This document shows, one piece after another, positions 1 to 64,000 of a stretch of 64,000 nucleotides of DNA; positions within the stretch are counted from its first letter, which is position 1; each line of letters starts with the position of its first letter. Made by a program: the position numbers and the translations under genes. The DNA is from an uncultured Synechococcales cyanobacterium. Its GTDB lineage: Bacteria; Cyanobacteriota; Cyanobacteriia; CAIUCS01. Location: assembly GCA_903897715.1 (NCBI GenBank), contig CAIUCS010000056.1:1-64000 (forward strand), in the 5' to 3' direction. The notes under the pieces were generated by a model. It did no database searches. It was given only the letters and a program-made list of their open reading frames with translations, and was not told the origin of the DNA.

Positions 1-966
1 GGAGCAAGTGGGTGTATTGGTCACTATATTGTGGATCAATTAATTCATGAAACAAATCACGAATTATTTTTATTAGTACGCAATCCTGATAAGTTCCGGT
101 TAGATGTGAGCCACCTCCCCCGAATCCATTTAATCCAAGGGGATTTGAAGCAAATTCAAGACCATCAAAATCTTCTATTCACCATGGAGATGGTCATTTT
201 AACTGCGGCAGCTTGGGGGGGAGAAGCGGAAACCTACGAGATTAATGTCACTAAAACTCAAACCCTAATTGACAGTCTCAATCCAGCAATTTGTCAACAG
301 ATTATTTACTTTTCAACCGAAAGCATTTTAGGACGAACCAACCAACTTCTCCCCCAAGCTGCCGAGATTGGCACGGATTATGTGCGTACTAAAAGTCTTT
401 GCTTGCAAAACTTAAGCCAGCACCCCCTACAAGACCGCATTACTGCCCTATTCCCCACGTTAGTTTTTGGTGGTGATGGTCAGAAACCCTATTCACACAT
501 TTCTAAGCATCTACCTGATGAAATCCGATGGATTAATTTAGCGAAATGGTTTCGGATTGATAGCAGTTTCCATTTAGTTCATGCCCAAGACATTGCCACT
601 GTGGTTGGTTATTTCATCAATCATCCGCCCCAAGCCCCCGGGTTGCGTAAATTTGTGCTGGGTAATCCTCCTCAGACCGCTGACCAGTTGATTGAAGAAG
701 TCTGTACTTACTTCAACAAAACAATCTGGTTTCGCCTCCCCCTCACAGCGGGGTTTGCTAATTTTTTAATTAAACTATTACGGTTAGAAATGGCTCCGTG
801 GGACCGGTTCTGTATGAACCACCGACATTTCATTCATGACGAGGCGGTTAATCCGGCTACCTTTAACTTACCAGTGTATTGTGCTACCGTTGCTGATATC
901 TTAAGGTCACGGGGTATCCCCCGTAGATCCTCCCCTAAGCCAGACGCGCCAAAACCTGTTGGCTAA
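1..966 (+). CDS. NAD-dependent epimerase/dehydratase (extended SDR), 5' end outside window
   Basis: The reading frame is open from base 1 and starts inside the Rossmann fold: the first codons read GASGCIGHYI, the Gly-rich NAD(P)-binding loop, so only a few N-terminal residues are missing. An ESILG segment and a YVRTK stretch correspond to the catalytic Ser/Thr strand and the Tyr-x3-Lys pair of extended short-chain dehydrogenases. Later parts (HLVHAQDIATVV; FVLGNP) match the substrate domain of nucleotide-sugar epimerases and related dehydratases. The substrate cannot be told. A GTG at base 31 also opens the frame but would cut the cofactor loop. The 3' end overlaps the convergent gene on the other strand by 32 bases. 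Confidence 0.8.
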   Translation, partial: GASGCIGHYIVDQLIHETNHELFLLVRNPDKFRLDVSHLPRIHLIQGDLKQIQDHQNLLFTMEMVILTAAAWGGEAETYEINVTKTQTLIDSLNPAICQQIIYFSTESILGRTNQLLPQAAEIGTDYVRTKSLCLQNLSQHPLQDRITALFPTLVFGGDGQKPYSHISKHLPDEIRWINLAKWFRIDSSFHLVHAQDIATVVGYFINHPPQAPGLRKFVLGNPPQTADQLIEEVCTYFNKTIWFRLPLTAGFANFLIKLLRLEMAPWDRFCMNHRHFIHDEAVNPATFNLPVYCATVADILRSRGIPRRSSPKPDAPKPVG

Positions 967-1612
967 GCCACTGGATGATGGGATTGGGAGATAGAACATG
1001 ACTAAATCCAAACCGAAGCAGGATTGGCAGCGATCGCCTTAGGGATTGACGGCTTAAATGTCGTATTAGTATTCCTAGGAGCATGGTTACCCCCAATACA
1101 TACCATGACTTAATAAAATAATTAAATGCCAACACTGAGGAGAGACAGCACACAAGGAAGGCAAGCCAATCCGTAAATTTATTGATAAAACGACGGAAAT
1201 CCCCACATAACTTGTCAGTCAACTGGGTCAATAGCCAGTGATGGACTTGATTTAATTTTAGGCAGTCATCGGAGGTATGCAATAATTGGCGATCGATTTG
1301 ATGGAGTACATCTCCATCCATGGACACCACAGTACGCAATACCAATCGGTCTTCAAAATGGGTACAAAAGGTTAAACCAGACTGGACATTAAAACTTGAA
1401 TCGGGTTCAGATAAACCACCAGTATCCCAAACAACTGCTTGACGAAGTTGAGTGAGTATTGAATCTGAAAAGAAAATTGTTTGGTTTTGTTGACAACACT
1501 TTAAACCCACTTCCACTAATTCTCGATCCAGATAAAACCAAAATTGCCCATCTTTTGAAACCACACAGTTAGCCAGAAGTTGAACATTAAGGGTGGACTG
1601 TGTTCTAGTCAT
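935..1612 (-). CDS. Unnamed membrane-anchored protein with DGDV motif
   Basis: 225 residues, not recognised. The N-terminal ~145 residues are soluble-looking and include RTVVSMDGDVLHQI (DGD at residues 99-101). A hydrophobic stretch follows (about 148-185, WLAFLVCCLSSVLAFNYF and VLGVTMLLGILI), giving two membrane segments, and the tail is basic. ATG start lies 2 bases after the stop of the upstream gene (1615-2298), so the two are probably translated together. The DGD[VI] segment resembles one in that neighbour and in the proteins at 10506-11561 and 11788-12225. Function unknown; membrane location is inferred from hydrophobicity only. Confidence 0.7.
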   Translation of the reverse strand: MTRTQSTLNVQLLANCVVSKDGQFWFYLDRELVEVGLKCCQQNQTIFFSDSILTQLRQAVVWDTGGLSEPDSSFNVQSGLTFCTHFEDRLVLRTVVSMDGDVLHQIDRQLLHTSDDCLKLNQVHHWLLTQLTDKLCGDFRRFINKFTDWLAFLVCCLSSVLAFNYFIKSWYVLGVTMLLGILIRHLSRQSLRRSLPILLRFGFSHVLSPNPIIQWLSQQVLARLA

Positions 1613-1614
1613 CT

Positions 1615-2298
1615 CTAGAAAAGGTTAAAACGAAATTTTTTTAATAAGTCCACTACAAAATTTAGCAGTCCACGCCACTGAGCCTCCCCGGTCGCTACTC
1701 CTTGACTATGAATGGTTAATATTAATTCTCGTTTGTCTGAAGAAGCGTCAAATAATTTCTCATGGAAACGATTGACTACATCCCCATCCAATTGAATGAC
1801 TGTTTGAGCATAGATTAAATCAATATCGGCTGATTTGGGGTCGTCACTATCGTATGCACTTTTTTGTTCTCGGATTTTACGAAGAGCCCTTAAAAACTCA
1901 GGATTCTCAAATACTACGTCGAGTTTATCCATAGTATTCGGTTCTGGCAGGGTAGCAGTAGGGTCATGAATCACCGCTTTATAATGCCGTTCTAAATTTT
2001 GTCTTAGTTTTAAGTAATTTTCACGACACTTACTCCGCACCTCACCAGTACAATCTTCAGCGATATGGTTTTTTTCAAACCATTCTTCTGTGATGGCATA
2101 AATATCTTCGTAGGCTGCCAACGGGTTGAACTTAGAACCACTGATACGGGCAACAATCATCGTGTTGACCTCCAACGCGGTGATGTCATTTAGAACATCC
2201 CCCAAGGAATTTAAAAAACCATCCACCTTTTCATTTAAGGTTTTTGGTTTCTTCTGGGAGAAAACCAAGTCATCCTGGGTATGGGAATCATGGGTCAT
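1615..2298 (-). CDS. Unnamed protein of a DGD[VI]-motif family
   Basis: 227 residues from the ATG at 2298; a TTG 21 bases upstream is possible. Not recognised. An N-terminal helix (LGDVLNDITALEVNTMIVARIS) lines up with the start of the protein at 11788-12225 (IGDALKIALSEAIELKITTW). The C-terminal part has AQTVIQLDGDVVNRFHEKLF (DGD near residues 171-173) followed by a hydrophobic, basic end (LLNFVVDLLKKFRFNLF) that could sit on a membrane. The middle is charged and rich in helix-forming residues. It is the second gene of a probable three-gene operon read 4240 to 935. Function unknown. Confidence 0.7.
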   Translation of the reverse strand: MTHDSHTQDDLVFSQKKPKTLNEKVDGFLNSLGDVLNDITALEVNTMIVARISGSKFNPLAAYEDIYAITEEWFEKNHIAEDCTGEVRSKCRENYLKLRQNLERHYKAVIHDPTATLPEPNTMDKLDVVFENPEFLRALRKIREQKSAYDSDDPKSADIDLIYAQTVIQLDGDVVNRFHEKLFDASSDKRELILTIHSQGVATGEAQWRGLLNFVVDLLKKFRFNLF

Positions 2299-2371
2299 AT
2301 TAGGGAATTTTGTTGCCAACTAGAGTTTGAACACCAAGGAGTGAATGAATGGGGAACTTAACGATTTCCAT

Positions 2372-4240
2372 TTAAGGTGAAGGTGAAACAGGTTGGGGAA
2401 TATGATTGCCAATTAAAGAATTATCCGCATTAAACACAGAGATGGGAATTTTAACAGTGTTACTGATGGATTCCAATTTAGATTGCAACCCTTCCAGTTG
2501 TTGTTTGACTTGATTCTGACGGGTGGAGTCATTTCGACTCGCTGTAATCAAACCACTAAACTCAGACGTTAATTTTACGTTAATTAAGTCGGTGGTTGCA
2601 GTAAACGTACACATTCGGGGAGTTGCAGCACAGGCATCATTTAATTGATTTTGAACTTGACCAATTGAATAATTAACCCCTTGAAGAGTTGCCCCATCTT
2701 GGGTGGCATTGGGTTCCGATGGTTCACCATTTATTTTTTGTCGATAGGTCTTTAGAAGTTGTTGTGCTTCGCCATGGACTGCCGTGCGGGAAGGAATTTG
2801 AGACAAAATCGCAATGGCTGCTTGCCAATTCTGACGGGCTAATTGTAGACTGTCTTCAGATTTAGAAGTCTGGGATTGGATATCAGCCTCCTGCCCTGTC
2901 TTTTTACCTTGCTCAAGTCGCTGTTGAGAGAGTAATTCCAATGCTACCCGTTGTTCAATCATGGATTGGTTGACTTGATAGTCTTTTAATTTAGATTGGG
3001 CATACTGATAAACTGGACTGTCGGTGGGGATATTTTTTAATGTGGCGATCGCTCCCTTCCAGATTTGACTCAGGGTACGCCAGTGTTCAATGGGATGGGG
3101 TGCATTTTGGCTTTTGTTCGCCGCATCGCCAGCTTGACTTAATGCTTGTACAACCAGTTCAATATCCGACAATTGTTGTCGATACTTTTCTAAAATGGGA
3201 CTGGCTGGGTTGTGGGCATTAGACCAGAAGGGAATCTCCTGCAATTTGCTAATGGCTTGTTCCAAGTTGGTTTTTGCCTGAATAATATCTCGGGGTGATT
3301 TAACAGATTTAAGTTTCTCAATGACTCTCCCTTGGATTTTCTGAGCATCAGGGATGATGGAGCAGTCACCAAAACTACAGGGTCGAGTTGCAACGTAGGT
3401 GGCTGCCACTGAAGCGATGGCTACCCCAACTCCAACTGGAATCCAAGGAAATGATCTGCGCCGGGATGGGGACCTTGGGGGGGCGGAGGGCACCGCATCC
3501 CTCTTGGGCGGTTCAATTACCTGACTAGTCGGTTCAGGTTGTTTCACCGATTTGGGTAAACTTTTGGCGTTGGAGTCTATGGAAAAAAACTGAGAAATCT
3601 CTGTATCATTTTCAGGTTCTAGATTTGGACTATCTATATTCAAGAACGATTCATCCAAAAACATCTGGTCTTCAGAATGATGGCTTGGCTGATAGGGTAG
3701 ATTAGGGTCGTAGGGTTGTTGATTAGAACTAGGAATGATACCATCATCTATTTCCGCCATGAATGCATCTAACATTTCCAGCCCACTGGGAGAATTGGTG
3801 GGGATAGGACGGGATTCATCATCCAGTCTAGGCGGTGATTGAAATGGGCTAGAGGGTGGTTCAGACTCTAACCCATGGGTTGAACCCACATCAACCGTGA
3901 AGGTTTGCACCTGGTAGGGCTGTCGTTCACCTGCCACCCGTAAATACATTCGTACTGTTAGATCGGTTGCTCCCGTATCGGGAATGATAGTGGACATTGC
4001 CTCGATTACATTGGCAATGGGGGGCAAGGTGCGGATGGTTTGCTCAATTACGTTAAAAACTGTTTGTGAGTCTGGAATTTCTTCTTTTTTGTGTTCAGCT
4101 AAAATCAATAATTCTGAACGATGGAAATTAGCTTGGATTTTTAAGGGAATTTGACTTAACAGTGTCCATTGTTGTTCAAGCCACCAGGCTAGCCTAAATA
4201 GTTCTTTGTTTAACTCTAACTGATGCGCTGCTATGGTCAT
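2372..4240 (-). CDS. Unnamed single-pass membrane protein with helical repeats
   Basis: 622 residues from the ATG at 4240; a TTG 33 bases upstream is an alternative. Not recognised. The first ~120 residues form a compact domain. Residues ~125-260 are Pro/Ser/Asp-rich linker. Next comes a basic cluster (SRRRSF) and one transmembrane helix (WIPVGVGVAIASVAATYVAT, about 275-295), which by the positive-inside rule leaves the N-terminus in the cytoplasm. The C-terminal half holds three related helical units with the pattern A-x3-L-x2-IP-x(8-14)-A-x3-L-x2-Y, for example AIATLKNIPTDSPVYQYAQ. It leads the probable operon with the two following genes; the gap to the next start is about 70 bases. No enzymatic motif seen. 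Confidence 0.7.
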   Translation of the reverse strand: MTIAAHQLELNKELFRLAWWLEQQWTLLSQIPLKIQANFHRSELLILAEHKKEEIPDSQTVFNVIEQTIRTLPPIANVIEAMSTIIPDTGATDLTVRMYLRVAGERQPYQVQTFTVDVGSTHGLESEPPSSPFQSPPRLDDESRPIPTNSPSGLEMLDAFMAEIDDGIIPSSNQQPYDPNLPYQPSHHSEDQMFLDESFLNIDSPNLEPENDTEISQFFSIDSNAKSLPKSVKQPEPTSQVIEPPKRDAVPSAPPRSPSRRRSFPWIPVGVGVAIASVAATYVATRPCSFGDCSIIPDAQKIQGRVIEKLKSVKSPRDIIQAKTNLEQAISKLQEIPFWSNAHNPASPILEKYRQQLSDIELVVQALSQAGDAANKSQNAPHPIEHWRTLSQIWKGAIATLKNIPTDSPVYQYAQSKLKDYQVNQSMIEQRVALELLSQQRLEQGKKTGQEADIQSQTSKSEDSLQLARQNWQAAIAILSQIPSRTAVHGEAQQLLKTYRQKINGEPSEPNATQDGATLQGVNYSIGQVQNQLNDACAATPRMCTFTATTDLINVKLTSEFSGLITASRNDSTRQNQVKQQLEGLQSKLESISNTVKIPISVFNADNSLIGNHIPQPVSPSP

Positions 4241-4333
4241 GCCCCTGTCCCTGCCCTCTTTAGACGATGACAATAAGTATTTTGAAAATATTGATTGTTA
4301 TTATACTATTGATTGTCATTTCATACATCGGGT

Positions 4334-6049
4334 TCAACGGTGCCAGGTGTAAATTCGTTGGGGTTTTAAGTGTTGCAAGGTTTGGTCTAATTCAGGAGAG
4401 GGGATGGGATAGCGTTCAATTTCACCTTGTAAAGTATTGAATGGATCGGTACCACTGGAAATTAGAAATTCTAAGCTCTGTATTTGGCTCCATTGCATCA
4501 ATTGAATCAATAAATCCTGAATCCCAATTCCGTAGGGGTGATGGGGTTGTTGGTACCAATAAATGGGTTGGGAATGGATTTGATCTAACCCAATTTGAAC
4601 ACTGAGGGCGGGTGTATTAAAAAGGGCGATCGCCACCGGACGAACCTCTTCCTGTAAGAATAAATCTTGGGCTTTCACTAACTGTCGTAATTTCTGTAGC
4701 CGTTCATACCGTTGACTAACAGAAAGATTAACCTCTTGCCAATGGATTCCAAGGGAGAGAAAATGGGTTTGCAGCCTTAACAGATGTCCTAATTTTTCAA
4801 CTTTTGTAGATAAATAACCAGAATTAAATGAAGTTGCCTCCGTTAATAAGGGAACCCGTTCCACCACCTCCAGCCCATAACCCCTCAAACCAGCAATTTT
4901 ACGGGGATTATTAGTAATCAAACAAATTTTTTGTACCCCCAAGTCATTCAAAATTTGTGCTCCTACCCCATAGTTGCGTAAGTCAGCCGGGAAACCTAAT
5001 CGTTCATTTGCCTCTACCGTATCCAACCCCATATCTTGTAGGGAGTATGCCTTTAATTTATTCAATAACCCAATTCCCCGACCCTCTTGACGAAGATAGA
5101 CAATGACCCCCTGTCCGGCATGTTCAATCATTTTCATCGCTGCTTGTAGTTGCAATCGACAATCACACCGCAATGAACCTAATGCATCCCCTGTTAAGCA
5201 TTCAGAATGAACCCGCACCATAATTGTTTGTTGATGGAAATCAACGGGTTCCCCTTTCACGATAGCCAGATGTTCAGAATTGTCTAACCCATTGCGGTAA
5301 CCATAAAGCTGAAAGTTGCCAAACTGACTGGGTAGTTTAGCGATGGCTTCTCGGTAGACAAACCGTTCATGGCTGAGGCGATATTGGATTAAATCAGCAA
5401 TACTAATGAGCTTTAATCCATGATGATGGGCATACTCAATTAATTCTGGAAGTCGAGCCATAGAGCCATCAGGATTCTGAATTTCACAAATTACCCCGGC
5501 TGGATATAAACCAGCCAGTTGGGCTAAGTCAACCGCCGCCTCCGTATGACCGGCTCGTTTTAATACACCCCCTTCCCGTGCCCGAATGGGAAAAATATGA
5601 CCAGGACGCCGTAAATCAGTTGCTGTAGTAGATGGATTCAGACTAACCTGAATGGTACGGGCACGGTCTTCGGCAGAAATGCCAGTGGATACCCCCAAAT
5701 GGGTTCCGGCATCAATACTGACTGTAAATGCAGTTTGATTACTATCAGTGTTGTTAGTAACCATTAAGGGTAAGTCCAACTGATCAAGGCGATCGCCAGT
5801 CATTGCCAAACAAATTAAGCCCCGAGCCTCCACTGCCATAAAATTAATCATGTCTGGGGTGGCAAATTGAGCGGCACCAACCAAGTCTCCCTCGTTTTCC
5901 CGATTTTCATCATCCACAACCACAATACACCGTCCAGCTTTCAAGTCGGCTAGGGCAGTATCGATGGAGTCAAACGTAAAGGCTGTGCTCGGAAGCGTTA
6001 ATTCGGTATTTGGCAGAGAAGGTTTGAAGGGGGAATTGGACAGTTTCAC
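4334..6049 (-). CDS. ribBA: Bifunctional riboflavin enzyme: DHBP synthase / GTP cyclohydrolase II
   Basis: Makes both precursors of riboflavin: 3,4-dihydroxy-2-butanone 4-phosphate from ribulose 5-phosphate, and a diaminopyrimidine from GTP. The RibB domain (about 25-225) has [10 protein letters not shown] at 46-55 and TGISAEDRA at 122-130. The RibA domain (about 230-425) has the zinc cysteines C284, C295 and C297 in [17 protein letters not shown] and the RQEGRGIGL loop at 320-328. Another ~145 residues follow RibA, longer than ordinary RibBA, with no motif I know. Start is GTG at 6049. I found no FMN riboswitch fold upstream. Confidence 0.96.
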
Positions 6050-6210
6050 AGTTGAGCATCAAACGTAATTAGAGTTACTAATATTGTTACATAGCCCCAA
6101 GGTGAAATACCGACACGGAAGACCAGTTTATGATTCCCTGATCCAAAAAAATGCTGTCCCCATCCCTTGCACTAGTAATTATGGTAAAATTAGGAAAATT
6201 TATTAGTTTA

Positions 6211-6300
6211 GTGATGGTAAAAAGGTAAGGATTTAAGAAGGGTTCTAAGGGCGTTGCCCCCAAATCCTCCAACCAGTTTTTATCCTTCCTTATTTAGGTC
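6211..6300 (-). repeat. Family B palindromic repeat, copy 1
   Basis: Reads GATGGTAAAAAGGTAAGG at one end, GGGCGTTGCCCCC in the centre and TCCTTCCTTATTTAGG at the other end. This is the reverse complement of the copy at 44183-44278 with scattered changes. It sits in the 528-bp divergent region between ribBA and infC. Confidence 0.8.
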
Positions 6301-6577
6301 TCTACTGTCTTTATCTACCAAGATCATGGCAGTGGTTCACCATAACTCTTGCGGTTCGGTAATAGTGGAGCGATGTTCCACCAGTGGAAGCAATATGTTA
6401 AAATTCTAAAGCATCTGCTCATTCAGTCTTCCATAGTTTTTACCCTTGAGCAAAACCGTGGGTGATATGAACCGTTTCCATGGTTTCTCCCTAGGGGAAA
6501 ATAGTGGGAATAGACATTCAACTGTAGGACTTAAATTCATTTAATTTATTCGAATTCTGGCGTTAACTTCGTAACCT
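6301..6577 (+). other. Leader region upstream of infC
   Basis: 277 bases between repeat copy 1 and the infC start. No open frame of note. It contains CATGGCAGTGGTTCACCAT (around 6326), a short sequence seen again in altered form near 12291. AT-rich stretches near 6530-6560 could hold the infC promoter, but no clear -35/-10 pair can be asserted. Confidence 0.4.
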
Positions 6578-7105
6578 GTGATAGAGAAAAAACCCAATCG
6601 CGACCTGCCCCAAATCAACGAACGCATCCGGTTCCCTAAAATCCGGGTAATTGATATAGATGGCTCCCAACTTGGCATCCTTTCCCCCCGCGAAGCCGTA
6701 CAATTGGCTGAACAAAAGGACTTAGATTTAGTATTAGTCAGTGATAAAGCCGATCCTCCAGTTTGCCGGATTATGGATTATGGCAAATTTAAGTTTGAAC
6801 AAGAGAAAAAGGCTCGGGAGGCAAAGAAGAAGCAGCATGCTGCTGATGTAAAAGAAGTAAAGATGCGCTATACCATTGAGGATCATGATTACCATGTACG
6901 GGTCAATCAAGCAGAACGATTTCTCAAGTCTGGAGATAAGGTTAAGGCGACAATTATGTTTCGCGGGCGAGAAATTCAACATAGTGATTTGGCTGAAGAG
7001 TTGTTGAATCGCATGGCAGCTGACCTCCAGGAGTTTGGTGAAGTACAACAAGCCCCTAAAAAAGAAGGGAGGAATATGATGATGTTAATTGCTCCCAAGA
7101 AATAA
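6578..7105 (+). CDS. infC: Translation initiation factor IF-3
   Basis: Binds the 30S subunit, checks the initiator codon-anticodon pair and keeps subunits apart. 175 residues, the normal bacterial length. The N-terminal domain is typical ([20 protein letters not shown], then [21 protein letters not shown]), followed by a Lys-rich linker ([10 protein letters not shown]) and the C-terminal domain ([32 protein letters not shown]). The start is GTG: a TAA stop lies two codons upstream in frame, so no earlier start exists. A strong hairpin follows the stop. Confidence 0.97.
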
Positions 7106-7114
7106 TTTTCATTG

Positions 7115-7154
7115 AAATAAGGATGGGGGGCACTAGCGCCCCCCATCCTTATTT
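7115..7154 (+). terminator. Intrinsic terminator of infC
   Basis: Perfect 17-bp inverted repeat: AAATAAGGATGGGGGGC at 7115-7131 pairs with 7138-7154 around a 6-base loop. It lies 9 bases after the infC stop. The A-rich left and T-rich right ends let it work for either strand. Confidence 0.85.
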
Positions 7155-7163
7155 AATACTCAA

Positions 7164-7273
7164 TCCTTGGGGGCATCTCATCTTCCCTGCCCTCACCCTA
7201 AATCCCAATCCCTTGCCCATTTTGGGAGAGGGGGTTGGGGAGTGAAGGCATATTTCAAAACTAGGATGCACTC
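7164..7273 (+). repeat. Family C inverted-repeat element, copy 1 (degenerate)
   Basis: The interior reads CCCTCACCCTAAATCCCAAT, then TTTTGGGAGAGGGGGTTGGG, a G/C-rich imperfect palindrome. The right end CAAAACTAGGATGCACTC resembles the right end of the better copy at 31219-31350. It lies between the convergent 3' ends of infC and psbQ. A 70-codon open frame across it is repeat-derived. Confidence 0.65.
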
Positions 7274-7334
7274 AATACTTTTTTGGCATTGCCAACATAT
7301 CTACTTCCCGCACAATAAACGGCTAAACTGGTTT

Positions 7335-7787
7335 TTAAGACTTAGGCAACAGGCTAAAAAAATTATCGTAAAGCTTTAGAAAAGCAGCATAATTGGCATC
7401 AGCAGCTTGAACATTATTGTCTTGGGCAGCACGATCCAAAGACTCTAAGGCTTCCGCTGCTTTTTTAGCAATTTGCCGTGCTTGCTCCTGATCCTTCACC
7501 AACAAATTACGAGTTACCCGACTTAACCGTGCCCGTAACTCGCCAAAAGGACCCCGGATAAAATTAGAAACATGGATCCAATCTTCTGCTTCCACCAAGG
7601 CTCCTAGTTCAGGGAGGCGATCGCCCAATGCTTGTACATTGGCAGCATATTTTTGCAGCGTATCTAGTTGATCAGATGTATAAACTGCAGGGGACTGACG
7701 GGCAGCATGGGCAGGAGTCCCCAAACCAATTACAACGGTAATTACCAATGCGAGAAGAATAACAATAAAAGAATGAAAGCGTTTCAT
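7335..7787 (-). CDS. psbQ: PsbQ-like photosystem II lumenal protein (CyanoQ)
   Basis: 150 residues with the PsbQ four-helix pattern (YAANVQALGDRLPELGALVEAEDW; FIRGPFGELRARLSRVTRNLL; a final helix ending FFSLLPKS). Family members sit on the lumenal face of photosystem II and stabilise the oxygen-evolving complex. The N-terminus is a signal peptide: MKRFHS, a hydrophobic core, then TPAHAARQ. Many cyanobacterial PsbQ proteins are lipoproteins with a Cys at the cleavage site. Here there is no Cys, and AHA-AR reads as a signal peptidase I site, so the mature protein is probably not lipidated. Confidence 0.9.
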   Translation of the reverse strand: MKRFHSFIVILLALVITVVIGLGTPAHAARQSPAVYTSDQLDTLQKYAANVQALGDRLPELGALVEAEDWIHVSNFIRGPFGELRARLSRVTRNLLVKDQEQARQIAKKAAEALESLDRAAQDNNVQAADANYAAFLKLYDNFFSLLPKS

Positions 7788-7826
7788 AACCTTAAATGAC
7801 CAAAACTATCTAAATCCAATGCACTA

Positions 7827-9155
7827 TCATTGTAAACATGCTTGGATTAACATTGGAATACCATCCACAATTTGAATTGGTTTGTTGACTTGAGACTGCA
7901 CCTCCGACAAGGTCATGTCATCCAAAAAACGATCCTCGCCATGTTTTAACATGACTGACGGCAGTAGGATTTTATCTCCCAATTCCCTTCCGTGCAACCC
8001 GTGAATCAGGTCATATCCAGTTAATAAACCAGTGACAGTCAAGGATTGCCCCCAATACTCACTTTGAAGGGGAGCTAGTTGTAGGGATAATCCTTGTACT
8101 TGATTGAGTCGATGTACAATTGGCTGAAACGCCTTTTCTACTGCATTACCCACCACCCAAGTTACACTACGGGGTTGAGCAGTTTGACGGGGTAATTGAC
8201 GAGCAGCTGATTGGAACTGTTTCAGAAATAAGCGAATTGATCCAACCCCATTTCCAATCTGGGGATAATCTTCATAGTGGCTTGCGGCAGGTAGTTCCTG
8301 TTGAGCAATTAAAAACCATTCGTCAGCTAACCATACTAAAGTAGTCCCCAATTGTTGACGAAATTGTTCCTGTAAAGATTGAACTTGTTGAATGACAATC
8401 ATTGCTTGTTCAGGGGTAACAGGACATAACTCATCTTCAGCAGGACGAAATTGGGTCAGCCCAACTGGAACCACTGCAATTGAAGCAACGGTTGGGTTTT
8501 CTAGATTATAGAATTGGGATAAATCCAGTAAAGTACGCTCCAAATGGATCCCATCATTAATCCCTGGACATAGAACCACTTGTCCATGGATTTGTAGTTG
8601 TCGTGCTTGAAACCACTTTAATTGATCCATGAGAACCCCGGCTCTGGGATTTTTTAACAGACGGACACGAATTTCAGGGTTTGTGGCATGAACTGAGACA
8701 TAAAGGGGAGATAATCTCATGTGTTCAATTCGTAACCACTCCCGTTCAGTTAGATTTGTTAGGGTAAGATAACTGCCATACAAAAAACTGAGTCGATAGT
8801 CATCATCTTTTAAGTAGAGGGTTCCCCGTTTACCCGGCGGTTGTTGGTCAATAAAACAAAAGGGACAGCCATTATTACACTGAATCAACCCATCAAATAA
8901 AGCCGTTTCAAACTCTAATCCCAGATCATTATCGTAGTCTTTTTCAATTTCAACCTCATGGGTTTGCCCTGCCTTATCCACAACAACAATGGTGAGTTCT
9001 TCCTCAGCACATAAGTATTGATAGTCAATTAAATCCCTTGGTCGCTGACCATTGATTGAAAAAATAGCATCCCCCTCCTCTAGCCCCAAATCTGCTGCAA
9101 TGGAATGGGGGATGACCCTAGTGATACGGGCAGGCTGAATGGCGGATATACCCAT
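7827..9155 (-). CDS. DUF512-family PDZ / radical-SAM-like Fe-S protein
   Basis: 442 residues. Residues 1-60 form a PDZ-like domain (ITRVIPHSIAADLGLEEGDAIFSING). The core then carries C93-x3-C97-x2-C100 in CNNGCPFCFIDQ, the radical-SAM type of 4Fe-4S ligand set. The segment LYLKDDDYRLSFLYGSYLTLTNL and the C-terminal domain match the DUF512 family, which is universal in cyanobacteria. The reaction is not established. Single gene, with flanking genes on other strands or unrelated. Confidence 0.88.
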   Translation of the reverse strand: MGISAIQPARITRVIPHSIAADLGLEEGDAIFSINGQRPRDLIDYQYLCAEEELTIVVVDKAGQTHEVEIEKDYDNDLGLEFETALFDGLIQCNNGCPFCFIDQQPPGKRGTLYLKDDDYRLSFLYGSYLTLTNLTEREWLRIEHMRLSPLYVSVHATNPEIRVRLLKNPRAGVLMDQLKWFQARQLQIHGQVVLCPGINDGIHLERTLLDLSQFYNLENPTVASIAVVPVGLTQFRPAEDELCPVTPEQAMIVIQQVQSLQEQFRQQLGTTLVWLADEWFLIAQQELPAASHYEDYPQIGNGVGSIRLFLKQFQSAARQLPRQTAQPRSVTWVVGNAVEKAFQPIVHRLNQVQGLSLQLAPLQSEYWGQSLTVTGLLTGYDLIHGLHGRELGDKILLPSVMLKHGEDRFLDDMTLSEVQSQVNKPIQIVDGIPMLIQACLQ

Positions 9156-9319
9156 GGGTTTAAGTTTAATAATTTAATTGGTAAATCAAGATAAACACTT
9201 CACAATTAACCAAGCAGTGCACCATCTAAACCACGCAGTTGGGGGAAGTTACTCTAAAATTCAGGAAATTGTTAATCCTAAGAAGAGTATGATAAACCCT
9301 AAGCCAGATTAATCTTAAT

Positions 9320-10486
9320 TTGATAAATCCCGTGTCTCCAACTTATGCCCTCGTTCATGAATGGCTGACTCCTAAAGCTACTGGAGGATCAGAATTAGTC
9401 GTACAAGAAATTTTAAAGCATATTCATGCTGACTTATATGCCTTAATTGATTTTGAGTCGAACAATCCTAAAAGCTACCTTTACAATCGCTCCATTGGAA
9501 CAACTTTTTTACAGAAATTTCCCTTTGCACGAAATGGAGTCCAAAAGTACTTACCACTATTACCTTTAGCTATTGAACAATTGGATCTACGGCAGTATGA
9601 CATAATATTGTCCTCTTCCCACCTGGTAGCCAAAGGGGTTTTAGCAAGTCCTTATCAGTTACATATTTGTTATTGTTACACTCCTATGCGTTATGCATGG
9701 GATTTAACATTTGAGTATTTAGAACATAGTTCCATCGGTCAAAACAAAATCAGTCGCATTAGTACGGGGGTGTTAGCCCGTTATTTTCTGCATCAGCTAC
9801 GGCAGTGGGATGTGGTTTCATCCAATCGGGTAGATCATTTTATTGCTATTTCTAGGCACACTGCTCATCGAATTTGGCGGTGTTATCGCCGCACCGCTGA
9901 TGTAATTTATCCGCCGGTAGAGGTGAGTCGATTTTCCCTACAGCCTCGAAAAGATGAGTTTTATCTGACCGTCTCTCGGCTGGTACGCTACAAAAAAGTA
10001 GACCTGATTGTGAAAGCATTTAATCAATTGGGGATACCCCTAGTTGTGATTGGTGGTGGACCTGAACAACAACGCTTACAAGAACTGGCTGCACCAAATG
10101 TACAAATTATGGGTTGGCAGCCTAATTCAGTTGTGGAAGACTATATGGGTAGGACTAAAGCATTTATTTTTGCAGCCTGTGAAGATTTTGGCATTGCACC
10201 GGTTGAAGCCCAAGCTTGTGGAACTCCCGTCATTGCCTATGGTAATGGTGGAGCTTTGGAAACAGTAGTGGACATTCGTCGTCATCCTGCTAGGGGAACA
10301 GGTTTATTCTTCCCTACCCAAACCACTGAAGCTTTGGTTGAAGCAGTTGAACAGTTTGAAAGTCACTATGCCCATTTCAGTCCTGAAGCCATCCGAATGA
10401 ATGCCGAACGGTTTGACTCTCATATTTTTACTGAGCAATATTTATCATTCATCGAAAAGGCACACAGTGACTTTTCCCGTCATTAG
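9320..10486 (+). CDS. GT4-family glycosyltransferase
   Basis: 388 residues with the GT-B fold of retaining glycosyltransferase family 4. The N-terminal domain has EWLTPKATGGSELVVQEI, the hinge LTVSRLVRYKKVDLIVKAF, and the C-terminal donor site EDFGIAPVEAQACGTPVIAYG, which contains the E-x7-E motif. It probably adds a sugar to a lipid-linked or extracellular polysaccharide precursor; donor and acceptor are unknown. No ATG exists in frame after the stop at 9293, so the start must be TTG at 9320 or GTG at 9332. Confidence 0.9.
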   Translation: MINPVSPTYALVHEWLTPKATGGSELVVQEILKHIHADLYALIDFESNNPKSYLYNRSIGTTFLQKFPFARNGVQKYLPLLPLAIEQLDLRQYDIILSSSHLVAKGVLASPYQLHICYCYTPMRYAWDLTFEYLEHSSIGQNKISRISTGVLARYFLHQLRQWDVVSSNRVDHFIAISRHTAHRIWRCYRRTADVIYPPVEVSRFSLQPRKDEFYLTVSRLVRYKKVDLIVKAFNQLGIPLVVIGGGPEQQRLQELAAPNVQIMGWQPNSVVEDYMGRTKAFIFAACEDFGIAPVEAQACGTPVIAYGNGGALETVVDIRRHPARGTGLFFPTQTTEALVEAVEQFESHYAHFSPEAIRMNAERFDSHIFTEQYLSFIEKAHSDFSRH

Positions 10487-10505
10487 ATAACCTAATTTCT
10501 TGGTA

Positions 10506-11561
10506 TTACGTTTTTTGGGGGGGTTCAAAAAAAATTTCGTCCCAATTAAGTTCATCTAAATTCAAGGAATTATGATGATCATCAATTGTTTCCCCTGGGT
10601 TTCTATTGAGTTCCATAGGGGAACCTGCTTGAACTGGTGGGAGGTTAAGGGTGGCTAAATCAGTTGGGTTTGCATCTGTTTTAATGGGCGGATCCGAGCC
10701 AAAGAGGGTTGAAAACTGTATATTATCAGAAAGTCCAACCTCAAGCATGGGTAAAGTTTCAGGTTTAAAGGTTAGCGAACTGGTACTGGTAAATTGTGAG
10801 TCGGTGACGTTTTCTTGAAAGGTTTTTGGATCATCAAATAGCTCTGCTGGAAAGTCTATGATTTCAGGATCAACCGTTAAACTAGTTTGGGGAAGGGCAT
10901 CAGAACTAATAGATGGATCCTCCAAGGGCTGATTGTTTTCAGTCATCCATTGCTTCGGTTGAATATCTCCTAAGTCAACCGAGTCCCCCCATAACCGACC
11001 AGAAGTAGGAGCAATCCCGTCTTCAACCAATGCAGATGAAGAATTTGAGATCCTCACTAAGGGGGGGGATATGATGGTGGATCCTGATGGCGACGGGGTT
11101 TCAGGTTGTTGTGCAAAGGGAACAGTACTGGGGAATTCTTCAGTTTCTGTTGTCATTGGATCATCGTTTACATCTGAAGCTGTAGTATCCATCAGAAAGC
11201 CAAATAACTCTTTCAAGGCTCCTAAATTTTGATGAATAATTGCTTGCCCTCGCTTGACCTGATTGAGGTGAAATTCTCGTAATTCATCATATGTTTTATC
11301 CCGAATAAACCGACTTCCAATTTGATTGTCAATCTTTCCATTCACAATATTGATCCGAGTATGCATCCGATGGCTGGGGTCAACATGGCTGGGGTCAACA
11401 TTGTGGGCACTGGATGGCTTCTCTTCACTATGGTCAGCCATCGCAACCCAGGTAGTTATTTCCAATTCAATTGCTTCGCCAAGAGCAGTCTTGATGGCTT
11501 CCCCTATGCTGTTGAGATTACCTAACTGCATTGCGTGCTGGAAATCATGACTAGCTGTCAT
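10506..11561 (-). CDS. Unnamed protein, paralogue of 11788-12225 with long acidic tail
   Basis: 351 residues. The first ~120 align along their length with the 145-residue protein encoded just upstream: LGNLNSIGEAIKTALGEAIELEITTWV, then RMHTRINIVNGKIDNQIGSRF, then ELREFHLNQVKRGQAIIHQN. The DGD of the relatives is NGK here (74-76). The remaining ~230 residues are Ser/Pro/Asp-rich, apparently disordered, ending in the acidic-aromatic LNLDELNWDEIFFEPP. A 12-base tandem duplication gives VDPSHVDPSH at 55-64. Both genes face the same way, 226 bases apart, consistent with tandem duplication. Function unknown. Confidence 0.7.
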   Translation of the reverse strand: MTASHDFQHAMQLGNLNSIGEAIKTALGEAIELEITTWVAMADHSEEKPSSAHNVDPSHVDPSHRMHTRINIVNGKIDNQIGSRFIRDKTYDELREFHLNQVKRGQAIIHQNLGALKELFGFLMDTTASDVNDDPMTTETEEFPSTVPFAQQPETPSPSGSTIISPPLVRISNSSSALVEDGIAPTSGRLWGDSVDLGDIQPKQWMTENNQPLEDPSISSDALPQTSLTVDPEIIDFPAELFDDPKTFQENVTDSQFTSTSSLTFKPETLPMLEVGLSDNIQFSTLFGSDPPIKTDANPTDLATLNLPPVQAGSPMELNRNPGETIDDHHNSLNLDELNWDEIFFEPPQKT

Positions 11562-11787
11562 AGGATGATCCTTAAATTAAATGGAATAAAATTTTGATCT
11601 AGATGATTTGAAAATCAGAGAAGGAGAAGACAATGAACTAACATATGGACTGACTATTTAATCTTTGTACCCTGGGTTTCAATATTAATGGGTTTTATCG
11701 AAATACATTCCTTATATTCGTAATCCAAAAACTAATGGTGATAGTCAAGGTAAGTACAGACATTTTATGGGTTCTTACCCTTAGTGA

Positions 11788-12225
11788 CTAGGGGGGTGTT
11801 TGTGAAGCCTTTCCTGGGGCGATCGCCTTTGGCAACGAGCTAGCAGGTAAGCTGGTCGATTGAGATAGTTGCTTCAGGGAGCCGAGCAATATCGTAAATA
11901 ATTGCTTTAAGCTTTCCAAATTCTGTTGCAGGATGGCATGACCATCTTCTACTTGTTGTAAATGAAATTTCCGCAATTCAGTATAGGGACCATCCCCGAC
12001 AAACAGACTACCAACTTCGTTCTCAATATCCCCATCTAAAATATTAATCCGGGTTTTCATCCGATATCCTGGCAAGCTCTCATCAATTGGTGAAGTTCTA
12101 GTTTCGTCCTCAGGGGAAACCCAAGTTGTAATCTTTAGTTCAATTGCTTCACTCAGGGCTATTTTTAGGGCGTCGCCAATGTTGCCAATTTTAAGTTGTT
12201 CCTTAAAGTCATCACTAGATGTCAT
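11788..12225 (-). CDS. Unnamed protein of the DGD[VI]-motif family
   Basis: 145 residues, not recognised. An N-terminal helix (IGNIGDALKIALSEAIELKITTWV) precedes a strand-rich middle with KTRINILDGDIENEVGSLF (DGD at 64-66) and a long helix (ELRKFHLQQVEDGHAILQQNLESLKQLFTILLGSL). It is paralogous to 10506-11561 and shares both the N-terminal pattern and the DGD segment with 1615-2298. No signal peptide or transmembrane helix. Function unknown. Confidence 0.7.
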   Translation of the reverse strand: MTSSDDFKEQLKIGNIGDALKIALSEAIELKITTWVSPEDETRTSPIDESLPGYRMKTRINILDGDIENEVGSLFVGDGPYTELRKFHLQQVEDGHAILQQNLESLKQLFTILLGSLKQLSQSTSLPASSLPKAIAPGKASQTPP

Positions 12226-12372
12226 CTCGACTATCCTCGTTTATGCCCAATGTTGAATTTAAATTTTATTATAGTCTAGGTTGAATACTATGGCAGTGGT
12301 TTTCCATGGCTTAAGCTCAAATTTGTCTTGGCAATTAGTGATCACTACCTCCAAACTCACCCTAAAAAACTT

Positions 12373-12440
12373 GGTAGTCCTCAACAAGTAAGGATAGAAA
12401 TTGGTTGGGAGTTAGAAGGGCTTCATCCCCATTGATCATG
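12373..12440 (+). repeat. Family B repeat, truncated copy 2
   Basis: GGTAGTCCTCAACAAGTAAGGAT followed by AAATTGGTTGGGAG matches the left half of the 44183-44278 copy; the right half is lost. It lies just downstream of the stop of the OmpA-like gene. Confidence 0.65.
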
Positions 12441-12444
12441 GCTT

Positions 12445-13485
12445 TCAACTCTCTTCAGCTGATATTTCAATTCGTCGATTCCGTTGACGGTTTGATGAGT
12501 TGGTGTTGGGGGCTAATGGGTGATTAGCACCATGACCAACCACAACCATCCGATACTGACCTTGAAGAACTTTAGCAAGGTGATGGCGAATCAATTCAGC
12601 CTGTTGCAAAGAAATGTCACGGTTTTGTACAGGGGTGCCACTATTATCAGTATGGCCGTTGATTACGATTACTTGGTTCTTGTATGGAAGTAAGTTAGGC
12701 AACACACTTTCTAATATGAATGGACCAGAAGGACTTAATGTGGCTTGGGAATCTGTAAATAAAGCGTCACTGGGCAGAGTAATTAACAAAGGTTGATGGG
12801 GGGCAAATGAATAGGTTTTAACTTGGACTGAGGTACTTGTAGTTCTGACATCCAAGTCAGTGGGTGATGATTCAGATGTATTTTCTGACTCAGATTGGAG
12901 ACGAGTCTCCAGTGTGTTCATTTGCTGAATAAGGCGACTCAATTCAGACTGTACTGTGTTGAGTTCATTCCCTAATCTTTTCTGCTGGTCACTCATGGAT
13001 GATTTGGGGGGTGGGGGAGGAATGGAGAGGTCTGGGGTGGTCACAATTCTTTTAGGAAGCATGGATTGAGAATCGCCGCTTAATGTTTTGCCAACCATAG
13101 CAATTCTGGGGGGAATAGTTTGTATGATTTTAATTGCTGTTCCAAACTGGCGTACTAAAACTTCTGAGTAGGGTAACTTGGGGTTGGGATCAGGAAAGAA
13201 GTGGGCGATCGCCATACCTGTTAATACTGCTAAGAATGCCGCACCACTCAACAAGGTTAACCGACTAAGATAAGCTAGACCAGTGAGGCATCGCTTGATT
13301 AATCTTTTTCGATAGCGTTTAGAACGATACCGCTGAACAACAGAAGGGGTGGGAGAGATGGGAGTAGAGGAAGCTTGGGTGGGTTTGGACGAATAAAACC
13401 GGTTTACCCTAACAGCTTCTACCTTTTGGGGTGGAGATGGAAGGGGTAAGTTGGGTTGTTGAGGGGAAGGACTCGCAGATGGCAT
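12445..13485 (-). CDS. OmpA-like C-terminal (peptidoglycan-binding) membrane protein
   Basis: 346 residues from the ATG at 13485; an in-frame extension to 13539 lacks a good start. Pro-rich N-terminus, basic cluster (RYRSKRYRKRLIKR), one transmembrane helix (LTLLSGAAFLAVLTGMAIAHFF), then a coiled coil (QQKRLGNELNTVQSELSRLIQQ). The C-terminal ~120 residues form an OmpA/MotB domain with VINGHTDNSG and NRQRNRRIEI, the elements that bind diaminopimelate in peptidoglycan. It probably anchors a membrane structure to the wall. Bases 13486-13802 upstream hold no gene that I can see. Confidence 0.85.
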   Translation of the reverse strand: MPSASPSPQQPNLPLPSPPQKVEAVRVNRFYSSKPTQASSTPISPTPSVVQRYRSKRYRKRLIKRCLTGLAYLSRLTLLSGAAFLAVLTGMAIAHFFPDPNPKLPYSEVLVRQFGTAIKIIQTIPPRIAMVGKTLSGDSQSMLPKRIVTTPDLSIPPPPPKSSMSDQQKRLGNELNTVQSELSRLIQQMNTLETRLQSESENTSESSPTDLDVRTTSTSVQVKTYSFAPHQPLLITLPSDALFTDSQATLSPSGPFILESVLPNLLPYKNQVIVINGHTDNSGTPVQNRDISLQQAELIRHHLAKVLQGQYRMVVVGHGANHPLAPNTNSSNRQRNRRIEISAEES

Positions 13486-13802
13486 TGTTTTAAAATAAAT
13501 AGACTCGTTATTTTGAAAGTTCAACAACAAGATTAACAATTTCTAAACGATGACTACTCTCGTTCAATAACTGGGTTGCCTCTACTCCACAGCCTTATAC
13601 ACTATACATTCCCTCCAGAGGAAAGGTAAAACCATAACCATTGGCTCGTTCTAACGATTGATTTTAATTTTAGTATACGTTCAATCCTAATTGAGAGATT
13701 CATTCCATCTCTGGTTGAGAAAATTATCAAATCTTCGTCATTTAGATTTAAAATTTGACCAATCCCCCTTCCGCTCCAGTCAATAATTAACTTGGTTTAT
13801 CT

Positions 13803-15392
13803 ATGAGTAATGGTTACGTCGCCCTTGTTTTACATGCCCATCTCCCCTTTGTCCGTCATCCTGAAAGCAATTATGTGCTCGAAGAAGAATGGCTTTATGA
13901 GGCAATTACTGAAACTTACATCCCTTTGCTCTGGATGTTTGAAGGATTGAAGCGGGACGGCATTGACTTTAAAATTACTATGAGCATGACTCCTCCTTTG
14001 GTGTCAATGCTATGTGACCCCTTGCTTCAGGATCGGTATGATGCCCATCTTGCTCAATTAGAAGAATTAGCAGAGATGGAAACAGAACGTCACACCCATA
14101 ACGGACACTTGCGGTATTTAGCTGAATTTTATGCCAATGAGTTTAACCGAGTACGACAAACGTGGGAAAACTGCGATCGCAATTTAGTCAACGCTTTCAA
14201 GGGTTTTCTGGATAGTAATAATCTGGAAATTATCACCTGCGGTGCCACCCATGGATATTTACCACTGATGAAAATTCATCCCCAGGCGGTTTGGGCACAA
14301 ATTCAAGTGGCTTGTGAGCATTATGAACAAACATTTGGACGACCTCCAAAAGGGATCTGGCTTCCTGAGTGTGCCTATTACGAGGGACTGGAACGGATGC
14401 TGGCGGATGCCGGGTTGCGTTATTTCTTAACTGACGGTCATGGCATTTTATATGCCCGTCCCCGCCCTCGATTTGGCACCTATGCCCCAATCTTTACTGA
14501 AACTGGGGTAGCTGCTTTTGGGCGTGATCACGAATCTTCTCAACAAGTCTGGTCTTCTGAGGTGGGGTATCCTGGTGCTGTTGAATATCGGGAATTCTAT
14601 AAAGACTTGGGATGGGAAGCTGACTATGATTATATCAAGCCCTACATTATGCCCAACGGACAGCGTAAAAATACGGGGATTAAATATCACAAAATTACAG
14701 GTAAGGGGTTGGGCTTGTCAGACAAGGCGTTATATGACCCCTACTGGGCTCGGGAAAAAGCAGCCGAACATGCAAGTAACTTTATGTATAACCGGCAGCA
14801 ACAAGTTCAACACCTCCATGGAATGATGCAACGCCCGCCAATTATTGTTTCACCCTATGATGCTGAATTATTTGGTCACTGGTGGTATGAGGGACCATGG
14901 TTTCTAGATTACTTATTTCGTAAATCATGGTATGACCAAGATACTTTTCAGATGACCCATCTAGCTGATTATTTGAAACATCATCCCACCCAGCAAGTCT
15001 GTCGTCCGTCTCAGTCTAGTTGGGGTTATAAGGGTTTCCATGAGTATTGGTTAAACCAAACTAACGCCTGGATCTATCCCCACTTACATAAAATTACGGA
15101 ACGAATGATTCAATTGTCTCATCGTGAACCAACAGATTTATTGGAATGGCGAGCTTTGAATCAGGCAGCGCGGGAGGTACTGTTGGCACAGTCTTCTGAC
15201 TGGGCATTTATTATGCGAACCGGAACCATGGTGCCCTATGCAGTTAGACGGACAAAAAGCCATGTTATGAGGTTCAATAAACTTTTTGAAGATATTGTAG
15301 CTGAAAAAATTGATGCTGGATGGTTAGAGAAAATTGAAACCATGGATAACATTTTTCCCAAAATCAATTATCAGGTTTACCGACCTCTTTAA
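13803..15392 (+). CDS. GH57 1,4-alpha-glucan branching enzyme
   Basis: 529 residues, the length of GH57 branching enzymes. Starts with the GH57 motif VLHAHLPFVRHPE. The catalytic nucleophile is E189 in IWLPECAY, and the acid is D353 in SPYDAELFGHWWYEGP. A DUF1957-like C-terminal part follows (QSSWGYKGFHEYWLNQTNAWIYP). The family forms alpha-1,6 branches in glycogen. It stands alone on its strand, not next to other glycogen genes, and could complement a GH13-type enzyme encoded elsewhere. Confidence 0.92.
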   Translation: MSNGYVALVLHAHLPFVRHPESNYVLEEEWLYEAITETYIPLLWMFEGLKRDGIDFKITMSMTPPLVSMLCDPLLQDRYDAHLAQLEELAEMETERHTHNGHLRYLAEFYANEFNRVRQTWENCDRNLVNAFKGFLDSNNLEIITCGATHGYLPLMKIHPQAVWAQIQVACEHYEQTFGRPPKGIWLPECAYYEGLERMLADAGLRYFLTDGHGILYARPRPRFGTYAPIFTETGVAAFGRDHESSQQVWSSEVGYPGAVEYREFYKDLGWEADYDYIKPYIMPNGQRKNTGIKYHKITGKGLGLSDKALYDPYWAREKAAEHASNFMYNRQQQVQHLHGMMQRPPIIVSPYDAELFGHWWYEGPWFLDYLFRKSWYDQDTFQMTHLADYLKHHPTQQVCRPSQSSWGYKGFHEYWLNQTNAWIYPHLHKITERMIQLSHREPTDLLEWRALNQAAREVLLAQSSDWAFIMRTGTMVPYAVRRTKSHVMRFNKLFEDIVAEKIDAGWLEKIETMDNIFPKINYQVYRPL

Positions 15393-15489
15393 CTCAACCG
15401 GATTCAATCCTTAGGAACGTGGATTTTTTAATCTGTAATTTTACAGGTCAAAATGTCCCCCCTAAGGGAGTATGAAAAGCTAATAGATT

Positions 15490-16434
15490 ATGCTAAAATT
15501 TGCTCAAAAATTTGGGGGTTACTTAAGATTGCCGATGGTTAGACCACACCTATACTCTAGTTTTTATCCGCTTATGTTGGTTGGCAGTTTATCGGTGACT
15601 GTCTTAGGGGAACTGGCAGGTTTAAGTACCGTGAATCTCGCTTCAGCAAAGATTATGATACCCCCATCCCTATCCCTTAATCAATCTTCAGTTCACAATC
15701 CATCCCCATTCTCCAATCAATTTTTGATTTCACAAAGTGCGGATGATTATTTTTCTAGTGGACTGGAGAAATATGAGCAGGGTGACCTCTCCGGGGCGAT
15801 CGCCGATTATACCCAAGCTATTCGCCTTAAACCCAATTACGCCGATGCTTACTACAATCGAGGTATCGTCAAAAGTGACATTGAAGATTTAACTGGAGCA
15901 ATTGTTGATTATTCTGAAGCCATACGGCTCAAACCAAGTTACCCTGAGGCTTTTCTCAATCGGGGAAATGTTAAAGATGATTTAGGAGATATCAATGGAG
16001 CAATTCGTGATTATAGCCAAGCTATTCGGATCAAACCTGACTATGGGATTGCTTACTATAATCGCGGCATTTCTCAAAATAAACTAAAAAAATCTAGAGC
16101 CGCCCTCGCTGACTACAATGAAGCCATCCGTCTGGATCCTGAGTATGTGAATGCTTACTACAATCGAGGCATTGTGAAAGACGAATTGAGAGACTATAAG
16201 GGGGCGATCGCTGACTACAGTGAAGCCATCCGTCTGGATCCTGAGTATGCGAATGCCTACTACAATCGGGGTAATGCTTACGAATTACTCAAAGATACCG
16301 CAAAAGCAATTGCAGACTTTCAAATCGCGGCATTACTGTATAGGAAAAATGGGGATACCACTTGGCTCAATAAGTCCCGACAACGGATCCAATCGTTAGA
16401 ACAAAATGCTACTCAAAGCCCGAAAAAGAAGTGA
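15490..16434 (+). CDS. TPR-repeat protein with N-terminal signal/anchor
   Basis: 314 residues. A hydrophobic segment at about 25-45 (PLMLVGSLSVTVLGELAGL) suggests export or a membrane anchor. From residue ~85 there are six 34-residue TPR units with the consensus GAIADYxEAIRLxPxYxxAYYNRG. Units 4 and 5 are nearly identical in DNA (about 16128-16165 versus 16230-16267), a recent duplication. HIP1 octamers lie inside the GAIADY codons of two units. TPR arrays act as protein-binding scaffolds; the partner is unknown. psaD follows 112 bases later. Confidence 0.85.
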   Translation: MLKFAQKFGGYLRLPMVRPHLYSSFYPLMLVGSLSVTVLGELAGLSTVNLASAKIMIPPSLSLNQSSVHNPSPFSNQFLISQSADDYFSSGLEKYEQGDLSGAIADYTQAIRLKPNYADAYYNRGIVKSDIEDLTGAIVDYSEAIRLKPSYPEAFLNRGNVKDDLGDINGAIRDYSQAIRIKPDYGIAYYNRGISQNKLKKSRAALADYNEAIRLDPEYVNAYYNRGIVKDELRDYKGAIADYSEAIRLDPEYANAYYNRGNAYELLKDTAKAIADFQIAALLYRKNGDTTWLNKSRQRIQSLEQNATQSPKKK

Positions 16435-16546
16435 TGATCAACTAATCTGAAGAACTGTAACGGTTATTCAAAAAATACTCAGACTTGTACATTGGCAATG
16501 ATAGGATTTTCTCAAAACAGGTTTATAAAATGTCGAGAAAAAGCAA

Positions 16547-16978
16547 ATGACACAACCTTTGACTGGACAGGCTCCCTACTTTGGTGGTAGCACCGGTGGC
16601 TTATTGACTGCGGCTGATATTGAAGAAAAGTACGCCATTACTTGGACAAGTTCCAAGGAACAAGTGTTTGAATTACCCACTGGTGGTGCTGCCATTATGC
16701 GTGCAGGTGAAAACCTCCTTTACCTAGCTCGTAAAGAACAGTGTTTAGCGTTAGGTACCCAACTTCGGACTAAGTTTAAGCCGAGAATCGAAGATTATAA
16801 AATCTATCGCGTTTTCCCAAATGGAGACATTCAATTTCTCCATCCTGCCGATGGTGTCTTTCCTGAAAAGGTAAACGCAGGAAGGGTTGCAGTGGGAACT
16901 AAAAATCGGAATATTGGAGCCAATGTGGAACCTGCTAAAATCAAATTTAGCGGCAAGGCTGCTTATGATTTAGATTAA
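16547..16978 (+). CDS. psaD: Photosystem I subunit II
   Basis: 143 residues, the family length, with typical PsaD sequence throughout ([69 protein letters not shown]). PsaD sits on the stromal side of photosystem I and provides the docking site for ferredoxin. The leader contains TTTATAAAATG about 20 bases before the start, which may be part of a promoter. Monocistronic by context. Confidence 0.98.
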
Positions 16979-17084
16979 GAGGTCGTTTTCTTTAACCATG
17001 ACCCCTGGTATGGGGTGAAGCATGGTCTACGGTTTATGTAAGGAGCGGTCCCCTGCCAAGTATTAAACGATGATTTCCGGGTAG

Positions 17085-17134
17085 TAGTCAAAAGGGTTGG
17101 AGTGCCATCTACCTGGCTCAAATCCTTTTGACTA
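17085..17134 (+). terminator. Long hairpin downstream of psaD
   Basis: TAGTCAAAAGG (17085-17095) pairs with CCTTTTGACTA (17124-17134). The loop region can fold further (GAGTGCCA against TGGCTC). There is no T-run after it, but it lies between convergent genes and is the best terminator candidate for psaD and for the gene on the other strand. Confidence 0.6.
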
Positions 17135-17179
17135 TTACCAATGGTAAGTTAGAATTGACCAACGTCCCCATTGTGACTC

Positions 17180-17839
17180 TCATTGAATTGACTCATGGTC
17201 TATACCTTCCAGACTATAAGCTAATTTTTCAGCGATGGCTGTGACCCAGCTTTCATCCTGTTGCGAATAACTGCGGGGAGCATTGGCGCCCAATATTAGC
17301 ACACCGCGATCGCCCACAGGTTGACAAATCACTCCCTGGGTATTTTCTGGTAAATAATCAAACTCAATGCGTCCAGGATATAGCTTTAAATCAACCAAAT
17401 AAGTCGGCATTTTTTTAGTTAACACTCGGTTCAAGATAGGACCAAGCTTTACCGTTGCAGTTGATCCAAGTACCCCTCGGCGCAACAAAACTCGTTGGTC
17501 GTACCATAATAATAAAGTCCGTGTGGCTGTATTGGTTAATAATAAACGGGATGCCCAGGCAAGTTCGTTAGCAAGACTTTGGGGCAAATCCTTTGCCAAC
17601 TCAAATCCTTCGTTCCCCTGAAGGATTACACTCTCCGGCGATCGGGGTTGTACTCTTTGCCACAGGAGACCCGTAAGCACTAACAAAGCAGCTAAAATCA
17701 CTCCTAATACATCTGACCGAGATTGACTTTCGGTGAGGTCAGTGGTTAGGAGCCGATTGACCAATAATAGACTACCACCTAAACTGCCCACCACTAAGGG
17801 CAGTAGACGAAGAACAGAATTGGTATCGTTCTTAACCAT
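17180..17839 (-). CDS. Cofactor assembly of complex C subunit B (CCB2/CCB4-like)
   Basis: 219 residues. Two N-terminal membrane helices (LRLLPLVVGSLGGSLLLVNRLL and VLGVILAALLVLTGLLW), then a soluble domain with LLLTNTATRTLLLWYDQRVLLRRG and GVICQPVGDRGVLILGANAPRSYSQQDE, resembling a GAF-like fold. This pattern fits the cyanobacterial relatives of plant CCB2/CCB4, which help attach heme ci to cytochrome b6. Assignment rests on remembered family sequence, so the exact name is moderately certain. Confidence 0.75.
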   Translation of the reverse strand: MVKNDTNSVLRLLPLVVGSLGGSLLLVNRLLTTDLTESQSRSDVLGVILAALLVLTGLLWQRVQPRSPESVILQGNEGFELAKDLPQSLANELAWASRLLLTNTATRTLLLWYDQRVLLRRGVLGSTATVKLGPILNRVLTKKMPTYLVDLKLYPGRIEFDYLPENTQGVICQPVGDRGVLILGANAPRSYSQQDESWVTAIAEKLAYSLEGIDHESIQ

Positions 17840-17933
17840 GGAAATTAACGTTTAGACAATGGACTGACAAGATAATCTGAGAAATAAGGAAACTGCCCTC
17901 CACCCGAATCAATCCAAGATAAACCAGAACCAT

Positions 17934-18935
17934 TCAAATCGGTAAAACACCGCGGCGAACTTGGATTAACCGGTTATCAACTTGTTGTAATATTCGTTGC
18001 CATACCTGATAACCTTGATGATTTAGGTGTAGCCCATCGGTGGTAAGTTCCTGTCGCAGCAGCCCTTCTCCGTCTAAAAAATCTATGGTTAAATCCAAAA
18101 ATTGAACCCCCTCTGAACGGGCAATGACAGCTAATTCTTGATTTAACCGACCAATTCGATCCGTTGGCAAGGTAGCAAATCGAGTTGGTAGGATTGATTG
18201 TATCACAATTTGGGCATCGGGGTGTTGGGATCGAAGTTGGCGAATGACCTCATTCAGGTTCGTTTGAACACTGAGGTCAGTGGATCCTCGACGAAGATCA
18301 TTAATACCTGCCATGACATAAATTACCTCTGGACGGGTATTGGCAAACAATGAAATTCGCCGTAGTAGCCCGGATGTGGTATCCCCTGAAATACCCTGGT
18401 TTAGCCACAGGGTTCCTTCAGGAAGCCCATTGGTAGGCAACCATAGACTTAGGGAATCCCCAAGAACTATCCCTAAACGACGATTTCCATCTCCTGTTGC
18501 GATGAATTCAGCTTCTTGTTTTAATAGACTAATCCATTCATTGTAATTAGGCTGTCCAGATGTATTCAGCCATGCTGATTCAAAGCTGTTGGGTGGAAAT
18601 TGGGTGTAGATATAACCTGACTGTAACGCTGCTAATCGTTGCCGATAGAGTTGTCCCCCAGTTCGTGGACGATTGAAGGCATCGGAGAAAAAAGTAGCCT
18701 CGACTTTTCTGGCAATCTTCCTCCGTTGTAAAAACGGCAGATAGTTACCTGAGTCAGGGGGAAAACCATCGGGGTTGGCAGACATGTTCCAATGTTGATT
18801 TCTAGAACTGGGCTTGGGGGTTGAAGTGAATGGAACTGAAAAATCAATACCCGGAGTACTGGGCGATGGAATAGTTATGGACGTGGGAGCTTGGGTAATG
18901 AGTCCAAGGGTCAACATACATACATTAGTCAACAT
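17934..18935 (-). CDS. SGNH/GDSL-family hydrolase
   Basis: 333 residues. A short hydrophobic start precedes a Pro/Ser-rich linker. The catalytic domain shows the four SGNH blocks: GIVLGDSLSLW (Ser), NQGISGDTTSGL (Gly), VMAGINDLRRG (Asn) and TDGLHLNHQGYQVW (Asp/His). Such enzymes are esterases or lipases, some acting on acyl or acetyl groups of polysaccharides or lipids; the substrate is unknown. Probably exported, but the signal peptide is weak. Confidence 0.85.
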   Translation of the reverse strand: MLTNVCMLTLGLITQAPTSITIPSPSTPGIDFSVPFTSTPKPSSRNQHWNMSANPDGFPPDSGNYLPFLQRRKIARKVEATFFSDAFNRPRTGGQLYRQRLAALQSGYIYTQFPPNSFESAWLNTSGQPNYNEWISLLKQEAEFIATGDGNRRLGIVLGDSLSLWLPTNGLPEGTLWLNQGISGDTTSGLLRRISLFANTRPEVIYVMAGINDLRRGSTDLSVQTNLNEVIRQLRSQHPDAQIVIQSILPTRFATLPTDRIGRLNQELAVIARSEGVQFLDLTIDFLDGEGLLRQELTTDGLHLNHQGYQVWQRILQQVDNRLIQVRRGVLPI

Positions 18936-19321
18936 ACAAGAATCTAATACTGATTACCAAAAATAATGGATTTAAAACTCTGCCCTTTAGAGCATCAGAA
19001 ACTATATTAGGAATAAGTCGTCGGGGCATCTACCTTTAGGTTAGGTAACGTAACATTGGCTGCCCCTGCGATCACCCTTTGACCCTTAATTCCCTAAGCT
19101 TTAGCCAAAGGAGTATGTCAAATTCTTCTAATAGCCTTACTATTAAGGATAATAGGAATTATTGGGTTTAGGTTAAGTGGCAGTAAAGAACGTGTCCACT
19201 AAAAGGTTTAAAATTGTTGTAAAAATATAGATAATAAAATTGAACACCTCGATACAAACGGAATAGATTACAGTGATGTAAGGTATGGAGAATAATTGTT
19301 TAAGGGAAAAAATAGATCCTT
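18936..19321. other. Divergent intergenic region upstream of dxs
   Basis: 386 bases between the SGNH hydrolase and dxs starts. AT-rich, no supportable gene, no tRNA-like fold and none of the repeat families. It presumably carries promoters for both genes, but I cannot point to a specific one. Confidence 0.5.
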
Positions 19322-21229
19322 ATGCACCTTAGTGAAATTACGCATCCCAATCAGTTGCACAGTCTTTCTGTGAGTCAACTTAAGCAGGTTGCTCGTCAAA
19401 TTCGAGAAAAGCATCTGGAAACCGTAGCTACCAGTGGTGGGCATTTGGGTCCCGGCTTAGGGGTGGTAGAACTTACGTTAGCCCTGTATCAAACCTTGGA
19501 TCTAGATCATGACAAAGTAGTGTGGGATGTGGGTCATCAAGCCTATCCCCACAAGTTAATCACGGGTCGGTATCACAATTTTCATACCTTACGTCAGAAA
19601 AATGGGGTTGCCGGGTACTTAAAACGGTGTGAAAGTTCCTTTGATCACTTTGGTGCAGGTCATGCCTCCACTAGTATCTCCGCCGCATTGGGTATGGCGT
19701 TAGCTCGGGATTTGCGGGGTGAGCGGTTCAAGGCTGTGGCGATCATTGGAGATGGAGCGCTCACGGGGGGGATGGCTTTAGAAGCAATTAACCACGCAGG
19801 GCATATGCCGAATACAAACTTGCTGGTTGTCTTAAATGATAATGAAATGTCTATTTCTCCCAATGTTGGAGCCATTCCTCGATATTTGAACAAGTTGCGT
19901 CTCAGTCCACCTCTCCAGTTTCTCACTGAAAATTTAGAAGAACAATTTAAGCATCTACCCTTCGTTGGAGATTCGTTATCTCCTGAACTGGGGCGAATTA
20001 AGGAAGGAATGAAGCGGTTGGCAGTTCCTAAACTGGGGGCAGTCTTTGAAGAATTAGGTTTTACTTACATTGGACCTGTTGATGGTCATAACTTAGAGGA
20101 ATTAATCACAACCTTCCAACAAGCCCACCAAATTTCCGGACCTGTATTGGTGCATGTGGCAACTATCAAAGGAAAAGGGTATGAAATCGCTGAAAAAGAT
20201 CAAGTGGGCTATCATGCTCAAAATCCATTTAATTTAGCGACTGGGAAAGCCATTCCGTCCAGTAAGCCTAAACCACCCAGTTACTCCAAGGTATTTGGTG
20301 AAACCTTGACACGCATTGCTGAAAATAATCCTAAAGTGGTTGGGATTACTGCTGCTATGGCGACGGGTACTGGACTAGATATTTTGCAGAAAAAACTACC
20401 CCATCAGTATGTTGATGTTGGTATTGCTGAGCAACATGCTGTCACCCTGGCCGCTGGTATGGCATGTGAAGGAATGCGACCGGTAGCAACAATTTATTCT
20501 ACATTTTTGCAACGAGCCTACGACCAGATTATTCATGATGTGTGCATCCAAAAGTTACCCGTCTTTTTCTGCATGGATCGGTCGGGTGTGGTTGGAGCCG
20601 ACGGACCTACCCATCAAGGGCTATATGACATTGCCTACCTACGCTGTTTGCCCAATATGGTATTAATGGCTCCCAAGGATGAAAGTGAATTGCAACGGAT
20701 GATAGTCACCGGAATCCAATACACTGACGGACCCATTGCTCTACGCTACCCCCGTGGCAATGGGTATGGTGCACCCTTGATGGAAGAAGGTTGGGAACCT
20801 CTTCCCATAGGTAAAGCTGAAATCTTGCGTAATGGGGATCATATCCTTATGGTGGGATATGGTTCCATGGTTTATCCCGCCATGCAGGCGGCAGAGATTC
20901 TCAGTGAACATGGTATAGAGTCCACGGTAATCAATGCCCGGTTTGCTAAACCCTTGGATACCGAGTTAATTTTACCGTTAGCGAGACGCATTGGTCGGGT
21001 AGTGACTTTGGAAGAGGGTTGCCTGCCTGGAGGTTTTGGTACTGCAATGGCTGAAAGCCTAATGGATAACCAAGTGTTGGCTCATTTAATCCGGATTGGA
21101 GTACCTGACATTTTAGTGGATCATGCCAAAGCAGAAGAGTCATTATCTGATTTAGGGTTAACAGGTGCTCAAATTGCTGATCGTTTGCTTGCTGCATTTC
21201 AGTTAAATCCAATCCCTGTTGAAGTATGA
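19322..21229 (+). CDS. dxs: 1-deoxy-D-xylulose-5-phosphate synthase
   Basis: Condenses pyruvate and glyceraldehyde 3-phosphate, the first step of the MEP isoprenoid pathway that feeds carotenoids, phytol and quinones. 635 residues, as expected. Thiamine diphosphate motif [18 protein letters not shown] (about 144-161) with NDNEMSIS, the pyrimidine-side Glu in [17 protein letters not shown], and the C-terminal transketolase domain ([14 protein letters not shown]). The ATG start matches the family ([19 protein letters not shown]). Convergent with pilC. Confidence 0.98.
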
Positions 21230-21326
21230 AGTAACTTCGAGCAATCTTCACATAGACTGGAATCCCCTACATCATCCTAATGGTCTGGTGTGGGGGCGTG
21301 GACTATGGAGGGAGCAAACCATTTTC

Positions 21327-22556
21327 TTAGTTAGCTTGCTCAAATACCTTAAACATGGGTAAGTACATTGCTAGCAAAATAGACCCCACCATTAACCCAA
21401 TTAAAATAATCATGACCGGTTCTAATAGACTTGTCAGGGATTTAACCGTTTGTTCTACTTCATCTTCATAAAATTCAGCTACCTTCATCAACATGTGATC
21501 CAACTCTCCCGTCTCTTCCCCAACACTAATCATTTGGACTGCCATGGTGGGTAATACAGAGGAGCGACTCAAGGAAACACTAATCATTCCCCCGCCTTGA
21601 ACATCTCGACGGGAATCATTGATTACTTTGGCAATCAATTGATTACCAGCAGTATTCCGTACAATTTCTAAAGCTGTGAGAATATCGACTCCTGAATGGA
21701 TGAGAGAACCCAGGGTTCGACAAAGCCGTGCAGTGGCAGTTTTTGTGATCAAGTCTCCAATGATTGGTAACTTTAACCAAAAACCATCAATCGTTAAGTG
21801 CCCATTAGGAGTTTGATAGTATCGACTGTAGGCAATGGCAACCAGGATGAGACAGAAAAGAATACCCCCTAGGATTAGAGGGTTACGCAATGCACCACTG
21901 ACTCCCAACATGAATAGGGTAAAGGCAGGTAATTCCACACCAATTTGTTCAAAAATAACTGCAAAGGTGGGAATTAAAAAAATGGTCATCCCTAAGAAAA
22001 TGGCGATCGCAAAAAACCCAACCGTTAGCGGATAAGCTAGGGCTGACTGAACTTGATTTTGCAAACGGGCTGTATCTTCCAATAGCTTGGCAAGCCGACC
22101 TAATACATCATCCAACACTCCCCCCACTTCCCCTGCCTTCACCATTGATATATATAGCTGATCAAAACAATGGGGATGTTTAGCCATGGAATCAGAAAGG
22201 TTAATCCCCTCTTGTACATCATTTCTAATGGTAGCCAAAGCTTTTTTTAATTTTGGATTTGTACATTGTTCTGCCAGAATCCCTAAACTACGCACAATGG
22301 TAATCCCCGTGCCCACCATCACTGCCAATTGTCGGGAAATAATAGACTTATCTTTTACACTGACTGGGGTGAACAGTTCAATTAGGTCGATTTTTTGTAA
22401 TGCACTCCAATCAAACCCCCTTACTGGCTGAATTTCATACACAACCCAACCCTGGTTCCGAAGTAGTTTTCTAGCCTCTCGGGATGAATGGGCAGTGATC
22501 CGGTGACTTCTGACAGTACCAGTTTGGTCTCGGATTTGAGTAATAAAGGTAGGCAT
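21327..22556 (-). CDS. pilC: Type IV pilus inner-membrane platform protein
   Basis: 409 residues of the GspF/PilC family: two repeated cytoplasmic domains (ISRQLAVMVGTGITIVRSLGIL; LCRTLGSLIHSGVDILTALEIV), each followed by membrane helices, and a final helix (PVMIILIGLMVGSILLAMYLP). PilC couples the PilB/PilT motors to the pilin-handling machinery, supporting motility and DNA uptake. It lies downstream of pilT in the same direction, 137 bases away, with a hairpin between them. Confidence 0.95.
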   Translation of the reverse strand: MPTFITQIRDQTGTVRSHRITAHSSREARKLLRNQGWVVYEIQPVRGFDWSALQKIDLIELFTPVSVKDKSIISRQLAVMVGTGITIVRSLGILAEQCTNPKLKKALATIRNDVQEGINLSDSMAKHPHCFDQLYISMVKAGEVGGVLDDVLGRLAKLLEDTARLQNQVQSALAYPLTVGFFAIAIFLGMTIFLIPTFAVIFEQIGVELPAFTLFMLGVSGALRNPLILGGILFCLILVAIAYSRYYQTPNGHLTIDGFWLKLPIIGDLITKTATARLCRTLGSLIHSGVDILTALEIVRNTAGNQLIAKVINDSRRDVQGGGMISVSLSRSSVLPTMAVQMISVGEETGELDHMLMKVAEFYEDEVEQTVKSLTSLLEPVMIILIGLMVGSILLAMYLPMFKVFEQAN

Positions 22557-22640
22557 GATTAAACCGAGTGGGAGCTAAAGGGAATCTTGGGAAAAACATC
22601 AGTCCTGTGAAGCAATCTGTCTAAGGAGTCTATAATTGAT

Positions 22641-22668
22641 ATAGAACAGGGGGTTCACCCTGTTCTAT
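22641..22668 (-). terminator. Hairpin between pilT and pilC
   Basis: ATAGAACAGGG (22641-22651) pairs perfectly with CCCTGTTCTAT (22658-22668) around a 6-base loop. It lies after the pilT stop and before the pilC start. No T-run follows on the minus strand, so it may attenuate or protect the transcript rather than stop it fully. Confidence 0.55.
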
Positions 22669-22693
22669 GCAAGGTTTATCAGCCAAAAAGCCG

Positions 22694-23779
22694 TTATGGT
22701 GAGGGAGTATGCCCAATTAAACGTTTAAGTTCTTCGGGTCTTGAAGTATTTGTCAAAGCCGAGTCTAGAGAAAGTATTCCTTGGCGGCAATAATCAGCCA
22801 AAACCTTTTCCAGGGTTTGCATCCCCAAACGGGCTCCCGTCTGTATTGCAGAATAAATTTGTGCTGTTTTACCTTCTCGAATCAAATTCGCGATCGCCGG
22901 TGTCACAACCATAATCTCTTGAGCCATGACCCGACCGTATTGACCGGGTTTAGGGTTGAGTCGGGGAATAAGAGTCTGGCTGAATACTGCCACTAAGGAG
23001 TTGGATAACTGAACACGTAACTGGGTTTGACGGTCAGAGGGGAATACATCAATCATCCGGTCGATGGTTTGGGCTGCCGAACTGGTGTGTAAAGTTCCAA
23101 GAACCAAATGTCCGGTTTCTGCGGCAGAAACCGCCAGAGCAATGGTATCCAAATCTCGCATTTCCCCAATTAGGATAATATCAGGATCTTGACGCAATGC
23201 AGCTCGGAGAGCATTGGCGAAACTTTTAGTATCCTCCCCCAATTCCCGTTGATGGATTAAGCTTTGCCGTGATTCGTAAATAAATTCAATTGGATCTTCA
23301 ATCGTGAGAATATGCTTTGTTTGAGTGCGATTGATTAAATCAATGATAGAAGCCAGGGTTGTTGTTTTTCCGGAACCGGTTGGACCTGTCACTAAAATGA
23401 GTCCCCTTGGTTTTTCCGCCATTTCACGCACAACGGCAGGTAAACCCAATGCAGTGAAACTAGGAATTTGGGAACTCAGTGCCCGTATACAAGCAGCGTA
23501 GGAACCTCGCTCCTTGTATACATTTAACCGAAATCGGGCTAAACCCCCCAGTCCATAGGAACAGTCTAATTCCCAATGTTGTTCCAATGTCTGCCGCTGG
23601 GTATTATTTAATAGGCTGAAAATCAACTGTTGACAGTCTGTGGGGGTTAGGGGTTTATTACCTACCGGAATTAACTTGCCATTCAGGCGGTAATAAGGGG
23701 GGGTTCCTGCTGAGAGGTGGAGGTCAGAACCACCCGTTTGAATCAGACGAGTCATTAAATCTTCAATAATTTGATTCAT
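22694..23779 (-). CDS. pilT: Type IV pilus retraction ATPase
   Basis: 361 residues from the ATG at 23779 (MNQIIEDLMTRLIQTGGSDLHL, the usual PilT start); the further open frame up to 23854 runs into a repeat element and is not believed. Walker A GPTGSGKTTT, Asp box region DPIEFIYESRQSLIHQRELGED, Walker B DIILIGEMRDLDT and His box TGHLVLGTLHT are all present. It is a hexameric motor for pilus retraction. In many cyanobacteria pilB precedes pilT; here a family C repeat and then aroA lie upstream. Confidence 0.95.
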   Translation of the reverse strand: MNQIIEDLMTRLIQTGGSDLHLSAGTPPYYRLNGKLIPVGNKPLTPTDCQQLIFSLLNNTQRQTLEQHWELDCSYGLGGLARFRLNVYKERGSYAACIRALSSQIPSFTALGLPAVVREMAEKPRGLILVTGPTGSGKTTTLASIIDLINRTQTKHILTIEDPIEFIYESRQSLIHQRELGEDTKSFANALRAALRQDPDIILIGEMRDLDTIALAVSAAETGHLVLGTLHTSSAAQTIDRMIDVFPSDRQTQLRVQLSNSLVAVFSQTLIPRLNPKPGQYGRVMAQEIMVVTPAIANLIREGKTAQIYSAIQTGARLGMQTLEKVLADYCRQGILSLDSALTNTSRPEELKRLIGHTPSP

Positions 23780-23822
23780 GAACTGCAACATCCACGAGAA
23801 ACAAGATAATAAAGGGTCTGAA

Positions 23823-23945
23823 AGCATCCCAACTTTGCAGCCCTCATCCCCCAACCCCTTCTCCCAAAAAGGAGAAGGGGAAACAGATTCAAAGTCCCTC
23901 TCCTTTTTTGGGAGAGGGATTTAGGGTGAGGGCTGCACCCAGATG
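23823..23945 (+). repeat. Family C inverted-repeat element, copy 2
   Basis: Left end GCATCCCAACTTTGCAGCCC, right end GGGCTGCACCCAGATG. The interior has two hairpins: CCTTCTCCC with GGAGAAGGGG, and CCCTCTCC with GGGAGAGGG. It lies between aroA and pilT, just upstream of pilT, and gives that gene a spurious N-terminal open frame. Confidence 0.7.
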
Positions 23946-24003
23946 ACTAAAGTGGTTGGAAGGCTTATTCATTGTCAGGGATAACCTTCCACAATTAAAA
24001 AAC

Positions 24004-25353
24004 TTAAAACTTGGTTAAATTCGACAGGGTTGAAAAAAAATCAGGATAGGAGACGGTAGCAGCTTCGGCTTGATGAATCGTTGTACATCCCCTTGCCCTA
24101 AGGGCGGCGATCGCCAAACTCATGGCAATACGATGATCTCCATGGCTATCTAGTTCTGCTGCTTTCAAGTCTCTACTGCCAGTAATTTCTAAACCATCAG
24201 GGTTTTCACGGACGATGGCGCCCATTTGGGTTAATTGGGTAGCCATCACTGCCAACCGGTCACTTTCCTTGACTCGCAATTCTGCTGCATCTTCAATTAC
24301 CGTAACCCCCTTGGCAAAAATAGCTGCCACCGACAGAATGGGAATTTCATCAACTAATCGGGGAATCAAATCACCTCCAATTCGGCACGCTTTCAGGGGA
24401 GCGTCAGTACGATAACGGATCCGTAGGTCGGCTACCGGTTCTCCAGCCACAGTGCGTTGATTCATGAATTCAATGTGGGCATCCATCATGGTTAATACTT
24501 CCAATATACCGGTGCGAGTTGGGTTGACCCCTACATTTTCCACCACCAGATCCGAGTCGGGTAAAATTGCTGCAGCGACTAACCAAAAGGCTGCTGAACT
24601 GATGTCTCCGGGTACGACCACCGACTGTCCCTGCAACTGAGCTGGTCCAGACACTGTAACACTGCAAGTATCTGGATCAATGGTTAATTGGGCACCAAAA
24701 GCCTGTAACATTCGCTCGCTATGGTCGCGGGAAAGGGTAGGCTCGGTCACTGTGGTTTGTCCGGCAGTGAGTAAACCTGCTAGCAGGATACAAGACTTCA
24801 CTTGGGCTGAAGCAATGGGGGATGAGTAATGAATCGGTTGTAATGGTTGACCCTGAACTGCCATGGGTGCCAACCCATTTCTTCGGTGCCAAATACAAGC
24901 CCCCATTTGCTGCAGGGGTTGGATTACTCTCATCATGGGGCGGGAACGCAAGGATTGGTCTCCCGTGATGGTGAAGAACTTCCCTGGTTGGGCAGCTAAT
25001 AACCCCAACATTAACCGCAAAGTAGTACCCGAATTGCCCGCATTTAGGATATCAGATGGTTCTTGTAAGTGATCGATGCCAACCCCTTGAACCACAACCG
25101 TGTGTGATTCTAAATCTGAAATTTTTACACCCATAGCCCTGAAACAAGCAACGGTGCTGCGGGGGTCATCCCCCAGAAGTAATCCTTGAATCTGGGTTTC
25201 ACCGTGGGCGATCGCCCCCAACATCAATGCACGATGAGAAATTGACTTATCTCCTGGAACTCGAATTCGTCCCCGCAGCCCCAGGGTAGGTGGAGAAATG
25301 AGCAAATCCTGACCAAGTTTAGTATTCTTAAGGGTAACAGGGGAGACCGTCAT
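24004..25353 (-). CDS. aroA: EPSP synthase (3-phosphoshikimate 1-carboxyvinyltransferase)
   Basis: Joins shikimate 3-phosphate and PEP in aromatic amino acid synthesis. 449 residues. [16 protein letters not shown] at the N-terminus and [14 protein letters not shown] at about 104-117. The four short motifs used to define class II EPSP synthases are visible: GDKS (34-37), SAQVK (182-186), RDHSE (209-213) and NPTR (277-280). Late segments [15 protein letters not shown] and [17 protein letters not shown] complete the fold. ATG start at 25353. Confidence 0.97.
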
Positions 25354-25460
25354 TGGATAAACTGATAATGAATTGTGTTAGTAATGGTACCCCATTGCGA
25401 TCGCCGCCCAAACAAACCCGGTGTAAATTTATAAAACCTTCTGTGCCGATGTGATCTCCT

Positions 25461-25973
25461 ATGTTGACCCGCCACCATCTTCCGGTTTCAGTATCATTCC
25501 TGTCTACAGATTTCCCCCTCTGGTCGGTGGTTGAAACCGCTGGCACCCTGTATCAAAAAGACCAGGAGCGGTTTCATCTATTATTGATGGAACCTGAACT
25601 GGGGAAATGGAACCAAATCCAAGGGTTAAGTGCCTTCCCCGACAAAAATAGTCAGTCTTCCCTGTTATCCGTCCCACCCCGCCGCCGTCTTCTTTGGCTA
25701 GAGATTTCTCCGTATCGGGTAATGGTTACCATGCAAGGCAATGGTTCCTCGTTCAGTTATCGTCATTATTGGGAATCCGGGGTATTTGGTTTAAGCCGAT
25801 TTTGGTTACAAGATGAGACATTAACCAGTGGTCAACTATGTTTACGCAACTACACCCGGCATTTAAAATTCCACCTCCATCCCATACCCCAATCGTTACG
25901 GATTGACTATGAATTATGGTCTGGAAATAGTCAACTGGGGCATTACCTCCTCAATGTGGACATTGGCGATTGA
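25461..25973 (+). CDS. Conserved hypothetical protein
   Basis: 170 residues, not assigned. No signal peptide, membrane helix or catalytic motif. Strand-rich and aromatic (SPYRVMVTMQGNGSSFSYRHYWESGVFGLSRFWLQDE), ending LGHYLLNVDIGD. The frame starts with ATG 107 bases from the divergent aroA start and ends shortly before the convergent anmK. A soluble cyanobacterial protein of unknown function is all that can be said. Confidence 0.65.
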   Translation: MLTRHHLPVSVSFLSTDFPLWSVVETAGTLYQKDQERFHLLLMEPELGKWNQIQGLSAFPDKNSQSSLLSVPPRRRLLWLEISPYRVMVTMQGNGSSFSYRHYWESGVFGLSRFWLQDETLTSGQLCLRNYTRHLKFHLHPIPQSLRIDYELWSGNSQLGHYLLNVDIGD

Positions 25974-26020
25974 TGCCTTTTTCACCGATGTTCTCCCCTA
26001 GATGGATGGGCGATCGCCAG

Positions 26021-27367
26021 TCATAGACAGTTACTAGGAAGATGTAACGTACCTAGGGGAATGGCTTGGACAGCACCCGTCACAGAGGGCAGGTTACCTG
26101 GAAGACCCAGGGATTTCCAATAGGCTAATATGGCAAAGGCGATAGCCTCTTTAAAGTCAGATGGAATCCCTACTTGATCGGTTGTTAAGAGTTGAAACAT
26201 GGAGCCAGTTTGCAATCCTGTTTCCCCCACCCCTGAAGATGAGCCAGCGGGTAAAAACTGACTGAAACCCCCATTTATTGTCAACCCAGGGCTGGAAAGA
26301 TACAACCCCAGTCGATGAACCAAGTAGGCATTACGACTCCCCCCACCGCACACCAACACTTGGGATGGAAATGTGGGCAACCACTTAAAGTAACTTTGGG
26401 CAATAGTGGCTGCTGTAAAATCAGTCAACGTAGCCAACAGGTCAGCCGGGCTCAGGTTATGGGAAGCTCCATCCGCCAAACATCGTTGCCAGTAGGTGAA
26501 GCCAAACTGTTCTCGTCCCGTAGACTTCGGGGGAGACAGTTGAAAAAAATCATCCTGTAGCCATTGATGGATTAATTCGCCACAGGGTTGTCCCGTTGCT
26601 GCCCATGCTCCGTTTTCGTCATAGGTTTGCCGACCTGCAGAAAAATGGTGTATGGCTAAGTCAATTAAGACATTACCTGGACCAGTATCCCATCCCCTGA
26701 CTTGATGTTCCCACAATGGAGAGTCCACCAGAGGCGATCGGGGGGGGAGGTAGGTGACATTACCAATACCACCAATGTTTTGCACACATCGATGATACTG
26801 GGGATGACTGAGTAAATAAGCATCTACCCTGGGTACTAATGGTGCACCGTGCCCTTTTATGGCAATATCTGCAGCCCGGAAATTACTGACAGTGGGAATC
26901 TGGGTTAGGTGGGCAATTAGCTCACCTCGACCCAGTTGAGTACTGTATCCCAAATCATTCAGGGCGGCGGAAGGGGGACGATGAAATACTGTTTGACCAT
27001 GGGAACCGATTAAGGTTGCCTTGGGCTTCTCCCCTCCCTCCTCCCAGTTAGATTGAAGTTTAATAGCAGCATCGGCAAAAGCACGGGCAATGGCATCATC
27101 CAGTATTGACCATTCTTCCGCAGTTAGACTTTTTCCTGCACAAACCTGGAGAATTTGGTTTCGTAATGGTTCGGAATAGGGGTATGTGGCACATCGAATC
27201 ACCCGTACCTTTAAATCATTATTCCCGCCACTTAACTGGACAAAAGCCCCATCGATACCATCTACGGAGGTGCCACTCATCAACCCGATGACATGAAACG
27301 GGGCAGAATACTCCACTGTTAGATGGGGTGTCAACCCTTTAGGAGAGAGGGATGGGGTTTTGATCAT
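26021..27367 (-). CDS. anmK: Anhydro-N-acetylmuramic acid kinase
   Basis: Phosphorylates and opens 1,6-anhydroMurNAc during peptidoglycan recycling. Family hallmark VIGLMSGTSVDGIDGAFVQL, phosphate-loop GSHGQTVFHRP, IGGIGNVTYLP, GWDTGPGNVLIDL and VCGGGSRNAYLVHRL are all present in an ASKHA fold. 448 residues includes about 25 residues before the usual start (MIKTPSLSPKGL); a shorter start is not available as ATG until within the motif. Ends 47 bases from the convergent hypothetical gene. Confidence 0.95.
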   Translation of the reverse strand: MIKTPSLSPKGLTPHLTVEYSAPFHVIGLMSGTSVDGIDGAFVQLSGGNNDLKVRVIRCATYPYSEPLRNQILQVCAGKSLTAEEWSILDDAIARAFADAAIKLQSNWEEGGEKPKATLIGSHGQTVFHRPPSAALNDLGYSTQLGRGELIAHLTQIPTVSNFRAADIAIKGHGAPLVPRVDAYLLSHPQYHRCVQNIGGIGNVTYLPPRSPLVDSPLWEHQVRGWDTGPGNVLIDLAIHHFSAGRQTYDENGAWAATGQPCGELIHQWLQDDFFQLSPPKSTGREQFGFTYWQRCLADGASHNLSPADLLATLTDFTAATIAQSYFKWLPTFPSQVLVCGGGSRNAYLVHRLGLYLSSPGLTINGGFSQFLPAGSSSGVGETGLQTGSMFQLLTTDQVGIPSDFKEAIAFAILAYWKSLGLPGNLPSVTGAVQAIPLGTLHLPSNCL

Positions 27368-27473
27368 GATTTAAGGATTTCTCCTAATCTGCCGGAGACT
27401 ACATCGAACAAGTCTATTTCAATTCCATCCCCATGATCTGAAATGGTTGCAGATCCGAAGGAGTGGTGGACTG

Positions 27474-27881
27474 TTAACTAATTCGATCTAACAACTGTCG
27501 TCGTTTTTGCTCAAACTCATATTCAGAAATTAATCCATCCTGCCGCAGTTGATCAAGTTGACGGACTGCATCAGCGATCGCCCCTACTTCTTGGGGAGCA
27601 GAGGTGGCAGATATGGGAGGCACTTCCAACCGTGGGGCAACTGGTTCTTCAGATAGGTTGCGATTGAAATTATAATCAAAATCAGCTTGGGTTTGAATCA
27701 GGTACCAAATTGCTTCCACAGCACTGGCTACCCGTGGTATGTGGGTCCAGGATAACAAAAGATAAAAAATCCCCCATATGGGCTGCCCTAAATAAAATTT
27801 ATGCAACCCCGAAATAGGTGAAACAATACTGACAAAAGCCAAGGCGGCGGCTATATTGCGCTGTTTAGCACGACTCAACAT
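27474..27881 (-). CDS. TM2-domain protein with C-terminal SHOCT
   Basis: 135 residues. Two short membrane helices with the TM2 pattern (AAALAFVSIVSPISGLHKFYLGQPIWGIFYLLLSW), then a charged linker and a SHOCT motif (VRQLDQLRQDGLISEYEFEQKRRQLLDRI) that recurs at the ends of many unrelated bacterial proteins and likely mediates oligomerisation. Function unknown. Confidence 0.85.
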   Translation of the reverse strand: MLSRAKQRNIAAALAFVSIVSPISGLHKFYLGQPIWGIFYLLLSWTHIPRVASAVEAIWYLIQTQADFDYNFNRNLSEEPVAPRLEVPPISATSAPQEVGAIADAVRQLDQLRQDGLISEYEFEQKRRQLLDRIS

Positions 27882-28025
27882 AGAAAAATGTTGTTGATGA
27901 TTTGTTTAAGCCTAATAAGTAAAGGATATAAATTAATATAACGTGATGTGCAAGCATAAAACCTACTTTCCATTGGTTGGTGGAGGGGACGGAGCTGTAT
28001 TTGCCAAAAGGGTTCTGTTGTAAAA

Positions 28026-28481
28026 TCAATTGTACGAATCTCCATTGTTAAAGCTGGAATAATCTTGATCAATAGACCAATCGTTGTTTTGCCCCCCAAT
28101 ACACAAAACTTCGATTTCCACATAGTCTTTACTAAACTGACGTAAAGCATTGACCAATACATCAAGGGCAATTGCATCACTTGTTCCTAAATCAAACCAA
28201 CAACGTCCCCACTGTCCCTGGTACTCAAATTCGCCCATATTATGCATTAACGCCATAAAGCTCTGGTCGGCATAATCTTCATCATACTGGAGATAGTTGA
28301 GATCCAGTCCTGTTTCCTGGATTTGGATATTTTCAGCATTAAACCCTCCCAGCTTTCCTAAGAAAAACCAAGATCGAAAAACCTCTTCCACATATTGTTT
28401 TTCAGCAGCTGAAGGCGTGGTGGAGAACTGCCACCAAAACCAACTATCAAAGGGATTAAATTCACGAAATTTAATTTGCAT
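28026..28481 (-). CDS. DUF3531-family protein
   Basis: 151 residues resembling the cyanobacterial/plastid DUF3531 family: FREFNPFDSWFWWQFSTTPS, EVFRSWFFLGKLGGFNAENIQIQE and MALMHNMGEFEYQGQWGRCWFDLGTSDAIALDVLVNAL. Soluble and acidic, function unknown. The final residues (DYSSFNNGDSYN) look like a flexible tail. Confidence 0.82.
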   Translation of the reverse strand: MQIKFREFNPFDSWFWWQFSTTPSAAEKQYVEEVFRSWFFLGKLGGFNAENIQIQETGLDLNYLQYDEDYADQSFMALMHNMGEFEYQGQWGRCWFDLGTSDAIALDVLVNALRQFSKDYVEIEVLCIGGQNNDWSIDQDYSSFNNGDSYN

Positions 28482-28682
28482 GGCAGCGCAGCATCAATGG
28501 TGGGCAGAATAACATTGAGGTCAACGGCAACGTTTCCCCATTATCTCTTCCATTAGAACATCAGTTTGTAACATGGCTTTGTTTTTAATTAATTCTTTTG
28601 CAATGATACTTAATGTTTAGGGAGAGATGATTTGGGTAAGCTATTGGAGAAGTAAATCATCCTGGATAACCGAATATCAACC

Positions 28683-29222
28683 ATGTTGCACCCAAATCTG
28701 AGTCGGTATCAACCCCTTGAAAAACTGTGGGATTGGCGAGTAGTTGTCACCTTAACCCTGGCTTTTTGGTTAGGAGCAAGTTCCCTATTAGACTTTGTCG
28801 TTATGCCAGGTTTATTTATGTCTGGCATGATGACCCAAGATAATTTCCCCATGGCAGGATATACAATTTTTAGTGTCTTTAACCGTTTAGAATTACTTTG
28901 TGCCGCCTTGGTTTTAACTGGGGTGCTGGTTTTGTGCCGTACCTTCACCCCTTTTGTGGGTTTTGGACGGACTAGCGTTATTTTGTCCTTATTCCTCCTA
29001 GCAACGGTTCTGATTTATACCTATGACTTAACCCCGGAAATGACCGCTTTAGGAACACATTTCAATATATTTGAATCAGCGTCTCAGGTTATTTCTCCTC
29101 AGATGGAGCAACTCCATCTGAGCTACTGGGGTTTAGAAGCACTAAAGTTGCTGTTGGAGGGGATACTATTGACGATGTGCGTTCGCTGTGGACAGCCAAC
29201 CATATTAAACGAGTGCCCATAA
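28683..29222 (+). CDS. Four-helix membrane protein, DUF4149-like
   Basis: 179 residues with four hydrophobic segments (VVTLTLAFWLGASSLLDFVV, FNRLELLCAALVLTGVLVL, SVILSLFLLATVLIYTY and a C-terminal LEALKLLLEGILLTMCV). The layout resembles DUF4149 membrane proteins of cyanobacteria; function unknown. Its last 134 bases overlap, tail to tail, the 3' end of the transporter gene on the other strand. Confidence 0.7.
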   Translation: MLHPNLSRYQPLEKLWDWRVVVTLTLAFWLGASSLLDFVVMPGLFMSGMMTQDNFPMAGYTIFSVFNRLELLCAALVLTGVLVLCRTFTPFVGFGRTSVILSLFLLATVLIYTYDLTPEMTALGTHFNIFESASQVISPQMEQLHLSYWGLEALKLLLEGILLTMCVRCGQPTILNECP

Positions 29223-29460
29223 TTAAAAATCCAGTTGCAGCAATTGTTTTAATCATGGCTGGGGGTAATAATTGAGACGTTCCATGACCGATTAAAACCC
29301 CTAGAAAACTACTTAACAAGAGGGCAGAGGCAGTTCCCAAAAAAACAGCCTGAGGAAATTTTGAGCTGCTTCCCAAAGCAATGGCAGCAATTTGACTTTT
29401 ATCTCCCAGTTCGGATAAAAAAACCGCCGAAAAACTCAGTCCTAGTAAACTCCAGTCCAT
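29089..29460 (-). CDS. Half-size GDT1/Mnx (UPF0016) manganese/calcium exporter, second subunit
   Basis: 123 residues. Family motif SELGDKSQ at about 17-24, followed by two helices (AVFLGTASALLLSSFLGVLIG; AATGFLIMGTRLIWLAV). GDT1/TMEM165 proteins normally have two copies of the E-x-G-D-K-[TS] unit in one chain; here each is on its own gene, 18 bases apart, implying a heteromeric pair. Family members export Mn2+ from the cytoplasm in cyanobacteria. The last ~34 residues extend beyond the fold and overlap the convergent gene. Confidence 0.85.
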   Translation of the reverse strand: MDWSLLGLSFSAVFLSELGDKSQIAAIALGSSSKFPQAVFLGTASALLLSSFLGVLIGHGTSQLLPPAMIKTIAATGFLIMGTRLIWLAVHSERTSSIVSPPTATLVLLNPSSSDGVAPSEEK

Positions 29461-29478
29461 CCTGTCTGAACTCCTTGA

Positions 29479-29919
29479 TTAACTTAGCCAAACATCCCAA
29501 AGTAAAGTAGTTGCAATCACCAACAAAACCACCCCTGCCGATAATTCCAATAGCCGTGGAGTAATATGCTTGGCTAACCAATGACCCACCCACACCCCTA
29601 AAAAACTAGTTGTGACTAATGCTACCCCTGCCCCCAGAAAGACCAACCAAGGGGATTCCGACTCGGCAGCCATGAGTAAGGTTGTCAGTTGAGTCTTATC
29701 CCCTAATTCAGCCAGGAAGATAGTCATAAATGTAGAGATAAATACCTTTAACCCTGCCCATGACTTTTCTTCTTCAGTGGGAGTATTGATAACCGACAAC
29801 TTTTCTAGCAATTCTTCACCCAGACTACCAGCGGATACCGACTCAGTTGAACTGGGTAATTTACTGAGTGTAGGCTGGGTCGGGGTTGAGCTAGATGGTG
29901 GCATGGTATCTGAACTCAC
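29479..29919 (-). CDS. Half-size GDT1/Mnx (UPF0016) manganese/calcium exporter, first subunit
   Basis: 146 residues from GTG at 29919; an ATG 15 bases later is an alternative. An unusual ~50-residue Ser/Pro-rich leader precedes the fold. Then come FISTFMTIFLAELGDKTQLTTLLMAA, with the family motif LAELGDKTQ, and two more helices (FLGAGVALVTTSFLGVWVG; LLELSAGVVLLVIATTLL). Co-directional with and 18 bases before the second half-size gene. Confidence 0.85.
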   Translation of the reverse strand: MSSDTMPPSSSTPTQPTLSKLPSSTESVSAGSLGEELLEKLSVINTPTEEEKSWAGLKVFISTFMTIFLAELGDKTQLTTLLMAAESESPWLVFLGAGVALVTTSFLGVWVGHWLAKHITPRLLELSAGVVLLVIATTLLWDVWLS

Positions 29920-30082
29920 AATGACATTTATTACCTGTATTTCATATTCTTTTCATTATCATTCATCACACTTAGAAATGCAACTCAGCATTACCCTGAT
30001 ACTGGATACAAAAGTGGCAAGACAATGTAATGATAAATTAGTAATGGTCATATTTATATCATGATTCAAGTTTAGTACATCT

Positions 30083-31180
30083 GTGCCACTACCGTTTCCC
30101 ACCCCCAACCCCACCCGTGCTAGATCGCCATGGCCGGGGCTCATTGAAGCCTATCGCCCCTATTTGCCAGTCACTTCCGCTACCCCAGTTGTAACCCTAC
30201 AAGAAGGGAATACTCCTTTAATTCCAGTGCCCGCCATTGCCAAGCTCGTTGGGCGACAAGTTCAGGTATATATTAAATTTGATGGACTCAACCCCACCGG
30301 TAGTTTTAAGGATCGGGGTATGACCATGGCGATTTCTAAAGCGGTGGAAGCCGGAGCCCAAGCAGTCATCTGTGCCAGTACTGGTAACACATCCGCAGCA
30401 GCAGCAGCCTATGCCAGACGAGCCGGAGTACGAGCCTTTGTATTAATTCCTGATGGCTATATTGCGTTGGGTAAACTCGCCCAAGCATTACTGTATGGTG
30501 CTGAGGTAATTGCAATTAAAGGTAATTTTGACCGAGCATTGGCAATCGTTCAGGCTATGGCTGAACAATACCCTGTCACGTTAGTCAATTCCCTGAATCC
30601 CTATCGTCTGGAAGGACAAAAAACCGCTGGTTTTGAATTAGTTGATGCATTGGGAGATGCTCCCGACTGGTTATGCATCCCAGTGGGAAATGGGGGTAAC
30701 ATAACTGCCTATTGGATGGGTTTTTGCCAATATCACCAACTTGGATACGGGAATCGGCTGCCGCGTATGATGGGGTTTCAGGCATCAGGGGCTGCTCCAT
30801 TGGTTCGGGGACAGGTCATTGAGCATCCTGAAACCATTGCCACCGCCATACGAATCGGAAACCCAGCCAACTGGCAACGGGCACTTGCGGTTAAGGCAGC
30901 TAGTCAAGGTGAATTTCATGAGGTCACTGATGCTGAAATTTTAGCTGCCTATCGCTTGTTGGCATCTTCAGAGGGTATTTTTTGTGAGCCAGCAAGTGCG
31001 GCTTCTGTGGCAGGTTTACTCAAGGTAGCCCATCAAGTTCCCCAAGGGGCTGTTGTGGTATGTGTTTTAACTGGAAATGGCTTAAAAGACCCTGATACGG
31101 CAATTAATCATTGTCAAAATCAATTTAAATCAGGGGTGGAACCGGATGAAACTGCGGTAGCACGGGCTATGGGGTTTTAA
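30083..31180 (+). CDS. thrC: Threonine synthase
   Basis: PLP enzyme turning O-phosphohomoserine into threonine. 365 residues. The PLP lysine lies in [14 protein letters not shown], with phosphate-binding SerThr-rich loops [18 protein letters not shown] and [14 protein letters not shown], and [13 protein letters not shown] near the end. The start is GTG at 30083: a stop (TGA at 30062) precedes it in frame and no ATG occurs until the PLP region. Stands alone, convergent with glmM. Confidence 0.95.
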
Positions 31181-31218
31181 GGATGGGTATGTCCACCCTA
31201 TGAAGCGGGACAAGAGAG

Positions 31219-31350
31219 TATCCCGATTTTGCACGTTTGACCTCATCCCCTAACCCCTTCCCCCTTTTGGGGAGAAGGGGAAACAGATTTAAAATCCCTT
31301 TCCCAGAAGAGGAGAAGGATGTAGGGAGGTCTGCAAAATTGGGATGCACC
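31219..31350 (+). repeat. Family C inverted-repeat element, copy 3 (best ends)
   Basis: Left end TATCCCGATTTTGCA (31219-31233) and right end TGCAAAATTGGGATGCACC (31332-31350) form a terminal inverted repeat with one mismatch over 14 bases. Inside are CCTCATCCCCTAACCCC and GGGGAGAAGGGG, as in copy 2. Lies between the convergent thrC and glmM ends. No clear target duplication could be seen. Confidence 0.75.
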
Positions 31351-31425
31351 CGTGGGGCAATGGGTTCCCACTTGGGGAACCCTGGTAGGGAACCTTTCCC
31401 AACAACCAGTCTATTAAATCTTCGT

Positions 31426-32898
31426 CTAATTAGATTGGGGAGAAGTCACCAACTGCCCTTCTGCCACCCTAACCAGGGTATCAGTCCAATGGTGAGCCAG
31501 ATCGGGATGGATCGCTTCAACCATAATTCTGAGTAAAGGTTCAGTTCCAGATGCTCGCACCAGCACCCTACCCTGCTCCCCTAAGTCCTGTTGAGCATGG
31601 GCGATCGCCGTTACCAAAGCATCACAATCCTGCCAATTCAACCGACGTTGTCGGTCTTCGATGCGAACATTCCGTAACAGTTGGGGATAGGTTTGAAAAC
31701 TGTGATCGAATAAATGATCCATAGATACCCCAGACTTTTTAACCAAGGTTGCCAAATGGAGGGCAGTCAACAATCCATCCCCACTGACACTGTAATGACG
31801 ACAGAGAATATGACCGGATTGCTCTCCCCCCAGCATTGCCCCAAGGCGTACCATTTCACTATGGACATACTGATCCCCCACCCCAGTCCGAATTAACCGC
31901 CCCCCCTGCCCCTTCCATGCCACTTCAAAGCCTAAGTTTGCCATGACAGTGGATACGATGGTGTTGTCAGGTAGCAACCCCATTTGTTTGAGGGTTTGCC
32001 CCCACAAGTATAAAATATAATCCCCATCAATGACCCTCCCCTGTCCATCTACTGCCAAAACCCGGTCAGCATCTCCATCAAAGGCAAATCCCATGTCTGC
32101 CTGATGGATTTGGACTGCGGTTTGAAGGGGTTTTAGATAGGTTGAACCACAAGCAACATTAATTCGTTCCCCATCAGGGCGATTATGGAGTTGAATCAGG
32201 GTTGCACCGGTGGTTCCAAATACCCGTTCACCCAATTGCGCCGCCGCCCCCCAAGCCAAGTCCAGAACAATCCGCATTCCTTGTAAGGGGAGTCCATCCG
32301 TCCCCATTTCCGGGAATAGGGGTTGGTGTAAGGAAGAAATATACCGTTGAATTAGTTCTGAACGGGAATGGTATTTACCCCAGGTCGCTGGAATGGGGGT
32401 GGAAGATTGATTGACATCTCCAATGATCGCTGTAATTTGGGATTGCAACTGGGGTGATAATTTAGCACCCGTCGGTTCAAAAAATTTGATGCCATTGTCT
32501 TCTGGAGGATTATGGCTGGCAGATACCATCACGCCAGCGATCGCCCCCAATTGATGGGTTAGGTAGGCTACAGCAGCGGTAGGGCACAAACCTAAATCCC
32601 ATACTTCCAAGCCAGCGGCAGTAAAACCAGCCGATAGAGCCATAACCAACATAGGGCTGGAACTTCTGGAATCTTGTCCAATAATCACCGGAGCCTTAGG
32701 AAAGTGATTTTTAAGCACTTGTCCAGCCCCAAACCCCACTTGTAGTGCTAAGGGAGCCGTTAGAAAATTCCCCACATGCCCCCGTATTCCGTCGGTGCCA
32801 AAAATAGAGGGATTGGCAGTGGTAGAAGAGGGTGGCATCATGCCCCCATTTAGTTGCAAACCCGGTGGGTCGTTAGTCATGGACGAAGAAGTCGTCAT
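31426..32898 (-). CDS. glmM: Phosphoglucosamine mutase
   Basis: Converts glucosamine 6-phosphate to the 1-phosphate for UDP-GlcNAc and cell wall synthesis. 490 residues. [11 protein letters not shown] at the N-terminus, the phosphoserine loop [18 protein letters not shown], the Mg loop [14 protein letters not shown], the sugar-binding GGEQSGH, and the phosphate-binding [14 protein letters not shown]. The first ~30 residues before FGTDG are a Ser/Pro-rich extension. A structured leader lies upstream. Confidence 0.96.
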
Positions 32899-33323
32899 CA
32901 GTAAACACTCCTAAACATTTCACAACTCAATCAGAACCCTTCATGTCCCGTTTGGGATGCTCTGACTGACTGGATCAGGCTCGAAAAGCTGTTAATCAGG
33001 GCTGCTAATTTTGAATTGCTGTCCCAAATCCTCCCTACAGCCGGGGCAACCTTGAACCTTTATGCTATTTTACAGCATCTTTCATCTAGTCAAATATCTA
33101 GCCAGAACCAGAACCCTAGGTTGAAGACAGCCATGAATGGGAATACCCCAAATCTTAAGAAAATTGGAAGAAGAGCGGATTAAGGGTGTTGAACGGTAAC
33201 AATATATACAGAAATCAATTCTGCTCTCCCAATTTTATTTCAATTAAATAAAAATTAAGGGTAAAGCTGACAAGTATTCTAAAAAAAAATCTTTATCGAT
33301 TTAAAAAATTATTGGTGCTTATT
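32899..33323. other. Intergenic region with possible structured RNA upstream of glmM
   Basis: 425 bases between the glmM start and the divergent DUF4278 gene. TTTGGGA (32951-32957) can pair with TCCCAAA (33022-33028), enclosing a block of near-repeats; ATGCT/AGCAT (33062-33078) forms another small hairpin. I could not match it to 6S RNA, SRP RNA, tmRNA or a known riboswitch. The part from 33200 to 33323 is AT-rich, with promoter-like composition. Confidence 0.4.
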
Positions 33324-33515
33324 ATGAAGCTAGTTTACCGCGGTGCCAGTTACGAACAAACCCCTACCCATATCGAAGTTGAGGATTTGGGATTAATGGG
33401 GAATTATAGAGGTCATGAATTACACTTCCATCAAGCCAAACGCCAAGGGGCAGGGCTCCATGACATTCAGTTACATTACCGTGGGGCGGCTTATACTGCC
33501 CATGTGGGGAATTAA
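33324..33515 (+). CDS. DUF4278-family small protein
   Basis: 63 residues from the ATG at 33324 (MKLVYRGASYE). It has the DUF4278 layout of a YRG-SY strand at each end (KLVYRGASYE and QLHYRGAAYTAHV) around GLMGNYRGHELHFHQ. Common in cyanobacteria, often in several copies; function unknown. A TTG 12 bases upstream is less likely than the ATG. Confidence 0.85.
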   Translation: MKLVYRGASYEQTPTHIEVEDLGLMGNYRGHELHFHQAKRQGAGLHDIQLHYRGAAYTAHVGN

Positions 33516-33542
33516 GTTTATTTGATAAATTCTATAGAATGG

Positions 33543-33587
33543 TTTGACATCCCTCGTTTGACATCCCTCGCTTGAAAGACGAGGGAT
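33543..33587 (+). repeat. 14-bp tandem duplication and hairpin, possible IS200/IS605 end
   Basis: TTTGACATCCCTCG occurs twice in direct succession (33543-33556, 33557-33570). The second copy's ATCCCTCG pairs with CGAGGGAT at 33580-33587. Hairpins of this type mark the ends of IS200/IS605 elements in cyanobacteria. No transposase frame is left nearby. Confidence 0.5.
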
Positions 33588-33963
33588 TCTATAGGTTGTC
33601 ACTAGGGAGGCTAAAGCCGTCCATCGAGACGATTTCTAGTTACTCAACCCCCTATTGCTAAGGATCTGAGGAAATTGACATTTCGCGGAATGTCATATAC
33701 CGCATCTTTCAGAACAAGCAAACCCATTACAGGAGAACCCTTCTAAAGAACTGAGAGACAGTCCTTTTATCCAACGGGTATCATCCTTGCCATGTACCCT
33801 TGTGTTGTGGTTCCCCACTGACCACTAACTAGGTGGGATATGCCGACTGCACTTGCACACCATAAACACTTGGAATATCCAATTCCACCTCGATTCAGGA
33901 CATGGGTTCAATCATCATGGGGAACTGGACTTTATCATCAATTAGGACATCAAGTACTCCACG
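33588..33963. other. Decayed intergenic stretch
   Basis: No supportable gene. A short frame at 33666-33746 reads LRKLTFRGMSYTASF and stops; LTFRGMSY resembles the start of DUF4278 proteins, so this may be a broken copy. A 44-codon frame begins at 33840 and runs into the MITE. Both are weak. Confidence 0.3.
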
Positions 33964-33972
33964 GGGCGGGAT

Positions 33973-34080
33973 CTGGTTGACTGACAAAAGTTGTACGCCC
34001 TCACCCTAGCCTCTCCCATCGGGAGAGGCTAGGGTGAAGGCTTTCGGGGTTTTGGCTGAGAAGTTTTGTCAGTCAATCAG
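33973..34080 (+). mobile_element. Family A MITE, copy 1 (108 bp, internally deleted)
   Basis: Ends CTGGTTGACTGACAAAAG and TTTTGTCAGTCAATCAG are inverted repeats. The interior keeps CGCCCTCACCC and a hairpin (AGCCTCTCCC/GGGAGAGGCT). Flanks GGGCGGGAT (33964-33972) and GAGCGGGAT (34081-34089) are a 9-bp direct repeat with one mismatch, consistent with a target duplication. It is 47 bases shorter than the other two copies. Confidence 0.88.
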
Positions 34081-34158
34081 GAGCGGGATAGTGAAACTTA
34101 AACGTGAAAAGGTAAAACGATGAGAAAGATGGATGCACTCTAGCTGGCTGTCTCGCCA

Positions 34159-35121
34159 TCAACTACCCCGTTGAATAGTTTGGAAGATTTCATCTAGAAT
34201 CCTATCCGCTCCTTGATTCCGTAATTGATGTGCCAAATTTTTACCAATCAATTCAGCGTCGTGAACTGAACCAGACAGACTGTCCTTCACGAAACGTTGT
34301 CCATCTAAACTAGCCACTAATCCGGTAAGAGTAAGAGCCTCCCCATCTACAATGGAATCCACCCCAATGGGTACCTGACAACCCCCTTCCAACTCTCGTA
34401 AAAAGGATCGTTCACTATGGCAACGCCAAGCAGTGGGTTGATGTTCTAAGGTTTTAATCAACTGTAAAATTTCAGGATCTGAGGCACGACATTCAATGCC
34501 CAAGGCACCTTGCCCCACAGCATGTAAAGATACTTCTGGGGGTAAAACTTGATGCACCCGATCGCCCATCCCCAACCGTTGTAATCCTGCCACTGCCAAT
34601 ATCAATCCATCATATTCACCCCCATCTAGTTTTTGTAATCGGGTATTTAAGTTACCCCGAACATCCTTAAACGTAAGATGGGGATAATGATGACGTAATT
34701 GGGCTAACCTGCGTAAGGAAGAAGTCCCAATGACAGAGCCATGGGGTAAGGTATCAATTTGATGATCTAATAAATTACCATGTACCACCAAGGCATCAGC
34801 AGGGTTCTCCCGCTCCGTAATACAACCCAAAAGTAAGCCCGTTGGCAAGTGGGTGGGTAAGTCTTTTAGGGAGTGAACTGCAAAATCAATATCACCCTGG
34901 AGAATTCCCAACTCTAGTTCTTTTGTAAATAGACCCTTATCCCCTATTTTAGCAAGGGCAACATCCAGAATTTTATCCCCCTGGGTACTCATAGTTTGTA
35001 CATCAAACTTCAGATCAGGGAAATTTTGTTGAAGTTCGCCCTGCACCCAATGGGTTTGCACTAGGGCAAGCTGACTTTTACGGGAACCGATACGAACGGT
35101 GGAAGAAGGACTCGCAACCAT
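34159..35121 (-). CDS. hemC: Porphobilinogen deaminase (hydroxymethylbilane synthase)
   Basis: Builds the linear tetrapyrrole hydroxymethylbilane from four porphobilinogens, on the way to heme, chlorophyll and bilins. 320 residues. [17 protein letters not shown] at the N-terminus, [30 protein letters not shown] (catalytic Asp region), [17 protein letters not shown] and [12 protein letters not shown]. The dipyrromethane cofactor Cys is in [15 protein letters not shown] at 35121. Confidence 0.97.
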
Positions 35122-35475
35122 TGAGAATTATTAGAGTTTAAGTATGTCAGTGAAACGAAAAAACAAGAAATCATGGAGATTTACAATCCGGTAACATTCC
35201 AGCCCTCCTTGCCGGGGAGAGTGGGAACGGTTACCTATGGGTAAATTTTTCTTTCTTATTTAAGAGTATCCTACTTTTGGCAAAGTCTAATTTTCTATAG
35301 GGATGGGAGACCATCCCTACGAGAGTATCCCATCTTCTGAAATAATGGACTGGGGATGTAAACCGATATTATAATACTTATGAACTAAAATCAGGGAGAA
35401 GCTATTCCAAGAGGACGGGCATTAAACCCAAATCCACGGTAAGATCAGGTAACTTCATTTCTTAAACGGGCAACT
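35122..35475. other. Divergent intergenic region with hairpins
   Basis: 354 bases between hemC and the gene at 35476. TAGGGATGG (35298-35306) and CCATCCCTA (35311-35319) form a perfect 9-bp stem. GAGAGTATCCCATCTTCTG just after it resembles the left end of family C elements, so a remnant may be present. No gene seen. Confidence 0.45.
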
Positions 35476-35835
35476 ATGGTTGGTGGACAACTCACCCTAA
35501 ACTTATCCTCAGGCTCCGTAGCCTTTAATTTTAATCCCCAATCAGCCAGGGAACTCAAGACTGCAATTAACCACCTGTTATCTGACTTAAAGGCGGTAGC
35601 CAGCCAGGTTGCCACTGGAAGCCGAACTGATCAACACTCTCCAAAACCGTCCATGGAATATCGGTATACGGGAGAAATCTTTCTGGAACTTTTTTGTAAT
35701 CCTAATATCTGGTCTTCACCCTTTGCAGCCAAACTGTTGATTACATTACGGGATGACCGTATTCGCCTAACTACTGAAGTTGATTTAAATCAACTGGTTG
35801 ATGATTTAAATCAATTTTTAGATCAATGGAGTTGA
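35476..35835 (+). CDS. Conserved hypothetical protein upstream of era
   Basis: 119 residues, not assigned. The N-terminal half is strand-rich (GQLTLNLSSGSVAFNFNP), followed by a helix (ARELKTAINHLLSDLKAVASQV). The C-terminal half (FLELFCNPNIWSSPFAAKLLITLRDDRIRLTTEVDLNQLVDDLNQFLDQW) ends in a helix. Soluble. It ends 8 bases before era on the same strand, so the two are likely cotranscribed. Confidence 0.7.
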   Translation: MVGGQLTLNLSSGSVAFNFNPQSARELKTAINHLLSDLKAVASQVATGSRTDQHSPKPSMEYRYTGEIFLELFCNPNIWSSPFAAKLLITLRDDRIRLTTEVDLNQLVDDLNQFLDQWS

Positions 35836-35843
35836 AGTAACGA

Positions 35844-36809
35844 ATGGATGGCATTCGATCAAGGGACACCTTTCGGGAAATTCCTACGGCTTCACCTGGG
35901 TTTAAGTCTGGTTTTGTAGGGATTATTGGGCGTCCAAATGTTGGAAAATCCACTTTGATGAATCAATTTGTGGGACAAAAAATTGCAATTACTTCCCCCA
36001 TTGCCCAAACAACTCGTAATCGGCTGCGCGGTATTGTAACCACTGAAGCAGCTCAGATTATTTTCGTGGATACTCCCGGCATACATAAACCTCACCATCG
36101 ACTGGGAGAGGTACTTGTAAACAATGCTCGTGTAGCAATTCGATCAGTGGATGCATTGCTCTTTGTGGTTGATGGAACAGTTCCCTTGGGTGCAGGCGAT
36201 CGCTATATTGCTGACCACTTAATCCAGCACATCGCCATACCCGTTATCTTGGTGCTGAATAAAACTGACCAGCGCTCCCAGGATTGGCACCAATCCCATC
36301 CCTCTCAGTCTATTGATAAGGGCTACGGGGATCTGGTCATTGCCAAAAACTGGACATCGATGAAGGTTTCTGCCCTGACTGGTGACGGACTGCCCACCCT
36401 ATTCGCATCCATCATCGATGAAATGTCCCCTGGTCCCTACTACTACCCACCGGATTTAGTCACCGATCAACCAGAACGATTCATTATGGGAGAATTGATT
36501 CGGGAACAGATCCTCCTCCTCACCCGAGAGGAAGTTCCCCACTCAGTGGCCGTTTCCGTTGATCAGGTTGTGGAAGAACCAACCATCACTAGGGTACTGG
36601 CTACAATTTATGTGGAACGGGATTCCCAAAAAGGAATTTTAATTGGTAAACAAGGGGGAATGTTAAAGGGAATTGGCAGTGCTGCTCGGGAACAAATGCA
36701 AAAATTAATTGACGGAAACGTGTATCTGGAAATTTTTGTCAAAGTTCAACGACGTTGGCGACAGTCAACCCATCACTTGGCAGAGTTTGGCTATTCAGCT
36801 GAAGACTAA
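35844..36809 (+). CDS. era: GTPase Era
   Basis: Ribosome-associated GTPase needed for 16S rRNA maturation. 321 residues. G1 GIIGRPNVGKSTLMNQ, G2 region TTRNRLRGIVT, G3 FVDTPGIH and G4 LVLNKTDQR in the GTPase domain. The C-terminal KH domain has ATIYVERDSQKGILIGKQGGMLKGIGSAAREQ and the final VKVQRRWRQS. ATG at 35844 adds a ~20-residue leader before the fold. Confidence 0.97.
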   Translation: MDGIRSRDTFREIPTASPGFKSGFVGIIGRPNVGKSTLMNQFVGQKIAITSPIAQTTRNRLRGIVTTEAAQIIFVDTPGIHKPHHRLGEVLVNNARVAIRSVDALLFVVDGTVPLGAGDRYIADHLIQHIAIPVILVLNKTDQRSQDWHQSHPSQSIDKGYGDLVIAKNWTSMKVSALTGDGLPTLFASIIDEMSPGPYYYPPDLVTDQPERFIMGELIREQILLLTREEVPHSVAVSVDQVVEEPTITRVLATIYVERDSQKGILIGKQGGMLKGIGSAAREQMQKLIDGNVYLEIFVKVQRRWRQSTHHLAEFGYSAED

Positions 36810-36964
36810 AATTTACACCATAATGGTTCCCTGATTTAAGTTTCCCGAATTTCTCCCCTGGGGAGACGGGATAGTCCCTTCTCAGACATTGGGATCGAAG
36901 GGACAGAACTAGGGTTGAATCCATGCTAATAGGTATAAGATGGGAGGGGAGAACGCTTAGGGTA

Positions 36965-37576
36965 TCACCGCATTACGGTTAAAGTATTTTTCCAAGATAA
37001 CTCTTTACACAGGATTTCTAAGGAACGGCGTTCCCTACTTCCAAAAAAACCACTTGACATCAACTCTTCCAAAACCTGTTGGCTCAACTGAGCTGCGAAC
37101 ATCCCCCCACTCCGGAGTAAGTGACTAAAATATCGAAATTGGGACTCACCCTTGCCATTACAGTGAAACCAGTAAATTTCATTGGGTTCTAGGGTGTAGA
37201 CTAAAGTATTTACGGGAACGACTTCCCTGGGAATGCCCTGTACACCATGGAATGAATCGCCTGATTGAACCAATCGTCCAATCAGGACAGTGCCGAGCAA
37301 GGTACGGGTATCACTGATTAAATCAGGGGTAAAGAGGGGGTCTGGTTCACTGGTGAGTCTTGGTCCAGTATTCAAAAACATAGGATTAAACAATTGGGAA
37401 TTGTAGATTAATCCCACTGCCCAGTGCCGTCCACTGTCGGATTCTAATTTTACAAAAGATCCAAATCCAAAATCAGTGGGCTCAGGGGGGGTGATCACAT
37501 CCATGTGATCGTCCACCTGCACTACATAATCCCAATGGGAGTTAGATTTAACGACTTTCCCCAATTGCAATCCCAT
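36965..37576 (-). CDS. Conserved hypothetical protein, possible HAS-barrel domain
   Basis: 203 residues. The N-terminal ~100 residues look like a small beta barrel (LGKVVKSNSHWDYVVQVDD, FGSFVKLESDSGRHWAVGLIYNSQLFNP), similar to the HAS-barrel that precedes HerA-type ATPases; that match is from memory and tentative. The rest is helical and basic. No ATPase motif. It is encoded 12 bases after hemW on the same strand and is probably cotranscribed with it. Confidence 0.65.
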   Translation of the reverse strand: MGLQLGKVVKSNSHWDYVVQVDDHMDVITPPEPTDFGFGSFVKLESDSGRHWAVGLIYNSQLFNPMFLNTGPRLTSEPDPLFTPDLISDTRTLLGTVLIGRLVQSGDSFHGVQGIPREVVPVNTLVYTLEPNEIYWFHCNGKGESQFRYFSHLLRSGGMFAAQLSQQVLEELMSSGFFGSRERRSLEILCKELSWKNTLTVMR

Positions 37577-37588
37577 AACTTACCTTCA

Positions 37589-38848
37589 CTATTTAACGGA
37601 AAGGACATGAAAAAGGGTTGTCAGAACGGTATTGGAAAATAGGAAACCTTCCGGGTCTGTTAACCGCATTCGTATCGGAAAACCGGTGGACAAGGGGGGA
37701 TGGGTAGGATAATCGTAGACAACCCAGTTTTGGTTACAGTGAGGAGTTAATCCATCTATGATTTTTTGAATTACAAGGGAACCAAATTGTACTTCTAAAG
37801 CCCTTAAGTCCACACCTTCTGCTAATCTTAACCCTAACATTAAGGTGTCTAACAGACAATCTAAAGGAGTGTGAGGGTGGGTTGCAATGGATATGGGCAG
37901 TGGTTTTTGATGGATCATTGCCTGCAATTGGGTGATCCACTCCCCATATCCACGCATGGTACGAGGACGAGTGTATCGCACCCCTTCCAGGTAACTGGCT
38001 GCTCCCATCCCCAAGCCATAAAAAGGTAAATTTTTCCAATAGGTTTGGTTATGACGGCATTCATATCCAGGTTGGGCAAAGTTGGAGATTTCATAATGGC
38101 AATAACCCGCTAAGTTTAATTGTTGCTGGGTCAAGCGATACATTTGGGCGGTGGTTTCATCCGTAGGTAATGGGGTTTCCCCCGGTTGATATTGACGGGC
38201 AAAGGGGGTCTGTGGTTCAACAATCAGGTCATAACAGGATAGGTGGGGAACCGAAAGCATGATGGCTTTGAGTAATGAATCTTGCCATTGTTCCAACGTC
38301 TGGTGAGGTAAACCGGAGATCAAATCGATGCTAAAATTCTCCAGCCCTGACTGGTGTAAGTACTTCACAGACTGATGGATGTCTTCAACGGTATGGGTTC
38401 GTCCACTGACTGCTAAAAGTTGGGATTGAAAAGCTTGGACTCCTAAACTAACTCGATTGATGCCAGCAGAATGATACCCCTTTATCTGATGGAAATCAAA
38501 TGTACCGGGATCCATTTCCATGGAAATTTCCGCATTGACCGCTATTCCCCAAAATTGGTCAATGGTTTGTAAGATTTGCCCAATTTGAGACTCGGTTAAA
38601 AGAGAGGGTGTTCCTCCTCCCAAAAAAATAGTCTGAAGCTGACCTATGGGGTGGTTCAATCCATAGTAGGTTAGCCGTAGTTCTTCAATTAGTAATTGTA
38701 AATAATGATGAATAGTGCCAGAGTTATGACCATTGAGGCGATCGCCCACCACCGACACCGGAAAATCGCAGTAAAAGCAACGACGGCGACAGAAAGGAAT
38801 ATGGATATAGGCTGCAGTTACCGGAGTCAGGAGCAAAACAAATAACAA
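37589..38848 (-). CDS. hemW: HemW-type radical SAM protein (HemN family)
   Basis: About 415 residues. The SAM/4Fe-4S motif IPFCRRRCFYCDFPV is C-x3-C-x2-C. It continues with FLGGGTPSLLTESQIGQIL, RVSLGVQAFQ and SIDLISGLPHQTLEQWQDSLLKAI, all typical of HemW (heme chaperone) rather than of coproporphyrinogen oxidase HemN, which has a further Cys at the motif and a longer N-terminus. No ATG precedes TPVTAAYIHIPFC: start is TTG at 38848 or 38836. Confidence 0.88.
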   Translation of the reverse strand: MLFVLLLTPVTAAYIHIPFCRRRCFYCDFPVSVVGDRLNGHNSGTIHHYLQLLIEELRLTYYGLNHPIGQLQTIFLGGGTPSLLTESQIGQILQTIDQFWGIAVNAEISMEMDPGTFDFHQIKGYHSAGINRVSLGVQAFQSQLLAVSGRTHTVEDIHQSVKYLHQSGLENFSIDLISGLPHQTLEQWQDSLLKAIMLSVPHLSCYDLIVEPQTPFARQYQPGETPLPTDETTAQMYRLTQQQLNLAGYCHYEISNFAQPGYECRHNQTYWKNLPFYGLGMGAASYLEGVRYTRPRTMRGYGEWITQLQAMIHQKPLPISIATHPHTPLDCLLDTLMLGLRLAEGVDLRALEVQFGSLVIQKIIDGLTPHCNQNWVVYDYPTHPPLSTGFPIRMRLTDPEGFLFSNTVLTTLFHVLSVK

Positions 38849-38938
38849 ACCTCTTAGTTATTCCAACGGTATGTCAATAAAGTTATGTAAAAAAAATTAA
38901 CCATAATACTTATTCAAATTAGTTTAACTTGAAGATAG

Positions 38939-39025
38939 TCGTATTAGTAAGGCTAGGAATTGGTTAGGGGTTTGGGGTCAATACCCCTCAACCTCTGGTA
39001 AACCCTTACCATTTTACCACCATCA
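38939..39025 (+). repeat. Family B palindromic repeat, copy 3
   Basis: TAGTCGTATTAGTAAGGCT, then GGAATTGGTTAGGGGTTTGGG, then CCCTTACCATTTTACCACCATC matches the 44183-44278 copy. It lies in the 401-bp divergent region between hemW and ho1. A second G/C-rich hairpin (GGGGGCTGCCCCC near 39072) follows; the rest of the region, to 39249, has no gene and probably holds the ho1 promoter. Confidence 0.75.
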
Positions 39026-39249
39026 AACTGGAGTCATTGAATCGTAACTGTTCACCCTCCCCGTAAAGAGGGTTGGGGGCTGCCCCCGATGGTTCCTCCC
39101 CTAGGGGGTAACGTATCCACTGAGCTATGACAATTAGGACGGGATTCTTAAAATAAGCCTATTAACCAACGTATATTTCCCTTACAGTATTATTTTGGGA
39201 AATTAGGACACCTACTAATCATATCAATTCAATCCAGGAAATTGTTAAC

Positions 39250-40002
39250 ATGACCATAAACGAAAACACCATGGTACAAACAGAAAATGGCAATCTGGCT
39301 GCCAAACTACGGGAAGGAACCAAAAAATCCCATACCATGGCTGAAAACACTGGCTTTGTGATGTGTTTCCTAAAGGGAGTCGTTGAAAAAAACTCTTACC
39401 GTAAGTTGGTTGCCAATTTGTACTTCGTCTACAGTGCCATGGAAGAAGAAATGGAGCGACATCGGCAACATCCCGTATTATCCCTAGTTTATTTCCCAGA
39501 GTTGAACCGCAAATCCAGTTTAGAGCAAGACTTACTTTATTATTATGGAACTGGCTGGCGAGAACAAATCAACCCCTCCAAGGCTGCTCAAACTTATATT
39601 GCCAGGATTCGGGAGGTATCTGCAACCCAACCAGAATTGCTAGTGGCTCAGTGCTATACTCGATATCTGGGTGACCTGTCAGGAGGGCAAATCCTTAAGA
39701 CCATTGCCCAAAAGGCAATGAATCTGTCAGACGGTGGCACAGCTTTCTATGAGTTCCAAGATATTGCTGATGAAAAAACCTTTAAGGTGAAGTATCGAGC
39801 GGCCATGAATAGCCTGCCCGTAGATTGCGACACAGTGGATCGCATTGTAGACGAAGCAAATGATGCATTTAAAATGAATATGGCGTTATTCAAAGAACTT
39901 GAGGGTAATCTTATTTTGGCTATTGGACAAATGCTGTTCAATAGCCTTACCCGTCGTCGGGGGCGGGGTAGCACTGAAGGAGAGTTGGCAACTGCTGAAT
40001 AA
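39250..40002 (+). CDS. ho1: Heme oxygenase
   Basis: Opens heme to biliverdin IXalpha, using ferredoxin, and so starts phycobilin synthesis. 250 residues. The proximal heme His is in REGTKKSHTMAENTGFVMCFLKG, the distal helix has CYTRYLGDLSGGQILKTIAQ (the Gly-rich kink over the heme), and ALFKELEGNL lies near the end. ATG at 39250; a second ATG lies 27 bases on. The basic C-terminal tail (LTRRRGRGS) is slightly longer than usual. Confidence 0.96.
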   Translation: MTINENTMVQTENGNLAAKLREGTKKSHTMAENTGFVMCFLKGVVEKNSYRKLVANLYFVYSAMEEEMERHRQHPVLSLVYFPELNRKSSLEQDLLYYYGTGWREQINPSKAAQTYIARIREVSATQPELLVAQCYTRYLGDLSGGQILKTIAQKAMNLSDGGTAFYEFQDIADEKTFKVKYRAAMNSLPVDCDTVDRIVDEANDAFKMNMALFKELEGNLILAIGQMLFNSLTRRRGRGSTEGELATAE

Positions 40003-40246
40003 ATAGCTGAATAAATAAGAGTTGGTTTGGGGCAGTCGAAGATAAAACACCAATGAGTTTTTGCTATTCATTGGCAAGCAAAAATTTTGAGACTTACTGT
40101 GCCCCATGAAAGCCACTGCAGTTGTAATATAATTCCCATCATGGGGTTGTTTAATCCCAGCATTATTTCTATAATAAAAATGAATTTTGAGTTGGAATGC
40201 TTCCATCACATTTTTTTATTCCCACCATTCAGTAGCGAGCAATAAC

Positions 40247-40609
40247 GTGTTTGTTCTCAGTGGCTACGAGTATTTTCTAGGTTTTTTGATTCTTTGCAGT
40301 TTAGTGCCCGTATTAGCACTAGGGGCTTCTGCAGTAGTTCGTCCCCGTCGTCGGGGTTTAGAGCGACGCACAACTTACGAATCTGGCATGGAGCCTTTCG
40401 GCGGTGCCTGGATTCAGTTCAACATCCGATACTATATGTTTGCCCTAGTATTTGTTATCTTTGATGTTGAAACCGTTTTTTTATATCCTTGGGCGGTTGC
40501 CTTTAACCAATTAGGGGTATTGGCATTCGTGGAAGCGGTGGTATTTATTGCAATTCTGGTGGTGGGTTTGGTTTATGCTTGGAGGAAAGGAGCACTGGAA
40601 TGGTCATAA
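40247..40609 (+). CDS. ndhC: NDH-1 subunit 3
   Basis: Membrane subunit of the NDH-1 complex of respiration, cyclic electron flow and CO2 uptake. 120 residues when started at GTG 40247 ([20 protein letters not shown]), exactly the family length; the longer open frame from 40187 is not believed. Three helices, with the loop [32 protein letters not shown] and [13 protein letters not shown], as in all NdhC/NuoA. Overlaps ndhK by 10 bases. Confidence 0.97.
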
Positions 40610-41346
40610 GTTCTAATACAATTAAAGGTTTGGGGCTTGATCCAGACACTGAACAGATTATCAACCCTACGGGAGTTCCCCAAGTTACCCAAGGTTTATC
40701 AGAAAATGTTGTTCTTACCACGTTAGACGATTTATATAATTGGGCAAGGCTTTCCAGTCTTTGGCCCCTCCTCTATGGAACTGCTTGCTGTTTCATAGAA
40801 TTTGCTGCTCTTATTGGTTCACGGTTTGACTTTGACCGCTTTGGATTGGTTCCTCGTTCCAGTCCCCGGCAAGCTGATTTGATCATAACCGCTGGTACTG
40901 TCACCATGAAAATGGCACCAGCATTGGTTCGTTTATATGAACAAATGCCCGACCCCAAGTATGTAATTGCTATGGGTGCTTGTACCATCACTGGGGGTAT
41001 GTTCAGTTCTGATTCTCCCTCTGCTGTTCGGGGGGTTGATAAATTGATTCCGGTGGATATTTACATTCCTGGCTGTCCTCCACGTCCAGAGGCTATCTTT
41101 GATGCCATCATCAAATTACGGAAAAAGGTGGCATCAGAATCGTTTCAGACCCGGGAATTGTATGACCAATCCAATCGCTTTTATAGCGTTACCCATGAAA
41201 TGAAATTGACAGACCCTATTTTGACTGGGGAGTATCTTCAATCCCAAAGTCGTCAAGTACCGCCCAAGGAATTGGTGGCTGCCATTGGTATGCCCATTCC
41301 GCCAGCCCTGTTAACCTCTCAACCTGAGGTAATCAACCGTGGCTGA
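40600..41346 (+). CDS. ndhK: NDH-1 subunit K
   Basis: Carries the N2 4Fe-4S cluster nearest the quinone site. 248 residues from ATG 40600, preceded by a strong ribosome site (GGAGGAAAGG at 40581-40590) inside ndhC; the frame is open from 40579, but that start lacks such support. Cluster ligands lie in [22 protein letters not shown] and [10 protein letters not shown]. Also [23 protein letters not shown], as in NuoB. Overlaps ndhJ by 8 bases. Confidence 0.97.
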
Positions 41347-41842
41347 AGAAATACAGGCAATTGTTCCTGCTGGTAAGGTCTCCCGGTGGCTTGCTGAAAA
41401 TGGGTTTGGTCATGATTTCCTTGAATTAGATCATCTTGGAGTGGAAGTGATTAAGGTGGATGGTGATTTTCTGCTACCAATTTGTACCGCCTTATATGCC
41501 TATGGGTTTAATTACCTCCAATGCCAGGGTGCCTATGATACGGGTCCAGGGGGGGAATTAGTCAGTTTTTACCATCTCGTCAAGCTCTCTGATTCAGCCA
41601 GTCGTCCCGAAGAAGTTAGAATAAAGGTATTTTTATCTCGTTCCCGTCCTACGGTTCCTTCTGTTTATTGGATTTGGAAGTCTGCTGACTGGCAAGAACG
41701 GGAGTCATTTGACATGTACGGCATTATCTATGAAGGTCATCCCAACTTAAAACGCATACTCATGCCTGAAGATTGGGTGGGCTGGCCGTTACGGAAAGAT
41801 TATATTTCCCCTGATTTCTATGAATTACAGGATGCTTACTAA
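41339..41842 (+). CDS. ndhJ: NDH-1 subunit J
   Basis: Peripheral-arm subunit (NuoC/30-kDa type) of NDH-1. 167 residues, with the signature [45 protein letters not shown] start at 41339 overlaps the end of ndhK (8 bases), the usual ndhC-K-J arrangement, so translation is probably coupled. Confidence 0.97.
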
Positions 41843-41935
41843 ACATGTTCTCTCCCTTAGTTAGGATGTTCCATTCTATCAACACTGGGGATAGGTTCGA
41901 ATAAGAATAACATCTTGGTTGGAGTCCCCTGTTGA

Positions 41936-43168
41936 ATGTTGCGATACGATGTAATTGTGTGTGGAGCAGGACCTGCCGGAGCTATGGCAGCGTATCGCTT
42001 GGCAAAGTCTGGCTTGAAAGTTGCATTATTAGAAAAACATCTGCTTCCCAGGCATAAGACCTGTGGTGGCGGTATGCCTGTAACCATGGAGCGGTGCTTG
42101 GCTGATGTGGACACCTCAGCCTTAATTGAATCTGAAGTTACTTTTATGCGCCACTCCTGGAAGTTTGAGGATTCTATTCTGGCTGCCATTAATCTGCCTG
42201 GATCTGGAGAGAGGTTGAAACTATGGATGGTGCAACGGCATCAATTTGATTTTGCCTTGGCACAACATGCTGCTGCGGCTGGGGCTGAGTTAAAAGATGG
42301 GTTAGCCGTTCGTTCGGTTGAACCAAATGGGAACCATGTTGTGGTGCGTGCCCAATGGACAAAGACGAATGGGGAGGTGGCTAAAGGTAAAGCCTTTAAT
42401 GCTATTGCAGATTACGTCATTGGTGCCGATGGAGCCAATGGGGTTACAGTTAAAGCAACCAATTTACGTCAAAATCCTCCCATGGCTATAGCGATGGAGG
42501 TGGAGTACCCCCATGTTTGGGGGACGGGACATCCCCATTTAAGTTCAAATACTCTCCATTTGGATTATGGAGCCATAGGGGATGGATATGCCTGGGTGTT
42601 CCCTAAAAAGAATCACTTAAATGTGGGTGCAGGGTTATTTCGGATGGATCGAACTGTTCGTCGCTCTGAATCTACCATTGGCTTAACGCTGAAACAAGTC
42701 ATTTGTAATTATTTAACCCAGCTTCATGTTCCATTTGATTCCTCTCAAATGCGATTTCATGCCCACCCACTCCCCTTGTGGCGAGGGAAAGAACCTAGAC
42801 ATACGACGGATGGACGTATCTTGTTGGTGGGAGATGCAGCGGGTCTAGTAGGACCTTTATTTGGAGATGGACTACTTCATGGGGTTAAGAGCGGTTTGAT
42901 TGCTGCCGAATGTATAAAAAGTGGAACTTCCCAAGAGTATACCAACTGTATCCATAATGAATTTGCTGCCAACTTTGATGCTGCCCTAAAATTATCTCGA
43001 TTTTTCTATCAATGGCCCTACTTATGTTATAAATTTGGGGTTAAACAGGAAAGAGCCACCCCCATTGCAGCACGGTTGCTTGCAGGAGAGCTGAGTTTTC
43101 AGGAAATGGGCGATCGCTTTATGCAACGAATGAAACAACAGATGACTGGTTTACTGTCTGCGACATAA
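41936..43168 (+). CDS. Geranylgeranyl-reductase-family FAD oxidoreductase
   Basis: 410 residues. FAD-binding start YDVIVCGAGPAGAMAAYRLAKSGLKVALLEKHLLPRHKTCGGG, then IGADGANGVTV and the second FAD motif GRILLVGDAAGLVGPLFGDGLLHGVKSG. The family reduces isoprenoid chains (archaeal lipids, chlorophyll phytyl tail). It is not ChlP itself, whose N-terminus differs, so substrate remains open. It follows ndhJ by 93 bases on the same strand. Confidence 0.88.
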   Translation: MLRYDVIVCGAGPAGAMAAYRLAKSGLKVALLEKHLLPRHKTCGGGMPVTMERCLADVDTSALIESEVTFMRHSWKFEDSILAAINLPGSGERLKLWMVQRHQFDFALAQHAAAAGAELKDGLAVRSVEPNGNHVVVRAQWTKTNGEVAKGKAFNAIADYVIGADGANGVTVKATNLRQNPPMAIAMEVEYPHVWGTGHPHLSSNTLHLDYGAIGDGYAWVFPKKNHLNVGAGLFRMDRTVRRSESTIGLTLKQVICNYLTQLHVPFDSSQMRFHAHPLPLWRGKEPRHTTDGRILLVGDAAGLVGPLFGDGLLHGVKSGLIAAECIKSGTSQEYTNCIHNEFAANFDAALKLSRFFYQWPYLCYKFGVKQERATPIAARLLAGELSFQEMGDRFMQRMKQQMTGLLSAT

Positions 43169-43343
43169 CCTTATAACCAGAGCAGGGTGGGGATGGATAC
43201 TGGTTCTGGTGATTATTGTAATGGGTACCTCGAAAAGATTTTATTCCAAATAAGTAGGAAATTCCCATGGTAGACTCTTCGGACTTTACAAGACAATTGA
43301 TCAATGTACTCCTTACTGAGGTTGAATATTCAGACTGCTTGTT

Positions 43344-43498
43344 CTGGTTGACTGACAAAAGTTGTACGCCCTCACCCCCAACCCCTCTCCCAGAGGGCGA
43401 GGGGAGCCGATCCACCCCTCCGGTTCCCTCTCCCATCGGGAGAGGGCTAGGGTGAGGGCTTTCGGGGTTTTGGCTGAGAAGTTTTGTCAGTCAATCAG
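43344..43498 (+). mobile_element. Family A MITE, copy 2 (155 bp, complete)
   Basis: Terminal inverted repeats CTGGTTGACTGACAAAAG and TTTTGTCAGTCAATCAG; flanked on both sides by the perfect 9-bp direct repeat CTGCTTGTT (43335-43343 and 43499-43507), a target duplication. The interior has CCCTCACCCCCAACCCCTCT and a hairpin (CCCTCTCCC/GGGAGAGGG). No transposase. It lies in the 494-bp region between the oxidoreductase and the PsiE-like gene; the rest of that region has no supportable gene. Confidence 0.95.
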
Positions 43499-43662
43499 CT
43501 GCTTGTTATTTCCCCACCATCACAACCAATAGCTTTTACATCAAATCTCAACATCTTCCTTATCGGTGGATCAACATCGGGAGTAGGGCAGGAAAGCATC
43601 CCCGTGGAGTCATGTTTTATTTCAGGTTATATATTCAGGTCATATATAAGGAGGTTTCTAGA

Positions 43663-44118
43663 TTGAGAAATTTACGATTAAACATTCAACAACGATTTAA
43701 GGATGAAGCATTCTTAGAACTATTGGGTTCCTTTGAAAACCTAGTGTCAAAAGCGTTATCAGTGGCGATGATCGGGGTCATCTTGATTGCAGTTTATGAT
43801 GTGGGTCGAGTATTGTTGATTAAAGTCAGTACTCCTGACCGTGACCCTCTGGGGCGGGCATTGATTGATGTGTTTGGGCTATTCTTAAATGTGTTGATTG
43901 CTTTAGAAATTTTGGAGAATATTACTGCTTACTTAAAAAAGCATGTGATTCAGGCGGAATTAGTGGTTATTACTGCTTTAATTGCTGTAGCGCGTAAGAT
44001 GATTATTTTAGACTTTGATAAGACGAAAGGATTAGAATTAATTGGTTTGGCAATAGCAGTCATTGCTCTTTCCATTAGTTACTGGATTGTGCGTCGTTTG
44101 AATAACAAAGTTGAATAA
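43663..44118 (+). CDS. PsiE-like (phosphate-starvation-inducible E) membrane protein
   Basis: 151 residues from TTG at 43663, chosen because AAGGAGG lies 8 bases upstream (43648-43654). A frame open to an ATG at 43612 would add 17 residues spanning that ribosome site. Four helices (ALSVAMIGVILIAVYDVGRVLL, ALIDVFGLFLNVLIALEILENITAYL, AELVVITALIAVARKMIIL and LIGLAIAVIALSISYWIV) match the PsiE family, whose function is unknown. The transcript start may lie near the MITE 150 bases upstream. Confidence 0.82.
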   Translation: MRNLRLNIQQRFKDEAFLELLGSFENLVSKALSVAMIGVILIAVYDVGRVLLIKVSTPDRDPLGRALIDVFGLFLNVLIALEILENITAYLKKHVIQAELVVITALIAVARKMIILDFDKTKGLELIGLAIAVIALSISYWIVRRLNNKVE

Positions 44119-44182
44119 CACACTGGCTAATCCCTTGAGACAATCCTACGATCGGGGAGTAAAAAAAGGTGCGATTCATCAT

Positions 44183-44278
44183 GATGGGGTAGTCCTAAAC
44201 AAGTAAGGATTTGAATTGGATAGGGGTTTGGGGGCAACGCCCCTAGCACCCCTCCTAAATCTGTACCTTTTTACCATC
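44183..44278 (+). repeat. Family B palindromic repeat, copy 4 (reference copy)
   Basis: Starts GATGGGGTAGTCCTAAACAA and GTAAGGATTTG, has the central hairpin GGGGGCAACGCCCC, and ends CCTAAATCTGTACC then TTTTTACCATC. Its two halves are imperfect inverted copies of each other (GATGG-TA; GTAAGGATTT against AAATC-GTAC). Lies between the convergent PsiE-like and ygfZ ends. Confidence 0.85.
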
Positions 44279-44301
44279 ACCCAAGATGTGAGAAGAACGT
44301 T

Positions 44302-45372
44302 TTAATGATGTAAAAAAGGGACATGGGTTACAACCCCAATTTCATTATTCACTTTAATCTCTAACCCTACCCCCCCGGCTTTTGTCCGAATATAAGCCAA
44401 TCCACACACTTCAGTGGGAGTAGTGATGACACTTGTTAAATATCCCACCTTTTCATCCCCAACCATCACTGCATTACCGGATAGGGGTTGGGCACCAACA
44501 GTAAAACGAACTCCCCATAATCGTTGTTTAACTCCCTTATAAGTCTCTAAACGGGCAATTGTTTCCTGTCCAATGTAACAACCTTTACTGAACGAGAGCG
44601 CTTGTCGTAATCCTGCTTCCAAAGGGTTATAGTCTTCCGTTAATTCACTCCCCGCCATTGGACGCCCTTGTTTTATCCGCAGGTACTGCCATAATTGCTC
44701 ACCCATTGGTACTGCGCCTATTTCAGTCAGTGCTTGCCAGACTGATGGGGCTTGGTGTGGTTCCATCATTAGGGTGTATCCTGGTATTCCTAGCCCACTA
44801 CCCACAACCAGTTGAATAGCAACTTCATTGATAGTGATGATTTGATGGTGACCATAGGATGAAACCCCAATATCATTGGTGGTCAGTTGGGTTAATAAGG
44901 GTAAACTCCCTGATCCCAGTAAACTAAACATGGCTGTTTGGGAGGTAATATCTGTCAGCTTCACGCGATCGGCAAAAAAGATATAACGGTCAAGCCAGTC
45001 CATCAAAAATTGACGGCGATTGGGAGATACGATCAACGTCACATGATCATCTTGAATAAGGGCAGTAGCTAAGTCTAGGGTACGGGCAGTGGATGTGACA
45101 AATACGGTATCACACCCTTGACCAGGAGACAGACCTTGGAAGTCATTTGTACTCTGATTGTGTAAAAAGCGAAGCCGATCCCGATCCTCCACCCGTATCC
45201 TACCCCAATGGGAACGATCCCACACCACACCACCCGACTCTAACGCCAACAAAGCTTCTGAATCTCTTCCAAACCCCATGATCACCCCATCTTCATCGGG
45301 GGATGTTTGCCAGGTAGCCCCAGCCGCCCGTTGTACTTCAAGCAAAGTTAGAGGTTGATGCTGAGTAGACAT
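44302..45372 (-). CDS. ygfZ: YgfZ/GcvT-family folate-binding protein
   Basis: 356 residues from ATG 45372; a TTG 15 bases upstream is less likely. GcvT-like fold with GVVWDRSHWGRIRVEDRDRLRFLHNQSTNDF, and the YgfZ hallmark SFSKGCYIGQETIARL, whose Cys is essential in the family. The family uses tetrahydrofolate to help maintain certain Fe-S enzymes. Single gene on its strand. Confidence 0.92.
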   Translation of the reverse strand: MSTQHQPLTLLEVQRAAGATWQTSPDEDGVIMGFGRDSEALLALESGGVVWDRSHWGRIRVEDRDRLRFLHNQSTNDFQGLSPGQGCDTVFVTSTARTLDLATALIQDDHVTLIVSPNRRQFLMDWLDRYIFFADRVKLTDITSQTAMFSLLGSGSLPLLTQLTTNDIGVSSYGHHQIITINEVAIQLVVGSGLGIPGYTLMMEPHQAPSVWQALTEIGAVPMGEQLWQYLRIKQGRPMAGSELTEDYNPLEAGLRQALSFSKGCYIGQETIARLETYKGVKQRLWGVRFTVGAQPLSGNAVMVGDEKVGYLTSVITTPTEVCGLAYIRTKAGGVGLEIKVNNEIGVVTHVPFLHH

Positions 45373-45505
45373 TTTTAACAACACCAAGGAGATGGTTTTT
45401 AAATTTTTGTCAACGTTTTACCATCCCCACCTTAAATAAGGCTGATGAGGATGTTTCCACGCTTCAACAAATACAAGCCACAAGCAGCATAGAAGTCCCG
45501 GCGGG

Positions 45506-46114
45506 CTAAACCTTACGAGAATAATATTCCACGATGAGTAGTTCATTCACTTGTAAAGCCACCCATTCCCGTTCAATATAGCTATTAACCTTACCGCTTA
45601 GTTTGGCTTTATCAAATTCCAGATGACTAGGCAGATTCGCTAACCCTGGATAACCCAGGTTTTGTTCTACCAACTTCCGAGACCGGTCCCGATCGCGAAC
45701 CCCAATTTCATGGCTAGGACGACACTGAAAACTTGGAATATCCACAACTTTCCCATTTACAGTAACGTGACCATGGTTGACTAATTGCCGGGCTGCTGGG
45801 ATAGTAGGAGCCATTCCCATGCGAAATACTGTATTGTCGAGGCGCATTTCTAACAATTGCAGTAAGTTTTGTCCGGAAGAGCCAGTCATCCCACGGGCTT
45901 TCTTAACATACCGGACTAACTGTCGCTCTGAGAGACCATAATTAAAGCGCAGCTTTTGCTTTTCCTCCAGACGGATGGCATATTCAGAACGTTTTTTACG
46001 GTTCTGCCCATGTTGTCCAGGGGGATAGGATCGGCGAGGAGATTTTCGGGTTAACCCTGGCAAATCCCCCAGACGACGTACAATTCTGAGGCGCGGTCCC
46101 CGATATCGCGACAT
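45506..46114 (-). CDS. rpsD: 30S ribosomal protein S4
   Basis: 202 residues. N-terminal [32 protein letters not shown] and the S4 RNA-binding domain [40 protein letters not shown] primary 16S rRNA binder and, in other bacteria, a regulator of its own operon. ATG at 46114. Encoded alone, as is usual in cyanobacteria. Confidence 0.98.
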
Positions 46115-46363
46115 AAAATACCCTCTCTGAAATAATTGATGTAAAATTTAACCAAATAATTATTGTAATCTAATAATCAATTAAAATCTAGACCCTTTGA
46201 TAATTTTCATGCTAATTCATTAGGTTGGTGTCTCTGAGTACAGCCAGATAGAGTAATTTGCTCCCATTAAATCTTTAGATATTGAGATATTATTGAATTT
46301 AGATGATTTTCATGAAGATCATGGCTATAGTGGATAGATTAAGAGGTTTTTTAGTCCACACCT

Positions 46364-47296
46364 ATGTCTTCTGAAGTCAGAAAAAAACATCCCGATTCCA
46401 TCAATTCATCAGACATCTTTTCTACGGAAGATTTTGCCAAGGCGTTGGAACAACAGGATTGTTCGTTCCAAGTCGGACAGGTAGTCAATGGAAAAGTATT
46501 TGAGCATGATAACAATGGTGCCTATGTTGACATTGGAGGAAAGGCATCTGCTTTCATTCCGATTCAGGAAACAATGCTTCGAACCGGTGCAACATTGGAG
46601 GATACCTTACCCCTGGGTTCAGAACGTCAGTTTCTAATCATTCGTGGTGAAGATGCGGAAGGTCAGGTAATGTTATCGATCCGTAGGTTAGAATTACAAA
46701 AATTGTGGGAGGAACTGGCAGTCATTCAAGGCAACGGCAAATCTTTAGATGTTCGGGTCACCGGTGTCAATAAGGGGGGAGTCAATGTAGATTTCCAGGG
46801 ATTACGGGGTTTCATCCCCCGGTCTCACCTTTTACAAAAAGAAAATCTGGATTCTCTGAAAGGGTTGCTTTTAACGGTAAATGTATTAGAAACGAATTCT
46901 AAGGCGAATAAATTAGTTTTTTCCCAACGCCAAGCCAGTCAATCGGCTAGGATCCGTCAATTTGAAGTGGGTCAACTGGTGGAGGGGCAGGTATCTGATG
47001 TAAAGTCCTTTGGATTATTTGTTGATTTGGGTGGTGTCACCAGTCTTCTCCATATTCATCAAATTAGTAAAAAGTATATTAATTCCCTTCCTTCTTTATT
47101 TCAAACTGGGCAAACCATTAAAGCTATCATTATTGAATTGGATGAATTGAAAGGACGGATATCCTTGTCCACCAAAATCCTTGAAAATTACCCTGGGGAA
47201 GCGTTGGAAAAAATGGATGGGTTGATGGCTGACGCAGAAGCCCGCCTGGAGAAGGCTATCCAAAAGCTAACCCAGTCTTCCAAGGAGGAGCCGTAA
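46364..47296 (+). CDS. S1-domain RNA-binding protein (30S S1-like, Rps1B type)
   Basis: 310 residues with three S1 domains at about 38-105 (VGQVVNGKVFEHDNNGAYVDIGGKASAFIP), 120-190 (LDVRVTGVNKGGVNVDFQGLRGFIPRSHL) and 200-270 (VGQLVEGQVSDVKSFGLFVDLGGVTSLLHI), plus an acidic helical tail. The three-domain length fits the short S1 homologues of cyanobacteria, which bind mRNA leaders; whether this is the ribosomal or the accessory one cannot be settled here. Confidence 0.9.
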   Translation: MSSEVRKKHPDSINSSDIFSTEDFAKALEQQDCSFQVGQVVNGKVFEHDNNGAYVDIGGKASAFIPIQETMLRTGATLEDTLPLGSERQFLIIRGEDAEGQVMLSIRRLELQKLWEELAVIQGNGKSLDVRVTGVNKGGVNVDFQGLRGFIPRSHLLQKENLDSLKGLLLTVNVLETNSKANKLVFSQRQASQSARIRQFEVGQLVEGQVSDVKSFGLFVDLGGVTSLLHIHQISKKYINSLPSLFQTGQTIKAIIIELDELKGRISLSTKILENYPGEALEKMDGLMADAEARLEKAIQKLTQSSKEEP

Positions 47297-47317
47297 CCAT
47301 TTTTGAAAATAGAAGTA

Positions 47318-48730
47318 TTATGGAGTAGCCTGCCAGTCATTCCCTACTCTGATGGTTAAGTCAGACCCTAACTCTCCGGTGGAACTTGCCTCAACCTGTC
47401 CTAATCCCAATTTTTCATGGAATTGGTTGGCTGCCCCCAAATCACCGCCTTGGGCAATAATCTGGGTTTTTTGGAGGCGATCGCTCCAATCTTCAATTAA
47501 AAACACATTCGTAAATCCTTGTTGACGAAGGGATTGTACCAGTCGTTTGGCTGATTGGGGGTTTTCAGAGGCATTTTGCACTGCTATCTGCAGGTCACTC
47601 AGGGGTGTGTTTCCATCAGAGACCCCAGCATTTGCATTCAAAGACTCACCATTAAAATAAGTTTGCAACACCCGATCCCGTCCAGCAGTATCAATAATCC
47701 AATAACTGGCGGCATACTCATTGGGTTCACTAAACCGACCGGGTAGTAAAACCTGTCGGAAGGCACCATTGTCTAACTGTAAGCCTAAACTCGCGATGGC
47801 TAAAATTTCCTCAATACTTAAATTCGTATCCACATATTTTTGCATTAAATTCACAATCTGGGGAACCTTGGGGATGACCATAGGGCTGACCAGGCGATGG
47901 CGCAAGGCTTTAATCAACGTTTGTTGCCGCTGTACCCTGCCAATATCTCCGTAGACATCGTGACGAAATCGAACAAACTGCTCAGCTTGCTCCCCATTTA
48001 AGGTTTGCCAACCCGGACTGAGGTCAATCTTTAACTTTTGGGTTTGATCTACATAGGACATTCGCTGGGGAACAAAGACTTCCACCCCCCCCAACAAATC
48101 CACCAACTCTCGAAATGCTTCGGTACTAACCCGAAGGTAGCGGTCGATGGTCAAACCATTCATAGTGTCCCGCAGTACATCTCCAGCCAATGCGGGACCC
48201 CCATAAGCATTTGCGGCATTAACCTTGCTGACCCCTAACCCCGGAATATATACCTGGGTATCCCTGGGAATGGAAAGGATATTGAAGGATTTTTGCCTGG
48301 GGTCAAGGTGAAGCAATAGCATTGTATCGCTGCGTCCTGAAAAAATTTCCGCCGAATGGTCAGGAACATCTAAAACTCGATCCACTCCCATGACCAGAAT
48401 AGTAACTGGACGGGAAACCTGATAATTCAAAATACCAATAAATGGATTGCCAGATGGATTGCCAGATGGATTCCCACTAAAAGGAATAGTCAGCAGTGAT
48501 GTGAAGGGAGTCACTAAGGCAACTGTGGCACCCAGGGTCGCCGAGAGGGTGGTGGTCAGGGCAAAGGCAATTCCCCAAACCATCCCTTGACGTAAACTCA
48601 ACCCTTTTTTCGGTTTATGCCTGGATTTGGGACGGGTAGAACGGGCAACCTGGTTATTTTGAACCATATTGGTGGTAAAGAGGGATTGTCCTGTCCTTTG
48701 TTTTGCATTCAACCGCTGATTCACGTGCAT
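47318..48730 (-). CDS. LytR-CpsA-Psr (LCP) family protein with LytR_C domain
   Basis: 470 residues. Basic N-terminus (RPKSRHKPKKG), one membrane helix (GMVWGIAFALTTTLSATLGATVALV), then the LCP domain: MGVDRVLD, SGRSDTMLLLHLDP, LSIPRDTQVYIPG, GWQTLNGEQAEQFVRFRHDVYGDIGRVQRQQ. A LytR_C domain ends the protein (LQIAVQNASENPQSAKRLVQSLRQQGFTN). LCP enzymes transfer glycopolymers onto peptidoglycan or other carriers. A 12-base tandem repeat gives SGNPSGNPSGNP between the helix and the LCP domain. Confidence 0.94.
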   Translation of the reverse strand: MHVNQRLNAKQRTGQSLFTTNMVQNNQVARSTRPKSRHKPKKGLSLRQGMVWGIAFALTTTLSATLGATVALVTPFTSLLTIPFSGNPSGNPSGNPFIGILNYQVSRPVTILVMGVDRVLDVPDHSAEIFSGRSDTMLLLHLDPRQKSFNILSIPRDTQVYIPGLGVSKVNAANAYGGPALAGDVLRDTMNGLTIDRYLRVSTEAFRELVDLLGGVEVFVPQRMSYVDQTQKLKIDLSPGWQTLNGEQAEQFVRFRHDVYGDIGRVQRQQTLIKALRHRLVSPMVIPKVPQIVNLMQKYVDTNLSIEEILAIASLGLQLDNGAFRQVLLPGRFSEPNEYAASYWIIDTAGRDRVLQTYFNGESLNANAGVSDGNTPLSDLQIAVQNASENPQSAKRLVQSLRQQGFTNVFLIEDWSDRLQKTQIIAQGGDLGAANQFHEKLGLGQVEASSTGELGSDLTIRVGNDWQATP

Positions 48731-48896
48731 CCTGACCTTGTTACTTCATCAAAATTATTGTTATCTTAACTGTAAATGACCTATCTAATGATTGATTTAT
48801 TGGTTTTATGGGTCTTTTTTGAGAATTAGTAATCTAGACTTCAGTTAGAATAATTAAGTTTCCAGAACAGTGCTCCATTGATTGACAGATCTCCTA

Positions 48897-48990
48897 AGGG
48901 GTAGTTCTAAATATGGAAGGATGGGAATTGGTTGGGGATGGGGACGAAGCATACTACCCCTCTTAAATCCTTACTGTTTTACTACCACCT
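48897..48990 (+). repeat. Family B palindromic repeat, copy 5
   Basis: GGGGTAGTTCTAAATATGGA, then GGGAATTGGTTGGGGATGGGG, then TTAAATCCTTACTGTTTTACTACC matches the 44183 copy. It lies in the divergent region between the LCP gene and the ABC permease and creates a spurious N-terminal open frame for the latter. Confidence 0.75.
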
Positions 48991-49034
48991 ACCTCCTAAG
49001 ATATAGTTGTACAAAGTATCGTTGGTTTAAGCTT

Positions 49035-50246
49035 ATGAACGGGTGGCAACGACTACAACAAAGCACCTTTGCAAAGGTTGGAGCCTTAATTTTGGTTGTC
49101 CTCTATTTGGGAGCCACCTTCGCTGAGGGGATTGCTCCCTATGACCCCTATTCTTCTCAAACCGATGGAGCATTACTCCCCCCAACCCAAATCTATTGGC
49201 AAACAAGGGATGGACAATTCATTGGTCCCCATGTTTATCCCACCATTCAAGGTGCCATTGATATGACAACGGGCGATCGCGCCCTCATTGTAGATTGGAC
49301 AAAACCCAGCCCCATTGGATTATTTGTCAGTGGTAGTGCCTATCGACTTTTTCAAATCCGTATTCCTTTCCCCCATTGGCGATCCCCTACTCTCCCCCTG
49401 GTGAACCCACCCTTAAATCAACCTGTGAATCAACCTGACCCGCCAACTTCTCCTACCGCCAGTTCCCCATGGGAGTGGGACGAAGTGGAAATAATTCCGG
49501 GTATCCCGTCTACCATCCATTTAATGGGAACGGTGGGAGAAGCTAAATGGAATTTATTGGGGACAGATGAACAGGCACGAGATCAACTAAGTCGTTTAAT
49601 CTATGGAAGCCGGATCAGTTTAGGGATTGGATTAATCGGTATTATGATCACTTTCCCGTTAGGAATGGTCATTGGAGGAATTTCTGGTTACTTTGGAGGT
49701 TGGTTAGATGCGGGGTTAATGCGCTTTGTGGAAGTACTAATGACAATTCCAGGGATATATTTACTAGTTGCTTTGGCAGCAGTTTTACCCTCTGGATTAA
49801 GTAGCACCCAACGCTTTTTATTAATTGTTTTCATTACATCCTTTGTGAATTGGGCAGGTTTAGCACGGGTTATCCGTGGTCAGGTTCTATCAATTAAAGA
49901 ACGGGAGTTTGTGCAAGCTGCTCAAGGGATGGGAGGTAGCCCAGTCTATATCATCATTCGCCATGTCCTACCCCAAACGATGACCTATGTCATTATTTCA
50001 GCTACCCTGACCATCCCAAGTTTCATTGTGGCAGAATCAGTGCTTAGTTTAATTGGATTGGGTATTCAACAACCAGACCCCTCCTGGGGAAATCTATTAT
50101 CATTGGCAACCAATGCTTCTATCCTGGTATTACAACCTTGGTTGGTGTGGCCACCTGCCCTCCTAATTATTGTAACCGTATTGTCCTTTAATTTATTGGG
50201 GGATGGGCTCCGGGATGCCCTTGACCCCCGCACGTTAGAGCAATGA
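49035..50246 (+). CDS. DppC/OppC-type peptide ABC transporter permease with periplasmic insert
   Basis: 403 residues from ATG 49035 (MNGWQRLQQSTFAKVGALILVVLYLGAT); the upstream open frame is repeat sequence. After helix 1 there is an insert of ~130 residues, Pro-rich near its end (PLVNPPLNQPVNQPDPPTSP), probably outside the membrane. Then the conserved part: LLGTDEQARDQLSRLIYGSRISL, the EAA loop ERE-FVQAAQGMGGSPVYIIIRHVLP, and the last helices. Partner permease and binding protein are not next to it; a matching double ATPase lies 1.6 kb downstream. Confidence 0.9.
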   Translation: MNGWQRLQQSTFAKVGALILVVLYLGATFAEGIAPYDPYSSQTDGALLPPTQIYWQTRDGQFIGPHVYPTIQGAIDMTTGDRALIVDWTKPSPIGLFVSGSAYRLFQIRIPFPHWRSPTLPLVNPPLNQPVNQPDPPTSPTASSPWEWDEVEIIPGIPSTIHLMGTVGEAKWNLLGTDEQARDQLSRLIYGSRISLGIGLIGIMITFPLGMVIGGISGYFGGWLDAGLMRFVEVLMTIPGIYLLVALAAVLPSGLSSTQRFLLIVFITSFVNWAGLARVIRGQVLSIKEREFVQAAQGMGGSPVYIIIRHVLPQTMTYVIISATLTIPSFIVAESVLSLIGLGIQQPDPSWGNLLSLATNASILVLQPWLVWPPALLIIVTVLSFNLLGDGLRDALDPRTLEQ

Positions 50247-50297
50247 ATGTCAGAGAAGCCCCATTGACCATGGTTCCATATTCAGTTCTTACCTACT

Positions 50298-51050
50298 ATG
50301 CCCACCCCTGCCATCAATCTTTCTCCAACCCAACAAAAAACAGTTATCCGCTTGGAAAGTATCACCAAGACCTATGGTACTGGGGAGCTACAGGTTGCGG
50401 CTCTTAGAGACATTAGTTTTCAAGTTCAAGAAGGTGAATATTGTTCCATCATGGGGGCTTCCGGGTCTGGCAAAACCACCCTCATGAATATAATTGGCTG
50501 TCTTGACCGTCCAAGTAGTGGGCATTACTATCTGGATGATGGGGATGTGGCTGGACTAAAGGATGCAGAATTAGCAAAGGTTAGAAACCTTAAAATCGGG
50601 TTTGTATTCCAGCAATATCATTTATTACCCCAACTAACCGCTCTGGAAAACGTAATTTTACCCATGATTTATGCCGGAGTTCCTAAGTTGGAACGACGGG
50701 AACGGGGAATTGAATTACTCAATCGTGTTGGTATGGATCAACGACTGTATAATCGACCAAATCAGTTATCCGGTGGACAACAACAACGGGTGGCCATCGC
50801 CCGTGCCTTAGTCAACCGACCCGTCCTTTTACTAGCTGATGAACCCACTGGTGCCCTGGATAGTAAAACAACGGATGAAGTGATGGATCTCTTTAACCAA
50901 TTAAATTTATCTGGCATTACCATCATTATGGTCACCCATAATCCAGATGTGGCAAAATTCTCCCAGCGCATCCTGTGGGTGAGGGATGGGTTGATCTTAA
51001 ATCCCTCCCTGAACCCCCAACAATTAGACCAGGTGATCCATCAAACCTAG
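50298..51050 (+). CDS. MacB/LolD-type ABC transporter ATPase
   Basis: 250 residues. Walker A GASGSGKTT, Q-loop FVFQQYHLLPQLTALENVILP, signature LSGGQQQRVAIARAL, Walker B LLLADEPTGALD and H-loop MVTHNPD. The start (IRLESITKTYGTGELQVAALRDISFQVQEGEY) is that of MacB/LolD/DevA ATPases, which pair with FtsX-like permeases. No such permease is nearby, so partner and substrate are unknown. Confidence 0.93.
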   Translation: MPTPAINLSPTQQKTVIRLESITKTYGTGELQVAALRDISFQVQEGEYCSIMGASGSGKTTLMNIIGCLDRPSSGHYYLDDGDVAGLKDAELAKVRNLKIGFVFQQYHLLPQLTALENVILPMIYAGVPKLERRERGIELLNRVGMDQRLYNRPNQLSGGQQQRVAIARALVNRPVLLLADEPTGALDSKTTDEVMDLFNQLNLSGITIIMVTHNPDVAKFSQRILWVRDGLILNPSLNPQQLDQVIHQT

Positions 51051-51146
51051 GAATCACAATGGCGCAATTTTTTCCTATCCAGGGAGGGGTAACCAGATCC
51101 CGTCAGCCCCGTCAACATTGATCCGATTTACCCCTTTCCTACTCCC

Positions 51147-51776
51147 ATGGCTCCCCATTTATCCTTACCATCCGTAGAATTAAGTCTCCAAATTGATCCC
51201 AATCTCCATTCTTTCCTTGGTAATGGGCATCAATCTCAGGTATTCAATCAATCTGTTCCCGATGCCCCAACAGTTGAACCGATGATGAAGGTTTTGGATA
51301 TTGACGAAGCACAATGGCAAAATTGGTTTCAGGTTTGGCTACATCAATTACAACCACACTTAGGGGATTCATTTCCCAGTGTACCTCACTATGAACTGAC
51401 CCTAAGATTTACTAATGATGCTGAACTACAAGCCTTAAATGCCCGCTATCGCCATCAAGACCGGACTACTGATGTGTTAGCCTTCGCTGCATTAGAGATT
51501 GAATTTCCCCAGATAAACCCGGAAGAACCCCTTTATCTGGGTGATATTATTATTTCAATGCAAACTGCCTCGATGCAGGCTCAACAACAGGGGCATTCCA
51601 TGTTGGAGGAGTTGATTTGGCTGGCGTGCCATGGTTACTTACATTTACTGGGTTGGGATCATCCGGATGATGAAAGTTTACAACAGATGTGGAATGAACA
51701 AATCAGATTGGTGAGTGCCATTGGTTACCCAATCCATCATCCCGTTGTTGATGGTGATGATTTTCCAGTGGATTAA
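51147..51776 (+). CDS. ybeY: Endoribonuclease YbeY (rRNA maturation factor)
   Basis: 209 residues. The zinc site motif HGYLHLLGWDHPDD (three His) and the preceding RTTDVLAFAA and YLGDIIIS define YbeY, which takes part in 16S 3'-end processing and 70S quality control. The N-terminal ~70 residues before the fold are longer than in E. coli, as in other cyanobacteria. Placed between two transporter ATPase genes on the same strand. Confidence 0.95.
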   Translation: MAPHLSLPSVELSLQIDPNLHSFLGNGHQSQVFNQSVPDAPTVEPMMKVLDIDEAQWQNWFQVWLHQLQPHLGDSFPSVPHYELTLRFTNDAELQALNARYRHQDRTTDVLAFAALEIEFPQINPEEPLYLGDIIISMQTASMQAQQQGHSMLEELIWLACHGYLHLLGWDHPDDESLQQMWNEQIRLVSAIGYPIHHPVVDGDDFPVD

Positions 51777-51817
51777 TCCAACGTTCAACTTTCCTTTCAC
51801 CCCTTGGGATTAAACTT

Positions 51818-53524
51818 ATGTCTGTACCGTTATTACAACTTCAGAATTTACGGATAGCCTACCCCTCCCGCTGGACTAACCATACAACCAAGGGCTCTCT
51901 GACCCCCAACTGGGCTGTCGATGGCATATCCCTATCGTTGTCCCGGGGGGAACGACTGGGGTTGGTGGGAGAGTCCGGTTGTGGCAAGTCAACCCTGGGC
52001 AGAGCCATTATGCGGTTATTACCCCCTACTAGTCTGGTGGAGGGTTCAATTTTGTTTAATGAAGAACCGGTGACTCACTATTCCCCTGAACGGTTACGGC
52101 GATTTCGGGGGGAGTGTGCTGGGTTAGTCTTCCAAGACCCCATGACTCGACTGAATCCAGTGATGACCATAGGTAACCACTGCTTGGAGACCTTGAGGTC
52201 TCATCTGCCCCATCTATCCAGACGGGAAGCAAAGTTAAGGGCGATCGCCACTCTGGAAACAGTCAAAATTCCTGGGAATCGGTGGCATCAATATCCCCAC
52301 GAATTTAGCGGTGGAATGCGTCAGCGGGTTGCCCTGGCTTTGGCTTTATTGCTCAATCCCCAACTCATGATTGCTGATGAACCCACTACTAGTTTAGATG
52401 TTACCGTTGCCGCCCAGATTCTTCAGGAACTGACTCGTCTATGCCAGGAACGAAATATGGGTTTGTTATTGATCTCCCATGATCTCGCTCTGGTTAGTGA
52501 ATATTGCAATACCGTGGTTGTTATGCACAAAGGTCAAATTGTTGAACAAGGTTCGACTGTTGCCATTTTGCAACAACCCCAACATTCCTACACCCGGTCA
52601 TTATTGCAATCTGCCCTGGGACTACGGAAGGGAAAAAGGACACCACCCCCCAACTCCACCCCTCCTGCCGCTCCCTTGCTTAAATTGGAACAACTTTCTG
52701 TCCACTTTACCCTGGAAAGTAACCCACTGACTTCCTTCTTTTCAATAGGACAGTTCACATTTCCAGTGGTGGATGAGGTGAATTTATCCATTCAACCCGG
52801 TGAAGTACTGGGGTTGGTGGGAGAATCAGGCTGTGGAAAAAGCACATTATCCCGGGCTATTTTACAGCTCCTCCGTCCCACATCAGGGCGTGTCCAACTG
52901 GGGAATCTGGATTTAACCAAACTAAACCCTAAGGCTTTGCGAAGACAACGTCCCACCATGCAAATGATCTTTCAAGACCCCCATGCATGCTTAAATCCCA
53001 TGATGACGGTGGGAGAAAACATCACAGAACCTTTCCGCATTCAACGACTGGCTTCTCCCCAGGTAGCCCGGTCAGAAGCCCTAAAACTATTGGAACGGGT
53101 TGGTCTAACCCCGCCCGATGCAGTGTATCACTGCTACCCCAATAAATTATCCGGGGGTCAACAACAACGGGTTGCCATTGCTCGAGCATTGATTACCCGT
53201 CCCCAACTATTAATTTGTGATGAACCAGTTAGTATGCTGGATGCAACCATCCAATCCCAGGTGCTAGAACTAATGTTGGATTTACGGCGAGAACTAAACT
53301 TGACCTATTTGTTTATCACCCACGACTTATGGGTGGCACGGTTGATGTGCGATCGCATTGCGGTAATGCAGGCAGGGAAGATTTTAGAATGGGGGGATAC
53401 AGATTCCATTTTTAACCATCCCCACCATCCCTATACCCAAGCTTTAATTAATGCTGCTCCCCGTTTGTTGACCCAATTCCCTGTAAATAAATGGGTTCAG
53501 GGTGAAACAGTTCCAGATGAATGA
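51818..53524 (+). CDS. Fused double-ATPase of a peptide/nickel-type ABC transporter (DppD-DppF)
   Basis: 568 residues containing two full ABC ATPase domains. First: GESGCGKSTLGRAIMRLLPP, SGGMRQRVALALALLL and MIADEPTTSLDVTVAAQIL. Second: GESGCGKSTLSRAILQLLRP, LSGGQQQRVAIARAL and LLICDEPVSMLDATIQSQ. Each is followed by the oligopeptide-type C-terminal element (HNPHHPYTQAL-like; QQPQHSYTRSLLQSA). It likely energises a transporter including the DppC-type permease at 49035. No fusion error is evident. Confidence 0.95.
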   Translation: MSVPLLQLQNLRIAYPSRWTNHTTKGSLTPNWAVDGISLSLSRGERLGLVGESGCGKSTLGRAIMRLLPPTSLVEGSILFNEEPVTHYSPERLRRFRGECAGLVFQDPMTRLNPVMTIGNHCLETLRSHLPHLSRREAKLRAIATLETVKIPGNRWHQYPHEFSGGMRQRVALALALLLNPQLMIADEPTTSLDVTVAAQILQELTRLCQERNMGLLLISHDLALVSEYCNTVVVMHKGQIVEQGSTVAILQQPQHSYTRSLLQSALGLRKGKRTPPPNSTPPAAPLLKLEQLSVHFTLESNPLTSFFSIGQFTFPVVDEVNLSIQPGEVLGLVGESGCGKSTLSRAILQLLRPTSGRVQLGNLDLTKLNPKALRRQRPTMQMIFQDPHACLNPMMTVGENITEPFRIQRLASPQVARSEALKLLERVGLTPPDAVYHCYPNKLSGGQQQRVAIARALITRPQLLICDEPVSMLDATIQSQVLELMLDLRRELNLTYLFITHDLWVARLMCDRIAVMQAGKILEWGDTDSIFNHPHHPYTQALINAAPRLLTQFPVNKWVQGETVPDE

Positions 53525-53570
53525 AACTAAACGATGTTATTTTGGCAAGTCATGATAGGATAAAGTATAT

Positions 53571-53644
53571 CGGGGCGTAGCGCAGCTTGGTAGCGCACTA
53601 CTTTGGGGTAGTAGGGGTCGTGGGTTCAAATCCCGCCGCTCCGA
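53571..53644 (+). tRNA. trnP-UGG: tRNA-Pro (anticodon TGG)
   Basis: 74-base cloverleaf: acceptor CGGGGCG/CGCTCCG with one G-T pair, D arm GCGCAGCTTGGTAGCGC, anticodon stem CTACT/AGTAG with loop TTTGGGG giving TGG, and TPsiC arm CGTGGGTTCAAATCCCGC. Discriminator A. No CCA is encoded. 46 bases downstream of the transporter gene. Confidence 0.97.
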
Positions 53645-53648
53645 TTGG

Positions 53649-53712
53649 GTGAAAAGCCTTATCTGTACGCACTTTAAGCTTTGTAGGTAAAGCTTTTCAC
53701 TGCTTTGCAGTG
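53649..53712 (+). terminator. Hairpins downstream of tRNA-Pro
   Basis: GTGAAAAGC (53649-53657) can pair with GCTTTTCAC (53692-53700). The overlapping CACTGC-TTT-GCAGTG (53698-53712) is a tight 6-bp hairpin. The two are mutually exclusive. Plausible end of the tRNA transcript; no long T-run. Confidence 0.45.
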
Positions 53713-53727
53713 GTAAACCAGTAAAGC

Positions 53728-53833
53728 CTATTCATAATGACTCCACATTCGTAAAACTTTAACATTTTTTTTATCGGGAATCATTTGATAGATTAACCGA
53801 TGGCTGAATGTTGATTCTTCGTGAGTAATACCC
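53728..53833 (-). pseudogene. C-terminal fragment of a RelE/YoeB-like toxin gene
   Basis: The last 34 codons read GITHEESTFSHRLIYQMIP and DKKNVKVLRMWSHYE, then stop. The HRLIYQ and final WSHYE pattern is that of the C-terminal strands of RelE/YoeB-superfamily mRNA interferases. The upstream part is replaced by the MITE at 53834-53988, and no toxin or antitoxin sequence continues on its far side. I infer loss of the N-terminal half by deletion next to the MITE. Assignment is from pattern memory over a short fragment. Confidence 0.55.
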
Positions 53834-53988
53834 CTGATTGACTGACAAAACTTCTCAGCCAAAACCCTGAAAGCCCTCACCCTAGCCCTCTCCCGATGGG
53901 AGAGGGAACCGGAGGGGTGGATTGGCTCCCCTCGCCCCCTGGGAGAGGGGTTGGGGGTGAGGGCGTACAACTTTTGTCAGTCAACCAG
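53834..53988 (-). mobile_element. Family A MITE, copy 3 (155 bp)
   Basis: Reverse complement of copy 2 with few changes and the same length; ends CTGATTGACTGACAAAAC and TTTTGTCAGTCAACCAG. The flanks GTAATACCC (53825-53833) and GTTAAGACG (53989-53997) do not form a 9-bp duplication, unlike copies 1 and 2. Confidence 0.92.
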
Positions 53989-54001
53989 GTTAAGACGTGA
54001 G

Positions 54002-54199
54002 ATGTCAAATAAAGAGATAGAGTCCAGGAGAAAGGTATGGACTGTCCACATTGCCAAAGCCAAAAGAGAGGCGATCGCCTTCGCTTATCAATCTGAGATT
54101 GATCTAGCGGAATGTAGGCTTAAAGTCTATGCAATGGAACTCCATGCATTCGTTGCCATAACCTCAAGGAGTCTTAACCGAACTGACCGAAGTTGGTAA
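54002..54199 (+). CDS. Small hypothetical protein, doubtful
   Basis: 65 codons from ATG 54002, 14 bases after the MITE. Charged and helical (SNKEIESRRKVWTVHIAKAKREAIAFAY), containing a HIP1 octamer. No family recognised and no good ribosome site. It may be a remnant of the locus cut by the MITE or a chance frame. Confidence 0.3.
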   Translation: MSNKEIESRRKVWTVHIAKAKREAIAFAYQSEIDLAECRLKVYAMELHAFVAITSRSLNRTDRSW

Positions 54200-54300
54200 T
54201 CACACCCATTACAAGATTAAAATTTGTTAATAAATCGATACAGTAAAGATATGAAGATCAAGAGCAATAAATATTGTCTATACATTCGGGGGTTTCCGAC

Positions 54301-55431
54301 ATGAGTAATATTCGCATCGGAAGTTTGTTTGGTATTCCGTTTTACATCAATCCATCCTGGTTCCTAGTGTTGGGATTAGTATCGTTGAGTTATGGTTCGG
54401 GTCTGGCAGCTCAATTCCCATCTCTACCAGGGGGTCTTGCCTGGGGATTGGGATTGTTGACTGCCCTTTTGTTGTTCGGATCTGTACTAGCCCATGAATT
54501 AGGTCATAGCTTTGTGGCATTGAAACAAGGCATTGGTGTGAATTCCATCACGTTATTTTTATTTGGTGGACTAGCCAGTCTGGAGAAAGAGTCGGAAACC
54601 CCTGCTGATGCTTTTTGGGTGGCGATGGCAGGTCCATTGGTGAGTCTATTGATTGCGGTGGGTGTGGCATCGGTTGTTGGCTTTACTGGGATTTCGGGGG
54701 CACTAGCCGCCATGCTTAGGGTGCTGGCTTCTGTCAACTTAGCTCTAGCTCTATTTAACCTGATCCCAGGACTTCCCCTTGATGGTGGCAATATCTTAAA
54801 GGCGTTGGTCTGGAAGCTAACCGGTAATCCTTTTAAAGGGATTCAGTTTGCCGGGCGGGTGGGTCAAGTCTTTGGTTGGGTGGCGATCGCTTCTGGAGTG
54901 CTATCCATTTTTTGGTCTGATTCGGGGGTAAATTTTTGGAATATATTGATCGGTTGGTTTTTGCTACAAAATGCTGGACAAGCAGCCCAATATGCTACGT
55001 TCCAAGACCGGTTAACAGGATTGACTGCAGCCAACGCTGTCGCTGTGGAAAGTCCCATTGTGGAAGCTTCTCAAACTCTGCGAAAATTCGCGGATCAGCA
55101 GGTTTTGGGTCAACGAAATTGGCGCAAGTTTTTGGTGACGGATGATGGTGGAAGGTTGATGGGCACAATTGCTGTGGATGACCTGAAAACCATTCCCAGT
55201 GACCGTTGGGCAGACACCCCAGTGGAATCCTTAGTGATGCCCATACCATCCTCTCTAACTGTGGAAAGCGATCGCCCTCTGGTAGAGGTGGTGAAGTTTT
55301 TGGAAGAACACAAACTCAATGCCGTATCGGTGGTGGGAGTTAATGGGGTTCTGGTGGGGTTGCTCGAGAAAACTGCCATTATTCAACTCCTGCAAAATAG
55401 GAAAGTAACAGCCCCAGCACTGGCATCCTAA
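54301..55431 (+). CDS. Site-2-protease-like (M50) membrane metalloprotease with CBS domains
   Basis: 376 residues from ATG 54301 (MSNIRIGSLFGIPFYINPSWF); a TTG 27 bases upstream is less likely. Zinc motif HELGH at 65-69 in SVLAHELGHSFVALK, and the second-site segment FNLIPGLPLDGGNILKAL, which carries the third ligand Asp. About six helices, then two CBS-like repeats at the C-terminus (VESPIVEASQTLRKFADQ; TVESDRPLVEVVKFLEEHKLNAVSVVG). Such proteases cut transmembrane substrates; CBS parts often sense adenine nucleotides. Substrate unknown. Confidence 0.92.
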   Translation: MSNIRIGSLFGIPFYINPSWFLVLGLVSLSYGSGLAAQFPSLPGGLAWGLGLLTALLLFGSVLAHELGHSFVALKQGIGVNSITLFLFGGLASLEKESETPADAFWVAMAGPLVSLLIAVGVASVVGFTGISGALAAMLRVLASVNLALALFNLIPGLPLDGGNILKALVWKLTGNPFKGIQFAGRVGQVFGWVAIASGVLSIFWSDSGVNFWNILIGWFLLQNAGQAAQYATFQDRLTGLTAANAVAVESPIVEASQTLRKFADQQVLGQRNWRKFLVTDDGGRLMGTIAVDDLKTIPSDRWADTPVESLVMPIPSSLTVESDRPLVEVVKFLEEHKLNAVSVVGVNGVLVGLLEKTAIIQLLQNRKVTAPALAS

Positions 55432-55486
55432 TGTTGATGGGCATTGAATTGCAATTGGCACTGCTCACAATTACCCTAAAACTGAC

Positions 55487-55954
55487 CTAATGGCGACAGT
55501 GGATCCAAGCTGATGATTGGTCAGCATAATGTTCTTTTTTCCAAATGGGTAGTCGCGTTTTTAATGAACCGATGATGTATCGGCTGGCTTCATAAGCAGC
55601 TTGACGATGACTGGCGGTGGTTCCTACCCAAACAGTCACCTCTCCGATTTGTAAATGTCCATAGCGATGGACGGCGATCGCTTGGTGAAGGGAAAACAAC
55701 CGTTTCGCTTCACCAATAATCTTTAGACCTTCTTTCACCGCTAATTCTGGATAAATTTCATACTCCAAGGAAGTCACTGATAAACCCAAGTTATGGTCTC
55801 GCACCCAACCTTCAAAGACAACCATTGCTCCTGCTTGGGCACATCGTAGGGCAGACATTAGGGGCACAGGGTCAATCCAATGTTCAGTGATGGAAAATTC
55901 AGAAGCTGTAGGAAAAAGGAGCAAGTTGGAGGGAGTCCAGGAAACACCTGCCAT
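55487..55954 (-). CDS. moaE: Molybdopterin synthase large subunit
   Basis: 155 residues from ATG 55954. With MoaD it puts two sulfurs into precursor Z to form molybdopterin. Family features: [58 protein letters not shown] and the catalytic Lys region [17 protein letters not shown] frame open 27 codons further lies entirely inside moaD. The start sits 1 base after the moaD stop, and the ribosome site GGAGGT is formed by moaD's last two codons. Confidence 0.95.
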
Positions 55955-55955
55955 A

Positions 55956-56201
55956 CTAACCTCCAGATACCGGCGGGATGAAGACGATCCTATCTTGGGG
56001 TTGGATGGGATAATCCATTGGGGTAAATTCATCATTCACTGCCACACGGATTTGTGAGAGGGGCAGGGTGAATTGATAACGGTGAGCTAACCAGTGATAT
56101 AGTTCACCGTAGGTGAGTAGTTCAGTTTCTAATTGTTCGTGGGTAAGCTGGGTTTGTTCAGCAAGGGAAGCAAAATAACGGAGAGTGACAGATTTTTTCA
56201 T
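55956..56201 (-). CDS. moaD: Molybdopterin synthase sulfur carrier subunit
   Basis: 81 residues of ubiquitin-like fold ([52 protein letters not shown]), ending in the Gly-Gly that is adenylated and thiocarboxylated. First gene of a moaD-moaE pair. A leader of ~50 bases separates it from the TnpB remnant. Confidence 0.95.
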
Positions 56202-56254
56202 ATTCCGGTGGAGTAAACCAATGAGATGGCAGGGGATGGGTTAGGGCAGTTGGT

Positions 56255-56752
56255 GACAACTCCCACCGTCAACCGCTAAGAGCGGTCTAACGGGAGCTTC
56301 TCACATTCACAAATGAGAGTGCTTGTCTCACAGGCTGTGCATCCACTAAGCCTCCACAAGCAGCAAACGGTTGTCCTACCGTCCGTTTAAGTAGATTCAA
56401 ACGTGCGTTTAAATCCTTGCCTAAACTAACTCCACCATTAGGGAAATCCTGAACTGGAATCGACAAGTCTTTAACAACGCTTTCCTCACCATTAAACCAT
56501 TGGATGCTCCTGTTTCTGGCATCAACTTCTTGAGGGTGCTTGCCGCGTTTTACCGCACATTCTGTTGTTGGCAGTCAGCATAAATCTCCTTGTACTCAGG
56601 AAATAATCCTTTCGTTTCTTTAAGGTCAGCCGCTTGTGAATAGTAATCTACGTTGCTTGGAATATCCCCAATTGGCTCACTTGTCAGACTGCAACGGTTC
56701 ATCTGAGATCTGGTACGACACCAACCGCTAAGAGCAGTCTGGTGGGAGTACC
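56255..56752 (-). pseudogene. Decayed IS605-type TnpB element
   Basis: On the minus strand, SLTSEPIGDIPSNVDYYSQ continuing AADLKETKGLFPEYKEIY (about 56590-56690) matches the N-terminal region of cyanobacterial TnpB. After a break, DLNARLNLLKRTVG then QPFAACGGLVDAQPVRQ (to a stop at 56287) matches its C-terminus. The central RuvC catalytic part is missing: about 410 coding bases remain of about 1,200. CCGCTAAGAGC hairpin sequences with GGTGGGAG/TCCCACC lie at both ends (near 56273 and 56724), as expected for the element's termini. Confidence 0.75.
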
Positions 56753-56922
56753 CCCCAGTTTAAATGGAATGAATTAATTATTACAACTTATTATAGAAAT
56801 GGATTCCAAGTCACCTTGTCAGGTATAAGAAAGAAGAACAATCACGACTTATTTGGGACTGCTTGATCAGCTAAACCATTGTCGATTTCAGAATTTCTAA
56901 CTTTCGTTTATCGTTTCAGGAT

Positions 56923-59900
56923 ATGCACGGATTGATACGTCTTTTAAATCTGAAATCTCTATTTCGTTCTAGTTTCAACCACCAGCGACGCTGGTGGTTG
57001 CGGTTGGCTTGTGGATTCCTTTGGCCGTTGGTAATGGTGGGGGTTAACTTATTCACGGGTTGTGGCATATTACCCACAGGGACAGGAATCCAACCGTTAC
57101 CAATAGTTGCAGCCCTACCCCTACCCCAATTACCCAGTTGGATTGAAAGCATTAGCCCCACTGGTGAAACCTCCACCCAAGCTCAAATCCGAATTCGGTT
57201 TCGATCGCCTTTAATTCCATTAGAAAGTTTAGACAGTCCCCAGCGCCAAGACCTGTTGAAGAAATTTACCATCTTTCCTCCCTTGCCGGGTCAATTTCAA
57301 TTTCTGACCCCTCGCATGGTTGCATTCCAGGCAGATCAAGCTATTCCCAAAGCAACTAGGGTGCGTGTAACCCTCAAATCCGGATTGACGGATCTAGAAC
57401 GCCATCAATTAACCCAAGACCTAGCTTGGACCTTTGAGACTGAACCATTAAAAATTTCTGGCTTGCCGGGAAGATCTTCCCAATCCGATGCATCTATGGA
57501 GCCAGAAATAACGCCAATCACCCTGAAACCCAAGCTGGAATTTACCTCCAACGTGGAATTAGATTTAGGCTCCGCCCATGGGGCTATTAAATTGTTCCCA
57601 ACTGATAACTCACAAGCCATATCAGTACAAATATCACCATTAAAACAAATTGAATCTGACCTAGATAGCCAATCTACCCCCGCAGAAGAGTTTGACCCAT
57701 CCCTACGTCCTTGGATTTACACCCTAACTCCTGACCGTCCCCTTGAACAGGCTAAAACCTATAGGGTGCAATTTGCCAGTGGGCTAAAGCCATTACGGGG
57801 TAATTTACCCAGTACCCTTGCCCTCACCAGCCAAGTGACAACCTATGGACCCCTAGGATTCAATGGGGTTAAATCCACTGGAAAACCTGATGGTGTCGGG
57901 TCTAGTGGTCGGTTTACAAATGGGACAGCCCAGTTAGAGTTTAACAACGGATTGATGGCTGAGTCGGCGATTAAATCCATCCGCCTTACTCCCCAGCCTA
58001 AGAATATTACACAACAAGATTGGGCAACGGTGATTAGAGCCGAGGATCAGGACAGCCGGGTGACTATCAATCCTTGGTTTTTGGAACCTCAGACTACCTA
58101 CACCCTTACCATTGATGGAAATCTGACGGATCAGTATGGGCAAACGTTGGGAAAATCCACCTCTGTAACCTTTAAGACCGAGGATTTAGTTGGGGATTTA
58201 TGGGCTCCCGATGGGTTACATGTTCTACCAGCAGACCAGAATTTACAACTCAACCTATCCATGGTCAACCTGCCAGATGGAGAGTATCAAGCCGCCTATC
58301 AAGTCATGAATCCCACTGATTTAATTTATGGGGATCCCTCCTATTTGGATACTACCAACCCATCTATCCTCCCAAACCCCAAAAACTGGCAGCGGTTTAA
58401 GGTGCCTTCTCGCCCCAACCAAACTCAGGAAATGGGGATTCCATTACGACCCCAGTTAGGGAGGGAAACGGGCATGCTGGCCTATGGGGTTAAAGCTCGT
58501 ACCTATTCCTATGCAGAAAAAGGAAAAACCATGTGGCGGGAGCCGGTGACCTATGGTGTGGCCCAATTAACAAACCTGGGGTTATTTGCAGAATGGTTCC
58601 CCGATGTTGCCATCATCCGTGTGCATCGCTTATCAGATGGGGTAGCCGTCCCTAATGCCAGGGTGGAAATTTATGAATCTCGGTTGGGGGAAAAGACCCA
58701 ATCTCAGATTACACCGTGTGCAACAGGGCGTACAGACCGCACTGGCACATGGCAGACCAGTGGAGGGGCTTTAGACCAATGCTATGCTTCCATGAGACAA
58801 CGGGCAGAGAAGGAAGAGTATGCATCCCAATCAGGTCCCCGTCTGGTGGTGATTGCTAAACAGGGAGAAGATTGGGCATTTGTGCGTACTGAAGATTATA
58901 CAGGAGCCTACGGCTATGGAATTGATGCAGGATGGAGTGGGAGTCATGGCGAAAGTCGAGGGGTTATTTTCAGCGATCGCCAGCTTTATCAACCAGGGGA
59001 ATTGGCTTATTTCACTGGAATTGCAGCTTACTTAAAAGATGGTGCCCTCCAACTGGATCGTAATCAGTCCTACACCCTGACCTTGGAAGGACCAGATGGT
59101 CAAACCCAAACCATCGGTCGGTCTCAGACCAATGAATATGGGACATTTTCCACGGAAATCCCATTAGCAGCTAATCTTCCTTTCGGTTTTTACACCTTGC
59201 GGGCAAGGGGATCCATAGGGGCTGACCTGAGCGGTGAATTTCGTATCGCCCAGTTCAAGCCACCCAACTTTAAGGTTGACCTGGATTTAGGTTCCTCTTT
59301 TGTCAAATCAGGACAGTCTGTGGATGTAAAAGCCAGTGGTCATTATTTATTTGGGGCTCCCATCCAAGGTGGAAAAATTAAATATTATGTCACCCGTCAG
59401 AAATCCGATCTTGTGCCCAAGGGCTGGGAGCAATTTACCTTTGGCAGACAGTGGTTTTGGCCTGAGACCCAACCAAGGTATACCAGTGACGTACTGGAAC
59501 AAGTTGGTAGTTTAGATGGCAATGGTCGTAGCCAACAAACGGTGGCAGTCAACGATTTACCCTTTCCCATGACCTATCGGGTAGATGCAGAAGTTACGGA
59601 TGTCTCCAATATTACCGTTTCTAAGTCCCAAACCTTTACTGCCCTGCCAGCGGATGGGTTGATTGGGCTGCAATCGCCATGGTTGGCTGAGGCAGGAAAG
59701 CCCCTTTCTGTGCAGATGATAGTGACGAAAGCAACGGGTAATCCTATCCCGGGGAGTCGGGTTAGGGTAGAACTGCAATCCATGACCTATGGCAGTATCA
59801 CCCAAGTGGTTGAGGGGAGTACCACCCAAACTGATCAAGTGGACTATAAAACTGTAGCCCAAACGGAAGTTTCATCAGGGGATCGCCCCATATCCCTATC

Positions 59901-62877
59901 CCTGGTTCCTCCCCAACCAGGATCCTATCGCATCCGAGCCACCATTGGTGGGGATGAACGGAGTGGGACTGAACTACAAATTTGGGTGACTGGTGCAGGT
60001 GCGGTCAATTGGGCAAACCGCTATACCAACAATCGTCTTGAGGTTAAGCTCGACAAGTCAAATTATCACATTGGGGAAACAGCCACCGCCCTGATCCAAT
60101 CTCCCTATCCGGAAGCAGAACTATTCTTTGCCATTCTTAAAGACAAACCCCTATTTCAATCCATCACCAAAGTCCGGGGCAGCGCCCCCCAGGTTCAATT
60201 TAAGGTCACTCCTGAAATGTTACCCAATGCCGCCGTCCAGGTCGTCTTGGTACGACAGGGAACGCCCCTATCCCAGTTGGCTGAACTGGCTAAGCTAGAC
60301 AAGCTAGTAAAAGTAGGGTTTGCCCCCTTTACCACGGGGGTGGAGGATCTATACCTTCAGGTGAAAACCACCGTTCGTTCCTCCGCATTGGCTCCCAATA
60401 CTGAACAATCCCTACGGGTACGGGTGGAGAATTCTACGGGACAACCGGTTCCTTCCCAGGTTACGGTAATGGTGGTCAATGAAGCTGTCCTCCAACTAAC
60501 CGGGTATCGCCCCCCTGACTTGGTGAAGACCGTCTATGCTGAACAACCTGTCACCGTGCGGTTTGGTGATAATCGTCCCGATGTGGTATTACAACCCCTC
60601 TCATCCCCACTTAAAAAGGGTTGGGGTTATGGTGGCGGTTTATCCATGGGTTTAGGGGATACCCAGGTGCGTCGAGATTTTCATCCAGTGGCTTTTTTTA
60701 AGGGATCCACGGTCACGAGCCAAAATGGAGAAGCCCAGTTTAGTTTTCGGTTGCCCGACGACCTGACTACCTGGCGTGTGATGGTGGTGGCTGCTGATAC
60801 CCAGAATTTCGGGAAGCTGAGGAAGGATGGATCCCCATTATCCCCCGTTGATTCCAACAATTCTCTGGCACGTTTTGGAACCGGAGAGACCACGTTTCAG
60901 ACCACTAAGCCCCTCATTGCCACTCCAATTATGCCCCAATTTGTTCGCCCAGGCGATCGCTGGCAGGGGGGGGTGGCAATCACTCAAGGAGAAAAGGGGA
61001 ATAATGCCCTGATTCAGGGAACGTTGGGGGGCACTATCCAGTTTGACGAAAAAGCCACCCCACCCGTTGAAAACACTAAGTCCAGATCAGCTACAGTCAT
61101 TACTCTAAACCCTGCCACAATTCCCGCTGGAACCACAGCCTACCGGGTTCCAATGGTTGCTGGGGTGCCCGGGAAAAGCGAAGCTAGGTTTACAGTGGAG
61201 TTAAATGGTTCCCGGGATGGGGTGGCTATTCCGTTGGAGGTACGGTCTTTTGATACATTAGAACAGGTGATTGAAACCGGTGTGACTGGTAGTAGGGTAC
61301 AAATTCCATTCACTATTGGAGATGGGGTAGATCCTAAAGTTGGGGGGTTGGAGGGGCAAGTTTCCAGTACCCTGCTTCCCCAACTCACCGCCCCAGTTGA
61401 ACATGTTTTAAGGGCAGAGCAATTACCCTTCCTAGAACCCCTAGCCAGTCAGTTATTGACCGCTGCCAGTATGCAACTGCTTTCCACCCAGTACGGACAA
61501 AAATTGGGATCATTGGATCCTGTCCAGTTCTCTAAGACAATCATGACCCAACTAATTGCCTTGCAAAAGCCAGACGGCGGACTAGCTGCTTATCCAGGAC
61601 AGACCCAATCTGACCCGTTTGTAACTCCCTACGCGGCGATGGGTTTGGCACGGGCGCAAGGGGCGGGGTTATCTGTTGCTCCCTGGTTCCGGGAACGAGT
61701 GCAGTCCTACTTAAATAAAATCATTGCCAATCCGGGGCAGTATGACTTTTGTAAAGACCAGTCGTGCCGGAATCAAGTGCGCTTGGCTGGCTTACTTGCT
61801 GTTGCCGAGTTGGGCAACCCTCGTAATGAATTTATTCCTGACTTATACTCAGACCGCAATAATTTAGACATTGTGGGAAAAATCCAATTAGCCCGCCTGC
61901 TGTCCTTTCTGCCTGAGTGGAAAGCAGAATCCCAAATTCTTACCAATCAACTCCAACAATTGGTTGGGGAGACAGGACGGTCTTCCCAAATTAAGCAACC
62001 CCAACGGTGGTCATGGTTGGGGACTGCCACAATTGCACAGGCACAGTTTTTACAATTATTGATTGCCCAAAATGCCTCTCCCGTCCAGATTGACCGAGTG
62101 GTACAAGGGTTGTTAGCCCAACGACGGGCAGGGGTATGGTCTGGAACCTATGAAAATGCCAATGCTCTTTCAGCATTAGTCACCTATGGGCAATTGCAGC
62201 CAACTCCCCCACGTTTCCAATCTACTGTGAAATTGGGGGGGAAAACCATCGCCAATGGTCGTTTCCAGGGATATGGATTGCCAAGTCAGTCATTTAAGGT
62301 TCCCACTGCCCAATTACCAAAGGGGAAACAAACCCTAACCATACAAAAAACTGGCACCGGACAACTGCACTATTGGGTTGCCTACGGTTACCGCCCCCGT
62401 GGTTTGTCTGCTGGACGGCTCAATGGTTTACGGGTGATACGAGAAGTTCGTCCGGCTAATGAAGAACAGGTTTTGTATCAATTTAGCCTGAATCCTAAGG
62501 AGGATGAATTCCAGGTGTCAACTGGTCAGGTTTTTGATGTTGGACTGAAAATAATCACCGATCATCCGGTGGATCAGGTGGTCATTACCGATCCATTACC
62601 TGCCGGTTTAGAGGCAATTGATGCCAGCTTCCAGACTTCCACCCCCTATTTCAAGGCAAAGGGAGATAGCTGGCAGATTGGTTATCAAACCATTTACCCT
62701 GACCGGGTGGTAGCAACAAGCGATCGCCTTGAACCGGGTGTCTATTCCTTCCATTACCTGGTTCGTTCAGTGACTCCCGGGGTTTTCCTATGGCCTGGTG
62801 CCACGGCTTATTTGCAACATACCCCTGAAGAAATGGGACGCACTGGGGCGGGTGTCTTCAGGATCAATGCAAAGTAA
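56923..62877 (+). CDS. Alpha-2-macroglobulin-like lipoprotein
   Basis: 1,984 residues. A basic start and hydrophobic stretch end in the lipobox LFTGC (Cys about 48), so it is a lipoprotein of the periplasmic face. An Ig-like first region (MG0-1 type) is followed by MG domains (GVIFSDRQLYQPGELAYFTGIAAY, residues ~685-710), the A2M domain (FKGSTVTSQNGEAQFSFRLPDDLTTWRVMVVAAD, ~1260), an alpha-helical thioester-domain region (~1480-1750) and a C-terminal domain (ITDPLPAGLEAID). The thioester C-x-E-Q is absent: the equivalent place (~1497-1510) reads EQLPFLEPLASQLL. Bacterial family members trap proteases; this one could do so only without covalent linkage. No adjacent pbpC is seen. Confidence 0.93.
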   Translation: MHGLIRLLNLKSLFRSSFNHQRRWWLRLACGFLWPLVMVGVNLFTGCGILPTGTGIQPLPIVAALPLPQLPSWIESISPTGETSTQAQIRIRFRSPLIPLESLDSPQRQDLLKKFTIFPPLPGQFQFLTPRMVAFQADQAIPKATRVRVTLKSGLTDLERHQLTQDLAWTFETEPLKISGLPGRSSQSDASMEPEITPITLKPKLEFTSNVELDLGSAHGAIKLFPTDNSQAISVQISPLKQIESDLDSQSTPAEEFDPSLRPWIYTLTPDRPLEQAKTYRVQFASGLKPLRGNLPSTLALTSQVTTYGPLGFNGVKSTGKPDGVGSSGRFTNGTAQLEFNNGLMAESAIKSIRLTPQPKNITQQDWATVIRAEDQDSRVTINPWFLEPQTTYTLTIDGNLTDQYGQTLGKSTSVTFKTEDLVGDLWAPDGLHVLPADQNLQLNLSMVNLPDGEYQAAYQVMNPTDLIYGDPSYLDTTNPSILPNPKNWQRFKVPSRPNQTQEMGIPLRPQLGRETGMLAYGVKARTYSYAEKGKTMWREPVTYGVAQLTNLGLFAEWFPDVAIIRVHRLSDGVAVPNARVEIYESRLGEKTQSQITPCATGRTDRTGTWQTSGGALDQCYASMRQRAEKEEYASQSGPRLVVIAKQGEDWAFVRTEDYTGAYGYGIDAGWSGSHGESRGVIFSDRQLYQPGELAYFTGIAAYLKDGALQLDRNQSYTLTLEGPDGQTQTIGRSQTNEYGTFSTEIPLAANLPFGFYTLRARGSIGADLSGEFRIAQFKPPNFKVDLDLGSSFVKSGQSVDVKASGHYLFGAPIQGGKIKYYVTRQKSDLVPKGWEQFTFGRQWFWPETQPRYTSDVLEQVGSLDGNGRSQQTVAVNDLPFPMTYRVDAEVTDVSNITVSKSQTFTALPADGLIGLQSPWLAEAGKPLSVQMIVTKATGNPIPGSRVRVELQSMTYGSITQVVEGSTTQTDQVDYKTVAQTEVSSGDRPISLSLVPPQPGSYRIRATIGGDERSGTELQIWVTGAGAVNWANRYTNNRLEVKLDKSNYHIGETATALIQSPYPEAELFFAILKDKPLFQSITKVRGSAPQVQFKVTPEMLPNAAVQVVLVRQGTPLSQLAELAKLDKLVKVGFAPFTTGVEDLYLQVKTTVRSSALAPNTEQSLRVRVENSTGQPVPSQVTVMVVNEAVLQLTGYRPPDLVKTVYAEQPVTVRFGDNRPDVVLQPLSSPLKKGWGYGGGLSMGLGDTQVRRDFHPVAFFKGSTVTSQNGEAQFSFRLPDDLTTWRVMVVAADTQNFGKLRKDGSPLSPVDSNNSLARFGTGETTFQTTKPLIATPIMPQFVRPGDRWQGGVAITQGEKGNNALIQGTLGGTIQFDEKATPPVENTKSRSATVITLNPATIPAGTTAYRVPMVAGVPGKSEARFTVELNGSRDGVAIPLEVRSFDTLEQVIETGVTGSRVQIPFTIGDGVDPKVGGLEGQVSSTLLPQLTAPVEHVLRAEQLPFLEPLASQLLTAASMQLLSTQYGQKLGSLDPVQFSKTIMTQLIALQKPDGGLAAYPGQTQSDPFVTPYAAMGLARAQGAGLSVAPWFRERVQSYLNKIIANPGQYDFCKDQSCRNQVRLAGLLAVAELGNPRNEFIPDLYSDRNNLDIVGKIQLARLLSFLPEWKAESQILTNQLQQLVGETGRSSQIKQPQRWSWLGTATIAQAQFLQLLIAQNASPVQIDRVVQGLLAQRRAGVWSGTYENANALSALVTYGQLQPTPPRFQSTVKLGGKTIANGRFQGYGLPSQSFKVPTAQLPKGKQTLTIQKTGTGQLHYWVAYGYRPRGLSAGRLNGLRVIREVRPANEEQVLYQFSLNPKEDEFQVSTGQVFDVGLKIITDHPVDQVVITDPLPAGLEAIDASFQTSTPYFKAKGDSWQIGYQTIYPDRVVATSDRLEPGVYSFHYLVRSVTPGVFLWPGATAYLQHTPEEMGRTGAGVFRINAK

Positions 62878-62925
62878 ATAAATGTCCCTGTTTCCCCGTT
62901 GGCAGCAGGTCAAAGTCAAATCCCC

Positions 62926-63975
62926 TTATACCCCTCGCTGATTGAAGAACTGATTTAACCCTCGACTCAATAATATAAATAGCACTAATGTTCCCTGCAG
63001 AATCCCCGACAGGGATGATTCAAGACTTAACTCAAGGGGTAATTGCAGACTGCCAACAGTAAGCACACTAAAAAATAAAGCAATGGGTAATAAAACCCAT
63101 ACTTTGGTTCTGGCTAACATGGCAACTAAAAGTGCCAGAAAACCTAAATTACTAGAAATATTAGGAATTAAGCGATGGAATACCCCTATCACCTGGAATG
63201 CCCCCGCTACCCCCGCCAACCCGCCACAAATGGCAAAAGCACTTAATAATTGCTGGATAGAGGAAATTCCTAATACATAGGATGCTCGCAGGTTAGAACC
63301 AACTGCACGCAAGCGCAACCCAAAATAAGAACCTCTAAGAATTAGAAATGTACAGTATAGGGCGATAATGGCAATACTGATAGAAATTAGGCTGGCATCA
63401 GTGTTACCAATGGTTGGTAGCCATAGGAATTCTGGTAAAGGTTCGGTTCCACTCATGGAAGCAACCCCCGGTCGTTTCCATGGACCAAAGACTAGGTACA
63501 GGGCAAGTCCATCAACGGCAAAGTTCAAGCCTAATCCCGCAAAGATTTCATTGATACGTCCAAATACATTTAGGCAACCCGCCAATAATCCCCATAGCAT
63601 ACCACCCGCTGCCCCAGCGACGATTGCTAGTAGTAATAGGAATGGAGCTGGCAATGATTGTCCTAGTTGTAAGGGCACCATGGCTGCAATTGCCCCAAAC
63701 GCAATTTGTCCTTCAATTCCTAGGTTGTATAGCCCCGCCGTAAAGGTAAACATGAGTCCACACCCACATAATAATAAGGGAACAAGGGTGGTAAAGACCC
63801 GGGCAAAGCGATCGGGAGTGGCAAAAGCACCAATGATAATGCTGTGGAAGACTGCCACTGGGGAAGAACCTGATAGTAAAATTATGGCACAGGTAAAAAA
63901 TAAAGCAGCAAGGATGGCAACCCATCCTATGAATGAACTCCGATGGGATAATTCTTGATTAAAAAGAGAATTCAT
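62926..63975 (-). CDS. BMP/nucleoside-type ABC transporter permease
   Basis: 349 residues from ATG 63975, preceded by AGGGGGAA; the frame stays open to the window edge, so an earlier start cannot be excluded. About nine helices and the family motifs FTAGLYNLGIEGQIAFGAIAA, GRINEIFAGLGLNFAVDGLALYLV and LRAVGSNLRASYVLGISS (branched-chain/ribose permease superfamily, nearest the NupP/YufP type with a BMP-family binding protein). Likely imports nucleosides or a related solute; partner genes would be outside the window. Confidence 0.88.
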   Translation of the reverse strand: MNSLFNQELSHRSSFIGWVAILAALFFTCAIILLSGSSPVAVFHSIIIGAFATPDRFARVFTTLVPLLLCGCGLMFTFTAGLYNLGIEGQIAFGAIAAMVPLQLGQSLPAPFLLLLAIVAGAAGGMLWGLLAGCLNVFGRINEIFAGLGLNFAVDGLALYLVFGPWKRPGVASMSGTEPLPEFLWLPTIGNTDASLISISIAIIALYCTFLILRGSYFGLRLRAVGSNLRASYVLGISSIQQLLSAFAICGGLAGVAGAFQVIGVFHRLIPNISSNLGFLALLVAMLARTKVWVLLPIALFFSVLTVGSLQLPLELSLESSLSGILQGTLVLFILLSRGLNQFFNQRGV

Positions 63976-64000
63976 AGGTTTCCCCCTAAGCAATGGTAGT

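Follow-up and report, generated by a model that had tools for sequence, protein, structure and literature searches.

Introduction

It is known that YbaB has an alpha-beta-beta-beta-alpha topology, and that scaffolds of the PopZ type consist of an acidic disordered region and an oligomerising part. For cyanobacteria, filament-specific genes have also been listed (Stucken et al. 2010, PMC2821919). Here we compare with these systems four genes, called A, B, C and D, encoded in the window, by which we mean the whole stretch of DNA that was analysed (64,000 nt). Our main reading, to which we give a probability of roughly 0.4, is that their products, built on paralogous domains, may together form a scaffold that is tethered to a membrane and uses its acidic tail to recruit a client.

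Results and Discussion

Four genes of the window and their parts

A sequence-only reading of this DNA had grouped four ORFs by a segment around the residues DGD. All four are present at the coordinates listed below, every one on the minus strand, and the segments that had been picked out (TVVSMDGDVLHQ, TVIQLDGDVVN and TRINILDGDIEN) were found again, as was NGK in C. The genes and their parts are as follows.

935..1612, minus strand: gene D, 225 aa; DGD core and predicted C-terminal membrane segment(s)
1112..1168, minus strand: predicted transmembrane segment of D, residues 149-167; Kyte-Doolittle 19-residue mean 1.99
1310..1318, minus strand: DGD of D, residues 99-101
1615..2298, minus strand: gene A, 227 aa; DGD core interrupted by a helical insert
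1780..1788, minus strand: DGD hairpin of A, residues 171-173
1819..2154, minus strand: helical insert of A, about residues 49-160, at the junction of strand 1 and strand 2; AlphaFold helices at 59-150; its removal restores collinearity with B
10506..11561, minus strand: gene C, 351 aa; B-like core (residues 1-126) and disordered-looking tail
10509..11183, minus strand: low-complexity acidic tail of C, residues 127-351 (225 residues); 17% D+E, 3.6% K+R
11334..11342, minus strand: NGK of C at the DGD position, residues 74-76
11788..12225, minus strand: gene B, 145 aa; minimal core
12028..12036, minus strand: DGD hairpin of B, residues 64-66

Gene A would encode 234 aa if the upstream TTG is taken as the start, and 2 bp lie between the stop codon of A and the start of D. 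The window holds a split copy of the gene set, with A-D at 0.9-2.3 kb and C-B at 10.5-12.2 kb, 8 kb apart. A, B and C each contain more acidic than basic residues and D is about neutral; none of the four proteins is strongly basic.

Homology of the cores

Homologues were gathered from 291 cyanobacterial genomes and from named genomes, and were then aligned for profiles; named bacterial genomes were scanned with gene A of cyanobacteria only (a subset alignment of A). When we compared the proteins by pairwise BLAST, C proved to be the clear paralogue of B that it had been taken for (49% identity over 126 aa, E 2e-38). A and B were not linked (E 0.33), and A and D were linked marginally (E 1e-3 over 33 aa around DGD). 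Since pairwise BLAST misses A-B and barely joins A-D, the grouping of all four genes needed profiles.

First, profile-profile comparison of the shared core placed A-D, A-B and B-D above every null. The first family alignments gave E-values of 2.7e-6 for A-D, 3.1e-5 for B-D and 1.8e-4 for B-A, and the enlarged families gave 6e-9 for A-D and 5e-5 for A-B. The scores were 57-67 (A-D), 38-40 (A-B) and 36-38 (B-D) against a null maximum of 27.6 in 80 comparisons, which consisted of unrelated neighbour families, YbaB and reversed alignments; shuffled-column controls reached 21.3 at most. The profile of C scored 23-31 against A or D alone, which is near the null, and matched that of B at about E 1e-57. 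Second, the N-terminal pattern that had been proposed to be common to A and B ([LI]GD[VA]L, then E[VL]xT) turned out to be part of a longer collinear region. When the insert of about 110 residues was taken out of A, the A-B alignment ran unbroken over 90 columns from this pattern through DGD to a conserved His, and the score rose from 40 to 57.5 (E 5e-9); equal-sized deletions elsewhere gave 40 or less. Third, a six-frame search of 53 whole genomes with the D HMM gave eight weak secondary matches within the cluster (E 1e-5 to 0.01), two of them inside D; the other six fell in A, at its DGD segment (E 7e-4 to 0.01). Finally, a relaxed DGD motif was present in 106/110 A, 84/95 B, 31/46 C and 70/106 D proteins, compared with 9/1706 other ORFs. 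In all four families, the hairpin Gly at the DGD position is 99-100% conserved and the His about 22-24 residues later is 95-100% conserved.

These sequence comparisons identify B, C, A and D as paralogues with one small common domain, and about 360 protein sequences are joined into one family. The proposal of one core domain in four members with differing additions was thus borne out, the additions being a helical insert in A, an acidic tail in C and a membrane segment in D. The sequence-only reading had taken such additions for different effectors; to us the insert (about 110 aa), the disordered-looking acidic tail and the membrane anchor seem more like components of a single complex than like effector modules in their own right.

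Predicted fold and the additions to the core

AlphaFold models were obtained for B (pLDDT 85.8) and A (pLDDT 83.8). Both models show the same order of elements, namely helix(es), a strand, the insert in the case of A, a second strand, the DGD turn, a third strand and a long helix; because they agree on this order, DGD is assigned to the turn of the hairpin between strand 2 and strand 3. The modelled core fold, alpha-beta-beta-beta-long-alpha, is common to A and B, so the two modelled members have the same core fold and not different ones. The core of C would be tied to the fold of B through sequence, and that of D through the profile only.

When the models were searched with Foldseek, nothing significant was found in the PDB for A and B, nor among viral models for B. 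For model A, E. coli YbaB (1pug) topped the list by probability (0.33 and 0.21), with a TM of 0.42 by target and an rmsd of 3.4. Model B matched weakly to 1ybx, which we take to be a YbaB-family structure. The E-values of these YbaB-like matches were 3-6 (3.2 for 1pug) and are non-significant. We considered membership in YbaB/EbfC (PF02575) and rejected it: the topology is alike, but the Pfam model and the YbaB profiles give no match, and profiles run against 31 cyanobacterial YbaB sequences gave no match in the right register. Since the sequence profiles give no support, we do not claim YbaB membership for the core.

At least one hydrophobic segment was found in 95 of the 106 D proteins, and D is predicted to be membrane-bound. 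The C proteins are 279-1931 aa long, and their tails contain a median of 28% D+E versus 2.5% K+R; the tail of the window's own C is short and milder (17% D+E) than the family median. Repeated aromatic-acidic motifs of the WDDW/EDWG type occur in the C tails together with DPFA. DPFA was found in 21/46 proteins against 0.7 expected from shuffles, and WDDW in 16/46 against 0.2, counts that are partly non-independent because some C proteins are close relatives.

Conserved operon and neighbouring genes

When we surveyed genome neighbourhoods across cyanobacteria, a conserved operon emerged from 100 cluster-bearing loci, in which some genomes are counted twice via two collections. B/C-type genes, A and D form a single operon in 85 of the 100 related loci, and the order B-(C)-A-D is kept on a single strand, with no inversion or break across the 100. 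There were 45 BAD, 33 BCAD, 6 CAD and 7 AD loci, the remainder being partial (contig ends or C alone), and the median gap between A and D was -1 bp. The family had been described as scattered. This description did not hold up, since the relatives keep one B-(C)-A-D operon; the family is not scattered by nature, and the window, where the operon is split, is the odd case. Among the sampled genomes, a B/C-type gene accompanies A in 44/44 cases and D does so in 43/44, the exception being a genome that is 77% complete; nine genomes have B/C-type genes alone, with neither A nor D. C is absent from Nostocaceae and from the f23 family (probably Pseudanabaenaceae), so that the acidic tail is dispensable.

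Other genes lie close to the members. Directly upstream of A is a gene that we call M (2372-4273, minus strand, 633 aa), with a likely membrane segment and a helical-repeat-like region; it matched no Pfam family at cut-off, and it stands where C stands in other genomes. We considered M as a fifth member. Its relatives occur in 188/291 genomes with the best matches at other places, and M is thus not tied to the cassette. Just upstream of B, 12445-13539 on the minus strand encodes a protein that has an OmpA domain (Pfam E 9e-12) and, at its N-terminal end, a likely membrane segment; it was also rejected as a member, as it is not kept beside B elsewhere. By sequence inspection of the non-Nostocaceae loci (L088, L089, L096, L167 and others), 17 loci have a gene reading as maf near the cassette, and 14 have a small gene there that looks like a lipoprotein gene and may be PsbP-like. 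In Anabaena 7120, all3642-alr3647 had been guessed as the locus via an FtsH-like neighbour; this candidate was dropped, as the literature ties alr3646-49 to devBCA and a regulator.

A triad beside parA-parB in Azospirillum

When B was compared with plasmids by tblastn, it led us to Azospirillum megaplasmids. On one strand and in this order, they encode XRE-ParA, ParB, a homologue of B (profile E 6e-14), a homologue of A (E 1.6e-5) and a membrane protein in the place of D. This membrane protein contains IQPDGDVLV and matches D weakly (E 0.017); its identification as D is probable and is owed to its position, its motif and its hydrophobic segment, not to the score. Where annotation is visible, in Azospirillum, it reads hypothetical protein only. 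In the megaplasmid locus L222, the XRE-ParA and ParB genes occupy 6722-8597 of the locus and immediately precede the B-A-D triad. Three of the genes, namely B, A and probably D, form a module that is conserved across Cyanobacteria and Alphaproteobacteria. The Azospirillum evidence comes from one lineage (seven records, whose A homologues share at least 93% identity), and we therefore treat the ParAB link as a lead and not as a proven association. No ParA or ParB gene was found near the cyanobacterial clusters.

These loci and the predicted fold bring up the possibility of a membrane tether that faces DNA or the nucleoid, in which very divergent YbaB/EbfC-like dimer cores would make contact with DNA or with a partition complex, while D would tie them to the membrane and the polyanionic tail of C would act as a DNA mimic or competitor. 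The core topology as in YbaB, the rank of 1pug by probability for model A, the weak 1ybx match of model B and the parA-parB pair directly upstream in Azospirillum would all suit it. We nevertheless consider it unlikely, because the Foldseek E-values are non-significant, the 31 cyanobacterial YbaB sequences did not match in register, none of the window's four proteins is strongly basic, and Par genes are absent near the cyanobacterial loci.

Hosts and distribution

The named cyanobacterial hosts are Nostoc, Anabaena, Moorena, Symploca, Roseofilum, Spirulina, Coleofasciculus and Leptolyngbyaceae, plus one Aphanothece MAG; nearly all of them are filamentous. Distribution is patchy, B/C being present in 53/291 genomes and 22/130 genera. 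For comparison, hetR was found in 150/291 genomes, and many hetR-positive families are without the cassette; the two distributions match poorly, and hetR was therefore not kept as a marker of the same trait. The window's genome carries the cassette, and a search of it for hetR (PF03574) gave no match.

A module of the envelope or septum, working at the cell-cell borders of filamentous cyanobacteria, could account for hosts that are nearly all filamentous, for a membrane-bound D as predicted, and for the maf-reading gene being the commonest neighbour outside Nostocaceae (17 loci). The same survey makes such a module quite unlikely, given the patchy presence of B/C in comparison with hetR, the Aphanothece MAG among the hosts and the non-filamentous Azospirillum. 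When the cassette was compared with the gene list of Stucken et al. 2010 (PMC2821919), no correspondence was established, and none of those filament-specific genes could be linked to it.

Database searches

Searches of Pfam, NCBIfam, PADLOC and PHROGs gave no match for the family, a PDB sequence search with A and B gave none, and no viral or phage relatives were found. The DGD-core family is new in the sense that none of the described families or systems in the searched libraries was found to include it, and the earlier suspicion that no characterised family holds these proteins agrees with the sequence and fold searches alike.

A patchily distributed conflict system, either toxin-antitoxin or anti-phage, might show such a patchy presence, a variable accessory gene like C and a plasmid-borne copy as in Azospirillum; it is highly improbable in view of the empty PADLOC and viral searches, a gene order that is stable across genera, and proteins in which no catalytic domain was recognised. 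Convergence, with DGD as a common beta-hairpin turn in four unrelated genes, is nearly excluded: DGD is plausible as such a turn and pairwise BLAST fails to join A to B, but the profile scores above all nulls, the collinear A-B alignment, the His conserved in all four families and the common core of the A and B models speak against it.

Proposed mechanism and comparison with known systems

We return to the membrane-tethered scaffold as our preferred reading. The data show the core that the four proteins have in common, the coupling of their genes, the co-occurrence of A and D, the hydrophobic segment of D and the acidic tail of C; the assembly and its mode of action are inferred from these. 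In this scaffold, B, C, A and D would be paralogous subunits assembled into one hetero-oligomer, each contributing an alpha-beta-beta-beta-alpha domain with DGD in the hairpin and the invariant His in the long C-terminal helix. D would anchor the complex in the membrane through the predicted hydrophobic segment after its core. B and A would be soluble partners, most likely pairing with D and C via the sheet and the long helix. Where C is present, its long, very acidic, disordered-looking tail may form a multivalent arm that recruits a client. Because B-A-D lies beside parA-parB in Azospirillum, the DNA-partition machinery might be one plausible client there, and we put this forward weakly. Several observations weigh against the scaffold reading: Nostocaceae and the f23 family do without C, nine genomes have B/C-type genes alone, the tail of the window's own C is short and mildly acidic, the Azospirillum protein matches D weakly, its parAB linkage comes from one lineage, and Par genes are absent near the cyanobacterial clusters.

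A further suggestion, which we hold to be rather unlikely, is that of an undescribed cross-phylum scaffold, tethered to a membrane and composed of paralogous alpha-beta-beta-beta-alpha subunits, to which a giant polyanionic tail may be added. It would anchor a client or set its position, the client in Azospirillum being a ParAB-marked replicon. Such a scaffold would be comparable in function to polar or centromere-anchoring hubs and unrelated to them in sequence. Nostoc and Anabaena are genera with genetic tools and carry the minimal B-A-D, so the function is directly testable.

Compared with known systems, the DGD-core family shows likenesses and differences. The filament-specific genes of Stucken et al. 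2010 (PMC2821919) have similar hosts, namely filamentous cyanobacteria, and encode mostly hypothetical proteins, whereas the DGD-core family is patchy and occurs also in Azospirillum. PopZ may be likened to it in the way it works only, without any claim of sequence relation: in C a long acidic region is joined to a folded domain, and in Azospirillum the locus adjoins parA-parB. Unlike in PopZ, the folded part of C lies at the N-terminus and belongs to a set of several paralogues, and D is predicted to be a membrane protein. YbaB/EbfC lacks the helical insert, the membrane segment and the acidic tail found in A, D and C, respectively, and the window's genome has a separate YbaB gene besides the DGD-core genes; nevertheless, YbaB/EbfC shares with the modelled core the alpha-beta-beta-beta-alpha arrangement and a tight turn between strand 2 and strand 3, and among the structural neighbours of model A it ranks best, although the match is not significant.
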